This document shows, in pieces, positions 1 to 64,000 of a DNA stretch of 64,000 nt. Below the pieces are notes generated by a model, which was not told where the DNA came from, searched no databases, and saw only the letters and a list, made by a program, of their open reading frames with translations. The DNA is from Marinobacter arenosus (lineage in GTDB: Bacteria; Pseudomonadota; Gammaproteobacteria; Pseudomonadales; Oleiphilaceae). The translations under genes were made by a program, and so were the position numbers. Each line of letters starts with the position of its first letter. The stretch's first letter is position 1. Where the stretch lies: positions 1,364,001 to 1,428,000 of the forward strand of contig NZ_JAHVAO010000001.1 in NCBI RefSeq assembly GCF_019264345.1, in the 5' to 3' direction.

Positions 1-188
1 AGCACCATGGCCAGTGCCATGAGACCGATGAACATGGCCGCCGCCCAGATACCCTGGCTGTCGAACCAGCGCAGCAGATCGAGCACCTGGTGATGAACGC
101 CGAAAGCGTACAGCAGGCCGACAATGGCGCCGACGCCGGCAACGCTGCCCGCCATCCACAGAAACGGAGACTTTTTCCAGTTGCCCAT
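1..188 (-). CDS. VTT/TVP38-type membrane protein, N-terminal part only
   Basis: The reading frame begins at an ATG on the minus strand at 188 and runs off the left edge. About 62 residues are visible, starting MGNWKKSPFLWMAGSVAG. There is a hydrophobic segment at residues 9-27, a short loop with HHQVLDLLRWFDSQG, and the start of a second hydrophobic segment. This order (short basic start, TM1, loop with a tryptophan-phenylalanine pair, long hydrophobic stretch) is typical of the N-terminus of TVP38/TMEM64 (VTT domain) inner-membrane proteins, but the diagnostic central motif lies outside the window. Family assignment is therefore tentative. Confidence 0.55.
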   Translation of the reverse strand, partial: MGNWKKSPFLWMAGSVAGVGAIVGLLYAFGVHHQVLDLLRWFDSQGIWAAAMFIGLMALAMV

Positions 189-252
189 GGCAACACCCTA
201 ACGCGCGAACGGACCGTCCCTCAAAGTCGTCTGGATCCGCAACGCGCTGCCG

Positions 253-492
253 TCACTGGCTGCTGAAAATGGCCTGGAGTTTCTGGGTAAGCTCAACGGC
301 CTCCGCCCCCAGTGGTGTCAGGTAACCGCCATCTTTCTGGCTGATCAGGCCCTTTGCATAGAGGCTTTCCGCCGCCCTGACGGTCTCCGCAGATGCCGAA
401 TGGGCATGCACCTTGATTCCCTCCTGGGTGGAGCTCGATGGAAACTGGGCCAGAAGATTGAGTTCGGCAAGGTGATCAGCAGAGAATGGCAT
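253..492 (-). CDS. TIGR02647-type small conserved protein
   Basis: 79-residue protein starting MPFSADHLAELNLLAQF. The N-terminal pattern and the segment AAESLYAKGLISQKDGGYLT match the small conserved gammaproteobacterial TIGR02647 family, which looks like a compact winged-helix fold (helix, helix, then a glycine-rich hairpin). The function is unknown. A longer frame continues upstream of 492, but it is the shadow of the pseudouridine synthase on the other strand; the ATG at 492 gives the family's usual length. The gene is divergent from that synthase, with about 54 bp between the starts. Confidence 0.75.
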   Translation of the reverse strand: MPFSADHLAELNLLAQFPSSSTQEGIKVHAHSASAETVRAAESLYAKGLISQKDGGYLTPLGAEAVELTQKLQAIFSSQ

Positions 493-546
493 GGCAATTC
501 CTCGTATTATTGTCGTGACTTCCTCACAGCATAGTCGATTAACGTC

Positions 547-1275
547 ATGAAGCTTTCCAGAATTCTCAGCAACCGGGACGGGGTCAGCCGCAAGCGAGCC
601 AACGCGCTGATTGCAGCGGGCCGGGTGACTGTGAACGGGACACCCTGCCGGGTCCCGGCGTTGGAGGTGGATCGTTTTTCGACGGTCAGAGTGGACGAGG
701 CAATCATCCAGCCCGGCGACACGGCCCACTACCTGATGCTTCACAAACCCGCGGGCTACCTCAGCGCCACTGTGGATGACGTTCACACGACGGTGCTGGA
801 TCTTATTGCCCCATCCCTGCGGCAGGAACTCCACATCGCCGGGCGGCTGGACCGAGCCAGTACCGGCTTGCTGATTCTCACCAACGACGGCACCTGGTCG
901 CGTCAGCTGACGGAGCCGAAAATCAAACTGCCGAAGGTGTATCGGGTCGAGACCGCTGCCCCGATCAGCCAAGAAACCGCACAATGCTTTGCCGACGGCA
1001 TCTGGTTCGAGTTCGAACAACTGAGGACGTCCCCGGCCACGCTGGAACTGCTGGGGCCGCAGGAAGCGCGAGTAACGATTTACGAAGGCCGCTACCACCA
1101 GGTCAAGCGAATGTTTCATGCCGTTGGCAACCGCATTACCTCGCTGCATCGGGAGCGAATGGGAGCCATCGAACTGGACGGTGCCCTGGCGCCCGGGGAC
1201 TATCGCCCGCTGACAGCCCCGGAGATCGGCTCCGTTCGTCCGGCAGCGGTGGACCGGCTTCCGGTTCAGAGTTGA
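547..1275 (+). CDS. rsuA: 16S rRNA pseudouridine synthase, RsuA family
   Basis: 242 residues with an S4 RNA-binding domain at about 1-60, followed by the RsuA/RluB/E/F catalytic domain. HKPAGYLSA (66-74) and the catalytic motif GRLDRASTGLL (99-109) are present; Asp102 is the expected nucleophile for uridine isomerisation. The C-terminal half carries the family's YEGRYHQVKRMF block. Length agrees with RsuA (about 230 aa), which modifies U516 of 16S rRNA in the assembling small subunit. RluE and RluF are close relatives, so the target position is inferred. It stands alone and is followed 88 bp later by a symporter gene on the same strand. Confidence 0.88.
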   Translation: MKLSRILSNRDGVSRKRANALIAAGRVTVNGTPCRVPALEVDRFSTVRVDEAIIQPGDTAHYLMLHKPAGYLSATVDDVHTTVLDLIAPSLRQELHIAGRLDRASTGLLILTNDGTWSRQLTEPKIKLPKVYRVETAAPISQETAQCFADGIWFEFEQLRTSPATLELLGPQEARVTIYEGRYHQVKRMFHAVGNRITSLHRERMGAIELDGALAPGDYRPLTAPEIGSVRPAAVDRLPVQS

Positions 1276-1363
1276 CCCAGCTCAGGGCCGCACCGCCCGC
1301 GCTGTTGTGTAATGCACTAAGCTTCCGGAAGGCAACGTACAGACACACGGACGACTCCCCGCC

Positions 1364-2701
1364 ATGGCCAACAACACCTACTACCCGAGACAGCTACGCC
1401 ATCTGAGCAGCTACCTCTCCGCACTGGTCCAGGGGCGGCTTTGGCTGAAAGTTCTGGTGGGCATGTTCCTGGGGCTTATCGTAGGCACCTTACTGGGGCC
1501 ATCGGTGGGTCTGGTGGAACCCAATACCGGTACGTTGATCGGAAACTGGCTGGCGTTCCCCGGACAGTTGTTCCTGGCCACCATCCAGATGATTGTCATT
1601 CCGCTGGTCATCGCTTCCGTGGTACGAGGCCTCGCCGCCAGTGAGAATCTGGATCAGCTGCGTAAGCTGGGGCTGCGAGTCACCGGTTTCTTTGTCATCA
1701 CCACCGCCATCGCCGCCGCCATTGGCCTCTGGATTGGCAACCTGATGAACCCCGGCAGCATGTTGAAGGGACTGGCAACGCCAGTGCCGGCAACAAACGA
1801 CGTTACGGCGGCGGACATGCCTGGAGTCGACGACCTGCCCGCGACCCTGATCGGTCTGTTGCCAGGCAACCCCCTCGACGCCATGGTCGAAGGCCAGATG
1901 CTTCAGGTGGTCATCTTCTCGATCATTGTCGGCATCGCGCTGGTCAGTATGGAATCCCGGAAATCGCGCCCGATGCTCGAACTGCTGGATTCGCTGCAAC
2001 AGATCTGCATGACCGTGGTGGGCTGGGCCATGAGGCTCGCCCCATTCGCGGTTTTCGGTCTGATGGCGCAACTGACCACCACCATCGGTTTCAGGGCCAT
2101 GCTGGGCATGGCGTCCTACGTTGCCACCGTACTGACGGGCCTGCTCCTGATGCTCGGCGTCTACATGCTGATCCTGAAACTGGTGGCCGGCCAGCCGCCG
2201 TTTCGTTTCCTGAAAGACTCCCGGGACGTTCTGCTGCTGGCGTTCTCCACGTCCAGCTCCGCCGCCGTGATGCCGTTATCCATCCGGACCGCGGAGGACA
2301 AGCTCGGGGTGCGGCCCTCGGTCTCCCAGTTCGTCATCCCGCTCGGAGCGACCATCAACATGAACGGCACGGCGCTTTACCAGGCCGTTGCGACGGTGTT
2401 CCTGGCCCAGGTCTATGGCGTCGACCTCGGCATGGGCAGTATGGCGCTCGTGGTTGCCATGGCCGTGGGCGCGTCCATTGGTTCGCCCGCAACACCGGGC
2501 GTGGGTATCGTCATCCTGGCCATGGTGCTGCAGACCGTCGGCGTTCCGCCCAGCGGCATTGCGCTGATCATGGGGGTCGATCGGATTCTCGACATGTGTC
2601 GTACTGCCATCAACGTTACCGGGGATCTGGTCACCTGTCGGCTGATGGAAAACTGGTCGGGCAAACGGCTGCCACAGGAGCCAGCGCCCCAGGAAACCTG
2701 A
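1364..2701 (+). CDS. Dicarboxylate/amino acid:cation symporter (DAACS family)
   Basis: 445-residue inner-membrane carrier with about eight hydrophobic segments. The signatures of the GltP/DctA family are visible: the serine-rich reentrant loop FSTSSSAAVMPLSI near residue 295, the substrate/cation motif NMNGTALYQ near 331, and SIGSPATPGVGI in the second hairpin. These proteins import glutamate, aspartate or C4-dicarboxylates with Na+ or H+. The family does not separate the substrates by eye. A periplasmic loop of about 45 residues between TM3 and TM4 (PVPATNDVTAADM region) is somewhat long. The start ATG follows a non-coding gap of about 88 bp after rsuA. Confidence 0.88.
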   Translation: MANNTYYPRQLRHLSSYLSALVQGRLWLKVLVGMFLGLIVGTLLGPSVGLVEPNTGTLIGNWLAFPGQLFLATIQMIVIPLVIASVVRGLAASENLDQLRKLGLRVTGFFVITTAIAAAIGLWIGNLMNPGSMLKGLATPVPATNDVTAADMPGVDDLPATLIGLLPGNPLDAMVEGQMLQVVIFSIIVGIALVSMESRKSRPMLELLDSLQQICMTVVGWAMRLAPFAVFGLMAQLTTTIGFRAMLGMASYVATVLTGLLLMLGVYMLILKLVAGQPPFRFLKDSRDVLLLAFSTSSSAAVMPLSIRTAEDKLGVRPSVSQFVIPLGATINMNGTALYQAVATVFLAQVYGVDLGMGSMALVVAMAVGASIGSPATPGVGIVILAMVLQTVGVPPSGIALIMGVDRILDMCRTAINVTGDLVTCRLMENWSGKRLPQEPAPQET

Positions 2702-2762
2702 CCACGACACGGCGGCCTGCTTTCCGGTAACCTTGACAGATGACACACCACCGGGAGCTTTC

Positions 2763-3407
2763 ATGACCACCGTCCAAATCGACATCGTTTCCGACATCGC
2801 CTGCCCCTGGTGTGCGATCGGATACGCCCGCCTGGAACAAGCCATGGCCGAACTCAAGGATGAAATGACGTTCGACATCGAGTGGCACGCGTTCGAACTG
2901 AACCCGGACCCCACCGGGGACGGAGAACCCATCCTTCAGGCCCTGAGCCGGAAGTACGGACGCAGCCCCGAGGAAATGCAGGCCAACCAGGCCCACATGA
3001 TGGAGATCGCCAGCGGCCTGGGGCTAAACTTCAGCAAACTCCAGGAACGGCACACCCGAAACACCTTCGACGCCCACCGCCTTGTGAAATGGGCCGGCGA
3101 ACACGGCCGGCAAACCGAGATGAAGATGGCCTGTTTCGAAGCCTATTTCGGGCACGCCGAGAATATTGCCAGCCCGGACGTACTGGTCCAGTGTGCGGAA
3201 AGCATCGGCCTTGATGGTAATGAGGCCCGGGAAATCCTGGCGTCGGACCGTTATGCGAAGGCCGTCCGTGAGGACGAAGCGCGGTACCAACAGGCCGGCG
3301 TGTCCGCCGTGCCGGCCTATATCGTCAACCAGACATACATGATTTCCGGTGCTCAGGAGCCCGAGACGCTGGTGGGAGCGTTCAGGGAAATTGCTGCCGA
3401 ATCCTAG
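2763..3407 (+). CDS. DsbA-family (FrnE-like) thiol oxidoreductase
   Basis: 214 residues with the thioredoxin-fold active site CPWC at residues 14-17, placed directly after the first strand (VQIDIVSDIA). There is no signal peptide, so the protein is cytoplasmic. Similarity runs through the helical insertion (RNTFDAHRLVKWA) to the cis-proline motif GVSAVPAYIV, as in the FrnE/2-hydroxychromene-2-carboxylate isomerase branch of DsbA. These enzymes catalyse disulfide exchange and have been tied to oxidative stress in some bacteria. An upstream ATG exists at 2733, but the one at 2763 has a GGGAG ribosome site 7 bp upstream and gives the usual family length. Confidence 0.85.
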   Translation: MTTVQIDIVSDIACPWCAIGYARLEQAMAELKDEMTFDIEWHAFELNPDPTGDGEPILQALSRKYGRSPEEMQANQAHMMEIASGLGLNFSKLQERHTRNTFDAHRLVKWAGEHGRQTEMKMACFEAYFGHAENIASPDVLVQCAESIGLDGNEAREILASDRYAKAVREDEARYQQAGVSAVPAYIVNQTYMISGAQEPETLVGAFREIAAES

Positions 3408-3460
3408 AAACCTGCGTGTGTGCTAAAGTTAAAACCGGACCCTGAGAAGGAGGAAGGGAT

Positions 3461-3637
3461 ATGCTCTATTGGTCCGTGGTATGCCTCATCATAGCAGTGA
3501 TCGCCGGCGTACTGGGTTTTGGAGGTATCGCTGGCGCGGCCGCAGAATTTGCAAAGATTCTGTTCTTTATTTTCCTGGTTTTGCTGGTCATCTCGGTAGT
3601 CCTCAACGTCGTCCGAGGCCGGGGTCCTAAGGTCTAG
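3461..3637 (+). CDS. DUF1328 (YtjA-type) small membrane protein
   Basis: 58 residues, starting [20 protein letters not shown]. Two hydrophobic helices (about 4-24 and 34-52) are joined by the glycine-alanine turn [13 protein letters not shown], followed by a short basic tail VRGRGPKV. This pattern is characteristic of the DUF1328/YtjA family of stress-associated inner-membrane mini-proteins. The ribosome site is a strong AGGAAGG. It lies between the DsbA-like gene and the convergent BCCT transporter. The molecular function is unknown. Confidence 0.88.
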
Positions 3638-3684
3638 GAACACCCTACCCGCGGACGACATTGACTGACCAGTCACAGTGTTCC

Positions 3685-5247
3685 TTAGAGGGAGACACCC
3701 TGTGCCCGGGCCATTGCGTAGGCAGCTTTTGGTCCGGTCCACAGCGACGGCAAAATGATCAGCGAGACGGGAATCGCCGTCAGCACGATAAACTGCTGCA
3801 GTACGCCAATCTGGCCCGCGCCCATGTAAAGCAGGATCGCCGCCATGATGGCCATGGCACCGCCCCAGAACGCCCGAACCAGGTAATGTGGCTCATCGTG
3901 ACCAGCGCCCACGGTCGCAATCGCGTAGCTCATGGAATCGCCAGTGGTCGCCACGAAAATTGTGGTCAGCAGGAGAATCGCCGCAGCCATGATAGTGCCG
4001 CCCGGCAGCGCCTCGGCAACGGTCAGGGTGGCCACATCAAACGAGAAGCCGTTGAGCGCTTCGGTCAGATCAAAAGTGCCCGCCAGCTGATGATGAATAC
4101 CGGAACCGCCCAACAGGGTGAACCAAATGGACGTGGCAATGGGCGCCAGTACGGCAACCGCGAGAATGGTTTCGCGGATGCTGCGACCACGGGAAATCCG
4201 CGCCACGAAGATCGACATCAGCGGCGTGTAACCAATGAACCAGGCAAAGAAAAACACCGTCCACCACTTCATCCACAAGTCCGGAGCCGTTTCCGACGTC
4301 ACCGTGGACATCGCGAAAAACGAGGTCAGGTATTCGCCGGCGGACGCCAGGTAGGTGTTGGTCAGGAACAGGGTTGGACCAAAGATAAAGATCACCGCCG
4401 CGATTGCCAGTGCCAGGATCACGTTGAACCGACTCAGCAACTGAATGCCACGATGAAGACCGCTGACGGCCGACGTCATGTAGACCCCCGCCAACACGCC
4501 CAGGATGATCAATTGGGTCGAGTAGTTATCGGCAATACCGAATAGCTCGTGCAGGCCAAAGCTCATCTGCGTCGCCAGGAAACCAATGGGGCCGACCGTA
4601 CCGGCCACAACCGCAATGACGCAGAGCGCGTCAACCAGACCGCCAAACCAGCCGCTCATCACCCGCTCACCCAACACTGGGTAGAGCAGTGTACGTGGCT
4701 GCAGGGGCTTGCCCTGGACATAATGGGCGTGCGCCAGTACCAGCGCTGTCAACGAACCAAGAACGGCCCAGGCCAGGAAGCCCCAGTGCATGAACGACTG
4801 CGCCATGGCCGGAGCCACAGCTTCCGCCGTTCCTGCCTCGGCGCTGGAGACCGGGGGTACAACCACGAAATGGTACACCGGCTCGCCCGCAGCGAAGAAA
4901 ACGCCGCCGCCGGCCAACAGGGTACAGAGAATCATCGACATCCAGCGGAAGGTGCTGATTTCGGGCTTAGACAGACCGCCCAGTCGGGCCGCGCCTGCGC
5001 GGCTGAACGCGACAAACAGGGCAATGAAAAAGGTCAGTAACAGGAGCAGCTGGAAAAACGAACCAAGGTACTTCGCGGTCCAGGTGAAACCGTCGCCAAT
5101 CAGGGCAGCAAGGCCTTCGGCGTCGTTAAGGGACCATCCGACAAACAGGAGGATGAAACCCATGGTGAGCGCCAGAACGACAGGGTCGCCCAGTCGCTGG
5201 AGCGCGGAGGTGTCTTTCAGGGGAATCGTTGCACTACTGGAGGACAT
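3685..5247 (-). CDS. BCCT-family transporter (betaine/choline/carnitine type)
   Basis: 520 residues with about twelve membrane segments. The BCCT hallmark in TM8 is visible as MKWWTVFFFAWFIGYTPLMS, followed by FVARISRGRSIRE, where the conserved arginine/glycine turn sits. The N-terminus carries FVGWSLNDAEGLAALIG, typical of the family. BCCT proteins import betaine, choline, carnitine or related compounds using Na+ or H+ gradients, often for osmoprotection. The classical aromatic-rich box is altered (WWTVFFFAWF instead of GWTxFYWAWW), so substrate cannot be assigned. It has no long C-terminal osmosensing tail; the protein ends AMARAQGVSL. Confidence 0.88.
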   Translation of the reverse strand: MSSSSATIPLKDTSALQRLGDPVVLALTMGFILLFVGWSLNDAEGLAALIGDGFTWTAKYLGSFFQLLLLLTFFIALFVAFSRAGAARLGGLSKPEISTFRWMSMILCTLLAGGGVFFAAGEPVYHFVVVPPVSSAEAGTAEAVAPAMAQSFMHWGFLAWAVLGSLTALVLAHAHYVQGKPLQPRTLLYPVLGERVMSGWFGGLVDALCVIAVVAGTVGPIGFLATQMSFGLHELFGIADNYSTQLIILGVLAGVYMTSAVSGLHRGIQLLSRFNVILALAIAAVIFIFGPTLFLTNTYLASAGEYLTSFFAMSTVTSETAPDLWMKWWTVFFFAWFIGYTPLMSIFVARISRGRSIRETILAVAVLAPIATSIWFTLLGGSGIHHQLAGTFDLTEALNGFSFDVATLTVAEALPGGTIMAAAILLLTTIFVATTGDSMSYAIATVGAGHDEPHYLVRAFWGGAMAIMAAILLYMGAGQIGVLQQFIVLTAIPVSLIILPSLWTGPKAAYAMARAQGVSL

Positions 5248-5315
5248 GAAACTCGCCGGTTAGTGAATGGGCCGGGCACCCTACGCAGCGAGTAGTGAGG
5301 TTGCTATCGGTAATT

Positions 5316-5843
5316 CTACCGAACCGAATCTGAACAGAGCTCCCGAATCACCGCCTCACACACCTCGTCCTGGTTGCGGCCCTCACCGGTCACCGTCAGA
5401 TCGGCATACTGACGATAGAGCTGGAAACGCTCATTGAACAGTTCCTCCAGGGACTGATCCGGCCGTCGGGAAATTCCACGGGCACTGTGGTCGCCGATGC
5501 GGTCGATCACCAGGGCCAGCGGAATATCCAGAAACACCACCGTGCCGTTGGCCTTGAGGTGCTGCATGGCCTTGGCACTGTAGACCGCACTGCCACCGGT
5601 GCTGATGATCTGGTGCTGCACCTCAAGATCCAGCAGCACTTCCTCCTCAATGTGCCGGAGCGCCTGGTAGCCATCGTGATCGACGATGTCCTGGAGCGTA
5701 CGCCCGGCCTTTTCCTGGATCAGCAGGTCGGTATCGACAAAGCCCATGCCCAGGCGCTTGGCCAACAGAACGCCAACGGTACTCTTGCCGCTGCCGGGCA
5801 TACCAATGAGGATGAGGTTCTGGTCAGGGGCGAACTGAGGCAT
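5316..5843 (-). CDS. Shikimate kinase family protein
   Basis: 175 residues from the ATG at 5843, which has CCGGAG 7 bp upstream; a longer frame to 5879 lacks a ribosome site. The Walker A motif GMPGSGKST is at residues 14-22 and the shikimate-binding aspartates are in DTD (37-39). GGSAVYS takes the place of the usual GGG loop, and the lid carries RGISRRPDQSLEELF. The family phosphorylates shikimate at the 3-hydroxyl in chorismate synthesis. The gene is solitary, whereas aroK normally precedes aroB. It may therefore be a paralogue with another substrate; this is an inference. Confidence 0.78.
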   Translation of the reverse strand: MPQFAPDQNLILIGMPGSGKSTVGVLLAKRLGMGFVDTDLLIQEKAGRTLQDIVDHDGYQALRHIEEEVLLDLEVQHQIISTGGSAVYSAKAMQHLKANGTVVFLDIPLALVIDRIGDHSARGISRRPDQSLEELFNERFQLYRQYADLTVTGEGRNQDEVCEAVIRELCSDSVR

Positions 5844-5931
5844 TGGAACTCCGGAAATTGACGGGCCCGGCTGTAACATTCACAGGCCGGAATTGTCAGA
5901 AGTCTATAATGACTCCCGGGAGGATTTCACC

Positions 5932-6378
5932 ATGTTTCGAGCCATTGCCCTGTCGCTGTTGCTGTCCATGATTCCAGCCTTTGTGGCCGCCGCGGAGGAC
6001 CCGGTCTATACCGGCCTGCTCTCCGACACTGGCGCCGGCGGCTATGACGTGGTGAGCTATTTTGATCCGGGTGAGCCGGTCAAAGGCTCGTCCAGTCACA
6101 CCTCGGAGTATCTCGGCGTGACCTGGCGGTTTGCCAATGCCGGCAACAAGGCCAGATTCGACGCCAACCCCGATGAGTACGTCCCGGCCTATGGTGGCTA
6201 CTGCGCCTGGGCGGTGAGCCAGGGCTACCTTGCCAAGGGCGATCCGAAGCATTGGACGGTGCATGAGGGCAGGCTTTACCTGAACTACAACCAGGACATC
6301 CAGAACCGCTGGCTCAAAGACACCGAGAACTTCATCCGGCTCGCCAATGAGAATTGGCCCGCAGTACTCGAAAAGTAA
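5932..6378 (+). CDS. Exported YHS-domain protein
   Basis: 148 residues. The start at 5932 has CGGGAGG just upstream and opens with a clear signal peptide (FRAIALSLLLSMIPAFVAAAE, cleavage after about residue 20). The mature part is a YHS domain: GYDVVSYFDPGEPVKGS, then GVTWRFANAGNKARFDANP and YGGYCAWAVSQGY with the single cysteine, then the HWTVHEGRLYLNYN segment. YHS proteins of this form are periplasmic and are suspected to bind metal ions. No partner is encoded next to it, and the function is unknown. Confidence 0.82.
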   Translation: MFRAIALSLLLSMIPAFVAAAEDPVYTGLLSDTGAGGYDVVSYFDPGEPVKGSSSHTSEYLGVTWRFANAGNKARFDANPDEYVPAYGGYCAWAVSQGYLAKGDPKHWTVHEGRLYLNYNQDIQNRWLKDTENFIRLANENWPAVLEK

Positions 6379-6489
6379 CCATTTTCAGACAATTCGTGCG
6401 GTTCCATAGCCCGGGTAAAGCCGTATAATCGGTGCAGCAGGGATTGAAGACCGATCTCTGGACATGGACCGGAACCGCACGGACACCGA

Positions 6490-7200
6490 ATGAGATCAGG
6501 CCAGACAAACGCTGCCCTCTCCCGCCTCATGCTCGCATTTGCGGCCGTGATGTTCGCGACATCGCCGGCCCAGGCTGAGGGCGTCAAACGCATCGTGCAT
6601 CCGGATGGCACCGTTGAGTTCACCAATGTCGGTGCCTCCCAGCCCCGCGCTTCCAGCGGCAACGACACGGTGTACCGCTACCGGGACGACAACGGCGTGG
6701 TGGCCTACAGCAGCATCCGGCCGGCCGCGGCAGAGTTCGAGGTCATCCGCTTCCACTGCTACGCCTGCGATCCGGACTCCAATGTCGACTGGCGCAAAAC
6801 GCCGCTGTTTACCCAGCCCTATCGCAACGAGATCAAGACCGCTGCCCTGGAATTCGGTGTCGACCCGGCCCTGGTGCGCGCGGTTATCCACGCTGAGTCG
6901 GCGTTCAATGAGAAAGCGCTGTCACCGGTGGGGGCTCAGGGACTGATGCAACTGATGCCGGGTACGGCGAGGGAGCTTGGGGTCGAGAATGCACTGATCG
7001 CCGCTGAAAATATCCGTGGCGGGGTAAATTACCTGGCGAAAATGCTGAAGCGCTTCAACGGCGATATCCAGCTGGCGACCGCCGCCTACAACGCTGGTCC
7101 GGGAGCCGTGTCCCGATACAGCGGCGTGCCGCCCTACGCCGAAACCAAGGCCTACGTGCATCGGGTCGGCATCCTCCACGAGCGCTACGCGGCGAACTAG
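6490..7200 (+). CDS. Lytic transglycosylase (SLT domain) with DUF4124-like N-terminus
   Basis: 236 residues with a signal peptide (about 1-29, ending SPAQA). The next 60 residues form a DUF4124-like segment ([16 protein letters not shown] and [14 protein letters not shown]). A goose-type SLT domain fills 110-230: the catalytic glutamate lies in [18 protein letters not shown] (Glu about 136), then [10 protein letters not shown], and [10 protein letters not shown] near the end. Such enzymes cleave the MurNAc-GlcNAc bond of peptidoglycan to 1,6-anhydro products in the periplasm. Two cysteines (FHCYACDPD) may form a disulfide. The gene converges with the LysE exporter, 11 bp apart. Confidence 0.88.
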
Positions 7201-7211
7201 TTGTCGAGTTT

Positions 7212-7844
7212 TTACCCGACTGCCAGCCAGACCCCAACCAGCATCATCAGGCTTCCAGCTACGCGGTTAACTGTGCGCACACCACCCCCCTGCCGCAGCA
7301 GCTTGCGCAGCCCACGCCCGCCATGGGCGTAGAGTTGAAGGCACAGAAATTCCAGGGACAGTATGATCAGGATCAGCGCCGTCAGCTGGGGCCCCATCGG
7401 CAACTGACTGTCGATAAACGGAGGCAACAGGGCGACGAAAAACGCCCAGCCCTTGGGGTTTGCTATCGCAGTGACAAAGCCCTGCATGGCCAGCTGACTG
7501 CGGGAGGCCTGCACGGTTTCCGTGTCTTCCGTTTCCGGCATGGCCATCTTGCCCCGGGACCGCCACATCTGAACACCGAGCCACACCAGATAAGCCCCGC
7601 CCGCGTACTTGAAGACCGCAAACGCCGTCGGATACTTCAGCATGAATGTCGCCACACCAATGGCCGCGGCCGACGCCACGACGGCAACGCCTACCAGCTC
7701 GCCCGCCATCATCCAGAGCGCCCGGCGCACACCAATGGTGATCCCCATGGAAAGTGCCAGCGTCATGCACATACCGGGGGTAATGGACACCACGAAAAAG
7801 GTGGGGATGAAGACCGACAGTAATGACCAGTTCAGTGACAGCAC
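7212..7844 (-). CDS. LysE/RhtB-family amino acid exporter
   Basis: 210 residues with six hydrophobic helices. The family signature is at the start, FVVSITPGMCMTLALSMGITIGVRRALW, followed by GGAYLVWLGVQMWRS and the mid-protein QGFVTAIANPKGWAFFVALLPPF. RhtB/LysE proteins export amino acids such as homoserine, threonine or lysine across the inner membrane. The substrate cannot be read from sequence. The ATG at 7844 has no obvious ribosome site but gives standard length. The downstream end converges with the lytic transglycosylase. Confidence 0.87.
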   Translation of the reverse strand: MLSLNWSLLSVFIPTFFVVSITPGMCMTLALSMGITIGVRRALWMMAGELVGVAVVASAAAIGVATFMLKYPTAFAVFKYAGGAYLVWLGVQMWRSRGKMAMPETEDTETVQASRSQLAMQGFVTAIANPKGWAFFVALLPPFIDSQLPMGPQLTALILIILSLEFLCLQLYAHGGRGLRKLLRQGGGVRTVNRVAGSLMMLVGVWLAVG

Positions 7845-7882
7845 AACACAGTACTCGCAAGTTAAGTGGTGAAGTGCCGGAA

Positions 7883-8578
7883 TCAGTCCGGCAGGTTTGT
7901 GATATAGCGTTGCAGCGCCTCGGGATCCGTCACCGTAATCCGACCATACCCCAGCTTCAGTAAGCCTTCCCTTTCGAAATCCTTGATCACCCGGTGCACG
8001 CCCTGCCGGGTCATCCCCATCATGTTGGCAATGTGTTCCCGGGTTAGCCGAAAGGAGACCGGTCGGGCCTGGGTTTCGCCGTGTCCCTGGATCTGCGCCA
8101 GAAACAGTAGCCGACGGCCTATGCGTGCTGCAATACCACGTAAGGCGTCATCGGCGATAATCGACATCGCCGACCACAACCGTCGGCTGACCAGGTCCAG
8201 GGCCACCGGATAGGCCTCGGGGTAGCGCGCCAGCAATTGGCGGAAGCCCTCACCGGGCAGCTCCACAACGGTTGTGTCGTCGTGGGCGGTGGCGCCGTAG
8301 ACCCTGGGAGTGCCTGGCGAAAAGACCGTGTCACCAAACCAGGCGGCCGGTCCGAAGATAATCAGCGTGGCCTCACGGCCCTCCGAATTGACCGAACTGA
8401 TCCGCACGGTGCCGTCCGCAATCACGCACAGGGACGACTGCATGGAGCCCTTGTCGTAGATCGGCTCCCCCGCCCGGAAATGGCGCCACCGCGCCAGGGA
8501 TTCCGCTTCGGCAAACCCCCGATCGGGCAGCCCCGCCAGCAGCGGGCAGGCCCGCAGCACCGTTTTCAGATCAGACAT
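7883..8578 (-). CDS. Crp/Fnr-family transcriptional regulator
   Basis: 231 residues from the ATG at 8578. A cyclic-nucleotide-binding-like beta-barrel covers residues 10-130 (IYDKGSMQSSLCVIADGTVRIS, then FGPAAWFGDTVFSPGTPRVYGATA). A C-terminal winged helix includes LTREHIANMMGMTRQGVHRVIKDFEREGLL. The N-terminus lacks the cysteine cluster of Fnr/Anr, so oxygen sensing through an Fe-S cluster is unlikely. It is divergent from a class II aldolase gene with a 117-bp control region between them. It probably regulates that operon, which is an inference from position. Confidence 0.85.
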   Translation of the reverse strand: MSDLKTVLRACPLLAGLPDRGFAEAESLARWRHFRAGEPIYDKGSMQSSLCVIADGTVRISSVNSEGREATLIIFGPAAWFGDTVFSPGTPRVYGATAHDDTTVVELPGEGFRQLLARYPEAYPVALDLVSRRLWSAMSIIADDALRGIAARIGRRLLFLAQIQGHGETQARPVSFRLTREHIANMMGMTRQGVHRVIKDFEREGLLKLGYGRITVTDPEALQRYITNLPD

Positions 8579-8695
8579 ACCCGAGTACCTGAAACAACAA
8601 ACCTCAAATGTAAATGATTTGACAGTCTTGTGCTCGCTCAACTGCCTACACTGAAGTCAGAACTCCCGAACAACAACCCAACAACATGAGCGAGA

Positions 8696-9472
8696 ATGAC
8701 GATGTCTGAACGTATAGCAATACCGTCCAAAAGGGACGAAGTCAGCGCCGAGGAGTGGCAACTCCGCGTCGACCTGGCCGCTGCCTACCGGCTGATTGCG
8801 CTCTACGGCTGGGACGATCTGATTTTCACCCACATCTCTGCCCGCATCCCGGGGGATGACCACCACTTCCTGATCAACCCCTACGGCATGATGTTCGAGG
8901 AAATCACGGCCTCGAGCCTGGTGCGCATCGATCAGGAGGGCAACAAGATCAACCCCGACGATTTCGACATCAACCCGGCGGGCTTCACGATTCACAGTGC
9001 CATCCATGCCGTGCGCGAGGATGCAGCCTGCGTGATGCACACCCACACCACCGCCGGCGTTGCAGTATCGGCGCAGAAGGACGGTTTGCTGCCACTGTCC
9101 CAGCAGAGCCTGTTCCCCCTCTCCAACCTGGCCTACCACGACTACGAGGGCGTCGCCCTGCGCGAGGACGAGAAAGCGAGGCTTCAGAAGGATCTTGGCA
9201 GCAACAACTTCATGATCCTGCGCAACCACGGCCTGCTCACCACCGGCGGCAGCATCGCCGATGCGTTCCTCGGTATGTACATCCTCCAGCGTGCCTGCGA
9301 AGTGCAGATCCAGGCCCTGTCCGGCAATCGGGAAATGACCCCCATTCCGGGCGGCATTGTGGACACCATCCGCCAGCAGGCGGAACAGGTTACCCGTGGT
9401 ATGGGCGGCAAACTGGCCTGGCCCGGACTGCTCCGGAAACTGGACCGGGTAGACCCCGGATTCCGCGACTGA
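8696..9472 (+). CDS. Class II aldolase/adducin family protein
   Basis: 258 residues. The zinc-binding motif HTHTTAG sits near residue 115 and the third histidine in NFMILRNHGLLTTGG near 175. The N-terminal DLIFTHISARIPGDDHHFLINPYGMMFEE is the adducin-like substrate pocket typical of this branch. Members include fuculose-phosphate aldolase and many uncharacterised enzymes that cleave or epimerise phosphorylated or decarboxylate hydroxy acids. The gene opens a same-strand run with an HD-domain protein 13 bp downstream, then PxpB/PxpC. The substrate is unknown. The divergent Crp-type gene is the likely regulator. Confidence 0.85.
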   Translation: MTMSERIAIPSKRDEVSAEEWQLRVDLAAAYRLIALYGWDDLIFTHISARIPGDDHHFLINPYGMMFEEITASSLVRIDQEGNKINPDDFDINPAGFTIHSAIHAVREDAACVMHTHTTAGVAVSAQKDGLLPLSQQSLFPLSNLAYHDYEGVALREDEKARLQKDLGSNNFMILRNHGLLTTGGSIADAFLGMYILQRACEVQIQALSGNREMTPIPGGIVDTIRQQAEQVTRGMGGKLAWPGLLRKLDRVDPGFRD

Positions 9473-9485
9473 AGGACCCTGAAAC

Positions 9486-10070
9486 ATGACTGATATGACT
9501 GCGCCCAAAGCCAGCTTTACCCATATGAAAGACGGCACCAAGGAAGACTGGCAGACCATTGCCCGCTCCTTTGGCGACTTCGCCAAAGGTTTGCCGGACC
9601 GGATCATGGACCACCTGATGCTGCTGGAAGGTGACTTCGGTGGCTTTCCGGTGGACCGGCTGACCCATTGCCTGCAGACCGCAACGCTGGCCCACCGTGA
9701 CGGCAAGGACGACGAGTACGTGGTCTGCGCGCTCCTGCACGATATTGGCGACACGCTCGGCTCCTACAACCACGCCGATGTGGCCGCCGTGCTCCTGGAG
9801 CCGTTCGTCAGCGAAGCCAATCACTGGATGATAAAGCACCACGCCATCTTCCAGGGTTATTACTTCTTCCACTACCTCGGAATGGACCGCGATATGCGGA
9901 ACAACTACAAGGACCAGCCGCATTTCATGCGCACCATCGAATTCGTCAGCAAGTACGATTCGCCTGCGTTTGATCCGGAAGGCGAAACCCTGCCGCTGTC
10001 CTACTTCGAACCCATGATCCGGAAGGTCTTCGCGAAGCCGGTCCGATCCCTGTACATGGACGCCGTCTGA
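9486..10070 (+). CDS. HD-domain protein, PhnZ-like (possible diiron oxygenase)
   Basis: 194 residues. Candidate metal ligands appear in the order expected of the HD superfamily: His61 (LTHCLQTATLA), the HD pair in ALLHDIGD (about 85-86), His in YNHADVA, His in MIKHHAIFQGYY, and a C-terminal Asp in SKYDSPAFDPEG. Spacing and length (about 190 aa) resemble PhnZ, a mixed-valent diiron oxygenase that cleaves a C-P bond, rather than nucleotide phosphohydrolases. It is 13 bp downstream of the class II aldolase and is probably co-transcribed, so the two may act in sequence on one metabolite. The chemistry is not established. Confidence 0.75.
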   Translation: MTDMTAPKASFTHMKDGTKEDWQTIARSFGDFAKGLPDRIMDHLMLLEGDFGGFPVDRLTHCLQTATLAHRDGKDDEYVVCALLHDIGDTLGSYNHADVAAVLLEPFVSEANHWMIKHHAIFQGYYFFHYLGMDRDMRNNYKDQPHFMRTIEFVSKYDSPAFDPEGETLPLSYFEPMIRKVFAKPVRSLYMDAV

Positions 10071-10160
10071 CAGTGCCGACTTGACGGCCTGATCAGGTAG
10101 CTGATAATCAGCGGGTTACCTTACGCTGATCCACTATCTGAGCCAGGCCGTCACGTCGTC

Positions 10161-10853
10161 ATGAGAATCGAGCCCGTCAACGAAAGCACCTGCATCGTCT
10201 ATTTTGGCGATCAGATCAGTGATGAGACAGCGAACCTGGTCCGGCAGGCAACGGCCACCATTCGCCGAACCATGGCGGACGTGGTTACCGACCTGGTGCC
10301 CTCCTACACCTCCGTGCTGGTCTGCTATGACCTCGAACGCACTGACCGTTTTGGCATCAGTTCCCGGCTTCGTCGCGCACTGGAGCAGGAGGCGGGCGAC
10401 ACGGCGGTGGAGACGACCTCCCAGGTCCTGGAACTGCCGGTCTACTATGGTCAGGAAGTCGCCCTCGACCTTGAGGACGTCTGCGAGTTTTCCGGCCTGA
10501 GCCGGGACGACGTCATTCGAACCCACAGCGAGCAGACCTACCGGGTCTATGCCATCGGCTTCAGCCCCGGATTCGCGTACCTCGGCACCACCGACCCACG
10601 CATTGCCATTCCCCGGAAATCCTCTCCCCGACTCAGGGTGCCCAGCGGCAGCGTTGGCATTGCCGGCTCCCAGACTGCCATCTATCCCAGCGCCACACCG
10701 GGCGGCTGGCAGATTGTCGGGCGCACGCCCAGTAAAATGATCGACTGGGAGAGCGAATCGCTGGCGTTGGTTCAGGTTGGTGACCGGGTAAAATTCCGTG
10801 CCATTGATCGAGAAGAGTTCATCGAACTGGGAGGGCAGTTCGATGATGCTTGA
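10161..10853 (+). CDS. pxpB: 5-oxoprolinase subunit PxpB (KipI family)
   Basis: 230 residues of the KipI/PxpB family. The N-terminal half begins MRIEPVNESTCIVYFGDQIS. The carboxytransferase-like domain contains FSPGFAYLGTTDPRIAIPRK and GSVGIAGSQTAIYPSATPGGW, the family's most conserved block. With PxpC and PxpA this subunit forms the ATP-dependent enzyme that opens 5-oxoproline (pyroglutamate) to glutamate. The 3' end overlaps the pxpC start by 11 bp, indicating translational coupling. The usual third gene, pxpA (LamB/YcsF family), is not present in this window. Confidence 0.88.
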   Translation: MRIEPVNESTCIVYFGDQISDETANLVRQATATIRRTMADVVTDLVPSYTSVLVCYDLERTDRFGISSRLRRALEQEAGDTAVETTSQVLELPVYYGQEVALDLEDVCEFSGLSRDDVIRTHSEQTYRVYAIGFSPGFAYLGTTDPRIAIPRKSSPRLRVPSGSVGIAGSQTAIYPSATPGGWQIVGRTPSKMIDWESESLALVQVGDRVKFRAIDREEFIELGGQFDDA

Positions 10854-11784
10854 AATCCTGCATCCGGGCATCCTGACCCTGATTCAGGACCTGGGTCGAT
10901 ACGGCTATCAGCATATGGGCGTCACCACCGGGGGGCCCATGGACGAGCACGCGTTTCTCTGGGCCAACCGCTTGCTTGGGAATCCCCTGGATGCCGCCCA
11001 ACTGGAAATCACCTTCGGCGGGCTGAGCCTCCAGGCCCATAGCGACACGTGGATTGCCCTGACCGGTGCGGACCTGGGGGCACACATCAACAAACGGCCC
11101 GTGCGGCCTTGGCGAACCTACAGCATCGCCCGGGGGGACAGGATTGATTTCAGCGCCCCTCTCACCGGGCTGAGGGCTTACCTGGCCGTGAGTGGTGGCA
11201 TACAGACCCCCTCCAAACTTGGCAGCCGCGCCACCGTGAGCCGTGAGGGACTCGGTGCCCTGGATGGGGCCGGAGCCAAACTGGCCAAAGGGGACCGGAT
11301 TCCGATCGGCAAGCCGACACCAATTACGGACACCAGCGTGCCCTACAGCGACATTCCCGATTACGACAAGCCTCTGCGCCTGGGCGTGGTGCCAGGTTAT
11401 CAGTACCAGCACTTTTCTCAGTCGGCGCGAGCCCGGTTTTTCTCAGGGGAGTATGAAGTCAGCCAGAACATCGACCGGATGGGATACCGGCTCACAGGGG
11501 AGGCTATCCGGTGCGACCTGGACGGCATCGTTTCAGAGGGCATCGCCTACGGCGCCATCCAGATTCCGGCCGATGGTCAGCCCATTGTCTTGATGAAGGA
11601 TCGCCAGACGATCGGAGGCTATCCCAAAATCGGATCACTGAGTGCGCTCGGCGCCGGTCAGTTGGCACAGCGGGGGCCCGGCGCATTGGTCAGCTTTTAC
11701 CCGATCGATGTCGCGGATGCCGAAGCACGCCGGCTGATCTTCAACCAGCGGCTTCGAAAAGGGCCACCCGGCATCGGGAAATGA
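10843..11784 (+). CDS. pxpC: 5-oxoprolinase subunit PxpC (KipA family)
   Basis: 313 residues from the ATG at 10843, which has a GGGAGG ribosome site and overlaps the end of pxpB. KipA/PxpC signatures are LHPGILTLIQDLGRYGYQH, GVTTGGPMDEHAFLWANRLL, GLRAYLAVSGG and the C-terminal FFSGEYEVSQNIDRMGYRL. The protein is homologous to the C-terminal carboxylase-like half of urea amidolyase. It works with PxpB on 5-oxoproline. In this context the product glutamate could feed the glutamate dehydrogenase encoded downstream. A 9-bp-stem hairpin begins just before the stop codon and separates it from putA. Confidence 0.88.
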   Translation: MMLEILHPGILTLIQDLGRYGYQHMGVTTGGPMDEHAFLWANRLLGNPLDAAQLEITFGGLSLQAHSDTWIALTGADLGAHINKRPVRPWRTYSIARGDRIDFSAPLTGLRAYLAVSGGIQTPSKLGSRATVSREGLGALDGAGAKLAKGDRIPIGKPTPITDTSVPYSDIPDYDKPLRLGVVPGYQYQHFSQSARARFFSGEYEVSQNIDRMGYRLTGEAIRCDLDGIVSEGIAYGAIQIPADGQPIVLMKDRQTIGGYPKIGSLSALGAGQLAQRGPGALVSFYPIDVADAEARRLIFNQRLRKGPPGIGK

Positions 11785-11791
11785 TGCCGGG
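11767..11791. terminator. Inverted repeat between convergent pxpC and putA
   Basis: CCCGGCATC and GATGCCGGG form a perfect 9-bp stem around a 7-nt loop. It overlaps the last codons of pxpC and lies just outside the 3' end of putA. There is no long T-run, so termination may be weak, but the position between two convergent genes fits a bidirectional terminator. Confidence 0.5.
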
Positions 11792-11798
11792 CTGACCG

Positions 11799-14700
11799 TT
11801 ACTCGGAGGCTGCGATGAGGCTCGCGTTGCCGCCCGCCGCCGTGGTGTCGACGCACAGGTGGCGTTCGATCACGAAGCGCTGATCCAGCTTGTGCTCGGT
11901 GATCAGCGGCAGCAGGGCACCGTCCCGCTTGGCGAGCGCCTGGCGGTATTCCCGCAACAGGGCCTGCTCGGCACAGCTGACCACGGCCTCAAAGCCATTG
12001 ACCGTCGCCAGGGCCTCGGGCGCCAGGTGACCGTCGATACCGACGATTGGCAGTCCGGCCTTGGCCGCTTCGCCGACTTTCCCTTCCACGCCCGGAGCGA
12101 TCACCACCACCTTGTTGCCCTGGGACAGGGCCGTACCGGCCTGCTCAAGGGCCGTGGTGCGATCCGGGCCAAGACACAAGACAACGCCACGGGCGTGGTT
12201 GGTCAGCCGGTTCAGCTCACCGGTCGGCCCCGGCAGTTCCTCGGCGTGGGCATCCAGCGGCGCCGGCACATTACCGAAGATCGGCGTCAGGGCGGACAGC
12301 CGCTGGTCCGGCTTGGGCGACGTCAGGGAATCCACTTTGCCGATCAGGCTCTGTAGCTTCTTGGCATCCACCTTCTTGCCGCCGGACGGAGCCGGGACCT
12401 CCACGGTGTCGCCTTTCATGAAGCGGCGAACGTATTGCGGGCCGCCGGCCTTCGGTCCGGTTCCGGAGAGCCCTTCGCCCCCGAACGGCTGGGAACCGAC
12501 AATGGCGCCAATCTGGTTGCGGTTCACGTAGGTGTTACCGACCTTGATCCGGCTGGCGATGCGCTCAACCCGGCGGTCAACCCGGCTGTGAATGCCGAAC
12601 GTCAAGCCATAACCCTTGGCGTTGATTTTATCCACCACCTTGTCGATGTCCTTGGCCTCGAAGGTCGCCACGTGCAACACCGGACCAAAGATCTCTTCTT
12701 CCATCTCCTCGATGCCCGACACCTTCAGAACCGCGGGCGACACAAACAGGCCCTTGTCAGGAATCGGAAGTTTCTTCAGCAGCTTGCCGTTGCGCTCAAA
12801 GGTGTCGCAGTGATCGACAATCTTCTTGCGTGCGGTTTCATCGATCACCGGGCCGACATCGGTCGACAGCAGCCACGGGTCGCCAATACCCAGCTCTTCC
12901 ATGGCACCGTAGAGCATCTCCAACAGGTTGTCGGCAATGTCCTTCTGCACGTAGAGCATGCGAAGTGCCGAGCAGCGCTGGCCGGCACTCTGGAAGGACG
13001 ACGCCAGGACGTCCCGGACCACCTGCTCGGGCAGGGCGGTGGAATCGACAATCATGGCGTTCAGGCCACCCGTTTCCGCCACCAGCGGCGCATCCGGTGC
13101 CATGTTCTCGGTCATGACCTTATTGATGCGCTGGGCGGTTGCCGTGGAGCCGGTGAAGCAAACACCGGTCACCCGCGAGTCGGAGGTCAGGGCTGCGCCC
13201 ACCGTCGCGCCGGTACCCGGCAGTAACTGGATCGCGTCTTTCGGTATGCCGGCCTCGTACATCAGTTCCACGGCGCGAATGGCCAGCAGGGAGGTCTGTT
13301 CCGCCGGCTTCGCCACAACGGTGTTACCGGCCGCCAGGTTGGCCAGAATCTGGCCGGTAAAGATGGCCAGCGGGAAGTTCCAGGGTGAGATGCAACACAT
13401 CACGCCCCGGGCATCGCCGGCGTCCTTGTACCTCAGGCTTTCATTGGCGTAATACTGGGCAAAGTCCACCGCCTCGCGGATCTCGGCGATGGCATCCAGC
13501 AGGGATTTCCCAGCCTCGCGGGTGGTCAGGGCGAACAGCTCGTAGGCATGTTCCTCGTAGAGATCGCCAACTTTGCGCACACAGGCGGCGCGCTCTTCGG
13601 TTGACGTGGCGGACCAGCTCTTGAAGCCCTCCTGGGCCGCGGCAATGGCGGTGTCCACGTCCGAATCCGACGCCTGGGTCACATGACCCACGAGATCGTC
13701 CGGATCGGCCGGGTTACGCACCACCTGAACTTCCGTTCCGGTAACGTCACCCGCGATGAGCGGACCGCCCTTCCAGCGATGGTCGCGATAGGCGTTTCGG
13801 CCTGCGTCGATGTCCGCCACGGTGACCGGATCCGTGATGTCCCAGCCCTTGGAGTTGCGACGTTGCTCACCGAACAGCTTGAACGGATGTACGATGGCTT
13901 TGCTGGAGATGTTGTCGCCCATTTCCTTGACCGAATCGATCGGATCCTTGGCAATTTCCTCCGGCGTGATGCGCTTGTCGACAATCTGGTTCACGAACGA
14001 ACTGTTGGCACCATTCTCCAGCAGGCGACGTACCAGGTACGCGAGCAGGTCCTTGTGCGGCCCGACCGGCGCATAGATGCGACAGGGCACGCCACTGGCC
14101 TTCAGGACCTCGTTATGCAGGGATTCGCCCATGCCATGCAGTCGCTGAAACTCGTAGTTATCCACGCCCTTGGACTTCGCAAGTTCCAGGATGGTGGAGA
14201 CCGAGTGGGCATTGTGGGTGGCGAACTGCGGGTAGATCCGGTCCGTCATGTTGATCAGCTTGGTCGCGCAGGATACGAAGGACACATCGCTGCATGCCTT
14301 GCGGGTAAAGACCGGGAAACCGTTCAGGCCCATCACCTGGGCGCGTTTGATTTCCGCGTCCCAATAGGCGCCCTTGACCAGACGGACCATGAACTGGCGA
14401 TCGTGCTTCTTGGCCAGACCATAGAGCCAGTCCAGAACGAAGGATGAGCGCTTGCCGTAAGCCTGCACGACCACGCCAAAGCCATCCCAGCCGGCCAGCT
14501 CGGGATCGGCGACCAGTTCTTCAATCACATCCAGTGACAGGTCCAGGCGGTCCTGCTCTTCGGCGTCGATGTTGAAGCCCATGTTGGCCGCTGCCGCCTT
14601 CCTGACCAGCGTGCGGGCACGGGGGAGCAACTCGTTCATCACCCGCTCTTTGTTGCCGTACTCGTACCGGGCCAGCAGGGCGGAAAGCTTCACTGAGATG

Positions 14701-15428
14701 CCCGGGTTCTTGCGGACATCCCCCTTGCACGCCTTGGCAATGCTGTCGATGGCGTTGGAATAGGAGTCATAATAGCGCTTGGCGTCGCCATCGGTGCGAG
14801 CCGCTTCGCCGAGCATATCGTAGGAGTAGGTATAACCCTTGGCCATGTAATCCTTGGCTTCGTCCTGGGCTTCGTCGATGTCGCGGCCGAGCACGAACTG
14901 ACGCCCCATCTCCTTCATTGCCTGACCGGCAACGGTCCGGATGACCGGTTCACCGAAGCGCTTGAGCAGTTTACGCAGGGTATCGCCGACACTGTTGCGA
15001 TCGGATTCCTTGAGCAGGTTGCTGGTCATCAGCAGCGCAATGGTGGCGGTGTTGATCAGTTGGGAGGACGCCTTGCCGATGTGGGTGCCCCAGGCACCGG
15101 ACGTGACCTTGTCTTCGATCAGGTCGTTGATGGTCATGCTGTCGGGCACTCGCAGGAGCGCCTCCGCCAGACACATCAGCGCCACGCCTTCCTTCGTGGT
15201 GAGACCGTATTCCGCCAGGAACTTTTCCATGATGGTCGGCTTGGCGTTCTTGCGAACACTGCGAACCAGGTCCGCTGCGCGGGCGGAAATCGCTTCCCGC
15301 TCGGCCTGGGACAACTGAGCACCAGCAATCATCTCATGAACGACTTTGTGCTCATCGGCAAGATAATAATCACGGATGGCCTGCCGGCTGTCGACAAGAG
15401 CGGGAATCTCTGACTGCTGCGGTCTCAT
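11799..15428 (-). CDS. putA: Bifunctional proline dehydrogenase / P5C dehydrogenase
   Basis: 1209 residues. An arm and FAD-dependent proline dehydrogenase barrel cover about 60-480 (FNIDAEEQDRLDLSLDVIEE, then MVRLVKGAYWDAEIKRAQ and YAPVGPHKDLLAYLVRRLLE). The aldehyde dehydrogenase domain follows (about 560-1010): AETGGLNAMIVDS carries the general-base glutamate near 783 and SAGQRCSALR the catalytic cysteine near 818. A C-terminal ALDH-like tail of about 180 residues completes it. Proline is oxidised to P5C and then to glutamate with substrate channelling. The N-terminal ribbon-helix-helix DNA-binding domain of E. coli PutA is absent. Regulation therefore probably falls to the Lrp-type gene beyond gdh. 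Confidence 0.95.
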   Translation of the reverse strand: MRPQQSEIPALVDSRQAIRDYYLADEHKVVHEMIAGAQLSQAEREAISARAADLVRSVRKNAKPTIMEKFLAEYGLTTKEGVALMCLAEALLRVPDSMTINDLIEDKVTSGAWGTHIGKASSQLINTATIALLMTSNLLKESDRNSVGDTLRKLLKRFGEPVIRTVAGQAMKEMGRQFVLGRDIDEAQDEAKDYMAKGYTYSYDMLGEAARTDGDAKRYYDSYSNAIDSIAKACKGDVRKNPGISVKLSALLARYEYGNKERVMNELLPRARTLVRKAAAANMGFNIDAEEQDRLDLSLDVIEELVADPELAGWDGFGVVVQAYGKRSSFVLDWLYGLAKKHDRQFMVRLVKGAYWDAEIKRAQVMGLNGFPVFTRKACSDVSFVSCATKLINMTDRIYPQFATHNAHSVSTILELAKSKGVDNYEFQRLHGMGESLHNEVLKASGVPCRIYAPVGPHKDLLAYLVRRLLENGANSSFVNQIVDKRITPEEIAKDPIDSVKEMGDNISSKAIVHPFKLFGEQRRNSKGWDITDPVTVADIDAGRNAYRDHRWKGGPLIAGDVTGTEVQVVRNPADPDDLVGHVTQASDSDVDTAIAAAQEGFKSWSATSTEERAACVRKVGDLYEEHAYELFALTTREAGKSLLDAIAEIREAVDFAQYYANESLRYKDAGDARGVMCCISPWNFPLAIFTGQILANLAAGNTVVAKPAEQTSLLAIRAVELMYEAGIPKDAIQLLPGTGATVGAALTSDSRVTGVCFTGSTATAQRINKVMTENMAPDAPLVAETGGLNAMIVDSTALPEQVVRDVLASSFQSAGQRCSALRMLYVQKDIADNLLEMLYGAMEELGIGDPWLLSTDVGPVIDETARKKIVDHCDTFERNGKLLKKLPIPDKGLFVSPAVLKVSGIEEMEEEIFGPVLHVATFEAKDIDKVVDKINAKGYGLTFGIHSRVDRRVERIASRIKVGNTYVNRNQIGAIVGSQPFGGEGLSGTGPKAGGPQYVRRFMKGDTVEVPAPSGGKKVDAKKLQSLIGKVDSLTSPKPDQRLSALTPIFGNVPAPLDAHAEELPGPTGELNRLTNHARGVVLCLGPDRTTALEQAGTALSQGNKVVVIAPGVEGKVGEAAKAGLPIVGIDGHLAPEALATVNGFEAVVSCAEQALLREYRQALAKRDGALLPLITEHKLDQRFVIERHLCVDTTAAGGNASLIAASE

Positions 15429-15530
15429 AGTTGAACCCTCTTCGTTATTTGTCTCCCCGGCATTCTACCGAGATCAACACAGACTATTTGCCTATAAAAA
15501 AGCAATCCACGTGCCGTTGGACCTTTTTTA

Positions 15531-15565
15531 ATTCATGAAATTTTCATTATTTTCTCTTCATGAAT
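15531..15565. promoter_or_regulatory. Paired palindromic TTCATGAA sites upstream of putA
   Basis: The gap between putA and gdh is AT-rich in an otherwise GC-rich region. It contains TTCATGAA at 15532-15539 and again at 15557-15564, 25 bp apart, each extended by an A or T so that ATTCATGAA and TTCATGAAT mirror each other. They lie about 100 bp upstream of the putA ATG. Lrp-type proteins bind AT-rich repeated sites at putA promoters in other bacteria, and an Lrp gene is encoded nearby. Binding here is an inference. Confidence 0.45.
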
Positions 15566-15598
15566 TTATTTTTGGTCGAAATGACTTCGACAATCCTG

Positions 15599-18500
15599 CT
15601 ACGCAGCATCCGCCGCCAGCTCTCTGAGCACTCCGTGAGCCACCGAGAACACCGCGCAATCCACTTCATTGCCGGACTGCATGTCGCTGAGCATCTGTTT
15701 CCAGCGGCTCAGCAAGGGCTGTTTGTCATGGCGCCACGTTTCCAGAAGTTGTTCCGGGGACGCTTCGCCCTCCCCATGTTCCGAACCGGCAGAGAGCACA
15801 CTTGAGGTCAGGTTCCGGAGCTGTTGGTCCAGCTCGTCCCGGTAATGAATGGTTGCCAGCACCTGCCAGTGTCCGATCGCCCGGAAGGCCCGCATCTGCC
15901 GGTCCAACCAGGTCAGATTGAGGCTCTCGCCCAGACGAAAATAGACCCAGGCCACGGATTCGAGTTTCTGGCCCAGCCGATGGGAGATCTCGATCATATC
16001 CATCAGCCAGTAGCGGCTTTCCGCGGAGGCGCACCAGGCCGCCAGTGACTCGGGAACCTTACCCCCACAATATTCATCATAGCGCTCCTGCCAGCGACTT
16101 GCCGGAATCACCGACGCCAAGGTCCGGGTCGACGCCACCACTTCACAAAGTGGACCCTTGTAGCGATCCTCGCAACTTTCGGGATCGAGGTCCGTCCGGT
16201 AATTGTGCAGCAGCCAGCTTGAGCTTCGAGTCACCAGCCGGATCACATCACCGAACAGCTCCGCTTGCACCCGGGCACTGACCTGCCCGTCGAGTCTTTC
16301 TATTGCCTTCCATTGAGCGTCTACGTCATGGATCCGGAGGGAGATCAGGTAGGCTGAGGCAATGCGCCCGATGGAAGCACCGGTGGCGTTGCGCACCCGG
16401 TCCACCCAGGTGATGCCCATGCGATTGACCATGTCATTGGCGATCTGCGTGGCGGCGATCTCCGCACGCAACGGATGGGCAGCAATGGCGGCGGGGAAAG
16501 CGTCCAGGAGCGACGCCGGAAACGCCGAGTGCAGGGCCTCGGCGTAGCGGGGGTCATGAACGATCGCTTCCCGGGCCAGCGCCTGTTTCAATTCGATCTT
16601 GGCGTAGGACACCAGAACGGAGAGTTCAGGCCGGGTCAGCCCGGTACCGCGTTCGCGACGTGCCAGAAGCTCGTCATCGTCCGGCAGAAACTCCAGCGCC
16701 CGGTCGAGTTTGCCCTCGCTCTCCAGCCGACGCATCAGGCGTTCAATCTCGTCCATGGGCGCCACCAGACCACTCTGGGCGAGGCTCAGGGCCATGGCCT
16801 GACGGTAGTTATTGGCCAGAACAAGGTCCGCCACCTCCGGGGTCATTGCCCGGAGCAACCGATTCCGCTCGGCCAGCGTCAGGCGCTCCTGATGCACCAG
16901 CTCATTCAGCAGAATCTTGATGTTCACTTCGTGGTCGGAGCAGTCGACCCCACCGGCGTTGTCGATAAAGTCGCTGTTCGCGGAACCGCCGATCCGGGCA
17001 AAAGCCACGCGCCCAAGCTGGGTGACACCCAGGTTGCCGCCCTCACCCAGTACCTTGCAACGTAACTGGTCGGCACTGATCCGGACCGCATCGTTGGATT
17101 TGTCGCCCACCTGTTCGTTCGATTCGTGCCGGGCCTTCACGTAGGTGCCAATGCCGCCGTTCCAGAGCATGTCGACGGGGGCCTTCAACAGCGCGCTGAT
17201 CAGTTCACTCGGCGCCAGTCGCGCGGCCTCAATGCCGAGCGCCTCTCGCATGGCGGGCGAAATCGGGATGGACTTCATGGAACGGGGAAAAACACCGCCA
17301 CCCTCACTGATCAGGTCGGCGTTGTAATCGGCCCAGCTTGACCCCGGCAAATCGAACAGCCGCTTGCGCTCGGCGTAGGAGGTGGCAGCGTCCGGCGTCG
17401 GATCAATGAATATGTGCTGGTGGTTAAACGCACCCACGAGCCGGATCTGTTCCGACAGCAGCATACCGTTGCCAAACACGTCGCCCGCCATGTCACCGAT
17501 ACCGACGACGGTGAACCCCTCGGACTGGGTATCCAGCCCCCGCTCCAGGAAATGACGCTTGACCGACTCCCAGGCGCCCCGTGCCGTGATGCCCATCTTT
17601 TTGTGGTCATAGCCTTCGCTGCCACCGGAGGCAAACGCATCGCCCAGCCAGAAACCATAGTCCTCGGCCAGTCGGTTGGCGATATCCGAGAAGGTCGCGG
17701 TGCCTTTGTCCGCCGCAACCACCAGGTAGGTGTCGTCGTCATCGTGGCGAACCACGTCCACCGGCGGAACCACCACCCCGGCGTCAAGGTTGTCCGTCAG
17801 GTCCAGGAGTCCGCAGATGAAGATCTGGTAGCAGGCAATGCCCTCTTCCCGGAGCGCCTCCCGGGAGCCGTCCTTCGGGGGCTGCTTGACGATGAACCCC
17901 CCTTTCGCGCCCACCGGCACGATCACCGAGTTCTTGACCTGCTGAGCCTTGACCAGACCGAGGATCTCAGTGCGGTAGTCCTCAACCCGGTCGGACCAGC
18001 GCAAACCGCCGCGCGCCACCGGGCCTGCCCGAAGGTGCACCCCCTCCACCCGGGGCGAGTACACGAAAATTTCAAACTTCGGGCGAGGCTTGGGAATGTC
18101 GGGAATGGAGGACGGATCCAGCTTGAACGAGAGGTAGCTCTTGAACTGGTCGCCTGCCTGACGCTGGAAAAAGTTGGTCCGCAGGGTTGCCCGGATCAGC
18201 ACGTAGAAACGCCGGAGGATCCGGTCGTCGTCCAGGCTTGCCACCCCTTCCAGGGCGCTGAGGATCTCGCTCTCAATACCGGCGGCAGCGGAGTCCCGCT
18301 CCTCGGGCGAGGCGTCACCCGGCTCAAACCGGGCATTGAAGAACCGTACCAGCAGGGTGGTGATATCCAGATGGCGGGCGAGGGTCTCGGCGATAAAGGG
18401 CTGGCTGAAACCAAACCGAAGCTGTTTGATGTAGCGTGAGTAGGCCCGAAGCAGAGCCACCTCGCGCCACCCCAGGCCTGCGGCCATCACCAACTGGTTG

Positions 18501-19111
18501 AAATCGTCATTCTCGGCAAAGCCGTTCCAGATTTCCCGGAAGGCTTCCTGCAGCAGCGGCTTCACCCGGTCCAGGTCGGCATTGCTGCAGCGCGGGTGGC
18601 ACTCCACGGTAAAATCGCTGATGCCGAACTGCTCTCCGTCGCGGCGCTGGATGCGGTAAGGATGCTCCCCAAGCACCCGCATACCCAGATTCTCGAGGAT
18701 GGGAATCACGTCTGAGAGCACAACCGGGTTGCCCTGGCTGTACAGCTTGAAGTTCAGTGTCAGTCGGCCCGATTCCTCGCGTTCGTAAAATCGCATGGGC
18801 ACATCGGTCGCCACCGCAATCGACTGGATCTCGCCGATGTCGCCAATGGCTTCCGATACCGGGAAACGAGCGCGGTAGGCTGCCGGAAAACCGCCACTGA
18901 ATATCTGCGCCTGCCGACCGCCAGCGACGTCGCCGTACGCCGAAACGAGCCGGGCATGCAAATCGTCGTCCCAGGAGCGGGATTCCTCCATCATTCGGGC
19001 AACGAGCTCCTTCAGGTCCGTCGAATCATCCGGGGCCTGGCTCTGAGTCTGCAGCGCCTCAGAAAGTTGTTCCAGCAAGGTTTGTTGTTGTAATGAACGG
19101 GGATCGGACAT
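15599..19111 (-). CDS. gdhB: NAD-specific glutamate dehydrogenase, large type, N-terminally short
   Basis: 1170 residues homologous to the central and C-terminal parts of the 180-kDa-type NAD-glutamate dehydrogenase (about 1600 aa). Catalytic-domain blocks are clear: [34 protein letters not shown] near 395, [19 protein letters not shown], and [20 protein letters not shown]. The first 400-450 residues of the long form (ACT-like sensory region) are missing. The ATG at 19111 follows a GGAG and a 157-bp divergent promoter region, so this looks like a true start. Glutamate from PutA would be deaminated to 2-oxoglutarate. It lies upstream of putA on the same strand with a 170-bp gap. Confidence 0.88.
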   Translation of the reverse strand: [1170 protein letters not shown]

Positions 19112-19268
19112 CGGAAAACTCCGGGAGATAGCAGCTGAGGGTGGTTTACCAGAAACCCCAGTATAGCCAAGAGCCGGAAGTCACTTTGCCCATATAGTTT
19201 CAAAAAACAGGTATTTTTATTATATTCACTCACTGATTTAGCCGCTAATTCAGCCAGGAACTCAAAAT

Positions 19269-19721
19269 ATGGTCGAACTGGATAGAATCGATCACTCCAT
19301 CATCCGCGAGCTTCAGAAGAACGCCCGGATAACCGTGACCGAACTTGCCTCAAGGGTCGGCCTGTCGAAAACCCCCTGTCAGGTCCGAATGCGGCGACTT
19401 GAGGAACAAGGCTACATCACCGGCTACACCGCCCTCGTCAACCAGACCAAGCTCGGGCTGTCTCACATTGCCTTCGCCCAGGTCACCCTGGACGACACCA
19501 GCAGCGGCGCCCTGGCCGCCTTCAATACCTCGGTCAAACAGATTTCGGCGGTTGAGCAATGCCACATGATTGCGGGTAATTTCGACTACCTGCTGAAAGT
19601 GAGAACCCGCGATATGGCGGAGTACCGTCAGGTTCTGGGAGAGCAGATCTCCGCCCTGCCCCACGTGTTGCAAACCAGCACGTTTGTGGTCATGGAGAAC
19701 GTCAAGGATGCGGGACTTTAA
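19269..19721 (+). CDS. Lrp/AsnC-family regulator (PutR-like)
   Basis: 150 residues. The N-terminal helix-turn-helix is at about 18-45 (ITVTELASRVGLSKTPCQVR), followed by the RAM/ACT effector domain (FAQVTLDDTSSGALAAF to VVMENV). The pattern LSKTPCQVRMRRLEEQGYI is typical of the Lrp branch next to putA, including PutR of Agrobacterium, which activates proline catabolism when proline is present. The gene is divergent from gdh-putA across an AT-rich 157-bp region. Control of that pair is inferred from position. Its 3' end overlaps the converging gene by 20 bp. Confidence 0.88.
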   Translation: MVELDRIDHSIIRELQKNARITVTELASRVGLSKTPCQVRMRRLEEQGYITGYTALVNQTKLGLSHIAFAQVTLDDTSSGALAAFNTSVKQISAVEQCHMIAGNFDYLLKVRTRDMAEYRQVLGEQISALPHVLQTSTFVVMENVKDAGL

Positions 19722-20505
19722 CCGAGGAATACTGCAGGCCTAGCTCGTTGCGGTACAGGGCATTACCAATACCCAGGACGATGTTGTCCACGGAAAAATC
19801 CTGGGGGATATTGGCCTTGGAGGCCTCATCGTGCTCAAGCGCCAGCACCAGCCGGAGCAGGTCCAGCAAGCGGATCACCAGGTCCAGCAGTCCAAAATCC
19901 TCGGGCGGATCGCTGGCAGCCCGCTGAACGAAAGCCATGGCGGCCTCAACAATCTGGCGGGAATGTTCACCCAACGCGGCCACCGACAACCCCTTGATGG
20001 ACTCGAGGCGCTGCTCCCGCTCCAGGCGAATGGCCTCCATACACAGGTCCCGGGACTGTTCGGGCGAGGTGTCCTGTTTCAGAATGCCCGCCAGCCTGAA
20101 ATCGACCGTCCCCTCGCTGCACTGCTCCCGATACTCGCTCTCGACCGCCTGCCGGGCGTGGGGAAGGAACTTCTGGATGGCCTGCTCCCGGGCTTCAGCA
20201 AGCTGCTCCACCGACGCCGCATTCACCATGGCGCTCATCACCTGGACACAGTAGGTCAGGTGTTGCCAGATCTCCGGCGCTATGCGCTTCGGCTCTGCGG
20301 GAAGCACGCGTTTGATGGAGACAAATTCGAAGTAGAGGCTGGTAACCTCCCGCTCGGAAAAGCCGGAGGTCCGGATGATATGAGGTAAGCCCAGCTCCTC
20401 AATCTCCCGCAGCAGGCGGGGAATAACCAGAAGAATGTAGTGCTGGGCACCTTTCGATACAGGTTTTAACTGGTCCAAACGACGTCCCGATTGTTTCGAC
20501 AACAC
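19702..20505 (-). CDS. Conserved protein of unknown function, helical
   Basis: 267 residues, no signal peptide or membrane segment. The sequence is almost all helix: EIEELGLPHIIRTSGFSERE, then QHLTYCVQVMSAMVNAAS, and a charged middle ending with LLDLVIRLLDLLRLVLALEH, a leucine-rich amphipathic stretch. I do not recognise a named domain. GC content and codon use match its neighbours, and the frame is long and clean, so it is a real gene. Its C-terminus overlaps the Lrp gene by 20 bp in converging orientation. The next gene upstream on this strand (80-aa secreted protein) lies 5 bp away, suggesting co-transcription. Confidence 0.7.
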   Translation of the reverse strand: MLSKQSGRRLDQLKPVSKGAQHYILLVIPRLLREIEELGLPHIIRTSGFSEREVTSLYFEFVSIKRVLPAEPKRIAPEIWQHLTYCVQVMSAMVNAASVEQLAEAREQAIQKFLPHARQAVESEYREQCSEGTVDFRLAGILKQDTSPEQSRDLCMEAIRLEREQRLESIKGLSVAALGEHSRQIVEAAMAFVQRAASDPPEDFGLLDLVIRLLDLLRLVLALEHDEASKANIPQDFSVDNIVLGIGNALYRNELGLQYSSVKVPHP

Positions 20506-20510
20506 CCCGA

Positions 20511-20753
20511 TCAGTAACTGGTATTCAGTTTGTTCAGGGCTTCATTCAGTACCTTGACCGATTCACCATGTTTGCCTTGATTGTGCAACGCTTCGCCCTT
20601 GGCGCGCAGCTCCTTTACCTCTTGCTTGACATCGCTTCCCACCTGGGAAGAAACAAGCTGGCTGTCAATCTGCTTCATCAAGGCTGGGCACTGGCCCGCA
20701 ATCACCGGGGCGACCAGGAAAAGGGACAGTAACGCAGCGGCTAGATATCGCAT
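20511..20753 (-). CDS. Small periplasmic protein of unknown function
   Basis: 80 residues beginning with a signal peptide (RYLAAALLSLFLVAPVIAG, cleavage near residue 19). The mature part of about 60 residues is a charged helical hairpin: CPALMKQIDSQLVSSQVG, then VKQEVKELRAKGEALHNQGKHG, then a short VKVLNEALNKL helix. This looks like one TPR-like repeat. The single cysteine directly after the cleavage region is followed by no lipobox. It is probably co-transcribed with the 267-aa gene 5 bp downstream. Confidence 0.72.
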   Translation of the reverse strand: MRYLAAALLSLFLVAPVIAGQCPALMKQIDSQLVSSQVGSDVKQEVKELRAKGEALHNQGKHGESVKVLNEALNKLNTSY

Positions 20754-20850
20754 GATGGCTCCTCCATGTTGAACAAGCCTTATGTCAGTGTAGTACCGAT
20801 CCGGTCAGGCGAAAACCATCATACTTCTGTTAGGGCCAGGCCCGGACCGG

Positions 20851-21342
20851 TCAACGGCTGGACAGCTTTTCCCGGGTCTTCAGGCGCCCTTCCCGGCGAA
20901 TCTCGGCGTTCTCGAAACGGCGCCTCTGCTCGTCCGATTCCGGAATGACCTGGGGCACATCCACCGGCTGGTCGTTCTCATCCAGTGCCACGAAGGTGAA
21001 GAACGCCGACAGGATGTGCCGGGTGTCTCCGGTGTAACTGTTCTCTGCCTCAACCCGTGCGCCAATTTCCATGGACGAGCCCCAACTGCGGTTCAGTGAC
21101 AGGTTGAACAAGAGCGTATCATTGCCCTTTGCGGGTGCCCGGAAATGGATGGAGTCCACCGCCGCGGTAACGCAGACGTGCGCGGAGTGGCGCTCGGCAA
21201 CCACCAGGGCAAGCCGGTCGCATTTGGCCATGATCATGCCGCCAAAGACCGTGTTGTGGGCGTTCATGTCGTTCGGGAACACCTTGTAGACATGCTTCTC
21301 AATAACGGACGCAGACACGGGTTTCGCAGGCTTTTCAGACAT
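20851..21342 (-). CDS. Acyl-CoA thioesterase, hotdog fold (YciA/YkhA type)
   Basis: 163 residues with a single hotdog domain. NDMNAHNTVFGGMIMAKCDR carries the family's asparagine-containing motif, and DSIHFRAPAKGNDTLLF and RSWGSSMEIGARVEAEN are the strands that form the active-site interface. The acidic-basic C-terminal tail (ESDEQRRRFENAE) is typical of the YkhA/BACH branch. These enzymes hydrolyse acyl-CoA to free acid and CoA in the cytoplasm. An AGGAGA ribosome site precedes the ATG at 21342. Confidence 0.87.
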   Translation of the reverse strand: MSEKPAKPVSASVIEKHVYKVFPNDMNAHNTVFGGMIMAKCDRLALVVAERHSAHVCVTAAVDSIHFRAPAKGNDTLLFNLSLNRSWGSSMEIGARVEAENSYTGDTRHILSAFFTFVALDENDQPVDVPQVIPESDEQRRRFENAEIRREGRLKTREKLSSR

Positions 21343-21473
21343 CGGTTCGGTTCCTTCTCCTCAGGGGTTTCGAGTACCTTACCTCATGAAAGCCGGGAAC
21401 ACCGGGCTTTGCCCACATTCACCGAATTGGGTCCGGACTCAATTTGGTTAGGCTATCAGTCACAGAGAACACG

Positions 21474-22064
21474 CTATGGCTGCTTCATTTCCAGGGCGTC
21501 ACGCAGATCTTCGGCGCCCCGGCCAAGCCGCCGGATATGGCCGACCGCCTGCGGTACGGTGAATTCCAGGGTATGAACCCGACTGGCCGAGACGTAAATC
21601 ACTGAACCGGACCACGGGTCGGGCGCACCGGGCAGGTAAATGACAACGGGCCCGTCCGAGAGCCTCTCCACTTCAAAGCCGATCTGGGCATAGTCGTCAA
21701 AATGCACCATCACCGGTTGCAGGCTCCGGGACTCCGCTTCATCCATTTTCAGGTTTTCGGCAAAGCTCTTCACAAAGGAGTAGCCGGGGATGGCCAGCAA
21801 CCCATTATCGACCTGGCGATAGAAGCGCTTGGCCCGAGAGCCCTTGGCAACAAACCCGGCAACAAAGCTGACCAGCAACACCGAAACCAGTGCCAGCAGG
21901 TTCGCAACGGCAACACCGCCCACGTAATCGATCGGCAGCAATCGGCCCAGAGGCTCGGCGACTTTCAACATGATCTCATGGGCTTTGGCCAGCACCACGA
22001 GTATAACGACGACCGGCAGCAGGAATACGATGCCGCCAATGATTGTGGTTTTGATGAAGTTCAT
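21474..22064 (-). CDS. DUF502 inner-membrane protein
   Basis: 196 residues with two N-terminal membrane helices (about 8-28 and 50-72) separated by a short loop. A soluble beta-rich domain follows, carrying the DUF502 blocks IPGYSFVKSFAENLKMDEA, VVIYLPGAPDPWSGSVIYV and a variant of the family's C-terminal RLGRGAEDLRDAL. The first motif FIKTTIIGGIVFLLPVVVIL is the family's usual start. The function is unknown. A GGGAG ribosome site precedes the ATG. Confidence 0.87.
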   Translation of the reverse strand: MNFIKTTIIGGIVFLLPVVVILVVLAKAHEIMLKVAEPLGRLLPIDYVGGVAVANLLALVSVLLVSFVAGFVAKGSRAKRFYRQVDNGLLAIPGYSFVKSFAENLKMDEAESRSLQPVMVHFDDYAQIGFEVERLSDGPVVIYLPGAPDPWSGSVIYVSASRVHTLEFTVPQAVGHIRRLGRGAEDLRDALEMKQP

Positions 22065-22159
22065 GGTCGCCCGCTCCCTGGTCTATCGTCCTGACTGACA
22101 CATCCGGCGACGTCATCCCATCGTTGAGATCCTGCCCGTGCCATTGGATTGACTATAGA

Positions 22160-22525
22160 TCAAGCCGGGCCATCCAACCGCCGACTCACCCAGGAATGAT
22201 AAAGCCGGGCCAGAAACGGCCGGATCAGGGGAAGACCGATCAACCACGCCAGCGGTTTGAGGACCGGCACCCGTGACATCAACAGGATGTACGCGTCCAT
22301 CTCCCGGTGGATCCGGCCCTGAGCATCCTTGACGTGCAATTCCCTCAGTGCCGAATCCGGGTCGATGCCTTCCTGGCGTAACTGATCATCACGGCCGGTA
22401 ATGTCCAGCCATTCGACCGACTCGCCGGTGCGACCCGCGAGCTTTTCGTACCAGCGCCTGTCCTTGATGCAGGCAGGACAGGAACCGTCGTAGAACACGA
22501 TTAGCTTGCCATCTGGCGACGTCAT
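22160..22525 (-). CDS. DCC-family (DUF393) thiol-disulfide oxidoreductase-like protein
   Basis: 121 residues. The name-giving motif is VFYDGSCPACIKDRRWYEKL near the N-terminus, with a CxxC pair. LTGR-like and DAYILLMSRVPVLKPLAWLI segments follow as in other DUF393 proteins, and the tail is basic (WVSRRLDG). The fold is thioredoxin-like and the proteins are thought to have redox activity, but no substrate is known. A GGGAGG ribosome site lies just upstream of the ATG at 22525. Confidence 0.85.
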   Translation of the reverse strand: MTSPDGKLIVFYDGSCPACIKDRRWYEKLAGRTGESVEWLDITGRDDQLRQEGIDPDSALRELHVKDAQGRIHREMDAYILLMSRVPVLKPLAWLIGLPLIRPFLARLYHSWVSRRLDGPA

Positions 22526-22546
22526 GATCCTCCCGAGTGTTGATCG

Positions 22547-22830
22547 TTAACTGGCCACTGGCTCGGCGGTGGTCGGATCCATCGTGGTCCGGACCTCGGA
22601 GACGGCCGTCACGGGAAACCCGCCCATTTCCGCGTGCCGCCTGACCATCGCCTCATCGGTGCGATGTAAAGGCAATACACCTTGTCCTCAGTGACAAAGC
22701 TGTTCAGCCATTGGATCTTTGGACCCAGTTCTTCCAGCACAGAGCAGGATTTCCGGGAAATCTCCTGCAGTTCGCCAGTGGATAGTTTGCCGGCACCCGG
22801 CAACTCCCTCTCAACCATGTATTTTGGCAT
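22547..22830 (-). pseudogene. DUF4242 (SCO4226-like) gene with a single-base frameshift
   Basis: The frame opens at 22830 with GGGAGGG upstream and reads MPKYMVERELPGAGKLSTG to YCLYIAP, the N-terminal two thirds of a DUF4242 small metal-binding-type protein. It then leaves frame. Shifting by one base at about 22662-22666 restores TDEAMVRRHAEMGGFPVTAV and SEVRTTMDP, the rest of the family, up to a stop at 22547-22549. A single missing base (GCACC where GCAACC is expected) explains the break. As written, the unshifted frame ends at 22609 with an unrelated tail. This is either a recent mutation or a sequencing/assembly error. Confidence 0.75.
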
Positions 22831-23019
22831 GTTTCGTCCCTCCCGCTCACGCCCCGTCTGTCGGGGTCGCAAGACCAACGATTTCTTCGCCGCCTCTTAA
22901 CAGATTAGCCCCCGAAACGCCGTGTAACCACTCAGAAACGCTTGGGTTTTAGATCATTAATGCACCATAGGTCGGGCGCTATAATCGAAGGAAGTAACGG
23001 GGAAACCAGGGCGGGAATA

Positions 23020-23046
23020 GGCCCCCCAAAACCACCGCGGGGGGCC
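23020..23046 (-). terminator. Terminator hairpin downstream of yeiP
   Basis: GGCCCCCC at 23020-23027 pairs with GGGGGGCC at 23039-23046 around an 11-nt loop, starting 10 bp after the yeiP stop codon. There is no T-run after the stem, but the 8-bp G+C stem next to a stop codon fits an intrinsic terminator. Confidence 0.55.
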
Positions 23047-23056
23047 ATGTTCAGGG

Positions 23057-23623
23057 TCAGGCGCGGCTCAGGAACTTACGCTCGTCCACGTTCACCTTGA
23101 TACGGTCACCGGTGGAAATGTGCTCGGGCACCTGCACCACCAGCCCTGTGGAAAGCGTGGCGGGTTTGGTACGGGCCGTCGCAGAGCCACCCTTGATGGA
23201 GGGGTCAGTCTCGGTAATCTCCAGCTCCACCGTGGGTGGCAAGGCAAGGGATACCGGCGCATCACTGACCAGCACGACCATCAGGCCCTGCGTGTCCTCG
23301 CTGATGAACAGCAGTTCGTCGGCAATGGCGTCCTTGTTGAGGCTGTATTGGGTGAAGTCCTCGCTGTCCATGAAGACATACTCATCCCCATCCGAGTAGG
23401 AGAAGGTCGCCGGCCGGCGAACGAGATCGGCGAGATTCAACATGTCCGAATCCTTGAACGTCTCGTCAATTTTGTTGCCGGTGACAACATCATACATCCG
23501 CATGCGATACAGGCTGCCTCCGGCCCGCCCCTGCGGTACGGAACGCTCGATGTCCTTCACGAAATACACCCGTCCGTCGTATTCCACGGCAGAATTTTTC
23601 TTAATTTCACTTGCTCTTGGCAT
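23057..23623 (-). CDS. yeiP: Elongation factor P-like protein YeiP (EfpL)
   Basis: 188 residues from the ATG at 23623, starting [21 protein letters not shown] longer frame upstream is not supported. The order is an EF-P N-terminal KOW-like domain, with [20 protein letters not shown] in place of the lysine-bearing EF-P loop. The middle domain follows ([17 protein letters not shown]) and the OB domain ends with [19 protein letters not shown], the conserved family C-terminus. YeiP/EfpL binds ribosomes stalled on proline-containing motifs and assists peptide-bond formation. The loop arginine in SVPQGRAG replaces the modified residue of EF-P. Confidence 0.93.
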
Positions 23624-23695
23624 TGCTCTGATCCAAAAAAATAATGAGAGACTGGAGGCTGTTGATATACCACGATGACGAAAGACAAGCGATAG

Positions 23696-23880
23696 TCCAA
23701 TGCTCAATTCATGTTGTTTCCGTCGGATTACAGGGCGCCGTTTCGGCAGGGCAAAGCTGAGTTGATCCGGGAAGGCAACTACGAGGCTCAGTTCCCGCTT
23801 GAACTGATGTACAAGGACCTGCACGTGCTGGAGCAGACCGCCTACGAGGAAAACCAGGCCATGGTCGGGAAGACTTCACG
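23696..23880 (+). pseudogene. C-terminal fragment of a beta-hydroxyacid dehydrogenase-like gene
   Basis: A stretch of about 60 codons on the plus strand reads [40 protein letters not shown] and [10 protein letters not shown]. This resembles the second domain of 3-hydroxyisobutyrate dehydrogenase-family enzymes, where G-x-Y-x-x-x-F-P/A-L-x-x-x-x-KDL is conserved. The frame has a stop directly upstream (23693-23695) and no NAD-binding domain. It decays into antisense of the DUF2182 gene downstream; a possible EDFTEYS continuation lies in another frame. I read it as a gene remnant. The family match is from memory of motif patterns and is not firm. Confidence 0.45.
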
Positions 23881-23895
23881 GAGTATTCGATTTTC

Positions 23896-24684
23896 TCAAT
23901 GGAAACCGCTAACCGGCCCGCCAAGGATCAGCACCACGCCCAGACCTATGGCGAGGGCGCCAACCACCCTCGCCAGCCATTCGCCACCGGGCATCAACTT
24001 CTCAAGCAACACCACACCGGCGATCGCGGCGATGACAACCAGATCCATAATGCCGCCGACAAAGAGCAACACCATCAGCGCCGCGCAACAGCCCACGCAA
24101 TAGGCTCCGTGGCGAAGGCCCATCTCAAAGGCTCCACGCAGGCCTGACCGCCAGTACCGGGTAATAAAAACCAGCGGGCCGCGGCAGCGCCGCAGGCAGG
24201 CCTGTTTCAGGGAGGAGAATTGATAGATCCCGGCGGCGATCAGCACAGCACCACTGAACACCTGGTTTTGACTGCGCATCTGTGGACTGAGCAGCGCCCA
24301 TTGCTCCAGCAGCCATTGAAGGGCCGTGGCCGTCAGGCTGAACAGCAGCCAGATCAACAGGTAACCGCTGGTGAACAATGCGGTCCCCAGCATTGCTCCG
24401 GCCAGGTGGTTCTTCCGGGCCACCTGGCGATACAACAGGATCATCGGGGCGGCGCTTGGCATCATCATCGCCACCATCATCACGCCCCACATCACCAGCA
24501 TCAGGGCAAAATAGGCGGGCGTCCAGGCCTTGAACGTCATCATGCCCGGGGACATCGCGGCCATGTCGGCCGCCAGTCCGACAACATACAGCCAGCTCAA
24601 GCCGGCGATTGCCAGCAACCCCACCAGAGTGACCAGCGATCCCCGCGACATCAGACCGGAAAGCGCACCGCTTCGGTTAGCCAC
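23896..24684 (-). CDS. DUF2182 integral membrane protein, putative metal binding
   Basis: 262 residues with about seven membrane helices. The DUF2182 hallmark is the methionine-rich VMWGVMMVAMMMPSAAPMIL near residue 65-85, followed by cysteine pairs in SSLKQACLRRCRGPL and AYCVGCCAALMVLL. The start codon is GTG at 24684, 15 bp after the stop of the DUF1326 gene, so the two are co-transcribed. The pair recurs in other bacteria. Methionine and cysteine clusters in membrane helices suggest copper or another soft metal, which is an inference. No biochemical role is known to me. Confidence 0.85.
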   Translation of the reverse strand: MANRSGALSGLMSRGSLVTLVGLLAIAGLSWLYVVGLAADMAAMSPGMMTFKAWTPAYFALMLVMWGVMMVAMMMPSAAPMILLYRQVARKNHLAGAMLGTALFTSGYLLIWLLFSLTATALQWLLEQWALLSPQMRSQNQVFSGAVLIAAGIYQFSSLKQACLRRCRGPLVFITRYWRSGLRGAFEMGLRHGAYCVGCCAALMVLLFVGGIMDLVVIAAIAGVVLLEKLMPGGEWLARVVGALAIGLGVVLILGGPVSGFH

Positions 24685-24699
24685 CCTGCGCCCCGCCGC

Positions 24700-25335
24700 C
24701 TACCGATAAACGCCGGTAGGACCAATATCCAGGTGCGACAGGTGACTGTGGCTGGCATTCAGTTCCATTGGAATGCCGGCGTGAGCACTGGTGCGCCCCG
24801 TTCCCACTTCCGCGACGGAATACTCGAACCCGTGCGGCAAATCGATGCGCGCCCGGTGCTCGGAGCCGTCAATGGGACTGAGAATGGGGGTGCCGGTAGA
24901 CTCGACCAGGTCCGCCACCCGAATCGAGGCCTTACGGGCCTCAACGTCGCACTCCATCTCAATCGGGCAGAAAATCGGGTCGTGCATCTTCGTCATCGTG
25001 CTGGCAAACACGTTGAAGAACGTGGCACCCGGCTCGGACGTTTCGCCCGACAGGATCGCCATCAGCGCCTCGCGTTGCTCCGGGCTGGCCTTCTCGTCGA
25101 CAAATGCCTGGGCCGAACCATTGCCCTCGTGAATGGCACCCGGCCACTTGAGCGTCATGGCAAAGGTCAGGTCGTCCAGACGAGTATCACCAAAGTATCC
25201 ATCCTGGATTTTTACCGCAGCAAAGGCTTCGCAGTCGCCGTGGGAAGGCCGCCCCATAAACTGGCATGGGCATCCCAGATCACAATTACAGTTTACAAAC
25301 TCCAACCCTTTTATACGCCAATCGACTTTGTCCAT
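24700..25335 (-). CDS. DUF1326 protein with a CxCx3CxC motif
   Basis: 211 residues with no signal peptide. The N-terminal metal-type motif FVNCNCDLGCPCQFMG (CxCx3CxC, residues about 14-22) and the following HGDCEAFAAVKIQDGYFGDT define DUF1326. LDDLTFAMTLKWPGAIHEGN and the C-terminal FEYSVAEVGTGRTSA are also family-conserved. A GGAGT ribosome site precedes the ATG at 25335. It is the first gene of a two-gene unit with the DUF2182 membrane protein. A soluble metal- or sulfur-handling partner of that membrane protein is a plausible but untested idea. Confidence 0.87.
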   Translation of the reverse strand: MDKVDWRIKGLEFVNCNCDLGCPCQFMGRPSHGDCEAFAAVKIQDGYFGDTRLDDLTFAMTLKWPGAIHEGNGSAQAFVDEKASPEQREALMAILSGETSEPGATFFNVFASTMTKMHDPIFCPIEMECDVEARKASIRVADLVESTGTPILSPIDGSEHRARIDLPHGFEYSVAEVGTGRTSAHAGIPMELNASHSHLSHLDIGPTGVYR

Positions 25336-25474
25336 CTCCGTTACTCCCTCGTTGGTAACGCAGCCTCACATTAAAAGGATAAGCCACGCTGGCGCAGCGG
25401 GTTAGATCGTTAACGACACAAAAGCCGGCGATTATTCGAAGCAACGTTTAAAAAGGTCTGTGGCCGTCACTGGC

Positions 25475-26155
25475 TCAGATTGGCCAGTCGGCAATGCGTT
25501 CGCCGAAGATCATCAGGAACAGGGGAATGGGTGAAATCGCGACCGCGACCATGAGCACGTATCGGTGCACTGAAAACAGTCGGCTCATGCCGGCCATCAG
25601 TGCCAGACCGCCACCGCCTCCGAGAACGACATTGCCCGGCAGGTTGATGGCCAGCATCAGCGTCAGGTAGCGGTGCTTCAAGAACCATGGCACCCAACGC
25701 CGGGGAGACTTCTCCATCAGTCGTGCCAATCGCTGATCGGCATCAAGGCCGTGGAACCCCTCCAGGAAAGTCGCAGCCTTGACGAGGCGCACCTCCCGCA
25801 AAAATCGGCTGATACTTCGTTCCGGCAGCAGTCGTCCGACCAGAAACGCCAGGCACAGGGCAACCAGGGTACAGCCATACACCAGGGGCACGATCTTTGG
25901 CCCGAAGATCATCATCAACGCCAAACCGATTTCGACCCCCGGAACAAAGGGAATCGCCAACAACACGATGTAGGCAACCATCGACGTCATGATAATGCGG
26001 TGCACCATGGGCTCGTTGGAGGGCCGGATGCTCATGTCGAGCCCATCAATGATGCCGCGGGTGAGCAGATTACCCGCTACGACAATCACGACCAGAATCA
26101 ACAGCTTCAGCAGCCCCGCCCGATGCCGGTTGGTCGGCATGGCGGAACCGGTCAT
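25475..26155 (-). CDS. VTT-like multi-spanning membrane protein, unassigned
   Basis: 226 residues with hydrophobic segments at about 14-34, 52-75, 80-110, 163-190 and 200-220. The glycine-rich pair LAINLPGNVVLGGGGGLALMAGMS and the preceding FVPGVEIGLALMMIFGPK resemble the two half-hairpins of VTT/DedA proteins, but the canonical motif is not clear. The start ATG overlaps the stop of the upstream 164-aa gene by 4 bp (ATGA), so the two are translationally coupled. The function is unknown. Confidence 0.65.
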   Translation of the reverse strand: MTGSAMPTNRHRAGLLKLLILVVIVVAGNLLTRGIIDGLDMSIRPSNEPMVHRIIMTSMVAYIVLLAIPFVPGVEIGLALMMIFGPKIVPLVYGCTLVALCLAFLVGRLLPERSISRFLREVRLVKAATFLEGFHGLDADQRLARLMEKSPRRWVPWFLKHRYLTLMLAINLPGNVVLGGGGGLALMAGMSRLFSVHRYVLMVAVAISPIPLFLMIFGERIADWPI

Positions 26156-26646
26156 GGGGTGCTTGTCTCCACCAGCCGCCCCTTGAACCAGTATTCCTTT
26201 TCAAAGGTCCAGTACCAGCGTTTGTTTATCCAGGTGAACGACCCTTCAATTTCGTCGCCCCGGACGGTACCCCGCCAGTACATCACGGCCCCGGAATCCG
26301 TACACGGCACTTCCGCTCTCATCTGAACGGCGTCGTCCTGGGCCCTGACCCAATAGTCCACGCGGGCGTACCCACAACGCCGCTCGCACTCTTCGGAAAC
26401 AAACTGGCCGTCTTCGAACACCAGGACGTCGTCCACGTCAGCGGCCTGGCCCATCGGCCCAAGCTGGCTCACAAAGGTTTTACCATCCAGGGCCATTTGT
26501 CGCATTGAATGGCTCTCGGCATGGGCGGTGGACACCACCCCAAATGGGAGCAAAATCAGGAGCAACACTACTGGCCGCCCCGGGAACCGAGGAGAGATAG
26601 ACGCGAAAAGGCGTGGCAGGATCGCAGGAGAAGGCGTCACAGGCAC
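26152..26646 (-). CDS. Exported protein of unknown function
   Basis: 164 residues. A long basic-hydrophobic N-terminus (RPVVLLLILLPFGVVSTAHA, ending near residue 43) looks like a signal peptide, so an internal start is possible. The mature domain (about 120 aa) begins MRQMALDGKTFVSQLG and contains a cysteine set (SEECERRCGYARVDYW and EVPCTDSGAVMYWRG) and closes with TWINKRWYWTFEKEYWFKG. This looks like a lipocalin-sized beta structure, and I do not recognise the family. It is coupled by a 4-bp overlap to the membrane protein downstream and follows alkB by 85 bp on the same strand. Confidence 0.65.
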   Translation of the reverse strand: MPVTPSPAILPRLFASISPRFPGRPVVLLLILLPFGVVSTAHAESHSMRQMALDGKTFVSQLGPMGQAADVDDVLVFEDGQFVSEECERRCGYARVDYWVRAQDDAVQMRAEVPCTDSGAVMYWRGTVRGDEIEGSFTWINKRWYWTFEKEYWFKGRLVETSTP

Positions 26647-26731
26647 ATACTCCAGGCAGAGGGCCTAATCAAAGTTTAGCCAACGGGACTGCAAAAGAAA
26701 GCCTCTGCCACGTCGAGACGAACGGATACCC

Positions 26732-27898
26732 TCAGCCGGCCGCGGCTGGTTCCGAAGCGCGAGCGGAGCGTTCAAACTGGCTGGCGGAGAGCTGCCACTC
26801 CTCCCCCTCGTAATAGGCCCGCACCCGGGGATTCATGACCTTGAACCAGAGTGGCGGAACGAGTGCCAGCAGGTACATCCCGGTGTAGCCGGTTGGCAAC
26901 TGCGGAGCCCCCTCGTAATGGCGCAACACCTGATAGCGGCGGGCCGGGAAGGCATGGTGGTCGGAATGGCGCTGGAGATGGAACAGCCCCATGTTGGTGA
27001 TCAGGTAATGACTGTTCCAGGAATGGGCCGGGGTGGTACGTTCATACCGGCCATTTGGCAGTTTACGGCGGTGCAGGCCGTAGTGTTCCACGTAGTTGAT
27101 AATCTCCAGGGTCGTGAAACTCATCCAGCTCACTCCGAGGTAAAACACCAGCCCCGCCCAGCCGAAGAGCAGCAGTGCCGCCACCGCAAAACACACGCTG
27201 ACGGCATTCCACCAGATCAACTCATTACGCCAGTGCAGCGCGGGCAGGCCGAGCTTGCCCAGCCGGGCGGCCTCCAGCCGCCAGGCGTTGCGAACGTTCT
27301 GGAGGTGGGCCCGTGGCAGGAACCGGTAAAGACTCTGCCCATACCGGGCGGAGGAGGCGTCTTCCGGCGTAGACACCGTCACATGGTGCCCGCGCAGATG
27401 CTCAACCTTGAACCCGGCGTAGCAGACCGAGGCATACAGAAGGCCACCGGCCCAGTTCTCGAGGCGGTTACGCCGGTGAATCAGCTCGTGTCCGACGTTG
27501 ATGGAGAGAATGGCGCTGACAATCCCGCAGGACAGGATCCAGCCGATCTGACCGACCAGCGTGAGCTGATCGGACGTGGTGAATACCCAGGCACCAAATG
27601 ACAGCACCGCCAATTGTGCCGGCACCACCATCAGGGTCAGAAAGGCATACCAGCGCTGCCCGGAGAGTTTTGCGACCTGGTCATCGGCGGGATTGGACGA
27701 GTCGGTGCCGACCAGGTGGTCGACGATCGGGACGATGCCGAAAATGACGAACAGCGGCCACCAGGCATACAGGTTCCACTGCCCCGTCTCTTGCATGGTT
27801 TGCCACGCATCGTAGGGTAGCAGCGCCACGGCAAACACGAGCAGGAACAGTGCCTTCTTCACTGCGATCATGACCCGGGGCGGCACTTTCTCGAACAT
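26732..27898 (-). CDS. alkB: Alkane 1-monooxygenase
   Basis: 388 residues of the integral-membrane non-haem diiron AlkB family. The histidine boxes are all present: HELIHRR near 134, EHLRGHHV near 168, and LQRHSDHHA near 308. The AlkB-specific NYVEHYGLHRRKL motif lies between them. About six membrane helices anchor the protein in the inner membrane, with the metal site facing the cytoplasm. It hydroxylates terminal carbons of medium-chain n-alkanes and needs rubredoxin and rubredoxin reductase, neither of which is encoded here. An AGGAGA ribosome site precedes the ATG. The gene is divergent from an AraC-family regulator. Confidence 0.94.
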   Translation of the reverse strand: MFEKVPPRVMIAVKKALFLLVFAVALLPYDAWQTMQETGQWNLYAWWPLFVIFGIVPIVDHLVGTDSSNPADDQVAKLSGQRWYAFLTLMVVPAQLAVLSFGAWVFTTSDQLTLVGQIGWILSCGIVSAILSINVGHELIHRRNRLENWAGGLLYASVCYAGFKVEHLRGHHVTVSTPEDASSARYGQSLYRFLPRAHLQNVRNAWRLEAARLGKLGLPALHWRNELIWWNAVSVCFAVAALLLFGWAGLVFYLGVSWMSFTTLEIINYVEHYGLHRRKLPNGRYERTTPAHSWNSHYLITNMGLFHLQRHSDHHAFPARRYQVLRHYEGAPQLPTGYTGMYLLALVPPLWFKVMNPRVRAYYEGEEWQLSASQFERSARASEPAAAG

Positions 27899-27978
27899 GG
27901 CTGTCTCCTTGTTGTCACACCTCGTTGTTGTTCTTGTGCAAGTGTGCGCCGGCGCTCGCCGGGAAACAGGTTACTAAT

Positions 27979-27994
27979 TGACAGATATCTGTCA
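27979..27994. promoter_or_regulatory. Perfect 16-bp palindrome between alkB and its divergent regulator
   Basis: TGACAGATATCTGTCA is a perfect palindrome in the 138-bp divergent control region. It sits 43 bp upstream of the AraC-type start codon and 81 bp from the alkB start. A TTGACA at 27978-27983 overlaps the left arm and could be a -35 element for the regulator gene, with a weak GACACT 17 bp downstream. A dimeric repressor or the regulator itself could bind here. AraC proteins usually prefer direct repeats, so another protein is also possible. Confidence 0.5.
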
Positions 27995-28036
27995 TTTTCA
28001 GACACTGTCCGACAACCTAACAATAAACGAACCGCG

Positions 28037-29128
28037 ATGCATGAACCCAGTCGGCGGGCACCAACCGCAGCCCGGTACGTCCACAGCCTGTGTCAGTTGC
28101 TGGCCAGCTCAGGGGTGCCAATGACCGGACTCCTTGCCGGCACAGAACTCGACCCCCGGGCGCTCGAAGCGACCGATGGGGTTGTCAGCCACTATAGTCT
28201 CGATCGGCTACTGCAGAATGTTGAATCGCTCACGGACGAACGCTTTCCCGGTATCCGGCTCGGGCATCACCTGAATATCAGTGCCCACGGCCCGGCCGGT
28301 TATGCCGGCTTGACCGCACCGACCGCCGGCGCGGCGATCAAGGTCGCGGTCCGCTACTTTCCACTGATTACCGAACTGGCAACGCTCAGGCTGGACCTGG
28401 CCGGCAAACGCGCCATCCTCACTATCGTCCCGACCCCCGGCATCTCCCGGCGCGCCGAGCAGTTTGTCGTACACACCCTGCTCGCGAGTTTCGATGTGAT
28501 GGGCCAGTTTCTCGTCGGAACACTGGCGCTCCGCGCCGGACTGGCGTTCCCGGAACAGCCGGGCCTGAGGACGCAGCTGGGTGCCACGTTGCAGGACATC
28601 GCGTTCGATCAGCCTCACCACAGCCTTTCCCTGCCCCGTGACACGCTGGACATTCCCTTCGCTCTGGCAGACCGAGCGGCCCACGCCCAGGCACTGGCCC
28701 AGTGTGAAGAGCAGCTCAGGCAACGAGAGCATCAACGCAGTGTGGTGGAGCGAGTGGTGGCGTTGCTAACCCGGCTCGGCCCACCGTTTCCAGACCTCGA
28801 AACCGTTGCCGGGCAGGTCGGCATGTCCTCACGGACATTGCACCGACGTTTGCAGGATGATGGCATTGGGTACCGGACCCTGGTGCAGGCCGCCAGGATG
28901 GATTGCGCCAAACACTGGCTGTTGCAGGACAGGTTGAGCGTTACGGAAGCGGCGTACCGGCTCGGTTACCGGGATTCCGCCAACTTCACACGGGCCTTCC
29001 GGCAGGCGACCGGGATGACGCCCACCGGGTTTATCAAAGCCGGCTCATCGGGCGCTAGGCCACCAGTTTCCGCACATCCGCCAGAAACTGATCAACCCGC
29101 TCCGTCGTCGTCGCCCAGGAACACATGA
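28037..29128 (+). CDS. AraC-family transcriptional regulator (OruR/ArgR-like N-domain)
   Basis: 363 residues from the ATG at 28037. The N-terminal arabinose-binding-like effector domain of the OruR type fills about 20-215 (GVPMTGLLAGTELDPRALEA, HGPAGYAGLTAPTAGAAIKV). The C-terminal AraC DNA-binding domain covers about 250-345, with both helix-turn-helices: QVGMSSRTLHRRLQDDGIGY and SVTEAAYRLGYRDSANFTRA. Divergence from alkB suggests that it controls alkane oxidation, as AraC-type regulators do at some alk loci. The 3' end overlaps the converging threonine aldolase gene by 74 bp, making the last 25 residues poorly conserved filler. Confidence 0.86.
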   Translation: MHEPSRRAPTAARYVHSLCQLLASSGVPMTGLLAGTELDPRALEATDGVVSHYSLDRLLQNVESLTDERFPGIRLGHHLNISAHGPAGYAGLTAPTAGAAIKVAVRYFPLITELATLRLDLAGKRAILTIVPTPGISRRAEQFVVHTLLASFDVMGQFLVGTLALRAGLAFPEQPGLRTQLGATLQDIAFDQPHHSLSLPRDTLDIPFALADRAAHAQALAQCEEQLRQREHQRSVVERVVALLTRLGPPFPDLETVAGQVGMSSRTLHRRLQDDGIGYRTLVQAARMDCAKHWLLQDRLSVTEAAYRLGYRDSANFTRAFRQATGMTPTGFIKAGSSGARPPVSAHPPETDQPAPSSSPRNT

Positions 29129-30086
29129 GCCGGGCAGAACCGCCGATAAAGTTGTAGAACCGCCAGCCTTTCGCCCGCAGCGCCGCCTGCACGGGTTCCG
29201 GCATTTCCACGAAAACACCGTTAACCTGCCGAGGGTAGCGAAGCGTTATGCCCGGCAGCCCGGAAAGCCCCTTGGCCAACCGCTCAGCGCAGGCGTTGGC
29301 GTGACGGGCGTTCTGCAACCAGACATCGCCCTCGAGCAAGCCGCACCAGGGAGCCGAGATGTAACGCATCTTGGACGCCAACTGACCGGCCTGCTTGCAG
29401 CGCCATTCGAAGTCCTCGGCCAGTTGCCTGTTGAAAAACACCACCGCCTCACCCAGCGCCAGCCCGTTCTTGGTGCCGGAGAAACACAGCACATCAACGC
29501 CGGCTTTCCAGGTAATCTCGGCGGGGTGAACATCCAGGGCCGCCACCGCATTGGCAAATCGCGCACCGTCCATGTGGATGCTAAGCTTGTACCGGTCGGC
29601 CATGGCCCGGATCGCGCGCAGCTCCTCGGGCGTGTAGACGGTCCCGACCTCCGTCGCCTGCGTCAGGCTCAGTGCCTTGGGCTTGGGGTAATGGATATCG
29701 GTGCGTTTAGTGACCAGATGCTCGATGCTCTGGGGCGTTAGCTTGCCGTCCGGCCCCTGCCCCAGCAAAAGCTTGGCACCGTTGGAGGCGTATTCCGGCC
29801 CGCCGCACTCGTCGGTCTCGATGTGGGCAAGTTCGTGACAGATTACGCTGTGAAACGACTGACCAATGGAGGCCAAGGCCAGGGAGTTGGCGGCGGTGCC
29901 GTTGAATACGAAAAAGACGTCGCAATCGGTATCGAACACCGCCCGGATGCCGTCGGCCGCCCGCTGGGTCCAACTGTCCTCGCCATAGGCAGGCTCGTCC
30001 ATCCGGTTCGCCTGTTCCATGGCCTTCCATGCCTGGGGACACACTCCACTGTAATTGTCACTGGCGAACTGCTCGAACTGGGACAC
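29055..30086 (-). CDS. ltaE: Low-specificity L-threonine aldolase
   Basis: 343 residues beginning at a GTG (VSQFEQFASDNYSGVCPQAW) with a perfect AGGAGG 7 bp upstream. An ATG 45 bp further out has no ribosome site. The PLP enzyme fold is clear: HIETDECGGPEY, then HMDGARFANAVAAL, and the Schiff-base lysine in CFSGTKNGLALGEAV near residue 204. The enzyme cleaves threonine or allo-threonine to glycine and acetaldehyde. The C-terminal segment GSARLMCSWATTTERVDQF is family-typical. The 3' end overlaps the convergent AraC gene. Confidence 0.9.
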   Translation of the reverse strand: MSQFEQFASDNYSGVCPQAWKAMEQANRMDEPAYGEDSWTQRAADGIRAVFDTDCDVFFVFNGTAANSLALASIGQSFHSVICHELAHIETDECGGPEYASNGAKLLLGQGPDGKLTPQSIEHLVTKRTDIHYPKPKALSLTQATEVGTVYTPEELRAIRAMADRYKLSIHMDGARFANAVAALDVHPAEITWKAGVDVLCFSGTKNGLALGEAVVFFNRQLAEDFEWRCKQAGQLASKMRYISAPWCGLLEGDVWLQNARHANACAERLAKGLSGLPGITLRYPRQVNGVFVEMPEPVQAALRAKGWRFYNFIGGSARLMCSWATTTERVDQFLADVRKLVA

Positions 30087-30208
30087 GACGGGCCTCCTGC
30101 TGGGGAATCCGATGAATGGGTAATCCCCCAACTTACACGATTCAGCGCGAATCGCCAGCGTTCGGGCCTATCCATTCCGCTAAGGGGACAGGCCCTGTCG
30201 GCGCCGGC

Positions 30209-30907
30209 TTAACCCGCCAGGCCGAGATGCTCGGAATCCTGCTGGATGCAGCGATCCAGCAGATCCAGGTATTCCGACTTGGCTTTGACCTTGGTTTCCC
30301 TGTGGGCGCGCATATTCAGTTTCCGAAACTGCTGTGCCAGTTCGTTCGCCCGGGACATCAGTTCTGACGGGGCAACAACCTCATCCAGGAAACCCGCCTC
30401 AACCGCACCGTCGGGGTCGTAGATTTCCGCGTTGATCACCGAACGGTAGAAATGAGCCGGGGCCAGGCGATGCCGGGCAATCTCGATGCCGGCGTGGTGC
30501 ATGGTCATACCGATGGCCACCTCATTGAGGCCGAGTTTGAAACTGCCTTCCACGCCGATGCGATGATCCACCGAGAGCATGATGAACGCGCCCTTGGCGA
30601 TGGCGTGACCACTGCAGGCGCCAATAACCGGCAGCGGAAACGCCGCCAGACGCCGGGTCAGCCTGGATCCGACGGTAACCAGGGCCGAGGCCTCGCTGGG
30701 CCCTTTCTGCATTTCTTTGAGGTCATAGCCGGCCGAAAAAATACCGGGCTGCCCCGTGAGGATGACCACGGCCTCGTCCTTCTCGGCGCGATCCAGGGCC
30801 TCATTCAATTCCTTGAATACGTCATGGCTCAGCGCGTTTGCTTTCCCATTGGCAATAGTGATTGTCGCGACGCCATCGTTCAGTTGGTAGTCAACAAGGT
30901 CTGTCAC
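30209..30907 (-). CDS. Enoyl-CoA hydratase/isomerase family protein
   Basis: 232 residues of the crotonase fold, starting at a GTG at 30907 with GAGGA 7 bp upstream. The oxyanion-hole stretch FSAGYDLKEMQKG and the second site GACSGHAIAKGAFIMLSVDH are present. The catalytic glutamates of enoyl-CoA hydratases are not clearly conserved in GLNEVAIGMTMHHAGIEIA. The reaction (hydration, isomerisation or thioester cleavage) is open. The protein is about 25 residues shorter than typical hydratases. It follows the threonine aldolase on the same strand with a 122-bp gap. Confidence 0.85.
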   Translation of the reverse strand: MTDLVDYQLNDGVATITIANGKANALSHDVFKELNEALDRAEKDEAVVILTGQPGIFSAGYDLKEMQKGPSEASALVTVGSRLTRRLAAFPLPVIGACSGHAIAKGAFIMLSVDHRIGVEGSFKLGLNEVAIGMTMHHAGIEIARHRLAPAHFYRSVINAEIYDPDGAVEAGFLDEVVAPSELMSRANELAQQFRKLNMRAHRETKVKAKSEYLDLLDRCIQQDSEHLGLAG

Positions 30908-31009
30908 CAGCCTATCCTCTTGATGTGGTTAACGTGATGGTTTGGTGAACTTTGCCAGTTTCCGCGACCGGAGACCACACCCGGGAGGATTCACAGTACC
31001 CATGAAGAG

Positions 31010-31032
31010 TTGCCCACAGAATCTGTGGATAA
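31010..31032. repeat. Opposed DnaA-box-like element, copy 1
   Basis: TTGCCCACA and TGTGGATAA face each other across 5 bp (GAATC), giving an imperfect 23-bp palindrome; TGTGGATAA is a perfect DnaA box on the minus strand. Copy 2, at 34337-34359, is in the opposite orientation and differs at one base. Similarity extends about 10 bp on the TGTGGATAA side (CGTTGTT versus CTTTGTT). The two copies bracket 3.3 kb. Confidence 0.7.
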
Positions 31033-31173
31033 CGTTGTTAGTAGCGCGAGGAAACCTGGCGGGAAACGCCTTGGAGCAGGGATTGCGGGGAAGCGGCCAG
31101 ATATTGACCGAACGTCGAACGCACCGGCAGCGGACCCGCGGTTACGCCCGCGAGCCCGCCCTGACCTGTGTGA

Positions 31174-31791
31174 TCAGCCGTGGCGACGGCGACGGGCCAC
31201 GCCCATGCCGAGCAGGCTCAGCCCGAGCAAGGCAATGGAACCCGGCTCCGGGACCGAGGCGGTCACTTTCACGTCATCGAGGAAGTTACCGACGGTGCCG
31301 GTTTCGGGGATGACCGAGGTAAACGTCAGGGTGGTCAGCGCGGATGAGGCAACGAAGCTGCCCGTAAAGATGCTCCAGGCGCCGACAACGTGATCATCCA
31401 GGTTCCAGGTCATCCCTGGCATCACGGAGACGTCGAAGCTCTCGCTGTTGCTCTGGCGAGCCCGATAGGCAAAGCTCAGATCGTAGGACTGACCGATGGT
31501 GGTCGCAAAGCTCTGGAAAATACCGAATTCGCTGCCACTGTATGGGTGCGCGTTCAGCTCCGCGAACTGGCTGCCTTCGTGGGCGGTTACGCCACCGTAG
31601 TTGTCCCAGATTTCAATATTGTCCCCGTCCCAGCCGTCGACAGCGCCGGAACTGAAGTACTGCCAGCTTCCGGCCGCAACGTCCGGCTGTTCAAAGCCAC
31701 CGTTAACGATGAGATTGGCGCTGACTGGTGCTGCAGCAAGAAGTGAAACGCTAAGCGCGCTGACGGCGGCAAGACGACCGAAAAACTGCAT
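31174..31791 (-). CDS. PEP-CTERM sorting-domain protein
   Basis: 205 residues from the ATG at 31791 (AAGGA upstream). There is a signal peptide (about 1-24, ending PVSA). A jelly-roll-like domain follows, opening LIVNGGFEQPDVAAGSWQYF and including FGIFQSFATTIGQSYDLSFA. The C-terminus has the full tripartite sorting signal: SVPEPGSIALLGLSLLGMG, then VARRRRHG. Exosortase/EpsH systems cleave such proteins at the PEP motif for delivery to the cell surface, usually with exopolysaccharide. No exosortase gene lies in this window. The domain resembles the DUF642/CBM-like family of secreted proteins. Confidence 0.9.
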   Translation of the reverse strand: MQFFGRLAAVSALSVSLLAAAPVSANLIVNGGFEQPDVAAGSWQYFSSGAVDGWDGDNIEIWDNYGGVTAHEGSQFAELNAHPYSGSEFGIFQSFATTIGQSYDLSFAYRARQSNSESFDVSVMPGMTWNLDDHVVGAWSIFTGSFVASSALTTLTFTSVIPETGTVGNFLDDVKVTASVPEPGSIALLGLSLLGMGVARRRRHG

Positions 31792-31964
31792 GATGGATTC
31801 CTTTGTTGGCTGAGTTCCCTTTCCGGAACAGTCAGCAATCGGGGAACCAACTCTTAAATCCTGATTATCTTTCATACAGTTAGCGATACAGACGCGACAC
31901 ATTTCCGGCACACCTGTAAATTAACCTGACACCTGCTGTTACAGGTCTGTGACGCTTTCAGAGG

Positions 31965-32603
31965 CTATCCCGGTTGCGCGGCCAGCCCATCGTCAATGGC
32001 TTTTGCCGCCAGAAGGGCCGGGCGATCGCTCAACCGGGCGACGTAGGCCTCAAATTCCGGCCGCCGGGTAATCGAGCCGAACTCCATGCCCCACATCAGG
32101 TGCGACCCCACGTAAACGTCCGCGGCCGAGAACCGGTCGCCCGCCACGTACTGATGGGCCGAGACGGCACCGGTCATGGCGTTGACGGTTCGCTCGTAGG
32201 TTCCGTAACCCACCATCCGCTCCTGGTCCCGTCTGACTTCCGCCTGCAGAACGCGGTCCATGACCGCCGCCTCCAGGGGCCCGGCAGCGAAGAAGAGCCA
32301 GCGGTAATAGGCCGCACGCGCCGCCGGTTCCGGCGCGAGACCAGCCTCGGGGAACGCATCGGCCAGGTAGGCGCAAATAGCCGCACATTCGGTCACCACC
32401 TCCCCCCGGTGAACCAGTGCCGGCACCTTTCCCATGGGGTTGATGGCGAGATAGTCCTCCGACTTCATCTGGGTGTCGTAATCCAGCAGGACTTGCCGAT
32501 ACTCCACACCGACTTCCTCCAGCATCCAGCGAACAATCCGTCCTCGGGACATGGGGTTGGTGTAGAAGACAAGATCGCAGTCTGGAGCGTCGGTAATGGC
32601 CAT
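31965..32603 (-). CDS. Glutathione S-transferase family protein
   Basis: 212 residues. A thioredoxin-like N-terminal domain (FYTNPMSRGRIVRWMLEEVG, then YLAINPMGKVPALVHRG with the cis-proline, and ECAAICAYLADAFPEAG) precedes an all-helical C-terminal domain (residues 90-205), including VAGDRFSAADVYVGSHLMWG, the N-capping box. The serine in MSRGR is a plausible glutathione-activating residue. The substrate is unknown. AGGAGG precedes the ATG. The gene is divergent from the M17 aminopeptidase, with 146 bp between them. Confidence 0.9.
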   Translation of the reverse strand: MAITDAPDCDLVFYTNPMSRGRIVRWMLEEVGVEYRQVLLDYDTQMKSEDYLAINPMGKVPALVHRGEVVTECAAICAYLADAFPEAGLAPEPAARAAYYRWLFFAAGPLEAAVMDRVLQAEVRRDQERMVGYGTYERTVNAMTGAVSAHQYVAGDRFSAADVYVGSHLMWGMEFGSITRRPEFEAYVARLSDRPALLAAKAIDDGLAAQPG

Positions 32604-32749
32604 GGCGAGGCCTCCTTGAGGGCTGAGGATTCACAAAGACTAGCCGATTTCCGATCGTCCTCAAGCCGAGTCGCATTGCACGGGTATTCCGGGAGAATCC
32701 AACTATCCTTACCGGAGGGTAGATTCGAAACCGATTGGAGCACCCGGCC

Positions 32750-34243
32750 ATGAAACCTGAACTCCCGAGATTGCCAGAGCTCAAGCTTGATGTGGACCAT
32801 CGCATTCCGGCCTCCTGGGATTTCGACACCGGGGTGAGCCTTATCATCCTGGTGCCAGAGAGCAACCACAACGCCCTGGGCAAAGCCCCCTGGGCCGATT
32901 ACCTGAAGCTGCGCCTGGCCGATTTCCCGGACAACGCCAACCCCATGCTCATATCCGGCCCCAGGGGGACCCGAGCCGCCATTGCCTTCGTGGCAGACGA
33001 CGTCGGCGGGTTTAAAGCCCTGAGCCAGGCACGCAAACTGATCGAACCGCTGTTGGCGGAGCGCTCCCGAAAGATCAACGTGATCTCCCTGCTCGAGCAG
33101 GAACAGGCGGGCTGTGTAATGGCGGAGGCCCTGGTCGCAGCAGCCTATGCGGCCCTGTTCCAGCCACCCAAAATTTCCGATGACGTACCCGACAAACTGC
33201 CGCTGTCGGCCATGAACTTCTTCGGGGGCTTCGAGACCGCCGACTTCCGGTACGTCAAAGCGACGGCCGAAGGCAATAACCTGGCCCGCTGGCTGACCGA
33301 ACTGCCGGGCAACTACCTGACGCCAGGCATCTACCGGGAATACGCCGAAGCACTGGCCAAGGTGGAGGGCTGGGACGCCCAGTTCTACGACCTGGACCAA
33401 CTCGAACGGCTTGAGGCCGGTGCGTTCCTGTCTGTGGTGGAGGCCAGCCCGAATCGGGACGCCGGCATCCTGCAGCTGCAATACCGCCTGAAAGGATCGG
33501 GGGATAATCCGTTAGCCCTGGTCGGCAAGGGCATCTGTTTTGATACCGGCGGCAGCAACCTCAAGGTGGGCGGCAGCATGCTGGGCATGCACGGCGACAT
33601 GCAAGGCAGCGCGGTAGCACTGGGCACCCTGCTCGCGCTGACCCGCCTGAATTTCTCGCAACCGGTGGACTGCTGGCTGGCCCTGGCGGAAAACCACATC
33701 GGTTCCAGGGCCGTGAAGTGCAACGACGTGGTGACCGCCATGAACGGTCGAACCATCGAACTGATCAACACCGACGCCGAGGGCCGCATGGTGCTGGCCG
33801 ACACCCTCGCCCTGGCCTGCCGGCGCAAGCCGCGCGCTATCCTGGATTACGCCACCTTGACCGGCGCCGTTGTCTCGGCGCTGGGGCAACGCATGGCCGG
33901 CGCCATGACCAACCGGCGAAACTGGATTGAGCCCATCATACAGACCGGTGAACACTGCGGTGAGCGGGTGTGGCCCTTCCCCTATGAAGACGACTACGAC
34001 GAGGACCTGAAATCGGAGGTTGCGGACACGCTGCAATGCCGCACCGAGGGCGCCGGCGACCACATCTACGCGGCGCGGTTCCTTGGAAAGTTCGTGGACA
34101 AGGGCGTCGACTGGGTACATATGGACATGGCCTCGACCGGCAGCCGCAAGGGCGGGCTGGCCCACATCCCCACCGACCATCAGGGGTTCGGGGTTCGCTT
34201 TGGGGTTGAGTGGTTCAACCGGATCGCCGAGGGCATTGTGTGA
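32750..34243 (+). CDS. Leucyl aminopeptidase family M17 protein
   Basis: 497 residues. The M17 metal-site sequences are intact: LVGKGICFDTGGSNLK (Lys and Asp ligands), then MLGMHGDMQGSAVALGTLLA and the signature NTDAEGRMVLADTLALACR. The N-terminal domain is divergent from PepA, and the C-terminal half contains DWVHMDMASTGSRKGGLAHI. These cytoplasmic hexamers remove N-terminal residues using two divalent metals. The ATG at 32750 follows a GGAG. A TTG 15 bp upstream is possible but not needed. Confidence 0.9.
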   Translation: MKPELPRLPELKLDVDHRIPASWDFDTGVSLIILVPESNHNALGKAPWADYLKLRLADFPDNANPMLISGPRGTRAAIAFVADDVGGFKALSQARKLIEPLLAERSRKINVISLLEQEQAGCVMAEALVAAAYAALFQPPKISDDVPDKLPLSAMNFFGGFETADFRYVKATAEGNNLARWLTELPGNYLTPGIYREYAEALAKVEGWDAQFYDLDQLERLEAGAFLSVVEASPNRDAGILQLQYRLKGSGDNPLALVGKGICFDTGGSNLKVGGSMLGMHGDMQGSAVALGTLLALTRLNFSQPVDCWLALAENHIGSRAVKCNDVVTAMNGRTIELINTDAEGRMVLADTLALACRRKPRAILDYATLTGAVVSALGQRMAGAMTNRRNWIEPIIQTGEHCGERVWPFPYEDDYDEDLKSEVADTLQCRTEGAGDHIYAARFLGKFVDKGVDWVHMDMASTGSRKGGLAHIPTDHQGFGVRFGVEWFNRIAEGIV

Positions 34244-34580
34244 CCCCCATGCCCCGCCCGGTCAATTAACGGTCATATTCCCGGAACCCGCGATTTCAGG
34301 CGCTCCAGGCCACATGTCCTTACGTTGCCAACAAAGTTATCCACAGATTTTGTGGGCAAGTTTTCGAGCCTGCGGGTGGATAACCGGTTTTCATACCATG
34401 TTATTGGTTGCGCCCATCACAGACGTCAAATGATTCCGTGGCATGGGGCGCGGCACTGAGCTAAGCTCTTGTTTTATCGATTTATGCGCTGTTCGATTGA
34501 CGGTTCTGAGTCTGTAATAACGACGCAGTCAACTTTCCGCAAGGACGAAGCGCGCTGCCTGATTGCTGTAAAAAACTTAT
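34244..34580. other. Intergenic region at the left border of the cassette-like island
   Basis: The 337 bp hold no convincing gene. They contain the second opposed DnaA-box-like element (34337-34359), a further TTATCCACC-type box near 34375-34383 on the minus strand, and then a fall in GC from about 34,430 onward. I find no tRNA, integrase or attI-type site. The change in base composition suggests the left junction of transferred DNA lies here. Confidence 0.5.
34337..34359. repeat. Opposed DnaA-box-like element, copy 2
   Basis: TTATCCACA (a perfect DnaA box) and TGTGGGCAA face each other across GATTT. Read on the minus strand the element is identical to the copy at 31010-31032 except for one base. 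Both lie between genes, about 100-160 bp from the nearest stop codons. Confidence 0.7.
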
Positions 34581-34937
34581 ATGGATCTATCTAGCTACCA
34601 TCCTTCGGCTATCGCAATCGCCATCGTCCTAGCCACAATGCTTACCACCAGTTTTGTGCAATGGACGTTCTTGATTAAGTTGAGGCGGCGCCATTCTTTT
34701 CAGTGGCGCCATGCTGGAACGCCTACCATTTGGAGCGACCAAAGCTTCATGAGTGCATGGCCTACTATCCGGTATCTTCAAAACCAGAGTTACTGGAGTA
34801 GCGGTGATGAAGCAGGTGCACATTTTTGCCACCGATTTCGTTTGCCCATGGTGCTGGGTTATTGGCTAACTATATTAGTGTTCGTTGTTGGTGTAGCCGT
34901 GGTATTTAAATACGGGTTGCCAGCATCCTGGGACTAG
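34581..34937 (+). CDS. Small membrane protein in cassette-like island
   Basis: 118 residues with hydrophobic helices at about 10-32 and 90-112, joined by a soluble loop rich in W, H and R (QWRHAGTPTIWSDQSFMSAW, YLQNQSYWSSGDEAGAH). I recognise no family, but short two-helix proteins of this layout are common in integron gene cassettes. Base composition is markedly more AT-rich than the flanking aminopeptidase. There is no clear ribosome site. An attC-like hairpin begins 13 bp after the stop codon. Confidence 0.55.
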   Translation: MDLSSYHPSAIAIAIVLATMLTTSFVQWTFLIKLRRRHSFQWRHAGTPTIWSDQSFMSAWPTIRYLQNQSYWSSGDEAGAHFCHRFRLPMVLGYWLTILVFVVGVAVVFKYGLPASWD

Positions 34938-34950
34938 TTTTTAACAAGGT

Positions 34951-35010
34951 GGTCAACGGGACGCCAACTCCGCTGTGCGCCGTTGCCGCCCATTACCACT
35001 GGCGTTGACC
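34951..35010 (+). repeat. attC-like hairpin A
   Basis: The 60-bp element starts GGTCAAC and ends GTTGACC, a perfectly complementary pair that fits the integron core consensus RYYYAAC/GTTRRRY at six of seven positions. Inside are complementary arms (ACGGGACGCCAAC against GTTGCCGCCCAT, with mismatches) around a loop. It separates the small membrane protein gene from the GNAT gene, whose start lies 16 bp after the GTTGACC core. That is the usual arrangement of gene cassettes. Confidence 0.5.
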
Positions 35011-35025
35011 AAAGGAAAATTCCCC

Positions 35026-35562
35026 TTGAAACCCGATTTTACTGTTAGGAATGAAACAAGCGTCGACGTCAGCGCAATTAGAGAAGTGACAATCGCTGCC
35101 TTCAATACGCTGGAGATCAGCAACCACACGGAGCAATTTATAATTGAGGCGCTGCGCGCTGAAAATGCCCTCACGGTATCGCTGGTCGCGGAGATGGATG
35201 GCCGAGTAATTGGTCACATTGCGTTCTCGCCCGTGACCATTTCCGACGGCACACCGGACTGGTACGGACTTGGACCTGTTTCGGTCTCGCCGGAATACCA
35301 GCGTCAGGGCATTGGCAAGGCTCTGATCCGCGAAGGATTGGCGCAACTTAAAGAGATGCATGCTCGCGGCTGTTGTCTCGTAGGGCATCCGGAGTACTAC
35401 AAGAAGTTCGGATTCGACATCTTTCCAGAACTTATCCATAAGGGAGTCCCACCGGAAGTCTTTCTTGCAATGTCTTTCGACGGGAATATTCCCCAAGGCA
35501 CTGTCACTTTCCACGAAGGATTCAAAGCGGATGGCCAACAAGAGCATGCAGGCGAAGCTTGA
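35026..35562 (+). CDS. GNAT-family N-acetyltransferase (YhbS-like)
   Basis: 178 residues from a TTG at 35026 that has AAAGGAAAA 7 bp upstream. A longer frame starts inside the attC-like element and is rejected. The acetyl-CoA-binding motif A is clear: GLGPVSVSPEYQRQGIGKAL, followed by LVGHPEYYKKFGFDI, typical of the YhbS branch. The substrate is unknown. The last residues (DGQQEHAGEA) run into the next attC-like element, as often seen in cassette genes. GC is lower than in neighbouring chromosomal genes. Confidence 0.82.
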   Translation: MKPDFTVRNETSVDVSAIREVTIAAFNTLEISNHTEQFIIEALRAENALTVSLVAEMDGRVIGHIAFSPVTISDGTPDWYGLGPVSVSPEYQRQGIGKALIREGLAQLKEMHARGCCLVGHPEYYKKFGFDIFPELIHKGVPPEVFLAMSFDGNIPQGTVTFHEGFKADGQQEHAGEA

Positions 35563-35589
35563 CAGCGCGCCTGACGCTCGGCGTTATGT
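35533..35589 (+). repeat. attC-like hairpin B
   Basis: The element runs from GGCCAAC to GTTATGT. Between these cores, GAGC pairs with GCTC and CAGGCG with CGCCTG, separated by unequal bulges (ATG on one side, AC on the other) and a 13-nt loop. A bulged two-step stem with CCAACAAG at the left and GGCGTTATG at the right is the normal form of integron attC sites. The VOC gene starts 24 bp after the right core, with AAAGGAGG between. Confidence 0.6.
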
Positions 35590-35613
35590 GTGCGAGATAG
35601 AAAGGAGGAACTG

Positions 35614-36021
35614 ATGAAATCCATTACGACCTCGCTCATGTTTGTCGGAGAACAGGCCGGGAAAGCCGAGGAGGCGATCAAGTTCTATACCTCTCTATTC
35701 CCTGGTTCAAAGATCATTGATCTTCAACGCTACGAAGCTGGCGAACATGAACCGGAAGGTTCTACCAAGATGGCCAGGTTTACGATAAACGGCACCGAGT
35801 TTATGGCGCTGGACAGCCATCTTGACCACCAATTTACCTTTACACCCTCGATGTCATTGTACGTTGAGTGTGAATCAATGAGCGAAATAGAGAAGGCATT
35901 TCAGGCCCTCGCCGAAGGTGGCTCAGAGCTAATGCCTCTGGATGACTATGGTTTTAGCCAAAGATTTGGATGGTTGAATGATAGGTATGGCGTTTCCTGG
36001 CAGCTCAATCTGTTGAGCTAG
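35614..36021 (+). CDS. VOC-family (PhnB-like) protein
   Basis: 135 residues of the vicinal-oxygen-chelate fold in the PhnB/3-demethylubiquinone-methyltransferase-like branch. Two beta-alpha-beta modules are seen: EAIKFYTSLFPGSKIIDLQRY with FTINGTEFMALDSH, and MSLYVECESMSEIEKAFQ with GWLNDRYGVSWQLNL. AAAGGAGG precedes the ATG. The catalytic role of this branch is mostly unknown. It sits between two attC-like elements in the lower-GC island. Confidence 0.82.
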   Translation: MKSITTSLMFVGEQAGKAEEAIKFYTSLFPGSKIIDLQRYEAGEHEPEGSTKMARFTINGTEFMALDSHLDHQFTFTPSMSLYVECESMSEIEKAFQALAEGGSELMPLDDYGFSQRFGWLNDRYGVSWQLNLLS

Positions 36022-36115
36022 AGTGTTGGCAGCATCAACACATAATCATGCGCAGCACGACGCAGCCTCCTGCTGCTTGAAGCTCGCAAGCTCGCGCCGG
36101 TTTGCGCGGCGTTAA
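36022..36115 (+). repeat. Possible attC-like element C, degenerate
   Basis: The 94 bp after the VOC stop codon contain several short inverted repeats (GTGTTG with CAACAC, GCAGC with GCTGC, GCTTG with CAAGC) and end with GCGTTAAGGC. The last is close to an integron right core. The MAPEG gene starts about 24 bp later behind AAAGGAGG. The left core is not clear, so the assignment is weak and rests on position. Confidence 0.35.
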
Positions 36116-36134
36116 GGCAAAAGGAGGTTGACCG

Positions 36135-36542
36135 ATGAGCACGTCGGCTCAGGTACTTGGACTCTTCATCTCTTGGGCGCTTCTACTTGTCGTGCTCATG
36201 GAGGCAAGTCGCTGTTATTTCCTCATCAAAGGTCGCATTCGTTCCAATGAGTTCAAGCCGGACAATTCGAACTTACCCCCCTTCATGCAGCGCTTGGCCA
36301 GAGCGCACGCGAACTGCATTGAAGGCCTTCCTGTTTTCGGTGGACTTCTAATCTTGGCACTCGTGACCGACCAAACCGAGATCACGGACGCCTTGGCACC
36401 ATGGTTCTTGCTCGCGCGAGTGGCGCAGTCAAGCATTCATGTCGCCTCGTTGAGCGTGGTCGCGGTCAATGCCAGGTTTGCCACCTTCGTAGTGCAAGTG
36501 GGCATCGCGTTGTATTGGGCATGGGCACTGGTCTTAAGCTAA
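36135..36542 (+). CDS. MAPEG-family membrane protein
   Basis: 135 residues with four membrane helices (about 5-25, 58-76, 82-102, 112-133). The MAPEG signature is in the second helix: RLARAHANCIEGLPVFGGLL, where RAH.N..E binds glutathione in the eukaryotic members. Bacterial members are mostly uncharacterised, and glutathione transferase or peroxidase activity is possible. AAAGGAGG precedes the ATG. Only 14 bp separate it from the next small gene, with no attC-like site between, so these two may share one cassette. Confidence 0.82.
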   Translation: MSTSAQVLGLFISWALLLVVLMEASRCYFLIKGRIRSNEFKPDNSNLPPFMQRLARAHANCIEGLPVFGGLLILALVTDQTEITDALAPWFLLARVAQSSIHVASLSVVAVNARFATFVVQVGIALYWAWALVLS

Positions 36543-36556
36543 ATCGCGCATCAACC

Positions 36557-36856
36557 ATGAATCAAGCTCAGCTATTCCAAAATTGGCAAATTCCGTTTAT
36601 TCCTATGGGACGAGAATGTGTTGTCTCAAGAGCTAAAGCTGCTGAAGTAATCAGGCAAATATATAGTAATGGTTTCGTCTTTCTAGGCTACGACGCTTTT
36701 ACCGTTTTTCCCGACGGCAGGAGGCAACCCATAACCGATTTTTGTGCATCTTTTTATGCAAACGATCAACCTCGCCTCGATGAAGCATTGAACTCGCTGA
36801 AAGAAGCCCCTTCGCGGGTAACACACTATGTCTTTATCTTTAGGTTCAGCGTCTAA
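36557..36856 (+). CDS. Hypothetical protein in cassette-like island
   Basis: 99 residues starting MNQAQLFQNWQIPFIPMGRE. The predicted fold mixes strands and helices (KAAEVIRQIYSNGFVFLGYD, then DQPRLDEALNSLKEAPSRVT and HYVFIFRFSV). I do not recognise a family. Codon use is AT-rich like the GNAT and VOC genes. The stop codon lies inside GTCTAAC (36851-36857), an exact match to the integron left-core consensus RYYYAAC, followed by AAGGCG as in many attC sites. The rest of that site appears lost. Confidence 0.6.
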   Translation: MNQAQLFQNWQIPFIPMGRECVVSRAKAAEVIRQIYSNGFVFLGYDAFTVFPDGRRQPITDFCASFYANDQPRLDEALNSLKEAPSRVTHYVFIFRFSV

Positions 36857-36866
36857 CAAGGCGAAA
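36851..36866 (+). repeat. Orphan attC left core
   Basis: GTCTAACAAGGCG matches the RYYYAAC left core with the downstream AAGGCG typical of attC sites. No matching GTTRRRY right core is found within the next 50 bp, so this looks like a truncated recombination site. Confidence 0.4.
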
Positions 36867-36904
36867 TACTCGCGTGCTTTGCTTTAGATACCACTAGGAA
36901 ATTT

Positions 36905-37108
36905 ATGAGTCCTCCATTCGTCTGCAGAATTTGTGGCGAAGCAATACAGATTGGCCGGCACGGTAGCGGTTGGCGCCACGCCTCTGGTGGACATTCAAAT
37001 CACAGAGTTATCAAGACCGCGCGTGAGGATTACCGTGAGCAGATTCAGCGTGAAGATATTGGCGCTGGTGGTTTGCGGCCTTACGGCGAGAAAAACGATA
37101 AAGCCTAA
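36905..37108 (+). CDS. Small cysteine/histidine protein, possible zinc finger
   Basis: 67 residues. The N-terminus has CRICGEAI followed by WRHASGGHSNHRV, giving a CxxC plus two or three histidines at a spacing suited to a single zinc-binding finger. The rest is charged and poorly structured. It ends just before the convergent metallopeptidase gene. A weak AGGAAA precedes the ATG. Small proteins of this type are frequent in integron cassettes. I treat it as probable, not certain. Confidence 0.5.
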   Translation: MSPPFVCRICGEAIQIGRHGSGWRHASGGHSNHRVIKTAREDYREQIQREDIGAGGLRPYGEKNDKA

Positions 37109-37193
37109 GACTACAAGGACTAAAGTATGTGGCCTGTGCAGGCACGGGACACTACTTTTCGTCGTGCGTCCCGGTTGTCGGCGTAATCCCCCC

Positions 37194-38159
37194 TCACCGC
37201 CCATGCGCCCCACGGCGCAGCCAGTTGTGCACAAACGCCAGTTTCTTCTGCGCCGTTTCCGACAGCACAAACGGATAGAGATCCGAGAGTCCCATTGACC
37301 GGTTGACGTGGTTGACCCGGATCGCCAGTGAAGCGGCCACGTTGATCAGCTTTGCGGTGTCCGGTTCGGCGTAGGGGTCCCAGCGGGCGCTGGGCAGCTC
37401 TGGTGAGGACAGTCCAGAGGCCACCGCGCTGTCGGTGATGTCCGTCAGGTGCAGCAGGTGGGCCGCCGTCTCTGCCCAGTCTTCATGGGGGTGTGCGGAT
37501 GCGTAGGAGGTCAGGTACGAGTGCTCCCAGCCCGGCGGCGGTCCTTGATGGTAGTGCCGTTGGAGTGCGGCCGGGTAATCCGCACGCTCGTCGCCGAACA
37601 TGTCCCGGAAGGCGTCCAGGAAATCTTCGCGCAGGCTCAGGCGCCACCAGAGCATGTGGGAGATCTCATGGCGCATGTGGCCAACCATGGTCCGGTAGGG
37701 TTCCTGCAGCGCCTGCCGGCGGGTGGCTCGCACCACCGGGTCGGCTTCGGCCACGCTGATGGTCACCACGCCATTGGCATGCCCCATGGCCACCGGCGTC
37801 AGCCCCTCTGCCAGCATGTGGAAAAGTGGGCGTGTGCCCGGGTCCTCCGGGCGGAACCAATGCCAGCGGCCGAGGTTATCGAGCACCCAGCGTTTCGCGG
37901 CCTCCGTTTCGGCCCAGTTAGGCATGGCGTTGGGAATGCTCGGATCCGGCGCCAGGGCCGTCATGGCGCAGGAGGCACAGAACGCCCCTTCCCTGGGAGC
38001 GATCCAGTTGCAGCCGATAACCTCACGGTTAGCACAGAACGGTCGCATCGGCAGGAAGGCCCGTGCCTGGGGATCGTAGGCGACGGGCGTTCCGTCGGCG
38101 GTGGCAAGGTTATCGAACCAGAGTGACCCGGAACCGAGCGGATTTGAGAATACCTGCAT
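37194..38159 (-). CDS. Zinc-ribbon metallopeptidase family protein (putative zinc-binding metallopeptidase)
   Basis: 321 residues from the ATG at 38159 with AGGAGT upstream. The N-terminal zinc ribbon uses RPFCANREVIGCNWI and EGAFCASCAMT (four cysteines in two pairs). The catalytic part contains the HExxH motif in MRHEISHMLWWRLS and a downstream glutamate in HEDWAETAAHLLHLTD, the layout of the gluzincin-like DUF2248/PF15887 family. No signal peptide is present, so it is cytoplasmic. The substrate is unknown. It borders the right end of the cassette-like island. Confidence 0.87.
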   Translation of the reverse strand: MQVFSNPLGSGSLWFDNLATADGTPVAYDPQARAFLPMRPFCANREVIGCNWIAPREGAFCASCAMTALAPDPSIPNAMPNWAETEAAKRWVLDNLGRWHWFRPEDPGTRPLFHMLAEGLTPVAMGHANGVVTISVAEADPVVRATRRQALQEPYRTMVGHMRHEISHMLWWRLSLREDFLDAFRDMFGDERADYPAALQRHYHQGPPPGWEHSYLTSYASAHPHEDWAETAAHLLHLTDITDSAVASGLSSPELPSARWDPYAEPDTAKLINVAASLAIRVNHVNRSMGLSDLYPFVLSETAQKKLAFVHNWLRRGAHGR

Positions 38160-38282
38160 GCTGCCGTAACTCCTGATGAGTGGCGCGGTATGGGGGCCGG
38201 CGCGAAAATCTCTCACCGGACTCCATCACCGTACAACCGGCAGGCAATCGGATTCAATGGGAAACACCGCCTGGCGGCCGAA

Positions 38283-40832
38283 CTAGCGATTTGCTCCGGG
38301 CGATTCCGGCGCCCGCTGAACGGTTCGGTACATCCACGCCAGGCCAAGCAGGGCAAGCCCCAGCCCCATGAAGGCGGCGACCCGCCAGAGCCCCTGAAGG
38401 CCGGCCATGTCGATGAGAAAAATCTTGGCAATGACGATCCCGAGCAGTGCCATCCCGGCCTTGTAGAGGACGAGGTTGGCCCGGCGGGTTGAATAAATGA
38501 TGGCGGCGATGGCGTACAACATGCCGATGACCGAATAGCTGTACAGCTCGCCCTCGGTCATGCCAAACGACGCGGCCATCTCACTGCCCTGCCACAACTG
38601 CCGTATCTCCATGGCGGTAAACAGCAGGAAACCGGCGGCGGCCACGCACAGGGACCCGAGCCGGGGCGCGAGCCGAGGGAACCGGCTGACCATGAGCGCC
38701 ACCAGAACCGGGCCACCGAAGGCCGGAAGGAGCAGGTTGAAGACCGGGGTGTCGCCAATGTTGCTGTCTGACCACCAGGGATTGAGCAGGGTCAATATCG
38801 AGAGGTAGCTCAATGCGGCCAGCACAAGGAGAATGCGGGCGAACAGACGATACAGCCAGGCCAGCGTCTGGCTCGCCCCGGCACGCACCATGTAGGTGAC
38901 GCTGAGCGATCCCCAGAGCAGCGCGTTGATTGCGGCTTCGGTCAGGCTGTACTCGTGGGCAAAGATATCACCGTCGTAGAGCCAGTAGCGCAGCTCGGTG
39001 CCCAGGAACAACACCAGCAGGTGCAGGGTTGCCCCTTCCAGCCACGGGCGAATGCTGTGCCCTTTCACCGACAGTCGCGTTGCAATCGCTGCCAGCAGCG
39101 TTGCCCCACCGTAGGTCCATAGCGACCAGTGCACATCGTCCGCATAGCCCTGCAGCCAGGGGTTGAAGGTCAGCCGCGCAACCACCAGCGCCAGGGCGCC
39201 TTTCAGGAGCAGATACAGTTCCTGCATCTGGTAACGCCGGGCCAGCCAGGTGAGGCTGACGAACTGGACCGAGAGTGCCAGGGTCAGCGAGGCCTCACGG
39301 ACGATCATCACCGCCGCGAGGGTGTAGCTGACGTGCGCGGCGAGGATGGCCCAGACCACCCCATTGCGGAACGATTGGCGGCGTTCCATTTGCCATGCCA
39401 GCAGGCCGTAGACGGCCCCGACCAGCAACGTGGATACGGCCCAGACTGACGACGTCTCGTAGCCGTGCAGCAGCAACCAACCCAGAACCAGCCACACCAG
39501 TGGCGATAACAGGGTCAGAGAGGCCCAGCGCCGCTGGTCGCTGTGGCGCACCCACTGCCAGAGCCCGACAGCGACGGTGAGAATGGCCGCGGCCACAAGG
39601 TACCCGAAGAAGCCGCCCTGCTGGTACGCCGGCCAGGGCGCCAGATACCCGTTCCCGGGGCCCAGGCTGCCCCGGAGCATGAGCCAGCCGGCCGCGCTGA
39701 CCACCACGCTCGCCCAGGGTAGGTACCAGAACCCACCGCGGCTCTGGGGAATCAACCCGGCGACCGGAAGAATCAGCAACCAGCTCCAGTACACGGGATT
39801 GGTTTCCGGCTGGGCGGCCATCGACATGCCCCAGGCCGCCAGTAACGGCAAGAAGGCCTGCCACCGTTTCTCCTCCCCAACCCGATGATTGCCCTGCAAG
39901 ACCCCAAAGGCCACCACCAATCCCGCCAGGTACCAGGGTATTGACGCCCCGACAGGCTCCGCCGAGATCCCCAGAAACCACCACATCAGCGCCCCGGCCA
40001 GGGTGGCGTACCACAGCCAGTCGCGGAACACGTAACGCATCAGCAGCAGGGAGCTCAACGTAATCAGGAAACTGTACGCCAGCACAAAGGCGACACTGCC
40101 GTCGTCGCTACCGATCAGCAGGGGCACCAGATAGGCACCGCTCAACCCCATGATGGCGAGTAACGGGCCATGGACCAGCGACAGGGCCATGGTCACCAGG
40201 GACACGGTCGCCAGCCCGACCAACCCCACCGTGGTACTGATAAACCCGAAATGGTGCACACCGGCCAGCAGGGCCGCGTACAGCGTGATGCTGCCGCCAC
40301 CGGCCAGGGCCGCGAACACCTGGTCCGTCCCCATGTGGCGGCGCCGAAGAACTTCCGCGCCAGCGTGCAGGGCAAGGCCGCTGATCAGGGCCAGCATCAG
40401 TTGCTGCAACGGACCAATCAGGCCGGCATTGATGGAATGGCTCACCATGAAAACGCCGGCAAGGCCGACACTGAGGCCGCCCAGCCAGACCATCCAGTTG
40501 TCTTTCAACGCCTGAATGAGGTGGGCAGACCTCGGACGTTCTGTTGGCTCGACCGGACGGGCGTCGGGGGCATCAGGCTGGAAAGCCGCCGCCTCGGGCT
40601 GGGGTTCGGGTATTGCCGGCTCGTCCAGGCTCAATGTGGCCGCCTGCTCCGGCTCGCCGGACTGGCGTCGAAGACGGGCCACTTCCTGTCGAAGCTCAAA
40701 AAGTTCACGCGCCAGCGAATCCAGGCGGGTGGCCTGCTCACGGCGTTGTCGAAATGCCAGGACACCAAGAACGGAGCCAACTGGAACCAGAATCACAACG
40801 CCAACCGCCAGCAGAATCAGTACAACTTCCAA
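38283..40832 (-). CDS. DUF2339 giant membrane protein
   Basis: 849 residues with one N-terminal membrane helix, a coiled-coil stretch (REQATRLDSLARELFELRQE), and an acidic proline-rich linker (EPEQAATLSLDEPAIPEPQP region). At least twenty membrane helices follow. Typical DUF2339 blocks are DNWMVWLGGLSVGLAGVFMV, FAALAGGGSITLYAALLAGV and LYKAGMALLGIVIAKIFLID near the C-terminus. The start is a TTG with GGAG upstream. The function is unknown in all organisms I know of. It is probably co-transcribed with the DUF2750 gene 30 bp upstream. Confidence 0.9.
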   Translation of the reverse strand: MEVVLILLAVGVVILVPVGSVLGVLAFRQRREQATRLDSLARELFELRQEVARLRRQSGEPEQAATLSLDEPAIPEPQPEAAAFQPDAPDARPVEPTERPRSAHLIQALKDNWMVWLGGLSVGLAGVFMVSHSINAGLIGPLQQLMLALISGLALHAGAEVLRRRHMGTDQVFAALAGGGSITLYAALLAGVHHFGFISTTVGLVGLATVSLVTMALSLVHGPLLAIMGLSGAYLVPLLIGSDDGSVAFVLAYSFLITLSSLLLMRYVFRDWLWYATLAGALMWWFLGISAEPVGASIPWYLAGLVVAFGVLQGNHRVGEEKRWQAFLPLLAAWGMSMAAQPETNPVYWSWLLILPVAGLIPQSRGGFWYLPWASVVVSAAGWLMLRGSLGPGNGYLAPWPAYQQGGFFGYLVAAAILTVAVGLWQWVRHSDQRRWASLTLLSPLVWLVLGWLLLHGYETSSVWAVSTLLVGAVYGLLAWQMERRQSFRNGVVWAILAAHVSYTLAAVMIVREASLTLALSVQFVSLTWLARRYQMQELYLLLKGALALVVARLTFNPWLQGYADDVHWSLWTYGGATLLAAIATRLSVKGHSIRPWLEGATLHLLVLFLGTELRYWLYDGDIFAHEYSLTEAAINALLWGSLSVTYMVRAGASQTLAWLYRLFARILLVLAALSYLSILTLLNPWWSDSNIGDTPVFNLLLPAFGGPVLVALMVSRFPRLAPRLGSLCVAAAGFLLFTAMEIRQLWQGSEMAASFGMTEGELYSYSVIGMLYAIAAIIYSTRRANLVLYKAGMALLGIVIAKIFLIDMAGLQGLWRVAAFMGLGLALLGLAWMYRTVQRAPESPGANR

Positions 40833-40862
40833 AGCCCCGCTCCCTCTGTTACAACCAGGCCA

Positions 40863-41246
40863 TCAAAAACTCGACAGTTCGTCTTGCAGGTCGCGTTTCA
40901 ATTCTTCCGGCTCGGTTATCCAGAGGGCGCCGTCATGGCCCGGAAACACGCCGATCTCCAGGCCATCCCGCGTCAGGCCGGGTACCCACTTCTTGAAGAA
41001 ATCCGGCAGGGAAATGCTTTTTGGCGAGAGCCCATCCGAGCCACTCGCGTAGTTCGCCGCAAAAGCGGCGCTTGGCCATACTGGCAAATGCGACACACCG
41101 TCCTCTTCCGAAACAATTTTCAGAAACCGGTTATCGGCATTCACCAGAATCCAGATCTCGCGCTCTTCGAGCACTTCACTCAGAAAAAAGTCATACCGCT
41201 CTTCGCCGCTCAGCTCGAGTACTTGATCTATCGGGTCACTGCTCAT
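40863..41246 (-). CDS. DUF2750 protein
   Basis: 127 residues. DUF2750 blocks are LSGEERYDFFLSEVLEEREI, WILVNADNRFLKIVSEED and LPVWPSAAFAANYASG, with the C-terminal IGVFPGHDGALWITEPEEL. The protein is acidic, soluble and without a signal peptide. Family members are small and often found near immunity-like or regulatory genes, but no function is known. It lies 30 bp upstream of the DUF2339 gene. Confidence 0.87.
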   Translation of the reverse strand: MSSDPIDQVLELSGEERYDFFLSEVLEEREIWILVNADNRFLKIVSEEDGVSHLPVWPSAAFAANYASGSDGLSPKSISLPDFFKKWVPGLTRDGLEIGVFPGHDGALWITEPEELKRDLQDELSSF

Positions 41247-41330
41247 GTGTCTGGACTACTCCCCCGGTTAACGCCCTACGTCTCTCGCTCAGGAGACTAG
41301 CACGAATCGCCCCGAAACCATCCCTTCCGG

Positions 41331-41786
41331 TTACAGATCAATGTGCTGAATGATCGCCTTGTGATCCTGTCGTGCCAGATCCTTGTCGATGGACTTCACC
41401 ACGGCCGCGAGGCAATCCTTGCTCAGATGGTGCCGCAATACCCCGAGGAAATTGGGTGGCGCGATCAGCACCAGCTTGTCGAAGCGCCCCTCATGCCGGG
41501 CCTTCTCCAGTTGCTCGCTGAGCTCGCGAGCAAAACGCTCTTCCTCCGGATCGTCCGACTTCTCCCGGTCATAGCTCTGGTGGCCGCCAACGCCACCGTG
41601 ATCGCTCCCCGGCCGGTCCGAGTATCGTTCCGAATCTCTCAGGCGACCTGCCGGATGCTCTTTGGTCATGATTTCATCCAGCGTTTTCACAGGCGTTGTC
41701 GCCTGAAACAACGTTGCCTGTGCATTGTCCGCCACCAACACGTACAACTGCTTTCTGGCCAGCGGGTCTTCGCTGTCTTGGTCCAT
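41331..41786 (-). CDS. Host-attachment (AtsE/BaeRF-like) family protein
   Basis: 151 residues from the ATG at 41786 with GGAGGG upstream. The start LYVLVADNAQATLFQATTPV and the end KLVLIAPPNFLGVLRHHLSK surround a charged linker rich in R, S, D and G (RLRDSERYSDRPGSDHGGVG). This is the pattern of the 'host attachment protein' family named after AtsE and related to archaeal release factor-like (eRF1) folds. Mutants of the plant-associated founder are affected in adhesion, but the molecular role is unknown. Confidence 0.85.
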   Translation of the reverse strand: MDQDSEDPLARKQLYVLVADNAQATLFQATTPVKTLDEIMTKEHPAGRLRDSERYSDRPGSDHGGVGGHQSYDREKSDDPEEERFARELSEQLEKARHEGRFDKLVLIAPPNFLGVLRHHLSKDCLAAVVKSIDKDLARQDHKAIIQHIDL

Positions 41787-41966
41787 GGCTGTGCCCTCCG
41801 AGTATTTTCTTACTCCATCTTTCACGATAGCACTCCCCCGGGCCGCGTCAAAAAGGTCGCGGGCCGCGGAACGCGGCCGGTTCGGGCGTTACAATTCCGT
41901 GATGACGGACCGCCATCGGGAGGCGATACTGAACAGAAGCTGAACTATGGTGAAAGGAGTCAAACC

Positions 41967-42665
41967 ATGAAACGTTTCATCCTCTCTGTCGCGTTCGCTG
42001 CAGTATTTCTACCGGCACACGCCGCCGAATTCGATGTGGAAATTCACAACCCGACCCGAGGCCTTTACTTCACGCAGCTGCTGGTCGCGGCCCACGCGCC
42101 GTCCATTTCGCTGTTTGAAACCGGCGAGACCGCATCCGCTAACCTGCGGGCGATGGCCGAAACCGGCAATCTTACCGGATTGATTGCGCTGCTGAACGCC
42201 GCCGGCGCCACCGTTGAAGAGGATCCAGCCAACGGCCTGCTGGCTCCGGGGGCAACCACGGTTGCCACCATCAACACCGGCAACGCCGTGGCGAACACCG
42301 AGCTATCGATTGTCGCCATGCTGCAGCCCAGCAACGATGGCTTTCTGGCGCTCAACAGCCTGACGGTCCCGACCGAGCCGGGCACCTATACCTACGATCT
42401 CAACGCATACGATGCCGGCACCGAAGCCAATAACGAGCTGCGCGGCACGAACTCGTTAGGTCAGCCGGGCATGCCGGTGCCGCCCGAACTGGATTCCGAG
42501 CTGGGGAACAATGGTACCGGCGCGGCCAGTACCGTCGAGGGGTACGTGCACATTCATCGCGGAAACCTGGGCGATAACAACCCCAGCGGCGGCCCCAGCG
42601 ATATGGTCAGCACCCTGCACCGGTGGCTGAACCCGGTGGCCCGCGTCACCGTGACCGTCAGATAA
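41967..42665 (+). CDS. Exported spondin-domain protein
   Basis: 232 residues with a signal peptide (RFILSVAFAAVFLPAHA) and a spondin_N-like domain over the rest. Visible family features are FDVEIHNPTRGLYFTQLLVA at the start, the mid-domain LSIVAMLQPSNDGFLALNSL, the calcium-type stretch YDLNAYDAGTEANNELRG, and the final VHIHRGNLGD with RWLNPVARVTVTV. Bacterial spondin proteins are secreted and uncharacterised. AAAGGAG precedes the ATG. It is 14 bp upstream of a paralogue. Confidence 0.88.
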   Translation: MKRFILSVAFAAVFLPAHAAEFDVEIHNPTRGLYFTQLLVAAHAPSISLFETGETASANLRAMAETGNLTGLIALLNAAGATVEEDPANGLLAPGATTVATINTGNAVANTELSIVAMLQPSNDGFLALNSLTVPTEPGTYTYDLNAYDAGTEANNELRGTNSLGQPGMPVPPELDSELGNNGTGAASTVEGYVHIHRGNLGDNNPSGGPSDMVSTLHRWLNPVARVTVTVR

Positions 42666-42679
42666 CCCGGAGGTGCGTC

Positions 42680-43405
42680 ATGGCATTTCGTACACACACG
42701 GTCTTGCTGCTGCCGCTGGTGATGCTGGTCGCGGGATGCGGTTCAAGCGATGACGACGGCAACTCGTTGGTGAGTGCGCGCAGTTTCCAGTACCAGGTCA
42801 CCATCACCAATCTGTCTGCCGGCCAACCTTTTTCGCCGGCCGCTGTGGTCATCCATCGGGCCGAATGGCAAGCCTTCACTCTGGGTGATGGCGCCTCGGT
42901 GGCGCTGGAACGACTGGCGGAAAGTGGCGACAACAACGCGTTTCTTTCCGAGGCCGACACGGACAACGGTGTGCTGGCCACCGAAACCGGTACCGGGCCA
43001 ATCGCCCCGGGCGCGACCACCGAACTATCGATATCCGCATCGGCAACGTCCGACGAGGGCCTGCGGCTGACCTGGATGTCCATGCCGGTGAACACCAACG
43101 ATGGTCTGGCGGGCATCAGCAGCATCGACCTCAGTGACCTGTCGACCGGCGACAGTCGAGTCTATTCTGCGATCACTTACGATGCCGGCACCGAGGCCAA
43201 CAGCGAATCCGCCGATACGGTGCCGGGCCCCGCCGCCAGCGGTCTTGCCGAGGGCTTTAACCCGGCCCGGGATGATGTTCGCGACGAAGTCTACATCCAC
43301 GCCGGCGTGGTCACCCAGGACGACGGGCTCGACACCTCCACGCTGGAAGGCATTCAGCGCTGGGAGAACCCCATTGCCCGTGTCCGGATCGAGCGGCTTC
43401 AATAG
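42680..43405 (+). CDS. Spondin-domain lipoprotein
   Basis: 241 residues, a paralogue of the preceding gene. The N-terminus is a lipoprotein signal (VLLLPLVMLVAGCGSSDDDG, lipobox VAGC). The spondin_N-like domain then has FQYQVTITNLSAGQPFSPAA, YDAGTEANSESADTVPGPAA, VYIHAGVVTQDDGLDTS and a closing RWENPIARVRIERL. Export to the outer membrane is likely, because Gly-Ser follows the cysteine instead of the Asp retention signal. It was probably formed by tandem duplication, with the two copies differing in how they are anchored. A strong terminator hairpin follows. Confidence 0.88.
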   Translation: MAFRTHTVLLLPLVMLVAGCGSSDDDGNSLVSARSFQYQVTITNLSAGQPFSPAAVVIHRAEWQAFTLGDGASVALERLAESGDNNAFLSEADTDNGVLATETGTGPIAPGATTELSISASATSDEGLRLTWMSMPVNTNDGLAGISSIDLSDLSTGDSRVYSAITYDAGTEANSESADTVPGPAASGLAEGFNPARDDVRDEVYIHAGVVTQDDGLDTSTLEGIQRWENPIARVRIERLQ

Positions 43406-43407
43406 CA

Positions 43408-43442
43408 AACGGCCACCCGCGTGGGGTACGCGGGTGGCCGTT
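43408..43442. terminator. Bidirectional terminator between converging genes
   Basis: A perfect 14-bp stem (AACGGCCACCCGCG with CGCGGGTGGCCGTT) encloses a 7-nt loop. It begins 3 bp after the stop codon of the spondin lipoprotein gene and ends 11 bp from the converging lipoprotein gene. The A- and T-ended arms suit both directions. Confidence 0.85.
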
Positions 43443-43452
43443 CGTTCCGTGC

Positions 43453-44757
43453 TTAGATCTGCTTGCTGACCATCTCGGACAACACGCTTCGATTACCGTC
43501 GATATCCAGGGTTCGCATGGCAAAATACCAGGTACCCTCGCTCAATTGGTCCACCAGCAGCTCGTCGACTGACGCGTCACCAATGGCGATCGAGTGGTCC
43601 AGTGCGTCGGCCGACTGGCCGTAGACCACTTCGAAGCCCGCGATCTCGCCCATGCTCAGACTCTCGCCGTTTTCCCGGGTCAACGGGGCTGTCCAGCTCA
43701 GCAGGGCGGCGTCCGCAGGAATGGTCGGTTGCGGCTCAGGTTCCGTGGTTGGCGGCTCGGTGGTATCGGCGACACTGGTGTCTCCGGAGTCGGAACCGTC
43801 ATAGACGTCGGCAATGGTTTTGAACCGCTGGACATTGCGGTACTCCACGATCACCAGTTTCTGGCTGATGATGCTTGATTCTGTGGTCAGTTGAAGCTCA
43901 GACGCCTGGGCAGCCGATGCAGCAACAATGTCCGCAAGCGCCACCGTCGTCCCATCACCGGTGATATCGAGCTGTCCGCTGGCCATGATTTGTGCCGACA
44001 TGTCGTTCAGGACATCGGAGATGCTCTGCCACTGGGCGTTGTCGTTGACCAGCGCCAGGAACGCGGCATTGGTGATCGCCACCTGAAGGGCATCCGCCGA
44101 CACTTCACCCAGCTCATCAAGGCGGGTCAGATCGGGTGGCACCAGGCTGAGTGCGCCCGCTGACAATCCGAACCAGTTTTCGACGGTCTGATAGCCTTCG
44201 GCCAGCGCGGCCGGCGACAGGCCCTGGTCACTGCGCTCCGCCAATGTGACGGCCAGGTGGGTGAGCGGCGTCAGATGCACGGTTTCGGTGGCAAGGTCAC
44301 CGGCGCCACGCAGAACAAATTCGCCGTCCAGCGACAGGGTCTGACCGAAGGCCACCTGGCTGCCGCCGACCTGGTCACAACCCGGGACCACGTCACACAC
44401 CATCCGGGTGCTGCCATCGGCGCGCAGTTCAACCAGCGCCCAACCACTGGCCTTGCCCCGCAGTTGCAGCTCGTAGCTGCCGTCGTCTGCTGTGCGGACC
44501 GGCTTGGCGGCCAGGCGATCCGGCGCGTAGTAGCCGGACTTGTCTTCCAGCAAGCGGTTCGCGGTTACCACGCCCTGCTGGATAACCCCTTTGATGGCGG
44601 CACCCGCAACCTGTGCGGTCGGCTCGCCAGCGCCCGAGGTTTGTGCCTCGGTGACACGGCCATTGTCCGAAGCATCCAGACCGCAGCCCGAGAGAAAAGC
44701 CGCCATGGGGACCAGCAGCGCACCTTGCTTCAACAGTTTTTTGCCGAGTTTTGACAT
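43453..44757 (-). CDS. Lipoprotein with C-terminal fibronectin type III-like domain
   Basis: 434 residues from the ATG at 44757. The signal peptide ends in FLSGCGLDASD (lipobox LSGC). An N-terminal carboxypeptidase-regulatory-like module follows (AAIKGVIQQGVVTANRL, GSYELQLRGKASGWALVELR). A helical middle region comes next (TVHLTPLTHLAVTLAERSDQ). After an acidic linker rich in T, E and P there is a fibronectin-III-like domain (ADAALLSWTAPLTRENGES to GTWYFAMRTLDIDGNRS). It is probably an outer-membrane surface lipoprotein. The domain order resembles that of the C-terminally truncated lipoprotein at the right end of the window only in its start. Confidence 0.75.
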   Translation of the reverse strand: MSKLGKKLLKQGALLVPMAAFLSGCGLDASDNGRVTEAQTSGAGEPTAQVAGAAIKGVIQQGVVTANRLLEDKSGYYAPDRLAAKPVRTADDGSYELQLRGKASGWALVELRADGSTRMVCDVVPGCDQVGGSQVAFGQTLSLDGEFVLRGAGDLATETVHLTPLTHLAVTLAERSDQGLSPAALAEGYQTVENWFGLSAGALSLVPPDLTRLDELGEVSADALQVAITNAAFLALVNDNAQWQSISDVLNDMSAQIMASGQLDITGDGTTVALADIVAASAAQASELQLTTESSIISQKLVIVEYRNVQRFKTIADVYDGSDSGDTSVADTTEPPTTEPEPQPTIPADAALLSWTAPLTRENGESLSMGEIAGFEVVYGQSADALDHSIAIGDASVDELLVDQLSEGTWYFAMRTLDIDGNRSVLSEMVSKQI

Positions 44758-45133
44758 GATTTTGCACCAGAATATTGACATCTGAGGCAAATCATAGCGC
44801 CGATACCGGCGTTCTTTTGAGAAACGACTCCTATTTTGACGGGCATTTTTGTCAGAAAAACGTCACTTACAGTCGAAAACACGATGACATGGATTGTAAC
44901 GTCAAAAATATCGACAATAGTGTCAGCAACTCACTGTCTTGAATGGAAAAAAACGCCGGGAACAGTGAGCGCTCGATTCAAGGGCCGCCACCGCGAGGAA
45001 ACCCGGTTTACAAATCGAAACAGCCAAACTCCGCTCACACACCCGGTCGGCGGGGATTCACGGGCAATTCCGACAAATGTCCGACCAGGCAGAGCGTACT
45101 AAACTGAAGATTGGCACCGCGCCGACCGATGGG
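44758..45133. promoter_or_regulatory. Divergent control region with TGACG/CGTCA half-sites
   Basis: The 376-bp region between the lipoprotein and the AI-2E permease is AT-rich. TTTTGACG at 44834-44841 and its inverse CGTCAAAA at 44900-44907 are 58 bp apart, and further GTCA/TGAC half-sites lie between and next to them. This is the kind of arrangement bound by dimeric regulators. A short open frame here (44836-45102) lacks coding character. Confidence 0.4.
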
Positions 45134-46309
45134 ATGACCACAGCCATGGCAGACACCCAACAGACTCCCGACACTCAAACGGAGGGGGCAGATGCTCCCA
45201 CCACAACCGCTCTCATCGAGGCCATCAACCTTCGAAGCATGGCGCTGATCGTATTGACGGGCATAGCCACGCTCTTTTTCATCGACTGGGCCCAGGCCGT
45301 TCTACTGCCGCTGGTGGTGGCCGTACTGATCAGCTACGCCCTCGACCCTCTGGTTTCCACACTCGACCGGATCCGGATTCCCCGCCCGCTTGGCGCGGCC
45401 ATCGTTCTGTTTGCGTTGCTTGGTGTGATTGCAGCAGCCAGTGTGCCACTGAAACAGGAAGCCACGGCCATGCTCGACAAGATCCCGGTGGCCATCAACG
45501 AGTTCCAGCGCAAGGAAGCCCAATCTACCGACGACGAAGAGGGGCTCATGGAGAAAGCCCAGACGGCCGCCAAGGAGATCGAGGCCACAGCCGCCCGGGA
45601 CCAGAAAGACACCATGGTCACCCAGCCGGGGGTAACGCCGGTCAGGGTGGTCGACAAGCCCATGGATATCCAGGAGTACGTGATAAAGGGGTCACCGGCC
45701 GCGCTGGTTCTCGTGTCCCAGGGCTTTTCCGTGCTGTTGCTCGTGTATTTCCTGCTGGCCGTGGGGTCACTCTACCGGCGCAAAGTGGTCAGAATTTCCG
45801 GGCCTTCCTTCGGGCGCATGCGAAAAGCGGCCAGGATCATGAACGAGCTGCACCAGCAGGTGCGCCGGTTCCTGTTCGTTACGGTCATCAGCGCGCTGTT
45901 CGTGGGTATTGTTACCTGGCTGGCATTCCTGGCGCTCGGCATGGAGCAGGCCGCCCTGTGGGGTGTCGTGGCCGGCGTCGCCAGCGGCATCCCCTATCTG
46001 GGGCCCTTTCTGGTGTTGATCGGCACCGGCCTTGCTGCGTTTATTCAGTTTGGGGAACTGAACATGGCCATTATCGTGGCGGGGGTCTCACTGATCATCA
46101 CCAGCATACAGGGCAACCTGCTGACGCCCTGGCTGACCAGCTATATTTCCAGCCTGAATGCGGTCGCGATCTTTATCGGGCTACTGTTCTGGGGATGGCT
46201 CTGGGGGCCGGTCGGCTTGATCGTCGCCACGCCGATCCTGATGATCACCAAGTCGGTCTGCGATCACGTGGTTAACCTGCGCGCCGTTGGCGAACTGCTG
46301 GGGAAATAG
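45134..46309 (+). CDS. AI-2E family permease (PerM/TqsA type)
   Basis: About 391 residues; the frame is open from 45077 and the exact start is uncertain, with 45134 chosen because the upstream codons look non-homologous. About eight membrane helices are present. The cytoplasmic helical bulge (ATAMLDKIPVAINEFQRKEA) follows TM3, and the conserved permease core is LGMEQAALWGVVAGVASGIP with LGPFLVLIGTGLAAFI. The C-terminal WGPVGLIVATPILMITKSV is the family end. Members export autoinducer-2 or exchange Na+/H+. The substrate here is unknown. Confidence 0.88.
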   Translation: MTTAMADTQQTPDTQTEGADAPTTTALIEAINLRSMALIVLTGIATLFFIDWAQAVLLPLVVAVLISYALDPLVSTLDRIRIPRPLGAAIVLFALLGVIAAASVPLKQEATAMLDKIPVAINEFQRKEAQSTDDEEGLMEKAQTAAKEIEATAARDQKDTMVTQPGVTPVRVVDKPMDIQEYVIKGSPAALVLVSQGFSVLLLVYFLLAVGSLYRRKVVRISGPSFGRMRKAARIMNELHQQVRRFLFVTVISALFVGIVTWLAFLALGMEQAALWGVVAGVASGIPYLGPFLVLIGTGLAAFIQFGELNMAIIVAGVSLIITSIQGNLLTPWLTSYISSLNAVAIFIGLLFWGWLWGPVGLIVATPILMITKSVCDHVVNLRAVGELLGK

Positions 46310-46340
46310 ACCTGCCTGAGCGAAGGTGCCGCTCGAGTGG

Positions 46341-46832
46341 TTAGCCGACCTGATCCGATCCTGGCGTTTGGCGAGGCCTCGCAGCGCCAGCGGACGGCTC
46401 GAGTTCGGACTGTTTCATCAGCTCCATACCGCCTTTCAACAGCAGGGACCTGAGCCGTGGATCGCCCTCTTCGGCCAGTCCAAGCGCAAACGCGGCCAAT
46501 GCCGATTCCAGCGGGTTCTCCTGAATCAACGTCCGCAAAGCGGTAAGCGAAGACGCCGGGCTCGACTTGGGACCTTTCGCTCGTTTTGATGCCGAAACCG
46601 GACGTGTCATCTGCCAGAAAAAGAGCACCAGAATCAAGACACAGGCCGCGCCCACTACCGCCATGCTGCCCGCCTCACCCAGTAGGGGTGCCAGCGCCGT
46701 GATTGAGGCTTGGACTAACAGGTAGAAACCGGTGAGAAGCAGGGCAGCGAGCAAGACCACGGCAAGCATAAAGCCCGTGATCGCGGCGACGGTCTTGCGC
46801 ACTACCCCCTTTATTGTTGCAGAGTCGATCAT
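46341..46832 (-). CDS. Phage-holin-like (DUF1469-type) membrane protein
   Basis: 163 residues. Two membrane helices lie near the N-terminus (about 14-40 and 52-75) and are separated by a short hairpin, followed by a soluble tail rich in A, L, S and R (LTALRTLIQENPLESALAAF). This is the layout of Phage_holin_3_6/YqjE-like proteins, which usually occur next to YqjD/ElaB (DUF883) proteins. The ATG at 46832 is 2 bp after the stop of the DUF883 gene, so both are in one operon. The assignment to YqjE rests on layout and neighbourhood. Confidence 0.7.
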   Translation of the reverse strand: MIDSATIKGVVRKTVAAITGFMLAVVLLAALLLTGFYLLVQASITALAPLLGEAGSMAVVGAACVLILVLFFWQMTRPVSASKRAKGPKSSPASSLTALRTLIQENPLESALAAFALGLAEEGDPRLRSLLLKGGMELMKQSELEPSAGAARPRQTPGSDQVG

Positions 46833-46834
46833 CG

Positions 46835-47158
46835 TCAGCGGTCGAGCAATTTGCCAACCAGAATGCCGGCGAGGAACATGATCAGGATGCTCAGGAAAGG
46901 CCGCTCTTCAATCTTGTGTTCCACATCGTGAATGGCTTTGTCTCCGGCATCTTTCGCCCGGTTCAGGGCATCATTGCCCCGACTCCTGACCTGATCCAGG
47001 GCTTCCCGGCTTTCGCGGCGAATCTCGTCCCGAAGACTGCTGATATTGCTCTTCTGACTTTCGGTTACGGTTTTCGTCAAAGTGGCCAGATCTTCCCGGA
47101 GCTTCTGTAAATCCTGCTTGACCTGGTCGTATTCGTCCTGACTGGGTTTCGCTTCCAT
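46835..47158 (-). CDS. DUF883 (YqjD/ElaB-like) ribosome-associated membrane protein
   Basis: 107 residues. A long charged helix (DEYDQVKQDLQKLREDLATL to ALDQVRSRGNDALNRAKDAG, about residues 8-75) is followed by VEHKIEERPFLSILIMFLAG and a short C-terminal membrane anchor (ILVGKLLDR). YqjD and ElaB tether stationary-phase ribosomes to the inner membrane in E. coli, and this protein has the same plan. GGAGA precedes the ATG. The pair with the holin-like gene fits the YqjDE arrangement. Confidence 0.88.
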   Translation of the reverse strand: MEAKPSQDEYDQVKQDLQKLREDLATLTKTVTESQKSNISSLRDEIRRESREALDQVRSRGNDALNRAKDAGDKAIHDVEHKIEERPFLSILIMFLAGILVGKLLDR

Positions 47159-47334
47159 TTCCTGTCTCCTTCTCCCGTAGATTTACCATCGATAAACCTT
47201 CTCCGAAGACCAAGCCACCCCCCACTCATCATCGCGCGGGTGACCCTCGAAGGACTCCTTTCAAGCGTAGCACACAACCTTGCGCACCACGCCGGGGAGC
47301 AAAGGATATCAGCCTCTGGATGATGCCATGGCCG

Positions 47335-47658
47335 TCAGCCGAAATACTCCTGCATCCAGTCCACCAGGGTCTGAACCGTGACATCCGCCATCGCCATGCT
47401 CTGGAAACTCTCCCCCACTTCGTCTTCGATGGTCACGAACTGGTAGAGGAGGTTGCCCGGCTGCTCGTCGTGGAGGATCAGGTTGATGCGGCGTCGGGTG
47501 CGCAGGCAGTCAATGGTCATGACATCAGCGGGAATGCCGGCGTCGCGCATCCCCCGACGCACCTCCACGACCGGATTGATGTGTTCGTGCGCTGCCTGGA
47601 TTCGGGTGTGCGCATCGCTTGCCATGTCAGACAGGGCTTTCAAGGGATCTTCGGACAT
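47335..47658 (-). CDS. Conserved small protein of unknown function
   Basis: 107 residues, soluble, no signal peptide. The sequence has an N-terminal helix (DPLKALSDMASDAHTRIQAA) and then a strand-rich region (DVMTIDCLRTRRRINLILHD and GNLLYQFVTIEDEVGESFQS) followed by LVDWMQEYFG. I do not recognise a domain. Codon use is normal for the genome. It lies 176 bp downstream of the DUF883 gene's start in divergent regulatory space, and no operon partner is evident. Confidence 0.65.
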   Translation of the reverse strand: MSEDPLKALSDMASDAHTRIQAAHEHINPVVEVRRGMRDAGIPADVMTIDCLRTRRRINLILHDEQPGNLLYQFVTIEDEVGESFQSMAMADVTVQTLVDWMQEYFG

Positions 47659-47991
47659 TCGTTACCGCCTGGGTGGTGGTGAGTTTCATTCGCTGATCAG
47701 TCGGGAAAGTCTAGCGGACTGGGCTCCCAAATCCGACGCCGTAACCGCTTGATGTTGTTTGTAACGTTTTTCGCGAGCAGCCTCTGCAAGAAATGGAGTT
47801 GCCTATAATCTGCCCACGCAATAAGAACATAACACTCCCGGAGGGATACCCTTTGAACGGCTGTGCCTTCTCAGGTGGCGGCCGAAGCATTGATGACCCG
47901 ACCAGCTTGAGCTGCGCAAATCGCTGGCCATGCCGGTGATGACCCACTGAGCGAGACGCGCAGGCGAGGAGCTACGCGCTGCTCGCCTGCG
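47659..47991. other. Gene-free region with an orphan promoter-like site and hairpin
   Basis: The 333 bp contain a perfect TATAAT at about 47803-47808, a CCCGGAGGG at about 47836-47844, and a 28-codon frame that opens at a TTG 7 bp later (reading LNGCAFSGGGRSIDDPTSLS). At the end sits a 10-bp-stem hairpin (47959-47991). This may be a small RNA or leader-peptide gene; no homology is visible. Confidence 0.35.
47959..47991. terminator. Hairpin next to the convergent gene end
   Basis: CGCAGGCGAG pairs with CTCGCCTGCG around a 13-nt loop that itself can pair AGC with GCT. It lies just beyond the 3' end of the 124-aa gene (stop at 47992). It could end that gene's transcript or one arriving from the left. 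No T-run is present. Confidence 0.55.
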
Positions 47992-48366
47992 TCAGTCGAC
48001 CGGCCGCGATTGCGGCACAAGGCAGTTCATAAGCGTGATCGAGAGATCCCGAAACACGGCCTTGGATGCAACGAGACCTGGAAACCTGTCCGCTGCCGCC
48101 CGGCGACAGGCGGGTTCACGGGCCTCACTGCCATCAACACACTCAGCATGGGCATCACTGCCGGACGCCGTCCCGGTCGCCTCCGCACAAAGCCCGGGAA
48201 CCTCGCCGACCACCCAGTCAACCACGGTGCCACGCTCGACCGGATTGGCCGCCAGATTGGTGAAGCGGCTGGCCTCGACCGGCTCCGGCTGCTCCCGGGT
48301 CTGGTCCCAGACGACAAACACCAGGGCCGCTGAAACCAGAACGACGGTAACGGTGGGAAACTTCAT
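47992..48366 (-). CDS. Small exported protein of unknown function
   Basis: 124 residues from the ATG at 48366, with an N-terminal membrane or signal segment (FPTVTVVLVSAALVFVVWDQ). The short mature domain carries cysteines in GLCAEATG, HAECVDG and REPACRRAA, and ends LSITLMNCLVPQSRPVD. The four cysteines could form two disulfides. No clear ribosome site is present, and an upstream start at 48429 is possible but would not begin with a better signal. The family is not recognised. Confidence 0.6.
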   Translation of the reverse strand: MKFPTVTVVLVSAALVFVVWDQTREQPEPVEASRFTNLAANPVERGTVVDWVVGEVPGLCAEATGTASGSDAHAECVDGSEAREPACRRAAADRFPGLVASKAVFRDLSITLMNCLVPQSRPVD

Positions 48367-48543
48367 GGCTGGGCATCCGAGTTGGTGAAGTGAACCCGGG
48401 ATAATAAAGGCTGGGCAGTGCAACGCCAACCCGGCCTGTTTTCACAAATCACCGGCAAGGCGCTTGCCGGCCATACGGTCAGGTGTCAAGCTTCGCCGTA
48501 CTTTCAAACAGATGACCAACTGAACGCTATAAGGAAACGTTGA

Positions 48544-48747
48544 ATGGGAAGCTCAAAACTCGTCGGTATTGTCCTGCTCGTGGTGGGCATTGCCCTGCTC
48601 TATTTCGGCTACCAGTCCACCCAGTCTGTGGGTAATCAGCTGACGGAAACCGTCACCGGCCGTTTTACCGATGAAACCATGCTGTACCTGATCGGCGGTG
48701 CTGCGGCTGCGGCGGCCGGTGCCTTCCTCACCTTTTTCAAGAAGTAG
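48544..48747 (+). CDS. DUF3185 small membrane protein
   Basis: 67 residues with two membrane helices (KLVGIVLLVVGIALLYFGYQ and MLYLIGGAAAAAAGAFLTFF) joined by the DUF3185 motif QSVGNQLTETVTGRFTDETM. The family is small and uncharacterised, found in marine bacteria and pseudomonads. It is 20 bp upstream of a DUF3096 mini-protein on the same strand, and both are probably expressed together. Confidence 0.88.
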   Translation: MGSSKLVGIVLLVVGIALLYFGYQSTQSVGNQLTETVTGRFTDETMLYLIGGAAAAAAGAFLTFFKK

Positions 48748-48767
48748 ATGACACAGGAGACACCCTG

Positions 48768-48911
48768 ATGACCCTTCACCTCGAACTCGCTCCCCTGATC
48801 AGCCTCGGTGCCGGTATCGGCATCCTGGTGTTCCCGAAACTGCTCAATTACATCGTCGCGGGCTACCTGATTGTCCTGGGCGTCCTCGGATTGCTCGGCC
48901 ATCCCATGTAA
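48768..48911 (+). CDS. DUF3096 small membrane protein
   Basis: 47 residues starting MTLHLELAPLISLGAGIGIL. It has two hydrophobic stretches, VFPKLLNYIVAGYLIVLGVL at the centre and a GLLGHPM end, as in DUF3096 (a single hairpin with a proline-lysine turn). AGGAGA lies 8-10 bp upstream. It forms a two-gene unit with the DUF3185 protein. The function is unknown. The next gene converges only 10 bp after the stop. Confidence 0.85.
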   Translation: MTLHLELAPLISLGAGIGILVFPKLLNYIVAGYLIVLGVLGLLGHPM

Positions 48912-48921
48912 CGGGGCGCCG

Positions 48922-49794
48922 TCACGCGCTCGCTCGTAACACGCTCTGGAAGGCTTCCTTCACGTGGGTCGCCAGGGCGTCGTTGATCGGCGTGGATCGT
49001 CCGCGCACGAGCGCCAGTTGGTAGGAGCCGATAGCCGGCAGGTCCTCGTTGGGAAACTGTTTCAGCGGCGGTCGAACGAGGCTCTGGGGAAACGGCGCGA
49101 CGGCAAGGTCTGCGACCATCGCGGCTTCCTGTCCGGAACAGTGCTCACAGGTGTAGGCAATCCGATAGGGTATGCCGGCCCGATCAAGCGCCCTCAGGGT
49201 CATGCCGCGCCAGGCACAGCCCTCGTGGGCCATGGCGATGGGCAGGGGCGTGCGCTGGAACGCCGAGCCACCTTCCCGGCCAGCCCAGACCAACGGTTCT
49301 TCATGGACCACCTCGCCACGACTTTCCCGTGCGGCGTCCGCCACCGTCACCAGCGCCAGGTCAAGCGCTCCGGCATCCACGCGGGCCAGGTTCTGTTTGC
49401 TGGACCCCACCACCACGTCCACGAGTATCGCCGGGTAGGAACGGGCGAACTGGGCGAGGACCTCCGGCAGTATTCGGGTACCAACGTCGTCCGACGTGCC
49501 AATCCCCACCTTGCCTTCCAGTGTCGGGGCGATGAAATGCTGGACGGCCTCTTCGTTCAGCCGCAGGAGGCGCCGGCTGTAATCCAGCAGAATTTCCCCT
49601 TCCGTCGTCAGTGTGACCTGACGGGGCTCCCGAATAAACAGGGTTTTCCCGAGGCTCTGTTCCAGTTGCTTGATCTGCATGCTCAACGCGGAAGGCGTCC
49701 GGTGAACCATCTTGGCAGCCCCGGTAAAGGTTCCGCATTCCGAGATCGCAACAAAGGTTCTGAGCACCTCGTTATCCAGTAACGGCATGTTCAC
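48922..49794 (-). CDS. LysR-family transcriptional regulator
   Basis: 290 residues starting at a GTG (49794) placed 8 bp after GGAGGAGG; the ATG two codons later is too far from that site. The winged helix is at about 4-65 (LLDNEVLRTFVAISECGTFT, GAAKMVHRTPSALSMQIKQL), followed by a substrate-binding domain that contains GTSDDVGTRILPEVLAQFAR. Cysteines in the effector domain (EGCAWRGMTL and AYTCEHCSGQ) are unusual. The target is unknown; the gene is divergent from the DUF1127 gene, which is the most likely local target. Confidence 0.87.
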   Translation of the reverse strand: MNMPLLDNEVLRTFVAISECGTFTGAAKMVHRTPSALSMQIKQLEQSLGKTLFIREPRQVTLTTEGEILLDYSRRLLRLNEEAVQHFIAPTLEGKVGIGTSDDVGTRILPEVLAQFARSYPAILVDVVVGSSKQNLARVDAGALDLALVTVADAARESRGEVVHEEPLVWAGREGGSAFQRTPLPIAMAHEGCAWRGMTLRALDRAGIPYRIAYTCEHCSGQEAAMVADLAVAPFPQSLVRPPLKQFPNEDLPAIGSYQLALVRGRSTPINDALATHVKEAFQSVLRASA

Positions 49795-49944
49795 GGGGCT
49801 TGCCTCCTCCAGCAGATTCGCATGAATACTGACTTAAGCATATCTGAAGGCAGGATTAAAATCTTTTCGTTTGTCTGAAGGCAAATGAACGGCCATGCTG
49901 TGTCATGCCGTTAAATTCACACGACCGATAGAAAGGTGACGACG

Positions 49945-50175
49945 ATGCCCGAATTGAAGAGCCACCATCACACCGCCGCGCTTGGGCCTCTCTCCCACTG
50001 GATGGCGTATTACTCACGTCGTCAGCAGTTTCGGCGGATTGCGAAGACTCTGCTCGCAGAAAGGGACGAAATCCTGAAGGATCTGGGTTACGAGCGCCGG
50101 GAAATCCTGAGTGCCATGAACCTGCCACTGCGCAACGATGCATTGAAGTACCTGGAGTTACATCGCTCGAAATAA
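49945..50175 (+). CDS. DUF1127 (YjiS-like) small protein
   Basis: 76 residues. The arginine-rich DUF1127 core runs WMAYYSRRQQFRRIAKTLLA, then ILKDLGYERREILSAMNLPL. This family comprises short basic proteins of 45-75 residues implicated in RNA turnover, phosphate sensing and stress in alphaproteobacteria. The ATG at 49945 has GAAAGG 8 bp upstream. A GTG further up would overlap it. Its promoter lies opposite the LysR regulator. Confidence 0.82.
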   Translation: MPELKSHHHTAALGPLSHWMAYYSRRQQFRRIAKTLLAERDEILKDLGYERREILSAMNLPLRNDALKYLELHRSK

Positions 50176-50238
50176 CGACGGGCGGGGACCGACTGCGGTC
50201 GATGGGGTAAACGCACGTCGCGATCCCGCCGCCAACGG

Positions 50239-50838
50239 TCAATCGTCGCAGAGAAGCTCGATCTTGATTTTCGCCAGTTCCAGCGCGTCCATCGATTCCG
50301 CCTCCATCAGTAGCTGCTTGGCCGCCAGGCATTCCTCGGCTTCTTCCCGGGTTTCGGCGGCCACCGAGGTCACTGCGGCCGCGTTCTCCGGATTGCAGTA
50401 GGCCGATGTGACGCGGCGCAGGTTAGCGGTATCGCCGGCTTTCTCGACCGCAACGCAGTCGCCCGTGCGAATCTCTCGCTGGTCAGTGACCACCTGAACC
50501 ATCCCGCTCGCGCCGAGATCCACTTCATATAGCATCCCGCGATTGCTGCCTTTGGAGCTGCCTGCAATGGCGCTTCCCGCAACGCCCCCGATGATAACGT
50601 TTCGGGCCTTCTTGCTCGAGGATTGCCCCTTGGCTGACAGCAGACCCAGTGAGCCGCCTACGATGGCGCCAGCGGGGACGGCGTTGCTCTGGAGTTCAAC
50701 TTCACGTCCAGCCTGGACGATCCCATATTGCACAGTGACGTTCTGACCGGCTCGCTGCGCCACGGCCGATGTGGCTGACAAACCGGCAAACACGAGGAGC
50801 GGAAGGCTGAGAAACGGATTGATAACGAATCTTTTCAT
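50239..50838 (-). CDS. Exported glycine-zipper protein (SlyB/Rcp-like)
   Basis: 199 residues with a signal peptide ending in ATSAVAQ. The mature protein begins QNVTVQYGIVQAGREVELQS and contains a glycine-zipper membrane motif (GAIVGGSLGLL to NVIIGGVAGSAIAGSS). A small beta domain (MLYEVDLGASGMVQVVTDQR) and a helical C-terminus with cysteines (YCNPENAA and EECLAAKQLL) follow. The order resembles SlyB/OmpA-linker-type outer-membrane proteins, but no lipobox is present. The function is unknown. AGGAGA precedes the ATG; it is the last gene of the exported-protein block on this strand. Confidence 0.75.
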   Translation of the reverse strand: MKRFVINPFLSLPLLVFAGLSATSAVAQRAGQNVTVQYGIVQAGREVELQSNAVPAGAIVGGSLGLLSAKGQSSSKKARNVIIGGVAGSAIAGSSKGSNRGMLYEVDLGASGMVQVVTDQREIRTGDCVAVEKAGDTANLRRVTSAYCNPENAAAVTSVAAETREEAEECLAAKQLLMEAESMDALELAKIKIELLCDD

Positions 50839-50864
50839 GGTCGTCTCCTTTCACCTGGACGAGA

Positions 50865-52034
50865 CTAGAGTTCCACGTCGAAAATATCGTGTTGCCAGGG
50901 ATACCCCGTCACGGCCTGGCTATATCCCAGGTCAAACAGCCTTCTCATATACACGGGATCGAAGGCCTCGGCCGAGTCGTTCTTGATATCGGCTGGGATA
51001 TAAGCGAGGTTGAACTCCAAGTCGTCGAGTTGTGCGGTGGAATAAATACGAATCAGATCGCCAATGCCCTGTTGTTTGATCAACACGCCTATGGAGCGCC
51101 CCGCAATAGCGTTGATCTTGGGTTGAACGACGGTACTGTGTGCCTGGAGAGTACCGTTGCGTATAACAAACAGTTTACGGCGTCGATCGAGCCCCTCTTT
51201 CTCGGAACGTCGACCCACATTCATCCAGGCGGGGATAATGAAGGCCTGGGCAGCGATGCCGCCATCCACGTGCATTTCGCTGTAGCGGCTGCCGTCGATC
51301 ATGACATCGATGTAGACGGGCGGAAAGGCCACGGGAATCGATGCTGACGCCACGAGAATGTCGCGAAACAGTTGCAGCGCGCTCGGCCTTCTACTGGCCG
51401 CGATTTCCCCCATGTCCCAGATAACGCCGCGACCGGCATCCAGGTTGGTGGTGCCGACCAGCAGCCGTCGCCCGCGACCGTGTTCGGCGGCGATACGATC
51501 GAGCAAGGTCTGATCAATGTAGGAGGCGACCAGTTCCTTTAACGGTGTTGAATCATTCAGGGCGTCACTGCGCATCGCTATGAGTTTGGAACGCTTCACA
51601 ATGATGCTGCTCGTGTCGGTGGTGGTGTAGAGCTTCCTGAGGTACGGATCGTACTCGCTTCCAAGAAAGGCGAACGGCGCCATGAGTGCACCGGTGCTTA
51701 TGGCGGTGACAATGGTAAATTCCGGTCGCGACCCTTCTGCAGACCAACCGTTGAGCAATCCCGCGCCAAAAGCGCCATTGGCGCCGCCACCGGACAATGC
51801 CAGGATATTCACATCGGCATCGTCGGCAACACCTGCCGCACGTTGTTGTGCCAGCACTTGGGCCAACACGTCGTTGATTTGGGATTCGGTCATCATGCCG
51901 GTAATGCGGGCATTGGGTATGCCCGCGATCTTCGCGTCATTCTCGCGACCCGCGGGCACGCCGTTGCGCTCGGGAATGGCCGAACAGCCCGCGACGAGTG
52001 CCATCGCGAGGAAGAGACCGGCTAATCCATGCAA
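50865..52034 (-). CDS. Patatin-like phospholipase lipoprotein with altered active-site motif
   Basis: 389 residues. A lipoprotein signal (FLAMALVAGCSAIPERNGV, lipobox VAGC) precedes a patatin domain. The oxyanion-hole block ILALSGGGANGAFGAGLLNG and the catalytic Asp in MHVDGGIAAQAF are normal. The nucleophile elbow reads TAISTGALMAPFAFLG: AxSxG instead of GxSxG. The serine is present, so activity is possible but reduced access at the elbow is likely. The start is a TTG at 52034, close after the DUF3604 stop codon, with GGAGG 17 bp upstream. It may act on membrane phospholipids or host lipids. Confidence 0.82.
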   Translation of the reverse strand: MHGLAGLFLAMALVAGCSAIPERNGVPAGRENDAKIAGIPNARITGMMTESQINDVLAQVLAQQRAAGVADDADVNILALSGGGANGAFGAGLLNGWSAEGSRPEFTIVTAISTGALMAPFAFLGSEYDPYLRKLYTTTDTSSIIVKRSKLIAMRSDALNDSTPLKELVASYIDQTLLDRIAAEHGRGRRLLVGTTNLDAGRGVIWDMGEIAASRRPSALQLFRDILVASASIPVAFPPVYIDVMIDGSRYSEMHVDGGIAAQAFIIPAWMNVGRRSEKEGLDRRRKLFVIRNGTLQAHSTVVQPKINAIAGRSIGVLIKQQGIGDLIRIYSTAQLDDLEFNLAYIPADIKNDSAEAFDPVYMRRLFDLGYSQAVTGYPWQHDIFDVEL

Positions 52035-52047
52035 AGTGACTATGGCG

Positions 52048-54033
52048 TTATCCTCCGTTACTGGACATACCGGCGCTCGCTATGCCGGTTTTGTCCGAGT
52101 CGCACTTGGGGCTGTACCAGATCGGTGACGAGTACGCGCGCTCCTGCTGGGTGGGCGGAACATCGTCGGGCAGGTCGACGCCGAAAAATGCCGCATCGTA
52201 GGTCGTCCAACGAGGCGTGGGAATTTCCAATACCCTCACGTAGTAGAAGGCGCGCTGCTCTGGATCAAAATCAGGATCCTGCCAATGGGCCATCAAAAGC
52301 GCGGAGCCAATACCGTTGGTGTAGGTGGCACTCGGGATGTCGACGGTGTTCCCCACGGCTTGCTCGCAGCGCCCTTCGCCATTGATCGCGCGGTCATCGG
52401 AACAGGCCGCATCGTAAATTCGCTCATGAACCTCACCTTTGCTGTCCAACCAGCCTTTGACGACCTGAATCCGGTCAAGATTGGCGCCGTCCGGGTCTCG
52501 CAACGCACGAATGACGAGGTTGGGCGCCTTATCTTCGGGCGCGGAGCAAAGATCGCCGCCCATGGGGACCCCTTGGAGGTAACCGGTCTCTGCAAAATCC
52601 GGTCGCTGTACGTCCACCTCGGTAAATTCCCACCCGCCAAACATGCGGACTGTCATGCGGGTGCCCGTTGTCGCGTAGACCTCCTTGCGCTCCATGGCGT
52701 CCCAAATGGCTTCACGGGTGTTCGCTTTCGCCCAGACGCCGGTCAGGCCCGCTGCGAGTGCTTTGTAATGTCTGATGGTGATATCCGGGCCGTCGGGCGC
52801 CTGCAGGTAGCCGGTGATTTTTTCGTCGAAACGACTCGGGTCGGCGCTTGGCTCGACCGGTGTGGCTTTACCGAAAAAGTTGTCTTCCTGCGTGGTGGCC
52901 AGCGAGGTGTGGGTATCGGTTGAACCCAGCATGCCGAACTTGAAGGGGTTGGCACCAAGCCTCTCTTCATAGGCGAGGCCACGTTTGAGCGCTTCGCGCG
53001 CGTATTCCCGGGGGAGCATCTCGGGCGTTTTTGGCTCCGGGCCGAAACTGCCTTTGTCCCACGTGCCATAGTCAGCAAATTCGTCATTCATGGAGAGTGC
53101 CGGGTGAGTTTCCCCATCGCCCTTGATCTGCGTGACTTCGTAGATCGGTTCCCAACGCATCCGGCGCTCGGCGTAGTCCCGGCTCAGTGATTTGCCGCTC
53201 TGGGTCTTGTCGTCAAACATGAGTCCGTTGGACAGGTTGCCATTGTGTGCAATGGCCAACACTTGTCCGCCGGTTTTCTCCTCATACATGGCCATCCATG
53301 ACCATAGATCCTCCGGATCCGTTGTATCGTAATTCGACAGGGGAATGACCTGGTCGGCCAGTTGCTTACCATCCCGGAATACGACGTTACGATGCAGGTT
53401 GTTACCGCCGGGGCTGGACGACCACTCGAAACCGATCAGTGCGGTGAACACTCCGGGCTGGTTGTGGTTGTCTGCCGCACTGTTCAGTCGGCTCCAGATC
53501 GAACGGGTGAGTTCTTCGCTGCCGGCCAGCGGGTCCTTTCGAGTCGCCATCCCCTGGCCCCACAACGCATAGGCATCTCCGTAGTTTCCTGAGTAGACCA
53601 GGGACGAAATCTTGCGCCCGAAATCCGTTTGCAGAAGCCTGGGGTCCTTCTCTTCGATCATCGGCGCAAGGCCCATGTTCTCGGCATGGTCTGCGATCAC
53701 GATAAAATCCAGAGGACGTTGAAGGCGTGCGCGCACTCCATTGCTGGCAACGACCATCTCTCCTTTCGCAAAGCGATAAGCTTCGTCCGGGCCCAGCCTA
53801 TTACCGACCATGCCCGCATCCGTCGAGTACGCGGTATGCACATGGGTATCCCCCCAGTAAACCATCTGGGGATACCCGCTGCTCAGATAGGGCGAATATT
53901 CTGCTTTTCCAATATGGCCCTTGTCAGAAGGCGCTTCCCCATAATTGGCAAAATCTTCGGCAGATACAGCTCCAGCCGCGAACAACAGGGATAGGGAGGT
54001 AAGGCACGTGAGTATTGCTCTGGTGTGATTCAT
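52048..54033 (-). CDS. Exported DUF3604 protein
   Basis: 661 residues with a signal peptide (LTCLTSLSLLFAAGAVSAED). The DUF3604 family is related to the PHP/amidohydrolase metal-dependent folds. Its conserved start is YWGDTHVHTAYSTDAGMVGN (a HxH metal pair) followed by PLDFIVIADHAENMGLAPMI, and later MAIAHNGN-type (VLAIAHNGNLSNGLMF) and KFGMLGSTDTHTSLATTQED motifs. These are the expected metal-ligand segments. DUF3604 genes often stand beside DUF1254 genes, as here. The substrate is unknown. GGAGA precedes the ATG at 54033. The gap to the next gene is 15 bp. Confidence 0.9.
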   Translation of the reverse strand: MNHTRAILTCLTSLSLLFAAGAVSAEDFANYGEAPSDKGHIGKAEYSPYLSSGYPQMVYWGDTHVHTAYSTDAGMVGNRLGPDEAYRFAKGEMVVASNGVRARLQRPLDFIVIADHAENMGLAPMIEEKDPRLLQTDFGRKISSLVYSGNYGDAYALWGQGMATRKDPLAGSEELTRSIWSRLNSAADNHNQPGVFTALIGFEWSSSPGGNNLHRNVVFRDGKQLADQVIPLSNYDTTDPEDLWSWMAMYEEKTGGQVLAIAHNGNLSNGLMFDDKTQSGKSLSRDYAERRMRWEPIYEVTQIKGDGETHPALSMNDEFADYGTWDKGSFGPEPKTPEMLPREYAREALKRGLAYEERLGANPFKFGMLGSTDTHTSLATTQEDNFFGKATPVEPSADPSRFDEKITGYLQAPDGPDITIRHYKALAAGLTGVWAKANTREAIWDAMERKEVYATTGTRMTVRMFGGWEFTEVDVQRPDFAETGYLQGVPMGGDLCSAPEDKAPNLVIRALRDPDGANLDRIQVVKGWLDSKGEVHERIYDAACSDDRAINGEGRCEQAVGNTVDIPSATYTNGIGSALLMAHWQDPDFDPEQRAFYYVRVLEIPTPRWTTYDAAFFGVDLPDDVPPTQQERAYSSPIWYSPKCDSDKTGIASAGMSSNGG

Positions 54034-54048
54034 GACAGCTCTCCTTCG

Positions 54049-54798
54049 CTAGAAGCCCCATGTCAGGCCGAGGGCAACGCCGTGTTGCCGGACATCGTAG
54101 ATAAATTGGTCTTTGTCGTAATCCACGTCGAACATGCGGTAGCCGACAGTGGTGCCAATCGCTGTCGTCCATTGATAACCGACGTTCACAGACGCGTCGT
54201 AGAACAGGTCGGAATTGACGCCAAAACCACCAAGGGCGGCCCAACCGGCAACGTAGAAGTTGGAGTCGCCCAGAGGGGTACGGCCCTTAAGACCAACCAT
54301 GGGATCAACCCATTCCTCGGTGTTACTAACCCTCCGCCCCGCCAGCACGCCAAGCCCGCCGCTAAACTGCAGCGTGATATCAATATCCCAGTAGCGAACA
54401 CCGGCAAAGCCATCCAGATTGGTGCCGCCATCATCGAGTAGCCGGTAGAGATACGCCGCCGAGACGATGGTGTTTTTGGATATTGATCGCAGTTTCAGGT
54501 CGATCTCGGGAACCAGTTCCTCGTCCGAGCGAGTGTCGGTGTAAATGAAATCCATCAGCAAACCGTGGCGCCCTTTTCTCGCGGTAAAGAGCACCATGTA
54601 ACTGGCTTCATTGTCGTCAAACGCGTCTTTAGCGCTGATGTCAATGGGTGCCGCCGGCAACGGTGGGGCGGCGGCCAAGTCACCTTTGCTTCCACCAAAC
54701 CACACGTAAGGACTAAGGGTGAACTGCCAGTCCTCACTTGCCAGGGCAGAGTTGGAAAGCGTTGCGGTCAGCGCCGCGATAGCCATGAGCTTTCTCAT
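54049..54798 (-). CDS. Predicted outer-membrane beta-barrel protein
   Basis: 249 residues with a signal peptide (LMAIAALTATLSNSALASED). The rest is built of alternating-hydrophobicity strands such as WQFTLSPYVWFGGSKGDLAA, VSAAYLYRLLDDGGTNLDGF and a C-terminal strand GYRMFDVDYDKDQFIYDVRQ ending in HGVALGLTWGF, a terminal-phenylalanine pattern for BAM-dependent barrels. About eight to ten strands would fit. No named family is recognised. It sits between the DUF3604 and DUF1254 genes with 15- and 28-bp gaps, so it is in the same operon. Confidence 0.8.
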   Translation of the reverse strand: MRKLMAIAALTATLSNSALASEDWQFTLSPYVWFGGSKGDLAAAPPLPAAPIDISAKDAFDDNEASYMVLFTARKGRHGLLMDFIYTDTRSDEELVPEIDLKLRSISKNTIVSAAYLYRLLDDGGTNLDGFAGVRYWDIDITLQFSGGLGVLAGRRVSNTEEWVDPMVGLKGRTPLGDSNFYVAGWAALGGFGVNSDLFYDASVNVGYQWTTAIGTTVGYRMFDVDYDKDQFIYDVRQHGVALGLTWGF

Positions 54799-54826
54799 GA
54801 GAGGGTACCTCGCCTGGGATTGGAGT

Positions 54827-56287
54827 TTATTGGGTTGTCACCTGCTTCGCTTTTGGCACCTGATACTGCTTGAATGCCTCAAGATCGGGAGCGTAAATGC
54901 GCATGATGATGTCCAGATCCTGGTCCCGACGAGTGATGGGCAACCAGTTCTCTTCCGGCACGCCCTCGGGTTTTTCCGCGGCGACGTAAATCGTAATGCC
55001 GCCGTCGGGGTCGAGTTTCATGCCCCCGTTTTCTCCCACGCTGTATTTCTTGCGGTCGTTGGGGATGAAAAATCCGTTGGCAGAATCGTAGAGCGTGAGA
55101 GACCAGAAGGCCTTGGCAGGTGGCATCTGGTTTTTATCCATGTGAACGATGTAGTCATGCATGGCGTTCATGGTCTCGCCACTTTCGGTCACCACCGCAG
55201 GGTACACAGCCTCGCTCGAGGGAAGGCCGATCGGGCCGATCACGGATTGAAACAGGAGTGTCTCGGAGTCAATGTTGCCCTTGGTTCGGAACATTTTTGG
55301 CAGCAAACGGGCCATCTCTTGCCCCTCGGACATTTTGGCGAACTCCTGCTGCCGGATGGTGTCCGCCACCGTTTTGAAGCGGGCGCCGTCATAGCCGCGA
55401 ATCGTGTCCGCGTCGTAGGATTTCCCCGGTTCAATACCCATCGGTTTGAGCGCTGCCAGCAGCTCGGTATCGACCGGGTCATCGGGCTCAAACGTTGTGT
55501 GGTTGACCGCAAACTGCATCACCTGCGGAAAGTTGTTGGCGTAGATGTCGCTATCCGTGCGCCCCACCGCGGGAAAATCGAGTGCGTGGCGGGCTTTGGC
55601 GGGCTGGCCCTGGAATTCGGCGAGAGACATCGCCTTGACGGATTTCATCTGCTCGACAATGCGCGCAAACCGGTCCGGATCGTTGGCATGGGGCATGACC
55701 CGGAAAACCGCCGAGACGAAATCACCCGTCATCTCGAAATGGTGGTCGACTCCAGAGACCTGGCCGCCATCGAATCCCTGAGTCCGTTCTGTGTAGAAAA
55801 GCGCTTTGCCGGGCTCGTTGAAATCACCCTTGGTCACCGACAGGGGCACGTTGACGTAGTGGTCATACCCCGTGACCATCAGCGACACATAATTTGAATC
55901 GAATGCCGGAAACCCCAGAATCATCGGCTCCGAGCGCAGGTCCAGCATGCAGGCAATATAGAGCGTGTCGTTGTTGGGCCGCGCGATGTCGGTCATGGTG
56001 TGGTCCTTGAGCTCGGTGTCGGCGACACAGCGGTTCCACCCATCCTTGAGTGCGAATTTGTTATTGACGTTGTACATGGCCACGTAAGGGTAGGATCGGC
56101 GCACGATGTCCTCGACCTGAGCATCGGTGAGTGTTGCGCTCCCGTTCGCCGCCTGATCGGACGCGGCCCCCTCCGACGTTGCGGATGCCGCATTCAGGGC
56201 AAAGCCCGAGCTTGAAACAAACAGGACGAAAGTCAGCAGCCGTAAGGTTTGGGTGATGGTGGTGGGCTTCTTTACCATGGTGAACAT
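54827..56287 (-). CDS. Exported DUF1254/DUF1214 protein
   Basis: 486 residues (MFTMVKK start; MVKK at 56278 is equally possible). A signal segment is LLTFVLFVSSSGFALNAASA. The DUF1254 part has VRRSYPYVAMYNVNNKFAL, RPNNDTLYIACMLDLRSEPM and YVSLMVTGYDHYVNVPLSVT. The DUF1214 part has AFWSLTLYDSANGFFIPNDR and an ending typical of the family (DPDGGITIYVAAEKPEGVPE, NWLPITRRDQDLDIIMRIYA). These domains form a two-layer fold of unknown activity, sometimes annotated as porphyrin- or ligand-related without proof. It is the first gene of the four-gene run toward the patatin-like gene. Confidence 0.9.
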   Translation of the reverse strand: MFTMVKKPTTITQTLRLLTFVLFVSSSGFALNAASATSEGAASDQAANGSATLTDAQVEDIVRRSYPYVAMYNVNNKFALKDGWNRCVADTELKDHTMTDIARPNNDTLYIACMLDLRSEPMILGFPAFDSNYVSLMVTGYDHYVNVPLSVTKGDFNEPGKALFYTERTQGFDGGQVSGVDHHFEMTGDFVSAVFRVMPHANDPDRFARIVEQMKSVKAMSLAEFQGQPAKARHALDFPAVGRTDSDIYANNFPQVMQFAVNHTTFEPDDPVDTELLAALKPMGIEPGKSYDADTIRGYDGARFKTVADTIRQQEFAKMSEGQEMARLLPKMFRTKGNIDSETLLFQSVIGPIGLPSSEAVYPAVVTESGETMNAMHDYIVHMDKNQMPPAKAFWSLTLYDSANGFFIPNDRKKYSVGENGGMKLDPDGGITIYVAAEKPEGVPEENWLPITRRDQDLDIIMRIYAPDLEAFKQYQVPKAKQVTTQ

Positions 56288-56611
56288 TCCATTGTCACAG
56301 AGGGTTAGGGGTGGTTATCCAGTCCCGGGCCTCAACGTGGGCGAGGCAGTGTGATGCGCCGTAGGAAGATGGCTTTGCGCGGTGCCCCGTGTGCAAACCA
56401 TAAGCTGCAAACGGCTTTGTCTGGAGACAGCGCACTTGCCCGGAAAATAAGCCACACATAGATCAATACCTCCTGTATTGAATATCGTGTCACCTTCTCA
56501 GGAATGCCTGACGAGAGAGAGGACGTTCAGTAAAACAGCGCGACAGATTCGGAGCGTTGATCCAGGTCAAGACAGGATCCGTTCCGGTTTTCCATCCTGC
56601 GCCTCATGCCC
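56288..56611. promoter_or_regulatory. Control region upstream of the DUF1254-DUF3604 unit
   Basis: 324 bp without a gene. It holds TTGATCCAGGTCAA (56557-56570) and a second inverted repeat, TCAATAC-CTCCT-GTATTGA (56463-56481), on the way to the DUF1254 start codon. I see no terminator for the DUF2860 gene, which ends at 56612, so its transcript may also read through. Confidence 0.5.
56557..56570. promoter_or_regulatory. FNR/Anr-like box
   Basis: TTGATCCAGGTCAA differs from the FNR/Anr consensus TTGAT-N4-ATCAA at one position. It lies 270 bp upstream of the DUF1254 start. An Anr-type regulator is not encoded in this window, and the Crp-type gene at 7883-8578 lacks the sensing cysteines. Confidence 0.5.
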
Positions 56612-57661
56612 CTAAAAACGACGGAAGAGGCCGACGGTAAACGCGGCAACCGACGTATCGTAAAAATCGATGTCGTGATTTTCCTTGAAATAGGCGGCAG
56701 TGGCGTTGAAGGCCCAGGGTGTCCAGCCAAAGGGGGCGGAATAGAACGTGGTGGCGGAAATCCCATATTGGTTGGCATCGTCCCGCTGCCCATAAACCGG
56801 GTTAACTTTGTCGTAGTCGAGTGTCTGGTAGGCGACGTTAAATACCCAGCGCAAGCGCTGATCCTGCACAAAGATGTAATTGAGCGAGGCGCCGTAGCCG
56901 TCGTTTGCCATAGCCCGGCCATCGAGGTCGGCGTCGCGGTAGACCGCTTTCGGGGTCAGGATCTGCCGGTCTCCCGCGAGTCTGAACTCATACCCCACTT
57001 CCAGGCGCTTGAGATCGCCGTTCCGATCCAGAAGGCGCTGTTCTGCTGTACCGAGGCCGAGGCCCTGCCCGCTGCGTTCTGTGTCAATGTCGATGCTCTT
57101 GCTGGAGTACTCCACCTGCATTCCACTATCGAACATTCGCTCCCAGGTGAGGCGGTATCCCCGGCCGGTACGCTCCGTATCTTCACGCTTGACGCCCGTC
57201 TGGTAAGGATCCTCCCAGACATCGGCGGACAGGCTCGTGCTGACCAGCGCAAGCCCGAACAGGCCCGCTCCGCCCACGTCCTGCCGGACGCCGGCCAGGC
57301 CGGACAGGTCGAACGTCAGGAAATCTTCCAGCAGGTTACCGATGTAAACCTGGGTGCGGGATTCGGCGAAGGTGTAGGACACTTCGAAGTTGAACATGGG
57401 GACAACGGCTGTGTCGTTGTCGGGAGCGCTGTCGATGTCATCCGTGACGGCATCGCCCACGTCGACAATGCCGCGCGCCAGACCGGCCACCATGTTGCTC
57501 TCGATATCGATGACACCAAGCCCGAGGTTCACATAGCCTGAGACTCCGCTCTTTTCAGGGATGATGGTGACGGCACTGACGAGGGGGCTCGATAAAACGG
57601 CGGCAAGACAGCCAGAGAGCGAGATGAAAAACCTGGGGCGAGCAACCACATTCCGGCTCAT
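56612..57661 (-). CDS. DUF2860 outer-membrane protein
   Basis: 349 residues. A signal peptide (FFISLSGCLAAVLSSPLVSA) precedes the family's start IPEKSGVSGYVNLGLGVIDI with ESNMVAGLARG. The remainder consists of amphipathic strands, for example FNFEVSYTFAESRTQVYIGN and RLTWERMFDSGMQVEYSSKS, and ends AAFTVGLFRRF with a terminal phenylalanine. DUF2860 proteins are surface beta-barrels of unknown role, mostly known from vibrios. It is transcribed on the same strand as the DUF1254 unit, 324 bp upstream of it. Confidence 0.88.
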   Translation of the reverse strand: MSRNVVARPRFFISLSGCLAAVLSSPLVSAVTIIPEKSGVSGYVNLGLGVIDIESNMVAGLARGIVDVGDAVTDDIDSAPDNDTAVVPMFNFEVSYTFAESRTQVYIGNLLEDFLTFDLSGLAGVRQDVGGAGLFGLALVSTSLSADVWEDPYQTGVKREDTERTGRGYRLTWERMFDSGMQVEYSSKSIDIDTERSGQGLGLGTAEQRLLDRNGDLKRLEVGYEFRLAGDRQILTPKAVYRDADLDGRAMANDGYGASLNYIFVQDQRLRWVFNVAYQTLDYDKVNPVYGQRDDANQYGISATTFYSAPFGWTPWAFNATAAYFKENHDIDFYDTSVAAFTVGLFRRF

Positions 57662-57942
57662 GGAGGAGCACCTCTTGCATATCCGTTTGCATTCTCAAGG
57701 TATAGACCACCCTTGCACGTGAGTAAAGACGCCTCTGGGCGTCAGAAGGTTGGCGAGCCTGTTATTGGCCACCACCAACGGTTCCACTTTTCAGGAGGCA
57801 TTACAATAATAGACAGTGGACAGCTACCATCCCTTGATCTGCGTCAACGGCAGCCACGCATCGTTCTGCTCTACTGATATTCACTTCTCCCATCAGCTTG
57901 TTCTGAGAAGATGACTCTCAAATCGAGAAAAGGTATCGGCCT
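57662..57942. promoter_or_regulatory. Divergent control region between two beta-barrel genes
   Basis: 281 bp between the DUF2860 start (minus) and the plus-strand barrel gene, with an FNR/Anr-like box in the middle. No small ORF with coding character is seen. Confidence 0.45.
57834..57847. promoter_or_regulatory. FNR/Anr-like box
   Basis: TTGATCTGCGTCAA again differs from TTGAT-N4-ATCAA at one position, the same A-to-G change as the copy at 56557. It is 96 bp upstream of the plus-strand barrel gene and 173 bp upstream of the DUF2860 start, so it could serve either. Confidence 0.5.
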
Positions 57943-59136
57943 GTGTGCAATCTACTCGGCAAACGCATCGCGTTCATCTGTCTTTTAAGCGCCACGACAC
58001 CGTCTCTCCACGCTCAAGAGTGGGTCAGTGTCACAGGTCGGGAAAATCTGACCGATCTGGTCAGCGGCACGACTGCAGAAATCGAGCTTCAAGACGGGCA
58101 AACCGCCGTCGGCTATTACGCCCCGGACGGAACGGCTCGCATAGAGGCCTGGGGAGAAGTATTCCCCCGTACCTGGAGGGTCCAGGGCGAAGATCAAGTC
58201 TGCTATACATCGGCCGAGGAGCAAACCAACTGTTTCACCTTCGAGCAGGACCGGACAGAGCCCGGACTTTACCGTGTCCGCAATGTCGGCACCGGAGAGG
58301 TGACCCGTTTTCAGGTGAGTGGTGAAAGACTGGCCGGCAGCCAGGGAGGAGCTCCAGCCGGATTGATCAGGCCCTCGGCGGGTGAGATTGCAGCCGAGTT
58401 GTCCAACCCCAACACCGCCATGGGCACGATGAATTTCAATCTTGATTACATTGCCTACGACGGTGACCTTCCCGGGGCAGGAAGCCAGGATGCGACCCGA
58501 CTGCTGTTCCAGCCGTCTTTACCCTATCCACTGAGTGAGACGACGAACCTGTTCATGCGTCCGGCGATTCCCATTATCGTCAAGCAGGATGTTCCATCGA
58601 GACTCGGTGAATACGACAAGGTAACGGGGGAGTTGGGTGATATCGGCTTCGATCTGGCGCTGGGAAAATCGCTTCCCGGAGGCATTGTCTTGCTAGGTGG
58701 GCTGACGGGCACACTTCCAACGGCGACCGATGACCGTATTGGACTCGACCAGTATTTGCTTGGACCCGAGGTGGCAGTGGGTATGGTCCGCCCATGGGGC
58801 GTGGTCGGCGCACTGATTACTCAGCAATGGGATGTGGCGGGAGAGAACGATTACGACACCAACATTACGGGCGGGCAATATTTCTATGCCGTCAACCTGG
58901 GTGGCGGCTGGCAGATTAACGGATCGCCCACTTTTTCCTACAACCATGAAGCACGCAATCATGATAACCGGTTAACGTTCCCCCTGGCGGTTGGTGTCTC
59001 GCGTACGCTGATACTTGGTGGCCGGCCATGGAAGTTTGGCGCCCAGTACTGGCACTACGTGGAATCGCCGGATGATTTTGGTCCCGACTACCAGATCCGC
59101 TTCAGTGTCTCTCCGGTGGTAGCTCTCCCATGGTAG
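57943..59136 (+). CDS. Predicted outer-membrane protein (transporter-like barrel)
   Basis: 397 residues starting at a GTG with AAAAGG upstream. The signal peptide reads RIAFICLLSATTPSLHA. A small N-terminal beta domain (about 25-115, GRENLTDLVSGTTAEIELQD, CYTSAEEQTNCFTF) precedes a barrel (about 140-397) that resembles phenol-degradation-type outer-membrane proteins: NLFMRPAIPIIVKQDVPS, LGDIGFDLALGKSLPGGIVL, and the ending FKFGAQYWHYV-like strand (KFGAQYWHYVESPDDFGPDY) with IRFSVSPVVALPW. The cysteine pair in the N-domain may form a disulfide. The substrate is unknown. Confidence 0.78.
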   Translation: MCNLLGKRIAFICLLSATTPSLHAQEWVSVTGRENLTDLVSGTTAEIELQDGQTAVGYYAPDGTARIEAWGEVFPRTWRVQGEDQVCYTSAEEQTNCFTFEQDRTEPGLYRVRNVGTGEVTRFQVSGERLAGSQGGAPAGLIRPSAGEIAAELSNPNTAMGTMNFNLDYIAYDGDLPGAGSQDATRLLFQPSLPYPLSETTNLFMRPAIPIIVKQDVPSRLGEYDKVTGELGDIGFDLALGKSLPGGIVLLGGLTGTLPTATDDRIGLDQYLLGPEVAVGMVRPWGVVGALITQQWDVAGENDYDTNITGGQYFYAVNLGGGWQINGSPTFSYNHEARNHDNRLTFPLAVGVSRTLILGGRPWKFGAQYWHYVESPDDFGPDYQIRFSVSPVVALPW

Positions 59137-59139
59137 GTA

Positions 59140-59325
59140 CTATGCATGAGGACCTTGGGAGCGTCTTAAGAATCCGATAACCAGCGCAGTAACACCTGGC
59201 GACAGCTCCTGGCTTGCAGTCGAGATGGGTTCTTCAGAGGAGCAGCCGCCGCCACACACGGATAACATAGCCACAGCCAAACCTGGAACTGACTTTCGAA
59301 CTGGATACTTAGCTTTCAGGCACAT
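59140..59325 (-). CDS. Small protein with strong ribosome site, function unknown
   Basis: 61 residues beginning MCLKAKYPVRKSVPGLAVAM. A basic stretch, a hydrophobic segment, and a cysteine pair in SVCGGGCSSEEP suggest a lipoprotein-like signal, but no classical lipobox fits. The end reads SPGVTALVIGFLRRSQGPHA. AAAGGAG 8 bp before the ATG is one of the best ribosome sites in the window, which is why I list it as a gene. The hydrophobic-then-arginine tail loosely recalls C-terminal sorting signals. It ends 3 bp from the converging barrel gene. Confidence 0.5.
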   Translation of the reverse strand: MCLKAKYPVRKSVPGLAVAMLSVCGGGCSSEEPISTASQELSPGVTALVIGFLRRSQGPHA

Positions 59326-59530
59326 CAGATATCTCCTTTATCTACTGTCCCCTTCCCTGGTTGCCAGGGGGACGCTAAAGGAACACATCAGCGATTTTTC
59401 ATAAAAATCGGTGCTTCCAAGGCATGTTGGCACCTAAATTAGAACAGCCCCGCTCCTTTTGCCTAGTTATGCTTATGAAAATTTCCGTCAAATGACTATT
59501 GCGTATCAAAGAAAGACGCATGCGGACCAC

Positions 59531-59911
59531 TCATCCTTTCAGCCACCTGAGTGCCTCGTCCTCATGCTCGAAAAACTTGAGGTCTCCCGCCATAAACCAG
59601 TTCGCAACCTTCGCGATATTGTCCTGCCAGACCTTGTGGCCGAAGACGGCGATCTTGTCGATCTGCAGGCCATGTTTCAGCGACAGATTAAAGTCATCCC
59701 AGGCTGCCCTGAGCTCCCAACCCTCCAGGTCCCTGACATCGAACAACACCTTCACCTTCCGTTTCTGGATGCCTTGTAGGGCACCATCAATCATCGGGCT
59801 GATGATTTTGAAATCCTCGTGGGTCAGCCTTCCCTGCGCCTTCAAAGCCAGGAAAACATCATCGCCGACCCGGTCGATGCCAATGGACAGGCCATGTCGT
59901 GTTAAAGTCAT
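59531..59911 (-). CDS. STAS/SEC14-like (SpoIIAA-like) protein
   Basis: 126 residues of the SpoIIAA-like STAS/SEC14 family. The fold is shown by GDDVFLALKAQGRLTHEDFK, VKVLFDVRDLEGWELRAAWD and KIAVFGHKVWQDNIAKVANW. Its C-terminal FEHEDEALRWLKG is the typical closing helix. Such proteins bind small lipophilic ligands or act as anti-anti-sigma-like factors; for this branch no target is known. GGAGGG precedes the ATG. Confidence 0.87.
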   Translation of the reverse strand: MTLTRHGLSIGIDRVGDDVFLALKAQGRLTHEDFKIISPMIDGALQGIQKRKVKVLFDVRDLEGWELRAAWDDFNLSLKHGLQIDKIAVFGHKVWQDNIAKVANWFMAGDLKFFEHEDEALRWLKG

Positions 59912-60002
59912 CTCCGGTCCCTCCGTTTGTGAGTGACATCCGAACCCCTTGCTGACTTGTTGTCAGACGTTCAAAGCCCCGGAAGGTTCAGGTATCGACA
60001 CC

Positions 60003-60305
60003 ATGACCGCGAACGTAAAAACCCGAATTCTCCTCCGGTCGAAGCGACTGAATATCTACCTGGTGCGCTACCCGCAAGGCCACAAAGTCGGCCCGCATCT
60101 GGACATGATCGCCGACGGGCGCCTGTACAAGCTCAACTGCGTGCTTGCCAAACCCCAGGCCGGCGGTGAGTTCCTGTGCGAGAAGAACATTTTCAACTTG
60201 TTCGGAAGAGTGATCCTGTTTCGCCCCGACCTCCACCAGCACCGGGTTTCAAAGATCGAACGCGGGAATCGTTGGTTGCTGAGCTTTGCGTTGACTACTC
60301 CCTAG
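60003..60305 (+). CDS. Miniature 2OG-Fe(II) oxygenase-like protein
   Basis: 100 residues. The sequence runs YLVRYPQGHKVGPHLDMIAD, YKLNCVLAKPQAGGEFLCEK, then FGRVILFRPDLHQHRVSKIE and RGNRWLLSFAL. It has an HxD pair in GPHLDM, a distal histidine in LHQHRVSKI and a basic residue in RGNRW. This is the metal and 2-oxoglutarate site order of prolyl-hydroxylase-type dioxygenases, but in only half of the usual length. It may be a minimal enzyme or a sensor-like domain. The stop codon is immediately followed by the end of the converging PEP-CTERM gene. Confidence 0.75.
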   Translation: MTANVKTRILLRSKRLNIYLVRYPQGHKVGPHLDMIADGRLYKLNCVLAKPQAGGEFLCEKNIFNLFGRVILFRPDLHQHRVSKIERGNRWLLSFALTTP

Positions 60306-60953
60306 TCAATGCCGCTGGAACCTGATTCGTCCGCGACGCCGCAGCCAGATCAGAATCATCCCGGCGGCCATTGTCAGAAGTGACGATGGCCCGGGAACTG
60401 GCAAGGCACGCATGGCCGTGATTTCGCCACCAAGGCCGTACATGGTGACAGCATCATTCACCACGGCCAGATCTATTGCGGTCGAGAAGGTTCCACCGAT
60501 AAATCGGTTGACCGGGAAGTCATCCGGTCCGGATGAGAACGGAGACCCATTGAAATCAAAGCCAAGACTGACCACGTCCGGACCATATCCGCCAGATGGC
60601 ACCTCATCGCTGTAGCGGAAGGCATCGTCGAAAAAGGTCAGAAAATGAAAGGCGCCGCCCGCGCCTTCGTAGGTGAGCCCCAAAGTCGAGAATGACCAGG
60701 ACAGCACCTCTCCCTGCCCGGTGCCACCTGCCCCACTCCGGGTGGCCAGCGGGTCGAAGACGATCTGTCCGGTCATTGCAGCGTCGCCGTTGGTGATCAC
60801 GACTCCGTCGTCTCTTACGAGTGGTGTCAAGGGGTCGTGATCACCAACGTTGGAGAAAATACTCGTGGTCCGACCTTCGAAGTAGTAGGTAATCGGCGCA
60901 GCCCAGGATACTGAGCTTATGAGCAGTAGAAGAACAGAAATTGATGAGCGCAT
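60306..60953 (-). CDS. PEP-CTERM-type exported protein
   Basis: 215 residues from the ATG at 60953 (AGGGAA upstream). The signal peptide is SISVLLLLISSVSWAAP. The beta-rich mature domain includes ITYYFEGRTTSIFSNVGDHD, VLSWSFSTLGLTYEGAGGAF and VNRFIGGTFSTAIDLAVV. The C-terminus has VPGPSSLLTMAAGMILIWLR followed by RRGRIRFQRH, a VPGPSS variant of the PEP sorting motif with the membrane helix and basic tail intact. It is a likely exosortase substrate. It resembles the secreted PEP-CTERM protein at 31174 only in the sorting signal. Confidence 0.85.
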   Translation of the reverse strand: MRSSISVLLLLISSVSWAAPITYYFEGRTTSIFSNVGDHDPLTPLVRDDGVVITNGDAAMTGQIVFDPLATRSGAGGTGQGEVLSWSFSTLGLTYEGAGGAFHFLTFFDDAFRYSDEVPSGGYGPDVVSLGFDFNGSPFSSGPDDFPVNRFIGGTFSTAIDLAVVNDAVTMYGLGGEITAMRALPVPGPSSLLTMAAGMILIWLRRRGRIRFQRH

Positions 60954-61071
60954 GGCACTAAGTTCCCTGTGAGACGCTAAGCCTGCACCCAAGCATTATT
61001 GATGCCGGAGTCCTGAGAACAGTAACTTAGCGTACGCCAGAAACGCTCAGTGTCTAAAAACCTGACACCCC

Positions 61072-61380
61072 TCAACCGACCGGCTGACAACCCCGGATTG
61101 CCAACGCCACGTTCGCGCTCGCTTCGATCTGTTCGTAGTACTTGGAGGCCGAGTTAACGCCCATTTCGGCGTAGCTGCCCGCCGCAGGACTGACCAGTTG
61201 GCTTAACTGTGCCAGCGCCTCCGCAGACTGCCGATCCCGCTCGTAGGCGTTGAACGCCTGATAGATTTCACTGCAGGTGACACCGTCTCCATCGGTTGCC
61301 GCAGACGACATGTAACCGGAGGTCTGGCAGCCGGTCATCATTGTGGTGGCGGCAATGGCGAACAACAGGGGGCGTTTCAC
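61072..61380 (-). CDS. Small lipoprotein of unknown function
   Basis: 102 residues starting at a GTG (61380) with GGAG upstream. The lipoprotein signal ends in TTMMTGCQTSG (lipobox MTGC). The mature part holds two further cysteines (VTCSEIYQAFNAYERDRQ and RGCQPVG at the end) that could form a disulfide, and a helical stretch SAEALAQLSQLVSPAAGSYA. I do not recognise the family. The first gene upstream on this strand is far away, so it has its own promoter. Confidence 0.65.
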   Translation of the reverse strand: MKRPLLFAIAATTMMTGCQTSGYMSSAATDGDGVTCSEIYQAFNAYERDRQSAEALAQLSQLVSPAAGSYAEMGVNSASKYYEQIEASANVALAIRGCQPVG

Positions 61381-61492
61381 AGGTAATTATCTCCAAAGGT
61401 TGGGTATGAAACAGTGTTCGAATCCTGCGAGATACTACCAGAAAAGCCACCATTCAACGTGCACCGGATGTTCCCGTTCCATGCGTTGGCCA

Positions 61493-62242
61493 TTATGGCC
61501 GCCAACGCATGGGATGCGCTGGCTTCAGTACCCCCTGCTCGTCCCAGTCATCCCAACCGCTAAACGGGATTGATGGCTCCTGGCCTAGCCCTGGGAGTCG
61601 CGATGCCCAAGCCTGCTTGGCGTTCTCCAGATGATCCAGGAAAAGGTCCTCGTCCTGATAACGAATACCGCCTCCCTGTATCCCGTAGCTGACCTGGGGC
61701 GCCAGTACCTCGAAGCCAACGTAATACAGCGATGAGTGAATCGGCCACAGCCATTCCACCATATTGCCGGCCCGGCCAAACGGCATGAACGCCTGCTCGG
61801 GCGAGCCGGTGGTGACCGAGCAGATCGCCTGCTTGCCACGAAAATGGCCACGATCGTAGCGACGGCTACCGGAATACAGCCCTCCGTAGACCAGCACCCG
61901 GTCAAACCAGCCCTTCAGGATGGCCGGTTGTGCGTGCCACCAAAGCGGAAACTGGAAGATAACCAGGTCGGCCCATTCCAGGCGGGCAATCTCACGCTGG
62001 ACATCGGCGGGAAGTGGACCTCGCTCGTAGTGGGCACGCTGCTCGGTCAAGGGTGCAAAGTAGCGTTCATCTGCCCGCTCGGCATAGTGGCTGGCTCGCT
62101 CTACCGGATCGAAGTTCTCCTGGTATAAATCGTCGATCTCAACGTCGTGCCCTGCAGAACGCAGCCGTTCCTCCGCGATATTAACCAGGCCGCCATTGAA
62201 TGACGCTCGTTCAGGATGGGCCAGCACAATCAACACGTTCAT
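61493..62242 (-). CDS. NAD(P)H-dependent flavodoxin-fold oxidoreductase
   Basis: 249 residues from the ATG at 62242 with AGGAGA upstream. The flavodoxin-like fold of the NQO/KefF/MdaB branch starts MNVLIVLAHPERASFNGGLV. IFQFPLWWHAQPAILKGWFD is the conserved quinone/FMN-site block, and CSVTTGSPEQAFMPFGRAGN contacts the flavin. The reaction is two-electron reduction of quinones or similar compounds. The gene is divergent from a LysR regulator 89 bp away, which probably controls it, as is common for such quinone reductases. Confidence 0.88.
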   Translation of the reverse strand: MNVLIVLAHPERASFNGGLVNIAEERLRSAGHDVEIDDLYQENFDPVERASHYAERADERYFAPLTEQRAHYERGPLPADVQREIARLEWADLVIFQFPLWWHAQPAILKGWFDRVLVYGGLYSGSRRYDRGHFRGKQAICSVTTGSPEQAFMPFGRAGNMVEWLWPIHSSLYYVGFEVLAPQVSYGIQGGGIRYQDEDLFLDHLENAKQAWASRLPGLGQEPSIPFSGWDDWDEQGVLKPAHPMRWRP

Positions 62243-62331
62243 ATCGCCTATCTCCTGTTGCATCGGTTTGATAACAGCCTATGCTGTTCTCTAACACACA
62301 GGAATTGCCCAAAATTGAGAATCTTATTTGC

Positions 62332-63216
62332 ATGGATGAACAACGTATTCGCTGGGACGATCTGCAGATTGTCTGGGCCATCGCCGAATCCGGTAGCCTG
62401 TCAGGCGCGGGCCGGCGCCTGGGTATCAGTCATGCCACGGTCTTTCGCCGGCTTACCGACATGGAAGCGCGTTTGGGCGTAACCCTGTTCGAGCGGTCCC
62501 GCACCGGCTACACGCCTAGCCTTGCCGGCGAGGATCTCGCCGCGGTTGCCCAGCGGGTCGAGGCGGATATCGTCGGAGCGGAACGCCGGCTGGCGGGAAA
62601 GGACCTGAAGCTCTCCGGCACCATTCGGGTGACCACCACCGACACCCTGTTCACAGGCGTGCTGGCGCCCCTCTTTGCCGAATTTCGCGCAAACTACCCG
62701 GAGATCAGCCTCGAAGTGGTCATTTCCAACCAGGTTCACAGCCTGAGCAAGCGGGAGGCCGACGTCGCCATCCGTCCGACACAGAATCCACCCGAAACCC
62801 TGGTCGGACGGCGGGTCGGCAGCATCGAGCAGGCGGTGTATGGCTGTCGCGAGCACTGGAAGAGCGCAACGACTCCGCTGACGGATCTCCCCCGGCACGC
62901 CTGGGTAGGCCCGGACAAGCACATGGGTAACAGTGCACTGGAAGCCTGGATGGGCAGGCAGGGACTGGACGAACGCTGCCAATATCGACTCGATTCCATG
63001 CTGGGGATGCAAACGGCCATCGAACATGGTCCGGCATTGGCGGTATTACCCTGCTACCTCGGCGACAACACCCCCAACCTCAGGCGGCTGACCGATCCAC
63101 TCCCGGAACTGGCGACGCCACTCTGGATACTCACCCACCCGGACTTGCGGCGGGTCAGCCGGATTCGGGCGTTCACCCGGGAGATTGGTGAGGGCGTCCT
63201 CGGCGCCTCGATTTAA
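62332..63216 (+). CDS. LysR-family transcriptional regulator
   Basis: 294 residues from the ATG at 62332; a longer frame from 62281 runs into the divergent promoter and is less likely. The winged helix is at about 5-65 (IRWDDLQIVWAIAESGSLSG, AGRRLGISHATVFRRLTDME), and a substrate-binding domain follows (FTGVLAPLFAEFRANYPEIS to LPCYLGDNTPNLRRL). VSNQVHSLSKREADVAIRPT-type wording is standard for the family. It is divergent from the flavodoxin-fold oxidoreductase, which is the likely target. Confidence 0.88.
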   Translation: MDEQRIRWDDLQIVWAIAESGSLSGAGRRLGISHATVFRRLTDMEARLGVTLFERSRTGYTPSLAGEDLAAVAQRVEADIVGAERRLAGKDLKLSGTIRVTTTDTLFTGVLAPLFAEFRANYPEISLEVVISNQVHSLSKREADVAIRPTQNPPETLVGRRVGSIEQAVYGCREHWKSATTPLTDLPRHAWVGPDKHMGNSALEAWMGRQGLDERCQYRLDSMLGMQTAIEHGPALAVLPCYLGDNTPNLRRLTDPLPELATPLWILTHPDLRRVSRIRAFTREIGEGVLGASI

Positions 63217-63245
63217 CCAAATTTCTCAACTTGCCTCTTCAATAC

Positions 63246-63259
63246 CCCCCAAATGGGGG
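63246..63259. promoter_or_regulatory. CCCCCAAATGGGGG palindrome upstream of lipoprotein gene
   Basis: A perfect 5-bp inverted repeat around AAAT, 75 bp upstream of the lipoprotein start codon and 29 bp after the LysR stop codon. The position fits an operator near a promoter. The same sequence could serve as a weak terminator for the LysR gene, though there is no T-run. It has no second copy in the window. Confidence 0.45.
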
Positions 63260-63333
63260 CAGTTTGCGCATGAAACCCCGTGCTAGCTTTCCAACGACCC
63301 AACCAGTGGTAGTTCCCTCTAAAAGGAGTTGTT

Positions 63334-64000
63334 ATGGATTGTTTCAAGAAGTTAGCGCTGGCAGTAGCCGTTTCTTCTGTAGCCGTGATCACCGGCTGTG
63401 GTGGTAGCGGCGGTGGCTCGTCCAACAACGGTGGCGACACTGACACCACCACCCAGACCAACACGGAAACCGGCGTTTTTGTCGACAGTGCCGTCGTGGG
63501 TATCAATTACGCAACCTCACCCAGCGGCCAGGAAGGGCAGACCAACGAACTCGGCGAATATGACTACGCTCCGGGCGATACGGTGACTTTCAGCATCGGG
63601 GGCATCGAGCTGCCACCGGTCGAGGCAACGGGCCGCGTCACTCCGGCCGATATGGGCAGCGGCGCGACGGACTGGAGCACCGACCAGACCGTGGTCAATA
63701 TTCTCCGCCTGCTGCAGACATTGGACGATGATGGCAATCCGGCCAACGGCATCACCATCACCAACGCGATCCACACGGCGCTGCAGGATGTCGACATTGA
63801 TCCCACCGTCAGCGAATCCGATTTCGAAACCCAGGCGAGCACCGCCATCACGGCCACCGGCAAGACACTGGTTGCAAAAGCAGACGCCATCAACCATTTC
63901 AAAGCGTCGCAATCTGCAGACCTGACCGGCAGTTGGGTGTATGTTGAGGACGGCGGAAACATGAACGTTCTGACCTTCCTGAACAACAGCGAATACCTGA
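63334..64000 (+). CDS. Lipoprotein, 5' part (runs off the window)
   Basis: At least 222 residues are visible from the ATG at 63334 (AAGGAG upstream). The lipoprotein signal ends ITGCGGSGGGSS (lipobox ITGC), followed by a T-, D- and N-rich linker (GGDTDTTTQTNTETGVF). A domain begins VFVDSAVVGINYATSPSGQE with NELGEYDYAPGDTVTFSIGG, a beta-sandwich pattern seen in large surface lipoproteins. A helical part has QTVVNILRLLQTLDDDGNPA and ITNAIHTALQDVDIDPTVSE. The frame is open at the right edge, so the total length and remaining domains are unknown. Confidence 0.75.
   Translation, partial: MDCFKKLALAVAVSSVAVITGCGGSGGGSSNNGGDTDTTTQTNTETGVFVDSAVVGINYATSPSGQEGQTNELGEYDYAPGDTVTFSIGGIELPPVEATGRVTPADMGSGATDWSTDQTVVNILRLLQTLDDDGNPANGITITNAIHTALQDVDIDPTVSESDFETQASTAITATGKTLVAKADAINHFKASQSADLTGSWVYVEDGGNMNVLTFLNNSEYL

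Follow-up and report, generated by a model that had tools for sequence, protein, structure and literature searches.

The chromosome of Marinobacter arenosus carries, within the 64-kb stretch of DNA analysed here (the window), a 2.8-kb island at 34,363-37,183 which is most likely a remnant integron, with attI followed by five cassettes and no integrase gene. It is a CALIN that has kept its attI, probably a small integron from which intI was lost; given the attI-like leader and a resident integron in the same genome, we therefore read it as an attI-bearing remnant and not as a bare cassette cluster. An earlier note, made from the sequence alone, had proposed an integrase-less, CALIN-like cassette island at 34430..37110, and this is borne out in the form of an attI-bearing remnant; the cassettes are real, while the island is larger than proposed, has five cassettes instead of six and begins with an attI-like leader. 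The features are as follows.

32735..34243, + strand: chromosomal M17 aminopeptidase gene, the left flank (PF00883, E 8e-96)
34363..34568, + strand: attI-like leader, recognised by homology to intI-linked leaders, crossover after 34568 (GCTG/TAAAAAAC)
34581..34937, + strand: gene of cassette 1 (34569-35004), 118 aa, membrane-like, no Pfam match
34939-35010, + strand: attC A, crossover 35004/35005 (39.9 bits; E 2.4e-7 in the 64-kb search)
35026..35562, + strand: gene of cassette 2 (35005-35583), GNAT acetyltransferase (PF00583 and related)
35533-35589, + strand: attC B, crossover 35583/35584 (18.0 bits; E 0.028 in the 64-kb search)
35614..36021, + strand: gene of cassette 3 (35584-36111), VOC / 3-dmu-9_3-mt family (PF06983)
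36040-36117, + strand: attC C, crossover 36111/36112 (12.5 bits, E 0.5)
36135..36542, + strand: first gene of cassette 4 (36112-36882), MAPEG family (PF01124, E 5e-15)
36560..36856, + strand: second gene of cassette 4, 98 aa (ORF call)
36851-36889, + strand: attC E, beginning with GTCTAAC and either weak or truncated, its crossover near 36882 (9.9 bits; E 2 in the 64-kb search, by itself not significant)
36905..37108, + strand: gene of cassette 5 (36883-37183), 67 aa, no Pfam match
37109-37189, + strand: attC F, weak and probably decayed, at the island's right edge, crossover 37183/37184 (8.0 bits; E 5.4 in the 64-kb search, by itself not significant)
37194..38216, - strand: chromosomal putative zinc metallopeptidase gene, the right flank (PF15887)

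Relative to sister genomes the island, lying between two chromosomal genes, is an insertion. The right-flank metallopeptidase was matched in 51 of 100 genus genomes, and tblastn at E 1e-5 against 29 sister metallopeptidase loci, each with 1.5 kb of flank, found none of the six island proteins encoded there (0/29). Aminopeptidase and metallopeptidase genes adjoin at loci L015, L019 and L031, with one gene between them at L016, and comparison at this junction, which the earlier note had suggested, revealed empty sites in two sister genomes (L015 and L019), where both flanks are joined with ~10 bp between. The left edge (34363) was set from these empty sites, homology with which picks up again at 37192-37193; the insertion is clean and its right edge is an attC crossover. 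GC content within 34363-37183 is 50.8%, whereas the adjoining 5-kb stretches on either side have 61.1% and 62.6%, in agreement with the earlier description of six small genes in a row on one strand with lower GC than both flanks. That note had also named two findings that would speak against it, a lack of attC matches and the same genes in order at this locus in relatives; neither was obtained. Rfam gave no matches in the 64-kb window at gathering score, and 34200-37250 stayed free of matches even with E allowed to reach 1.

The attC sites were sought with a profile of our own, R1, trained on attC sites of the large integron in this genome and run over the whole window on both strands with no filters and E up to 10. 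RNAalifold, applied to the MAFFT alignment of the attC sites, returned no more than three pairs, which makes R1 for the most part a profile of sequence; position and homology were added as further tests. Six matches were returned, five of them inside the island, all on the + strand and all at cassette ends, and one outside it (54324-54380, 8.3 bits); the naive chance of at least five of six falling in the island on that strand is 4.5e-8. Only attC A is clearly significant alone; its stretch has matches at 83-96% in many genus genomes, attC A itself being 92-96% like the sites there, and it resembles the attC of the resident array. Two separating elements had been predicted to fold as attC-type hairpins, and the bottom strands of A (z -2.81, 1/200 shuffles as good) and B (z -1.81, 12/200) bear this out. 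The left core of attC C deviates in alignment (ATAATC versus ATAACC in relatives); in other genera the same element, following the VOC gene, reaches 20-47 bits. The motif GTCTAAC does lie on a stop codon, at 36851-36857, as had been noted; the stop belongs to the fifth ORF and not to the final one. The set comprises one strong, two moderate and two weak sites, the weak ones probably decayed. Some features weigh against a remnant integron: attC C, E and F score weakly and fold no better than shuffles (z -0.05, -0.59 and -0.67), the leader crossover reads G/TA, and R1 has three pairs.

The five cassettes hold six ORFs, all on the + strand, the MAPEG gene and the fifth ORF sharing one cassette; three of the six proteins have no Pfam match. 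Relatives numbered six for the cassette 1 protein and nine, at 63-71%, for the 98-aa protein of cassette 4. For the GNAT gene the TTG behind AAAGGA (35026) was chosen as start, where the ORF list has GTG at 34975. Two cassettes occur at other loci too. The GNAT cassette is found with 94% identity, over window positions 34985-35563, at another locus of the sister genome G016, within a row of attC matches. Matches to the VOC cassette in G074, G038 and G107 span 35576-35581 to 36114-36118, so that in three genomes the limits of homology agree with the predicted crossovers within about 8 bp; the VOC gene was found at 45 loci in several genera, and among 29 loci, likewise drawn from several genera, 17 have attC matches next to it. 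That the island is an ordinary horizontally acquired operon or island of small genes, in which the attC-like elements arose by chance or are hairpins of another sort, might draw on the modest or weak scores of four of the five attC sites and on the three proteins without a Pfam match, but is hardly credible against the positions of the attC matches, homology limited to cassettes and the attC adjoining the VOC gene in other genera.

The 206 bp ahead of cassette 1 share homology with the attI region that precedes the gene of a second Marinobacter IntI type, and it is this homology to intI-adjacent leaders that points to a putative attI ahead of the first cassette. The leader is 77% identical over 181 nt to that of G016, which adjoins an intI remnant, and, over 183 nt, 72% identical to the leader that lies next to intI in G001 (68-72% across intI-adjacent regions); it has no match to the region upstream of the resident intI. 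Cassette 1 begins at the leader's G/T crossover, which in the window reads G/TA, not G/TT, and its gene begins 12 nt past it. We tried reading the leader as a cassette with no gene, terminated by an attC, and rejected this, its 3' end scoring 2.7 bits with R1 and folding no better than shuffles (z +1.15). Conserved structure in the leader is weak (21 predicted pairs, five with any double change, energy -3.7). No sigma-70-like promoter match was found in the leader, and therefore transcription from it, which may occur, is unproven.

A search for intI (TIGR02249) gave no match in the 64-kb window, so the claim that no integrase gene is present holds for the window and not for the genome, which has a complete intI on another contig (C5) and its own large resident integron of type 1. 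The island has no intI at its platform, and no integron integrase gene nearby; on its own contig the nearest match is a 106-aa fragment (C1:2209010). Each cassette would consist of one or two small genes and a terminal attC hairpin, and an integron integrase, once encoded at the island and since lost or acting from elsewhere in the genome, would have joined the cassettes at the leader crossover (after 34568) or to one another. Since the leader belongs with attI regions of the second IntI type, the likeliest origin is a small integron of type 2, seated between the aminopeptidase and metallopeptidase genes, from which intI would have been lost up to about its start codon, some attC sites decaying afterwards. 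Because there is no intI remnant between leader and left flank, this loss is something we infer, as is the island's present activity or inactivity.

The strongest competitor, which we regard as possible though the less probable, is that the leader arrived already free of intI, as part of a dispersed family, and that a trans-acting integrase then loaded the cassettes. Leader matches occur in 60 of 124 genus genomes, intI-linked ones included, and about 64 intI-free copies, in 43 genus genomes, favour such an arrival, none of the 56 checkable ones having an intI match within 105 kb on its contig; the window without an intI remnant and the complete integrase elsewhere in the genome point the same way. 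Against it, the tree (unrooted, bootstrap not settled) places the window leader with intI-linked leaders, outside a dispersed clade of 24 copies (support 98/98), and in the alignment it is missing that clade's common left end, TAAACAAAAGCGAACATTC.

In relatives, one and the same cassette can follow a leader or an attC site, with an identical G/TT junction, which also speaks for the remnant-integron reading; a search run against free exchange of cassettes found two leader-cassette pairs that recur together. No empty sites were obtained from the left flanks of two dispersed leaders (L169 and L188), which match repeated or island DNA; in G069 the stretch matching a dispersed-leader left flank runs into a truncated leader. 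For a possible defence role of the leader cassettes, PADLOC was applied to 36 first proteins behind leaders and matched 11 families; each of ten was matched by a single protein and the eleventh by two. We would put roughly even weight on the view that the intI-free attI sites are a dispersed family from a type-2 attI region, serving as satellite docking sites at which an integrase acting in trans loads pool cassettes, the family spreading as leader or leader plus first cassette, with the window island as an old relative. Trans loading at dispersed attI sites would therefore give small arrays far from any integrase gene. No description of an intI-free attI family, of an orphan attI or of integrase-less arrays with multiple attI was found in the one open library searched, absence there not being absence from print.

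Direct insertion of cassettes from the resident type-1 integron at an attG-type secondary chromosomal site, with no attI involved, is improbable. It was our first model, from the empty sites, and was dropped on the homology of the leader to intI-linked regions. The clean insert with its right edge at an attC crossover and the likeness of attC A to the resident array's sites would suit it, and such events are described in PMC12901181 and PMC12444791 (off-target sites, PMC10127599); yet an attI homologue sits between the left flank and cassette 1, and the leader is unlike the region upstream of the resident intI. The model is thereby contradicted for cassette 1, and later cassettes could still be from the resident pool.

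The island read as an attI-bearing remnant integron is itself of a known kind. CALINs, clusters of attC sites lacking an integron integrase, are common in genomes and have at least two attC in one orientation, small cassettes and no intI nearby, according to PMC9024848. The island has the same make-up, with clustered R1 matches of 39.9, 18.0 and 12.5 bits plus two weak ones, all five on the + strand between short ORFs; it differs in being headed by an attI homologue, on which the definition is silent. The complete sedentary chromosomal integron of G001 (L187) likewise has an attI region followed by cassettes with attC in one orientation, whereas the island has no intI, only five cassettes and partly decayed attC. 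With attG insertion (Loot et al. 2024, as cited in PMC12901181 and PMC12444791) it shares the location of its cassettes, in the chromosome but apart from the integron platform, yet an attI homologue precedes its first cassette where direct cassette-target joining would be expected. Delta-attI-type cassettes also carry attI-derived sequence away from the intI-adjacent place; according to PMC12901181, they have a partial attI, in resistance cassettes of mobile integrons, whereas the island has a near-complete attI region before its first cassette and relatives dispersed in the genus.

The usual reading of CALINs is as integrons that have decayed or been split, or as insertions at off-target sites, and attI is generally assumed to remain next to intI. 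The scattered attI-headed, integrase-free arrays of Marinobacter, with the same G/TT junction behind attI leaders and attC, are a natural test system, which allows one to ask whether an integrase acts in trans to load cassettes onto a distant attI and how attI spreads without intI.

The island at window 34363-37183 is an insertion between the M17 aminopeptidase gene on its left and the putative zinc metallopeptidase gene on its right (the window being positions 1364001-1428000 of contig C1 in a genome of 4.11 Mb and 8 contigs). Its GC content is 50.8%, against 61.1% and 62.6% in the 5-kb flanks, which bears out the earlier note's claim of lower GC than on both sides. The metallopeptidase was matched in 51/100 genus genomes, and 30 of its loci, 29 besides the window's own, were extracted with 1.5 kb flanks; none of the six island proteins is encoded in any of the 29 (tblastn), so the same genes in the same order, which would have spoken against mobile cassettes, were not found in relatives. 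The sister-genome comparison of the aminopeptidase-metallopeptidase junction, proposed in the same note, can be made where the aminopeptidase gene is placed as in the window, to the same side of the metallopeptidase gene, which holds for four of the 29 loci (L015, L019, L031 and L016); in the other 25 it is out of reach on that side, and these are therefore uninformative on the empty site. The island is absent between the two genes in L015 (the locus of genome G016, whose metallopeptidase is 94% identical, with one internal stop codon), L019 and L031, and in L016 an oxidoreductase-like gene occupies the gap. Homology of L015 and L019 to the window ends at 34362 and 34364 and resumes at 37193 and 37192, respectively, with ~10 bp in between.

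The six small genes in a row described earlier are present as six ORFs on the + strand, but the crossover points define only five cassettes, behind an attI-like leader:

34363-34568, attI-like leader
34569-35004, + strand, cassette with the membrane-like gene
35005-35583, + strand, GNAT cassette
35584-36111, + strand, VOC cassette
36112-36882, + strand, cassette with MAPEG and the fifth ORF
36883-37183, + strand, cassette with the sixth ORF

The first ORF starts 12-30 nt inside each cassette (for GNAT, at a chosen TTG). Three island proteins have no Pfam match; for two of them a search restricted to shared five-residue words gave few relatives, six for the product of the first ORF and nine for that of the fifth.

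A complete integron integrase is encoded elsewhere in the genome, on contig C5 (513-1448; TIGR02249, 427 bits, cut-off 265), with a LexA-box-like CTGTACATAAATACAG upstream, recognised by eye. The long cassette arrays are split over contigs C6 and C7; a cassette gene of ~120 bp occurs both at the end of C7 and, in opposite orientation, at the start of C5. A profile of 79 positions and 3 pairs, R1, was built on 36 attC sites picked by core patterns on C6 and C7; it contains no window sequence. Searched genome-wide (E up to 1; 150 of 2571 first-look candidates scored), it gave at least 67 matches, most of which fall on C6 and C7 or close to an end of C1, C2 or C3, the pattern that a large array breaking the assembly should give. 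Single strong matches away from the main clusters (C1:1636273-1636358, 71.9 bits; C3:277486-277569, 63.7; C1:26373-26450, 43.5) are possibly lone cassettes. A 106-aa ORF at C1:2209010-2209246 matches the integron integrase model in its N-terminal quarter only.

Run on both strands of the whole window, with no filters and E up to 10, R1 gave six matches. Five, of 39.9, 18.0, 12.5, 9.9 and 8.0 bits, are on the + strand of the island, where the five cassettes end, the two weakest not being significant alone; the sixth lies outside it, at 54324 (8.3 bits). The left core of attC C is altered relative to VOC-associated attC sites of other loci in the alignment, and attC C, E and F have weak or changed cores, which points to decay of part of the array. 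Also outside the island, the protein of 31174-31911 ends in VPEPGSIALLGLSLLGMGVARRRRHG, which by eye we take to be a PEP-CTERM-type sorting signal.

Individual cassettes recur elsewhere. Among 124 genus genomes searched, the VOC unit is present at other loci, its matches in three (G074, G038 and G107) spanning 35576-35581 to 36114-36118, within ~8 bp of the cassette limits, and other matches ending sooner. Searching for the VOC protein gave 45 loci; its identity is 87-95% in Pseudomonas, Halomonas, Microbulbifer, Methylophaga and others. An R1 match stands beside the gene in 17 of 29 VOC loci scored, on both sides in four of these, counting matches whose end lies ~25 nt short of the VOC start or whose beginning lies 22-32 nt past the end of the VOC match; where a downstream attC is recognisable, divergence sets in directly after its GGCGTTA. 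The GNAT unit is 94% identical in G016, inside a row of attC matches, in a genome with no IntI match at E 1e-60.

The leader is, judged by its sequence, an attI homologue. Window 34380-34584 matches many genus genomes, and homologous stretches lie 61-62 bp from a full-length match to a second IntI type in five (G001, G078, G011, G085 and G013) and 63 bp from a partial one in G012; these show 68-72% identity to a dispersed, intI-free copy. The second type (G078) shares 49% identity with the resident IntI, whose upstream region is a different one, with no match to the leader. G001, with intI, leader and then attC matches all on the other strand, has the layout of a canonical integron. A second, diverged leader of the own genome (C1:2282027-2282167, 72% to the query) has a 212-aa ORF 18 nt on, its start resembling a HAD hydrolase, and no R1 attC match at its locus.

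With one copy as query and at most six candidates scored per genome, leader matches were found in 60/124 genus genomes at E 1e-6. Among the matches listed, 64 copies, spread over 43 genomes, align along most of the query at 78% identity or more, whilst those at 68-73% include the intI-linked ones; for 56 of the former, in 37 genomes, also searched for IntI, the nearest match on the same contig is 105 kb off. Of 194 genomes sampled at order level, eight match (seven Marinobacter, own included, and one other genus of the family); two partial matches lie on M. nauticus VT8 plasmids, and a phage collection gave none. TAAACAAAAGCGAACATTC is the left end common to many copies; 20-40 nt upstream of it there is often an inverted copy, and an inverted repeat, GAATGTTCGCTTT / AAAGCGAACATTC, flanks the left end in many (e.g. 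L163:2900-2960, L177, L181), which may mark how leaders spread.

Leaders seem to have served as crossover points. Homology to the query stops mostly within positions 175-181, which is the G|TT point, and among 42 non-redundant leaders 39 have their longest nearby ORF beginning 2-53 nt past it, a count favoured by the choice of longest ORF; four of the 42 ORFs are below 60 aa. In larger loci, an R1 attC begins at or within ~30 nt of that ORF's end in 12/29 leaders and does not in 17/29. Of the 36 first proteins most are unrelated, and two pairs are near-identical. The G040 leader (L188) is followed by a cassette of which other genomes have copies at 80-92%; a leader stands before it at none of the 11 other loci looked at, and in G105 and G022 it comes behind an attC with the same junction, G|TTAGGCTTC. 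The cassette of a further leader locus, L179, likewise comes after an attC in L273 and L274. R1 finds an attC ending at the junction in 4/15 other copies of these two cassettes, the upstream region of several others being unrecognisable to it. Two leader-cassette pairs speak against free exchange: they recur jointly at 97% with different left flanks, so that leader and cassette can also move as a unit.

By the usual definition (PMC9024848) the island is a CALIN, in agreement with the CALIN-like label first attached to it, and is unusual in being headed by an attI homologue. Xanthomonas is known to have CALINs away from the platform (PMC12444791). The window leader is closest to a G016 leader (77% over 181 nt) that adjoins an intI remnant matching residues 2-123 at 45%, and the likeliest history is that of a small type-2 integron whose intI would since have been lost. 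The main rival has the leader coming to the site already without intI, as the dispersed copies stand today. In a tree of 29 leaders (midpoint root; bootstrap not settled), 24 dispersed copies are on one side (98/98), and the window, the G016 relic, the second own-genome copy and two intI-adjacent leaders on the other; the window leader is thus related to the dispersed clade without belonging to it. In G084, a single contig, attC clusters among the matches listed lie at ~1618-1626, 1991-2013 and 3403-3407 kb, the first adjoining intI at 1627 kb and two far off. Clusters of cassettes that lack intI are common among the genus genomes seen, and of most interest is the dispersed family of intI-free attI-like leaders to which the island led.
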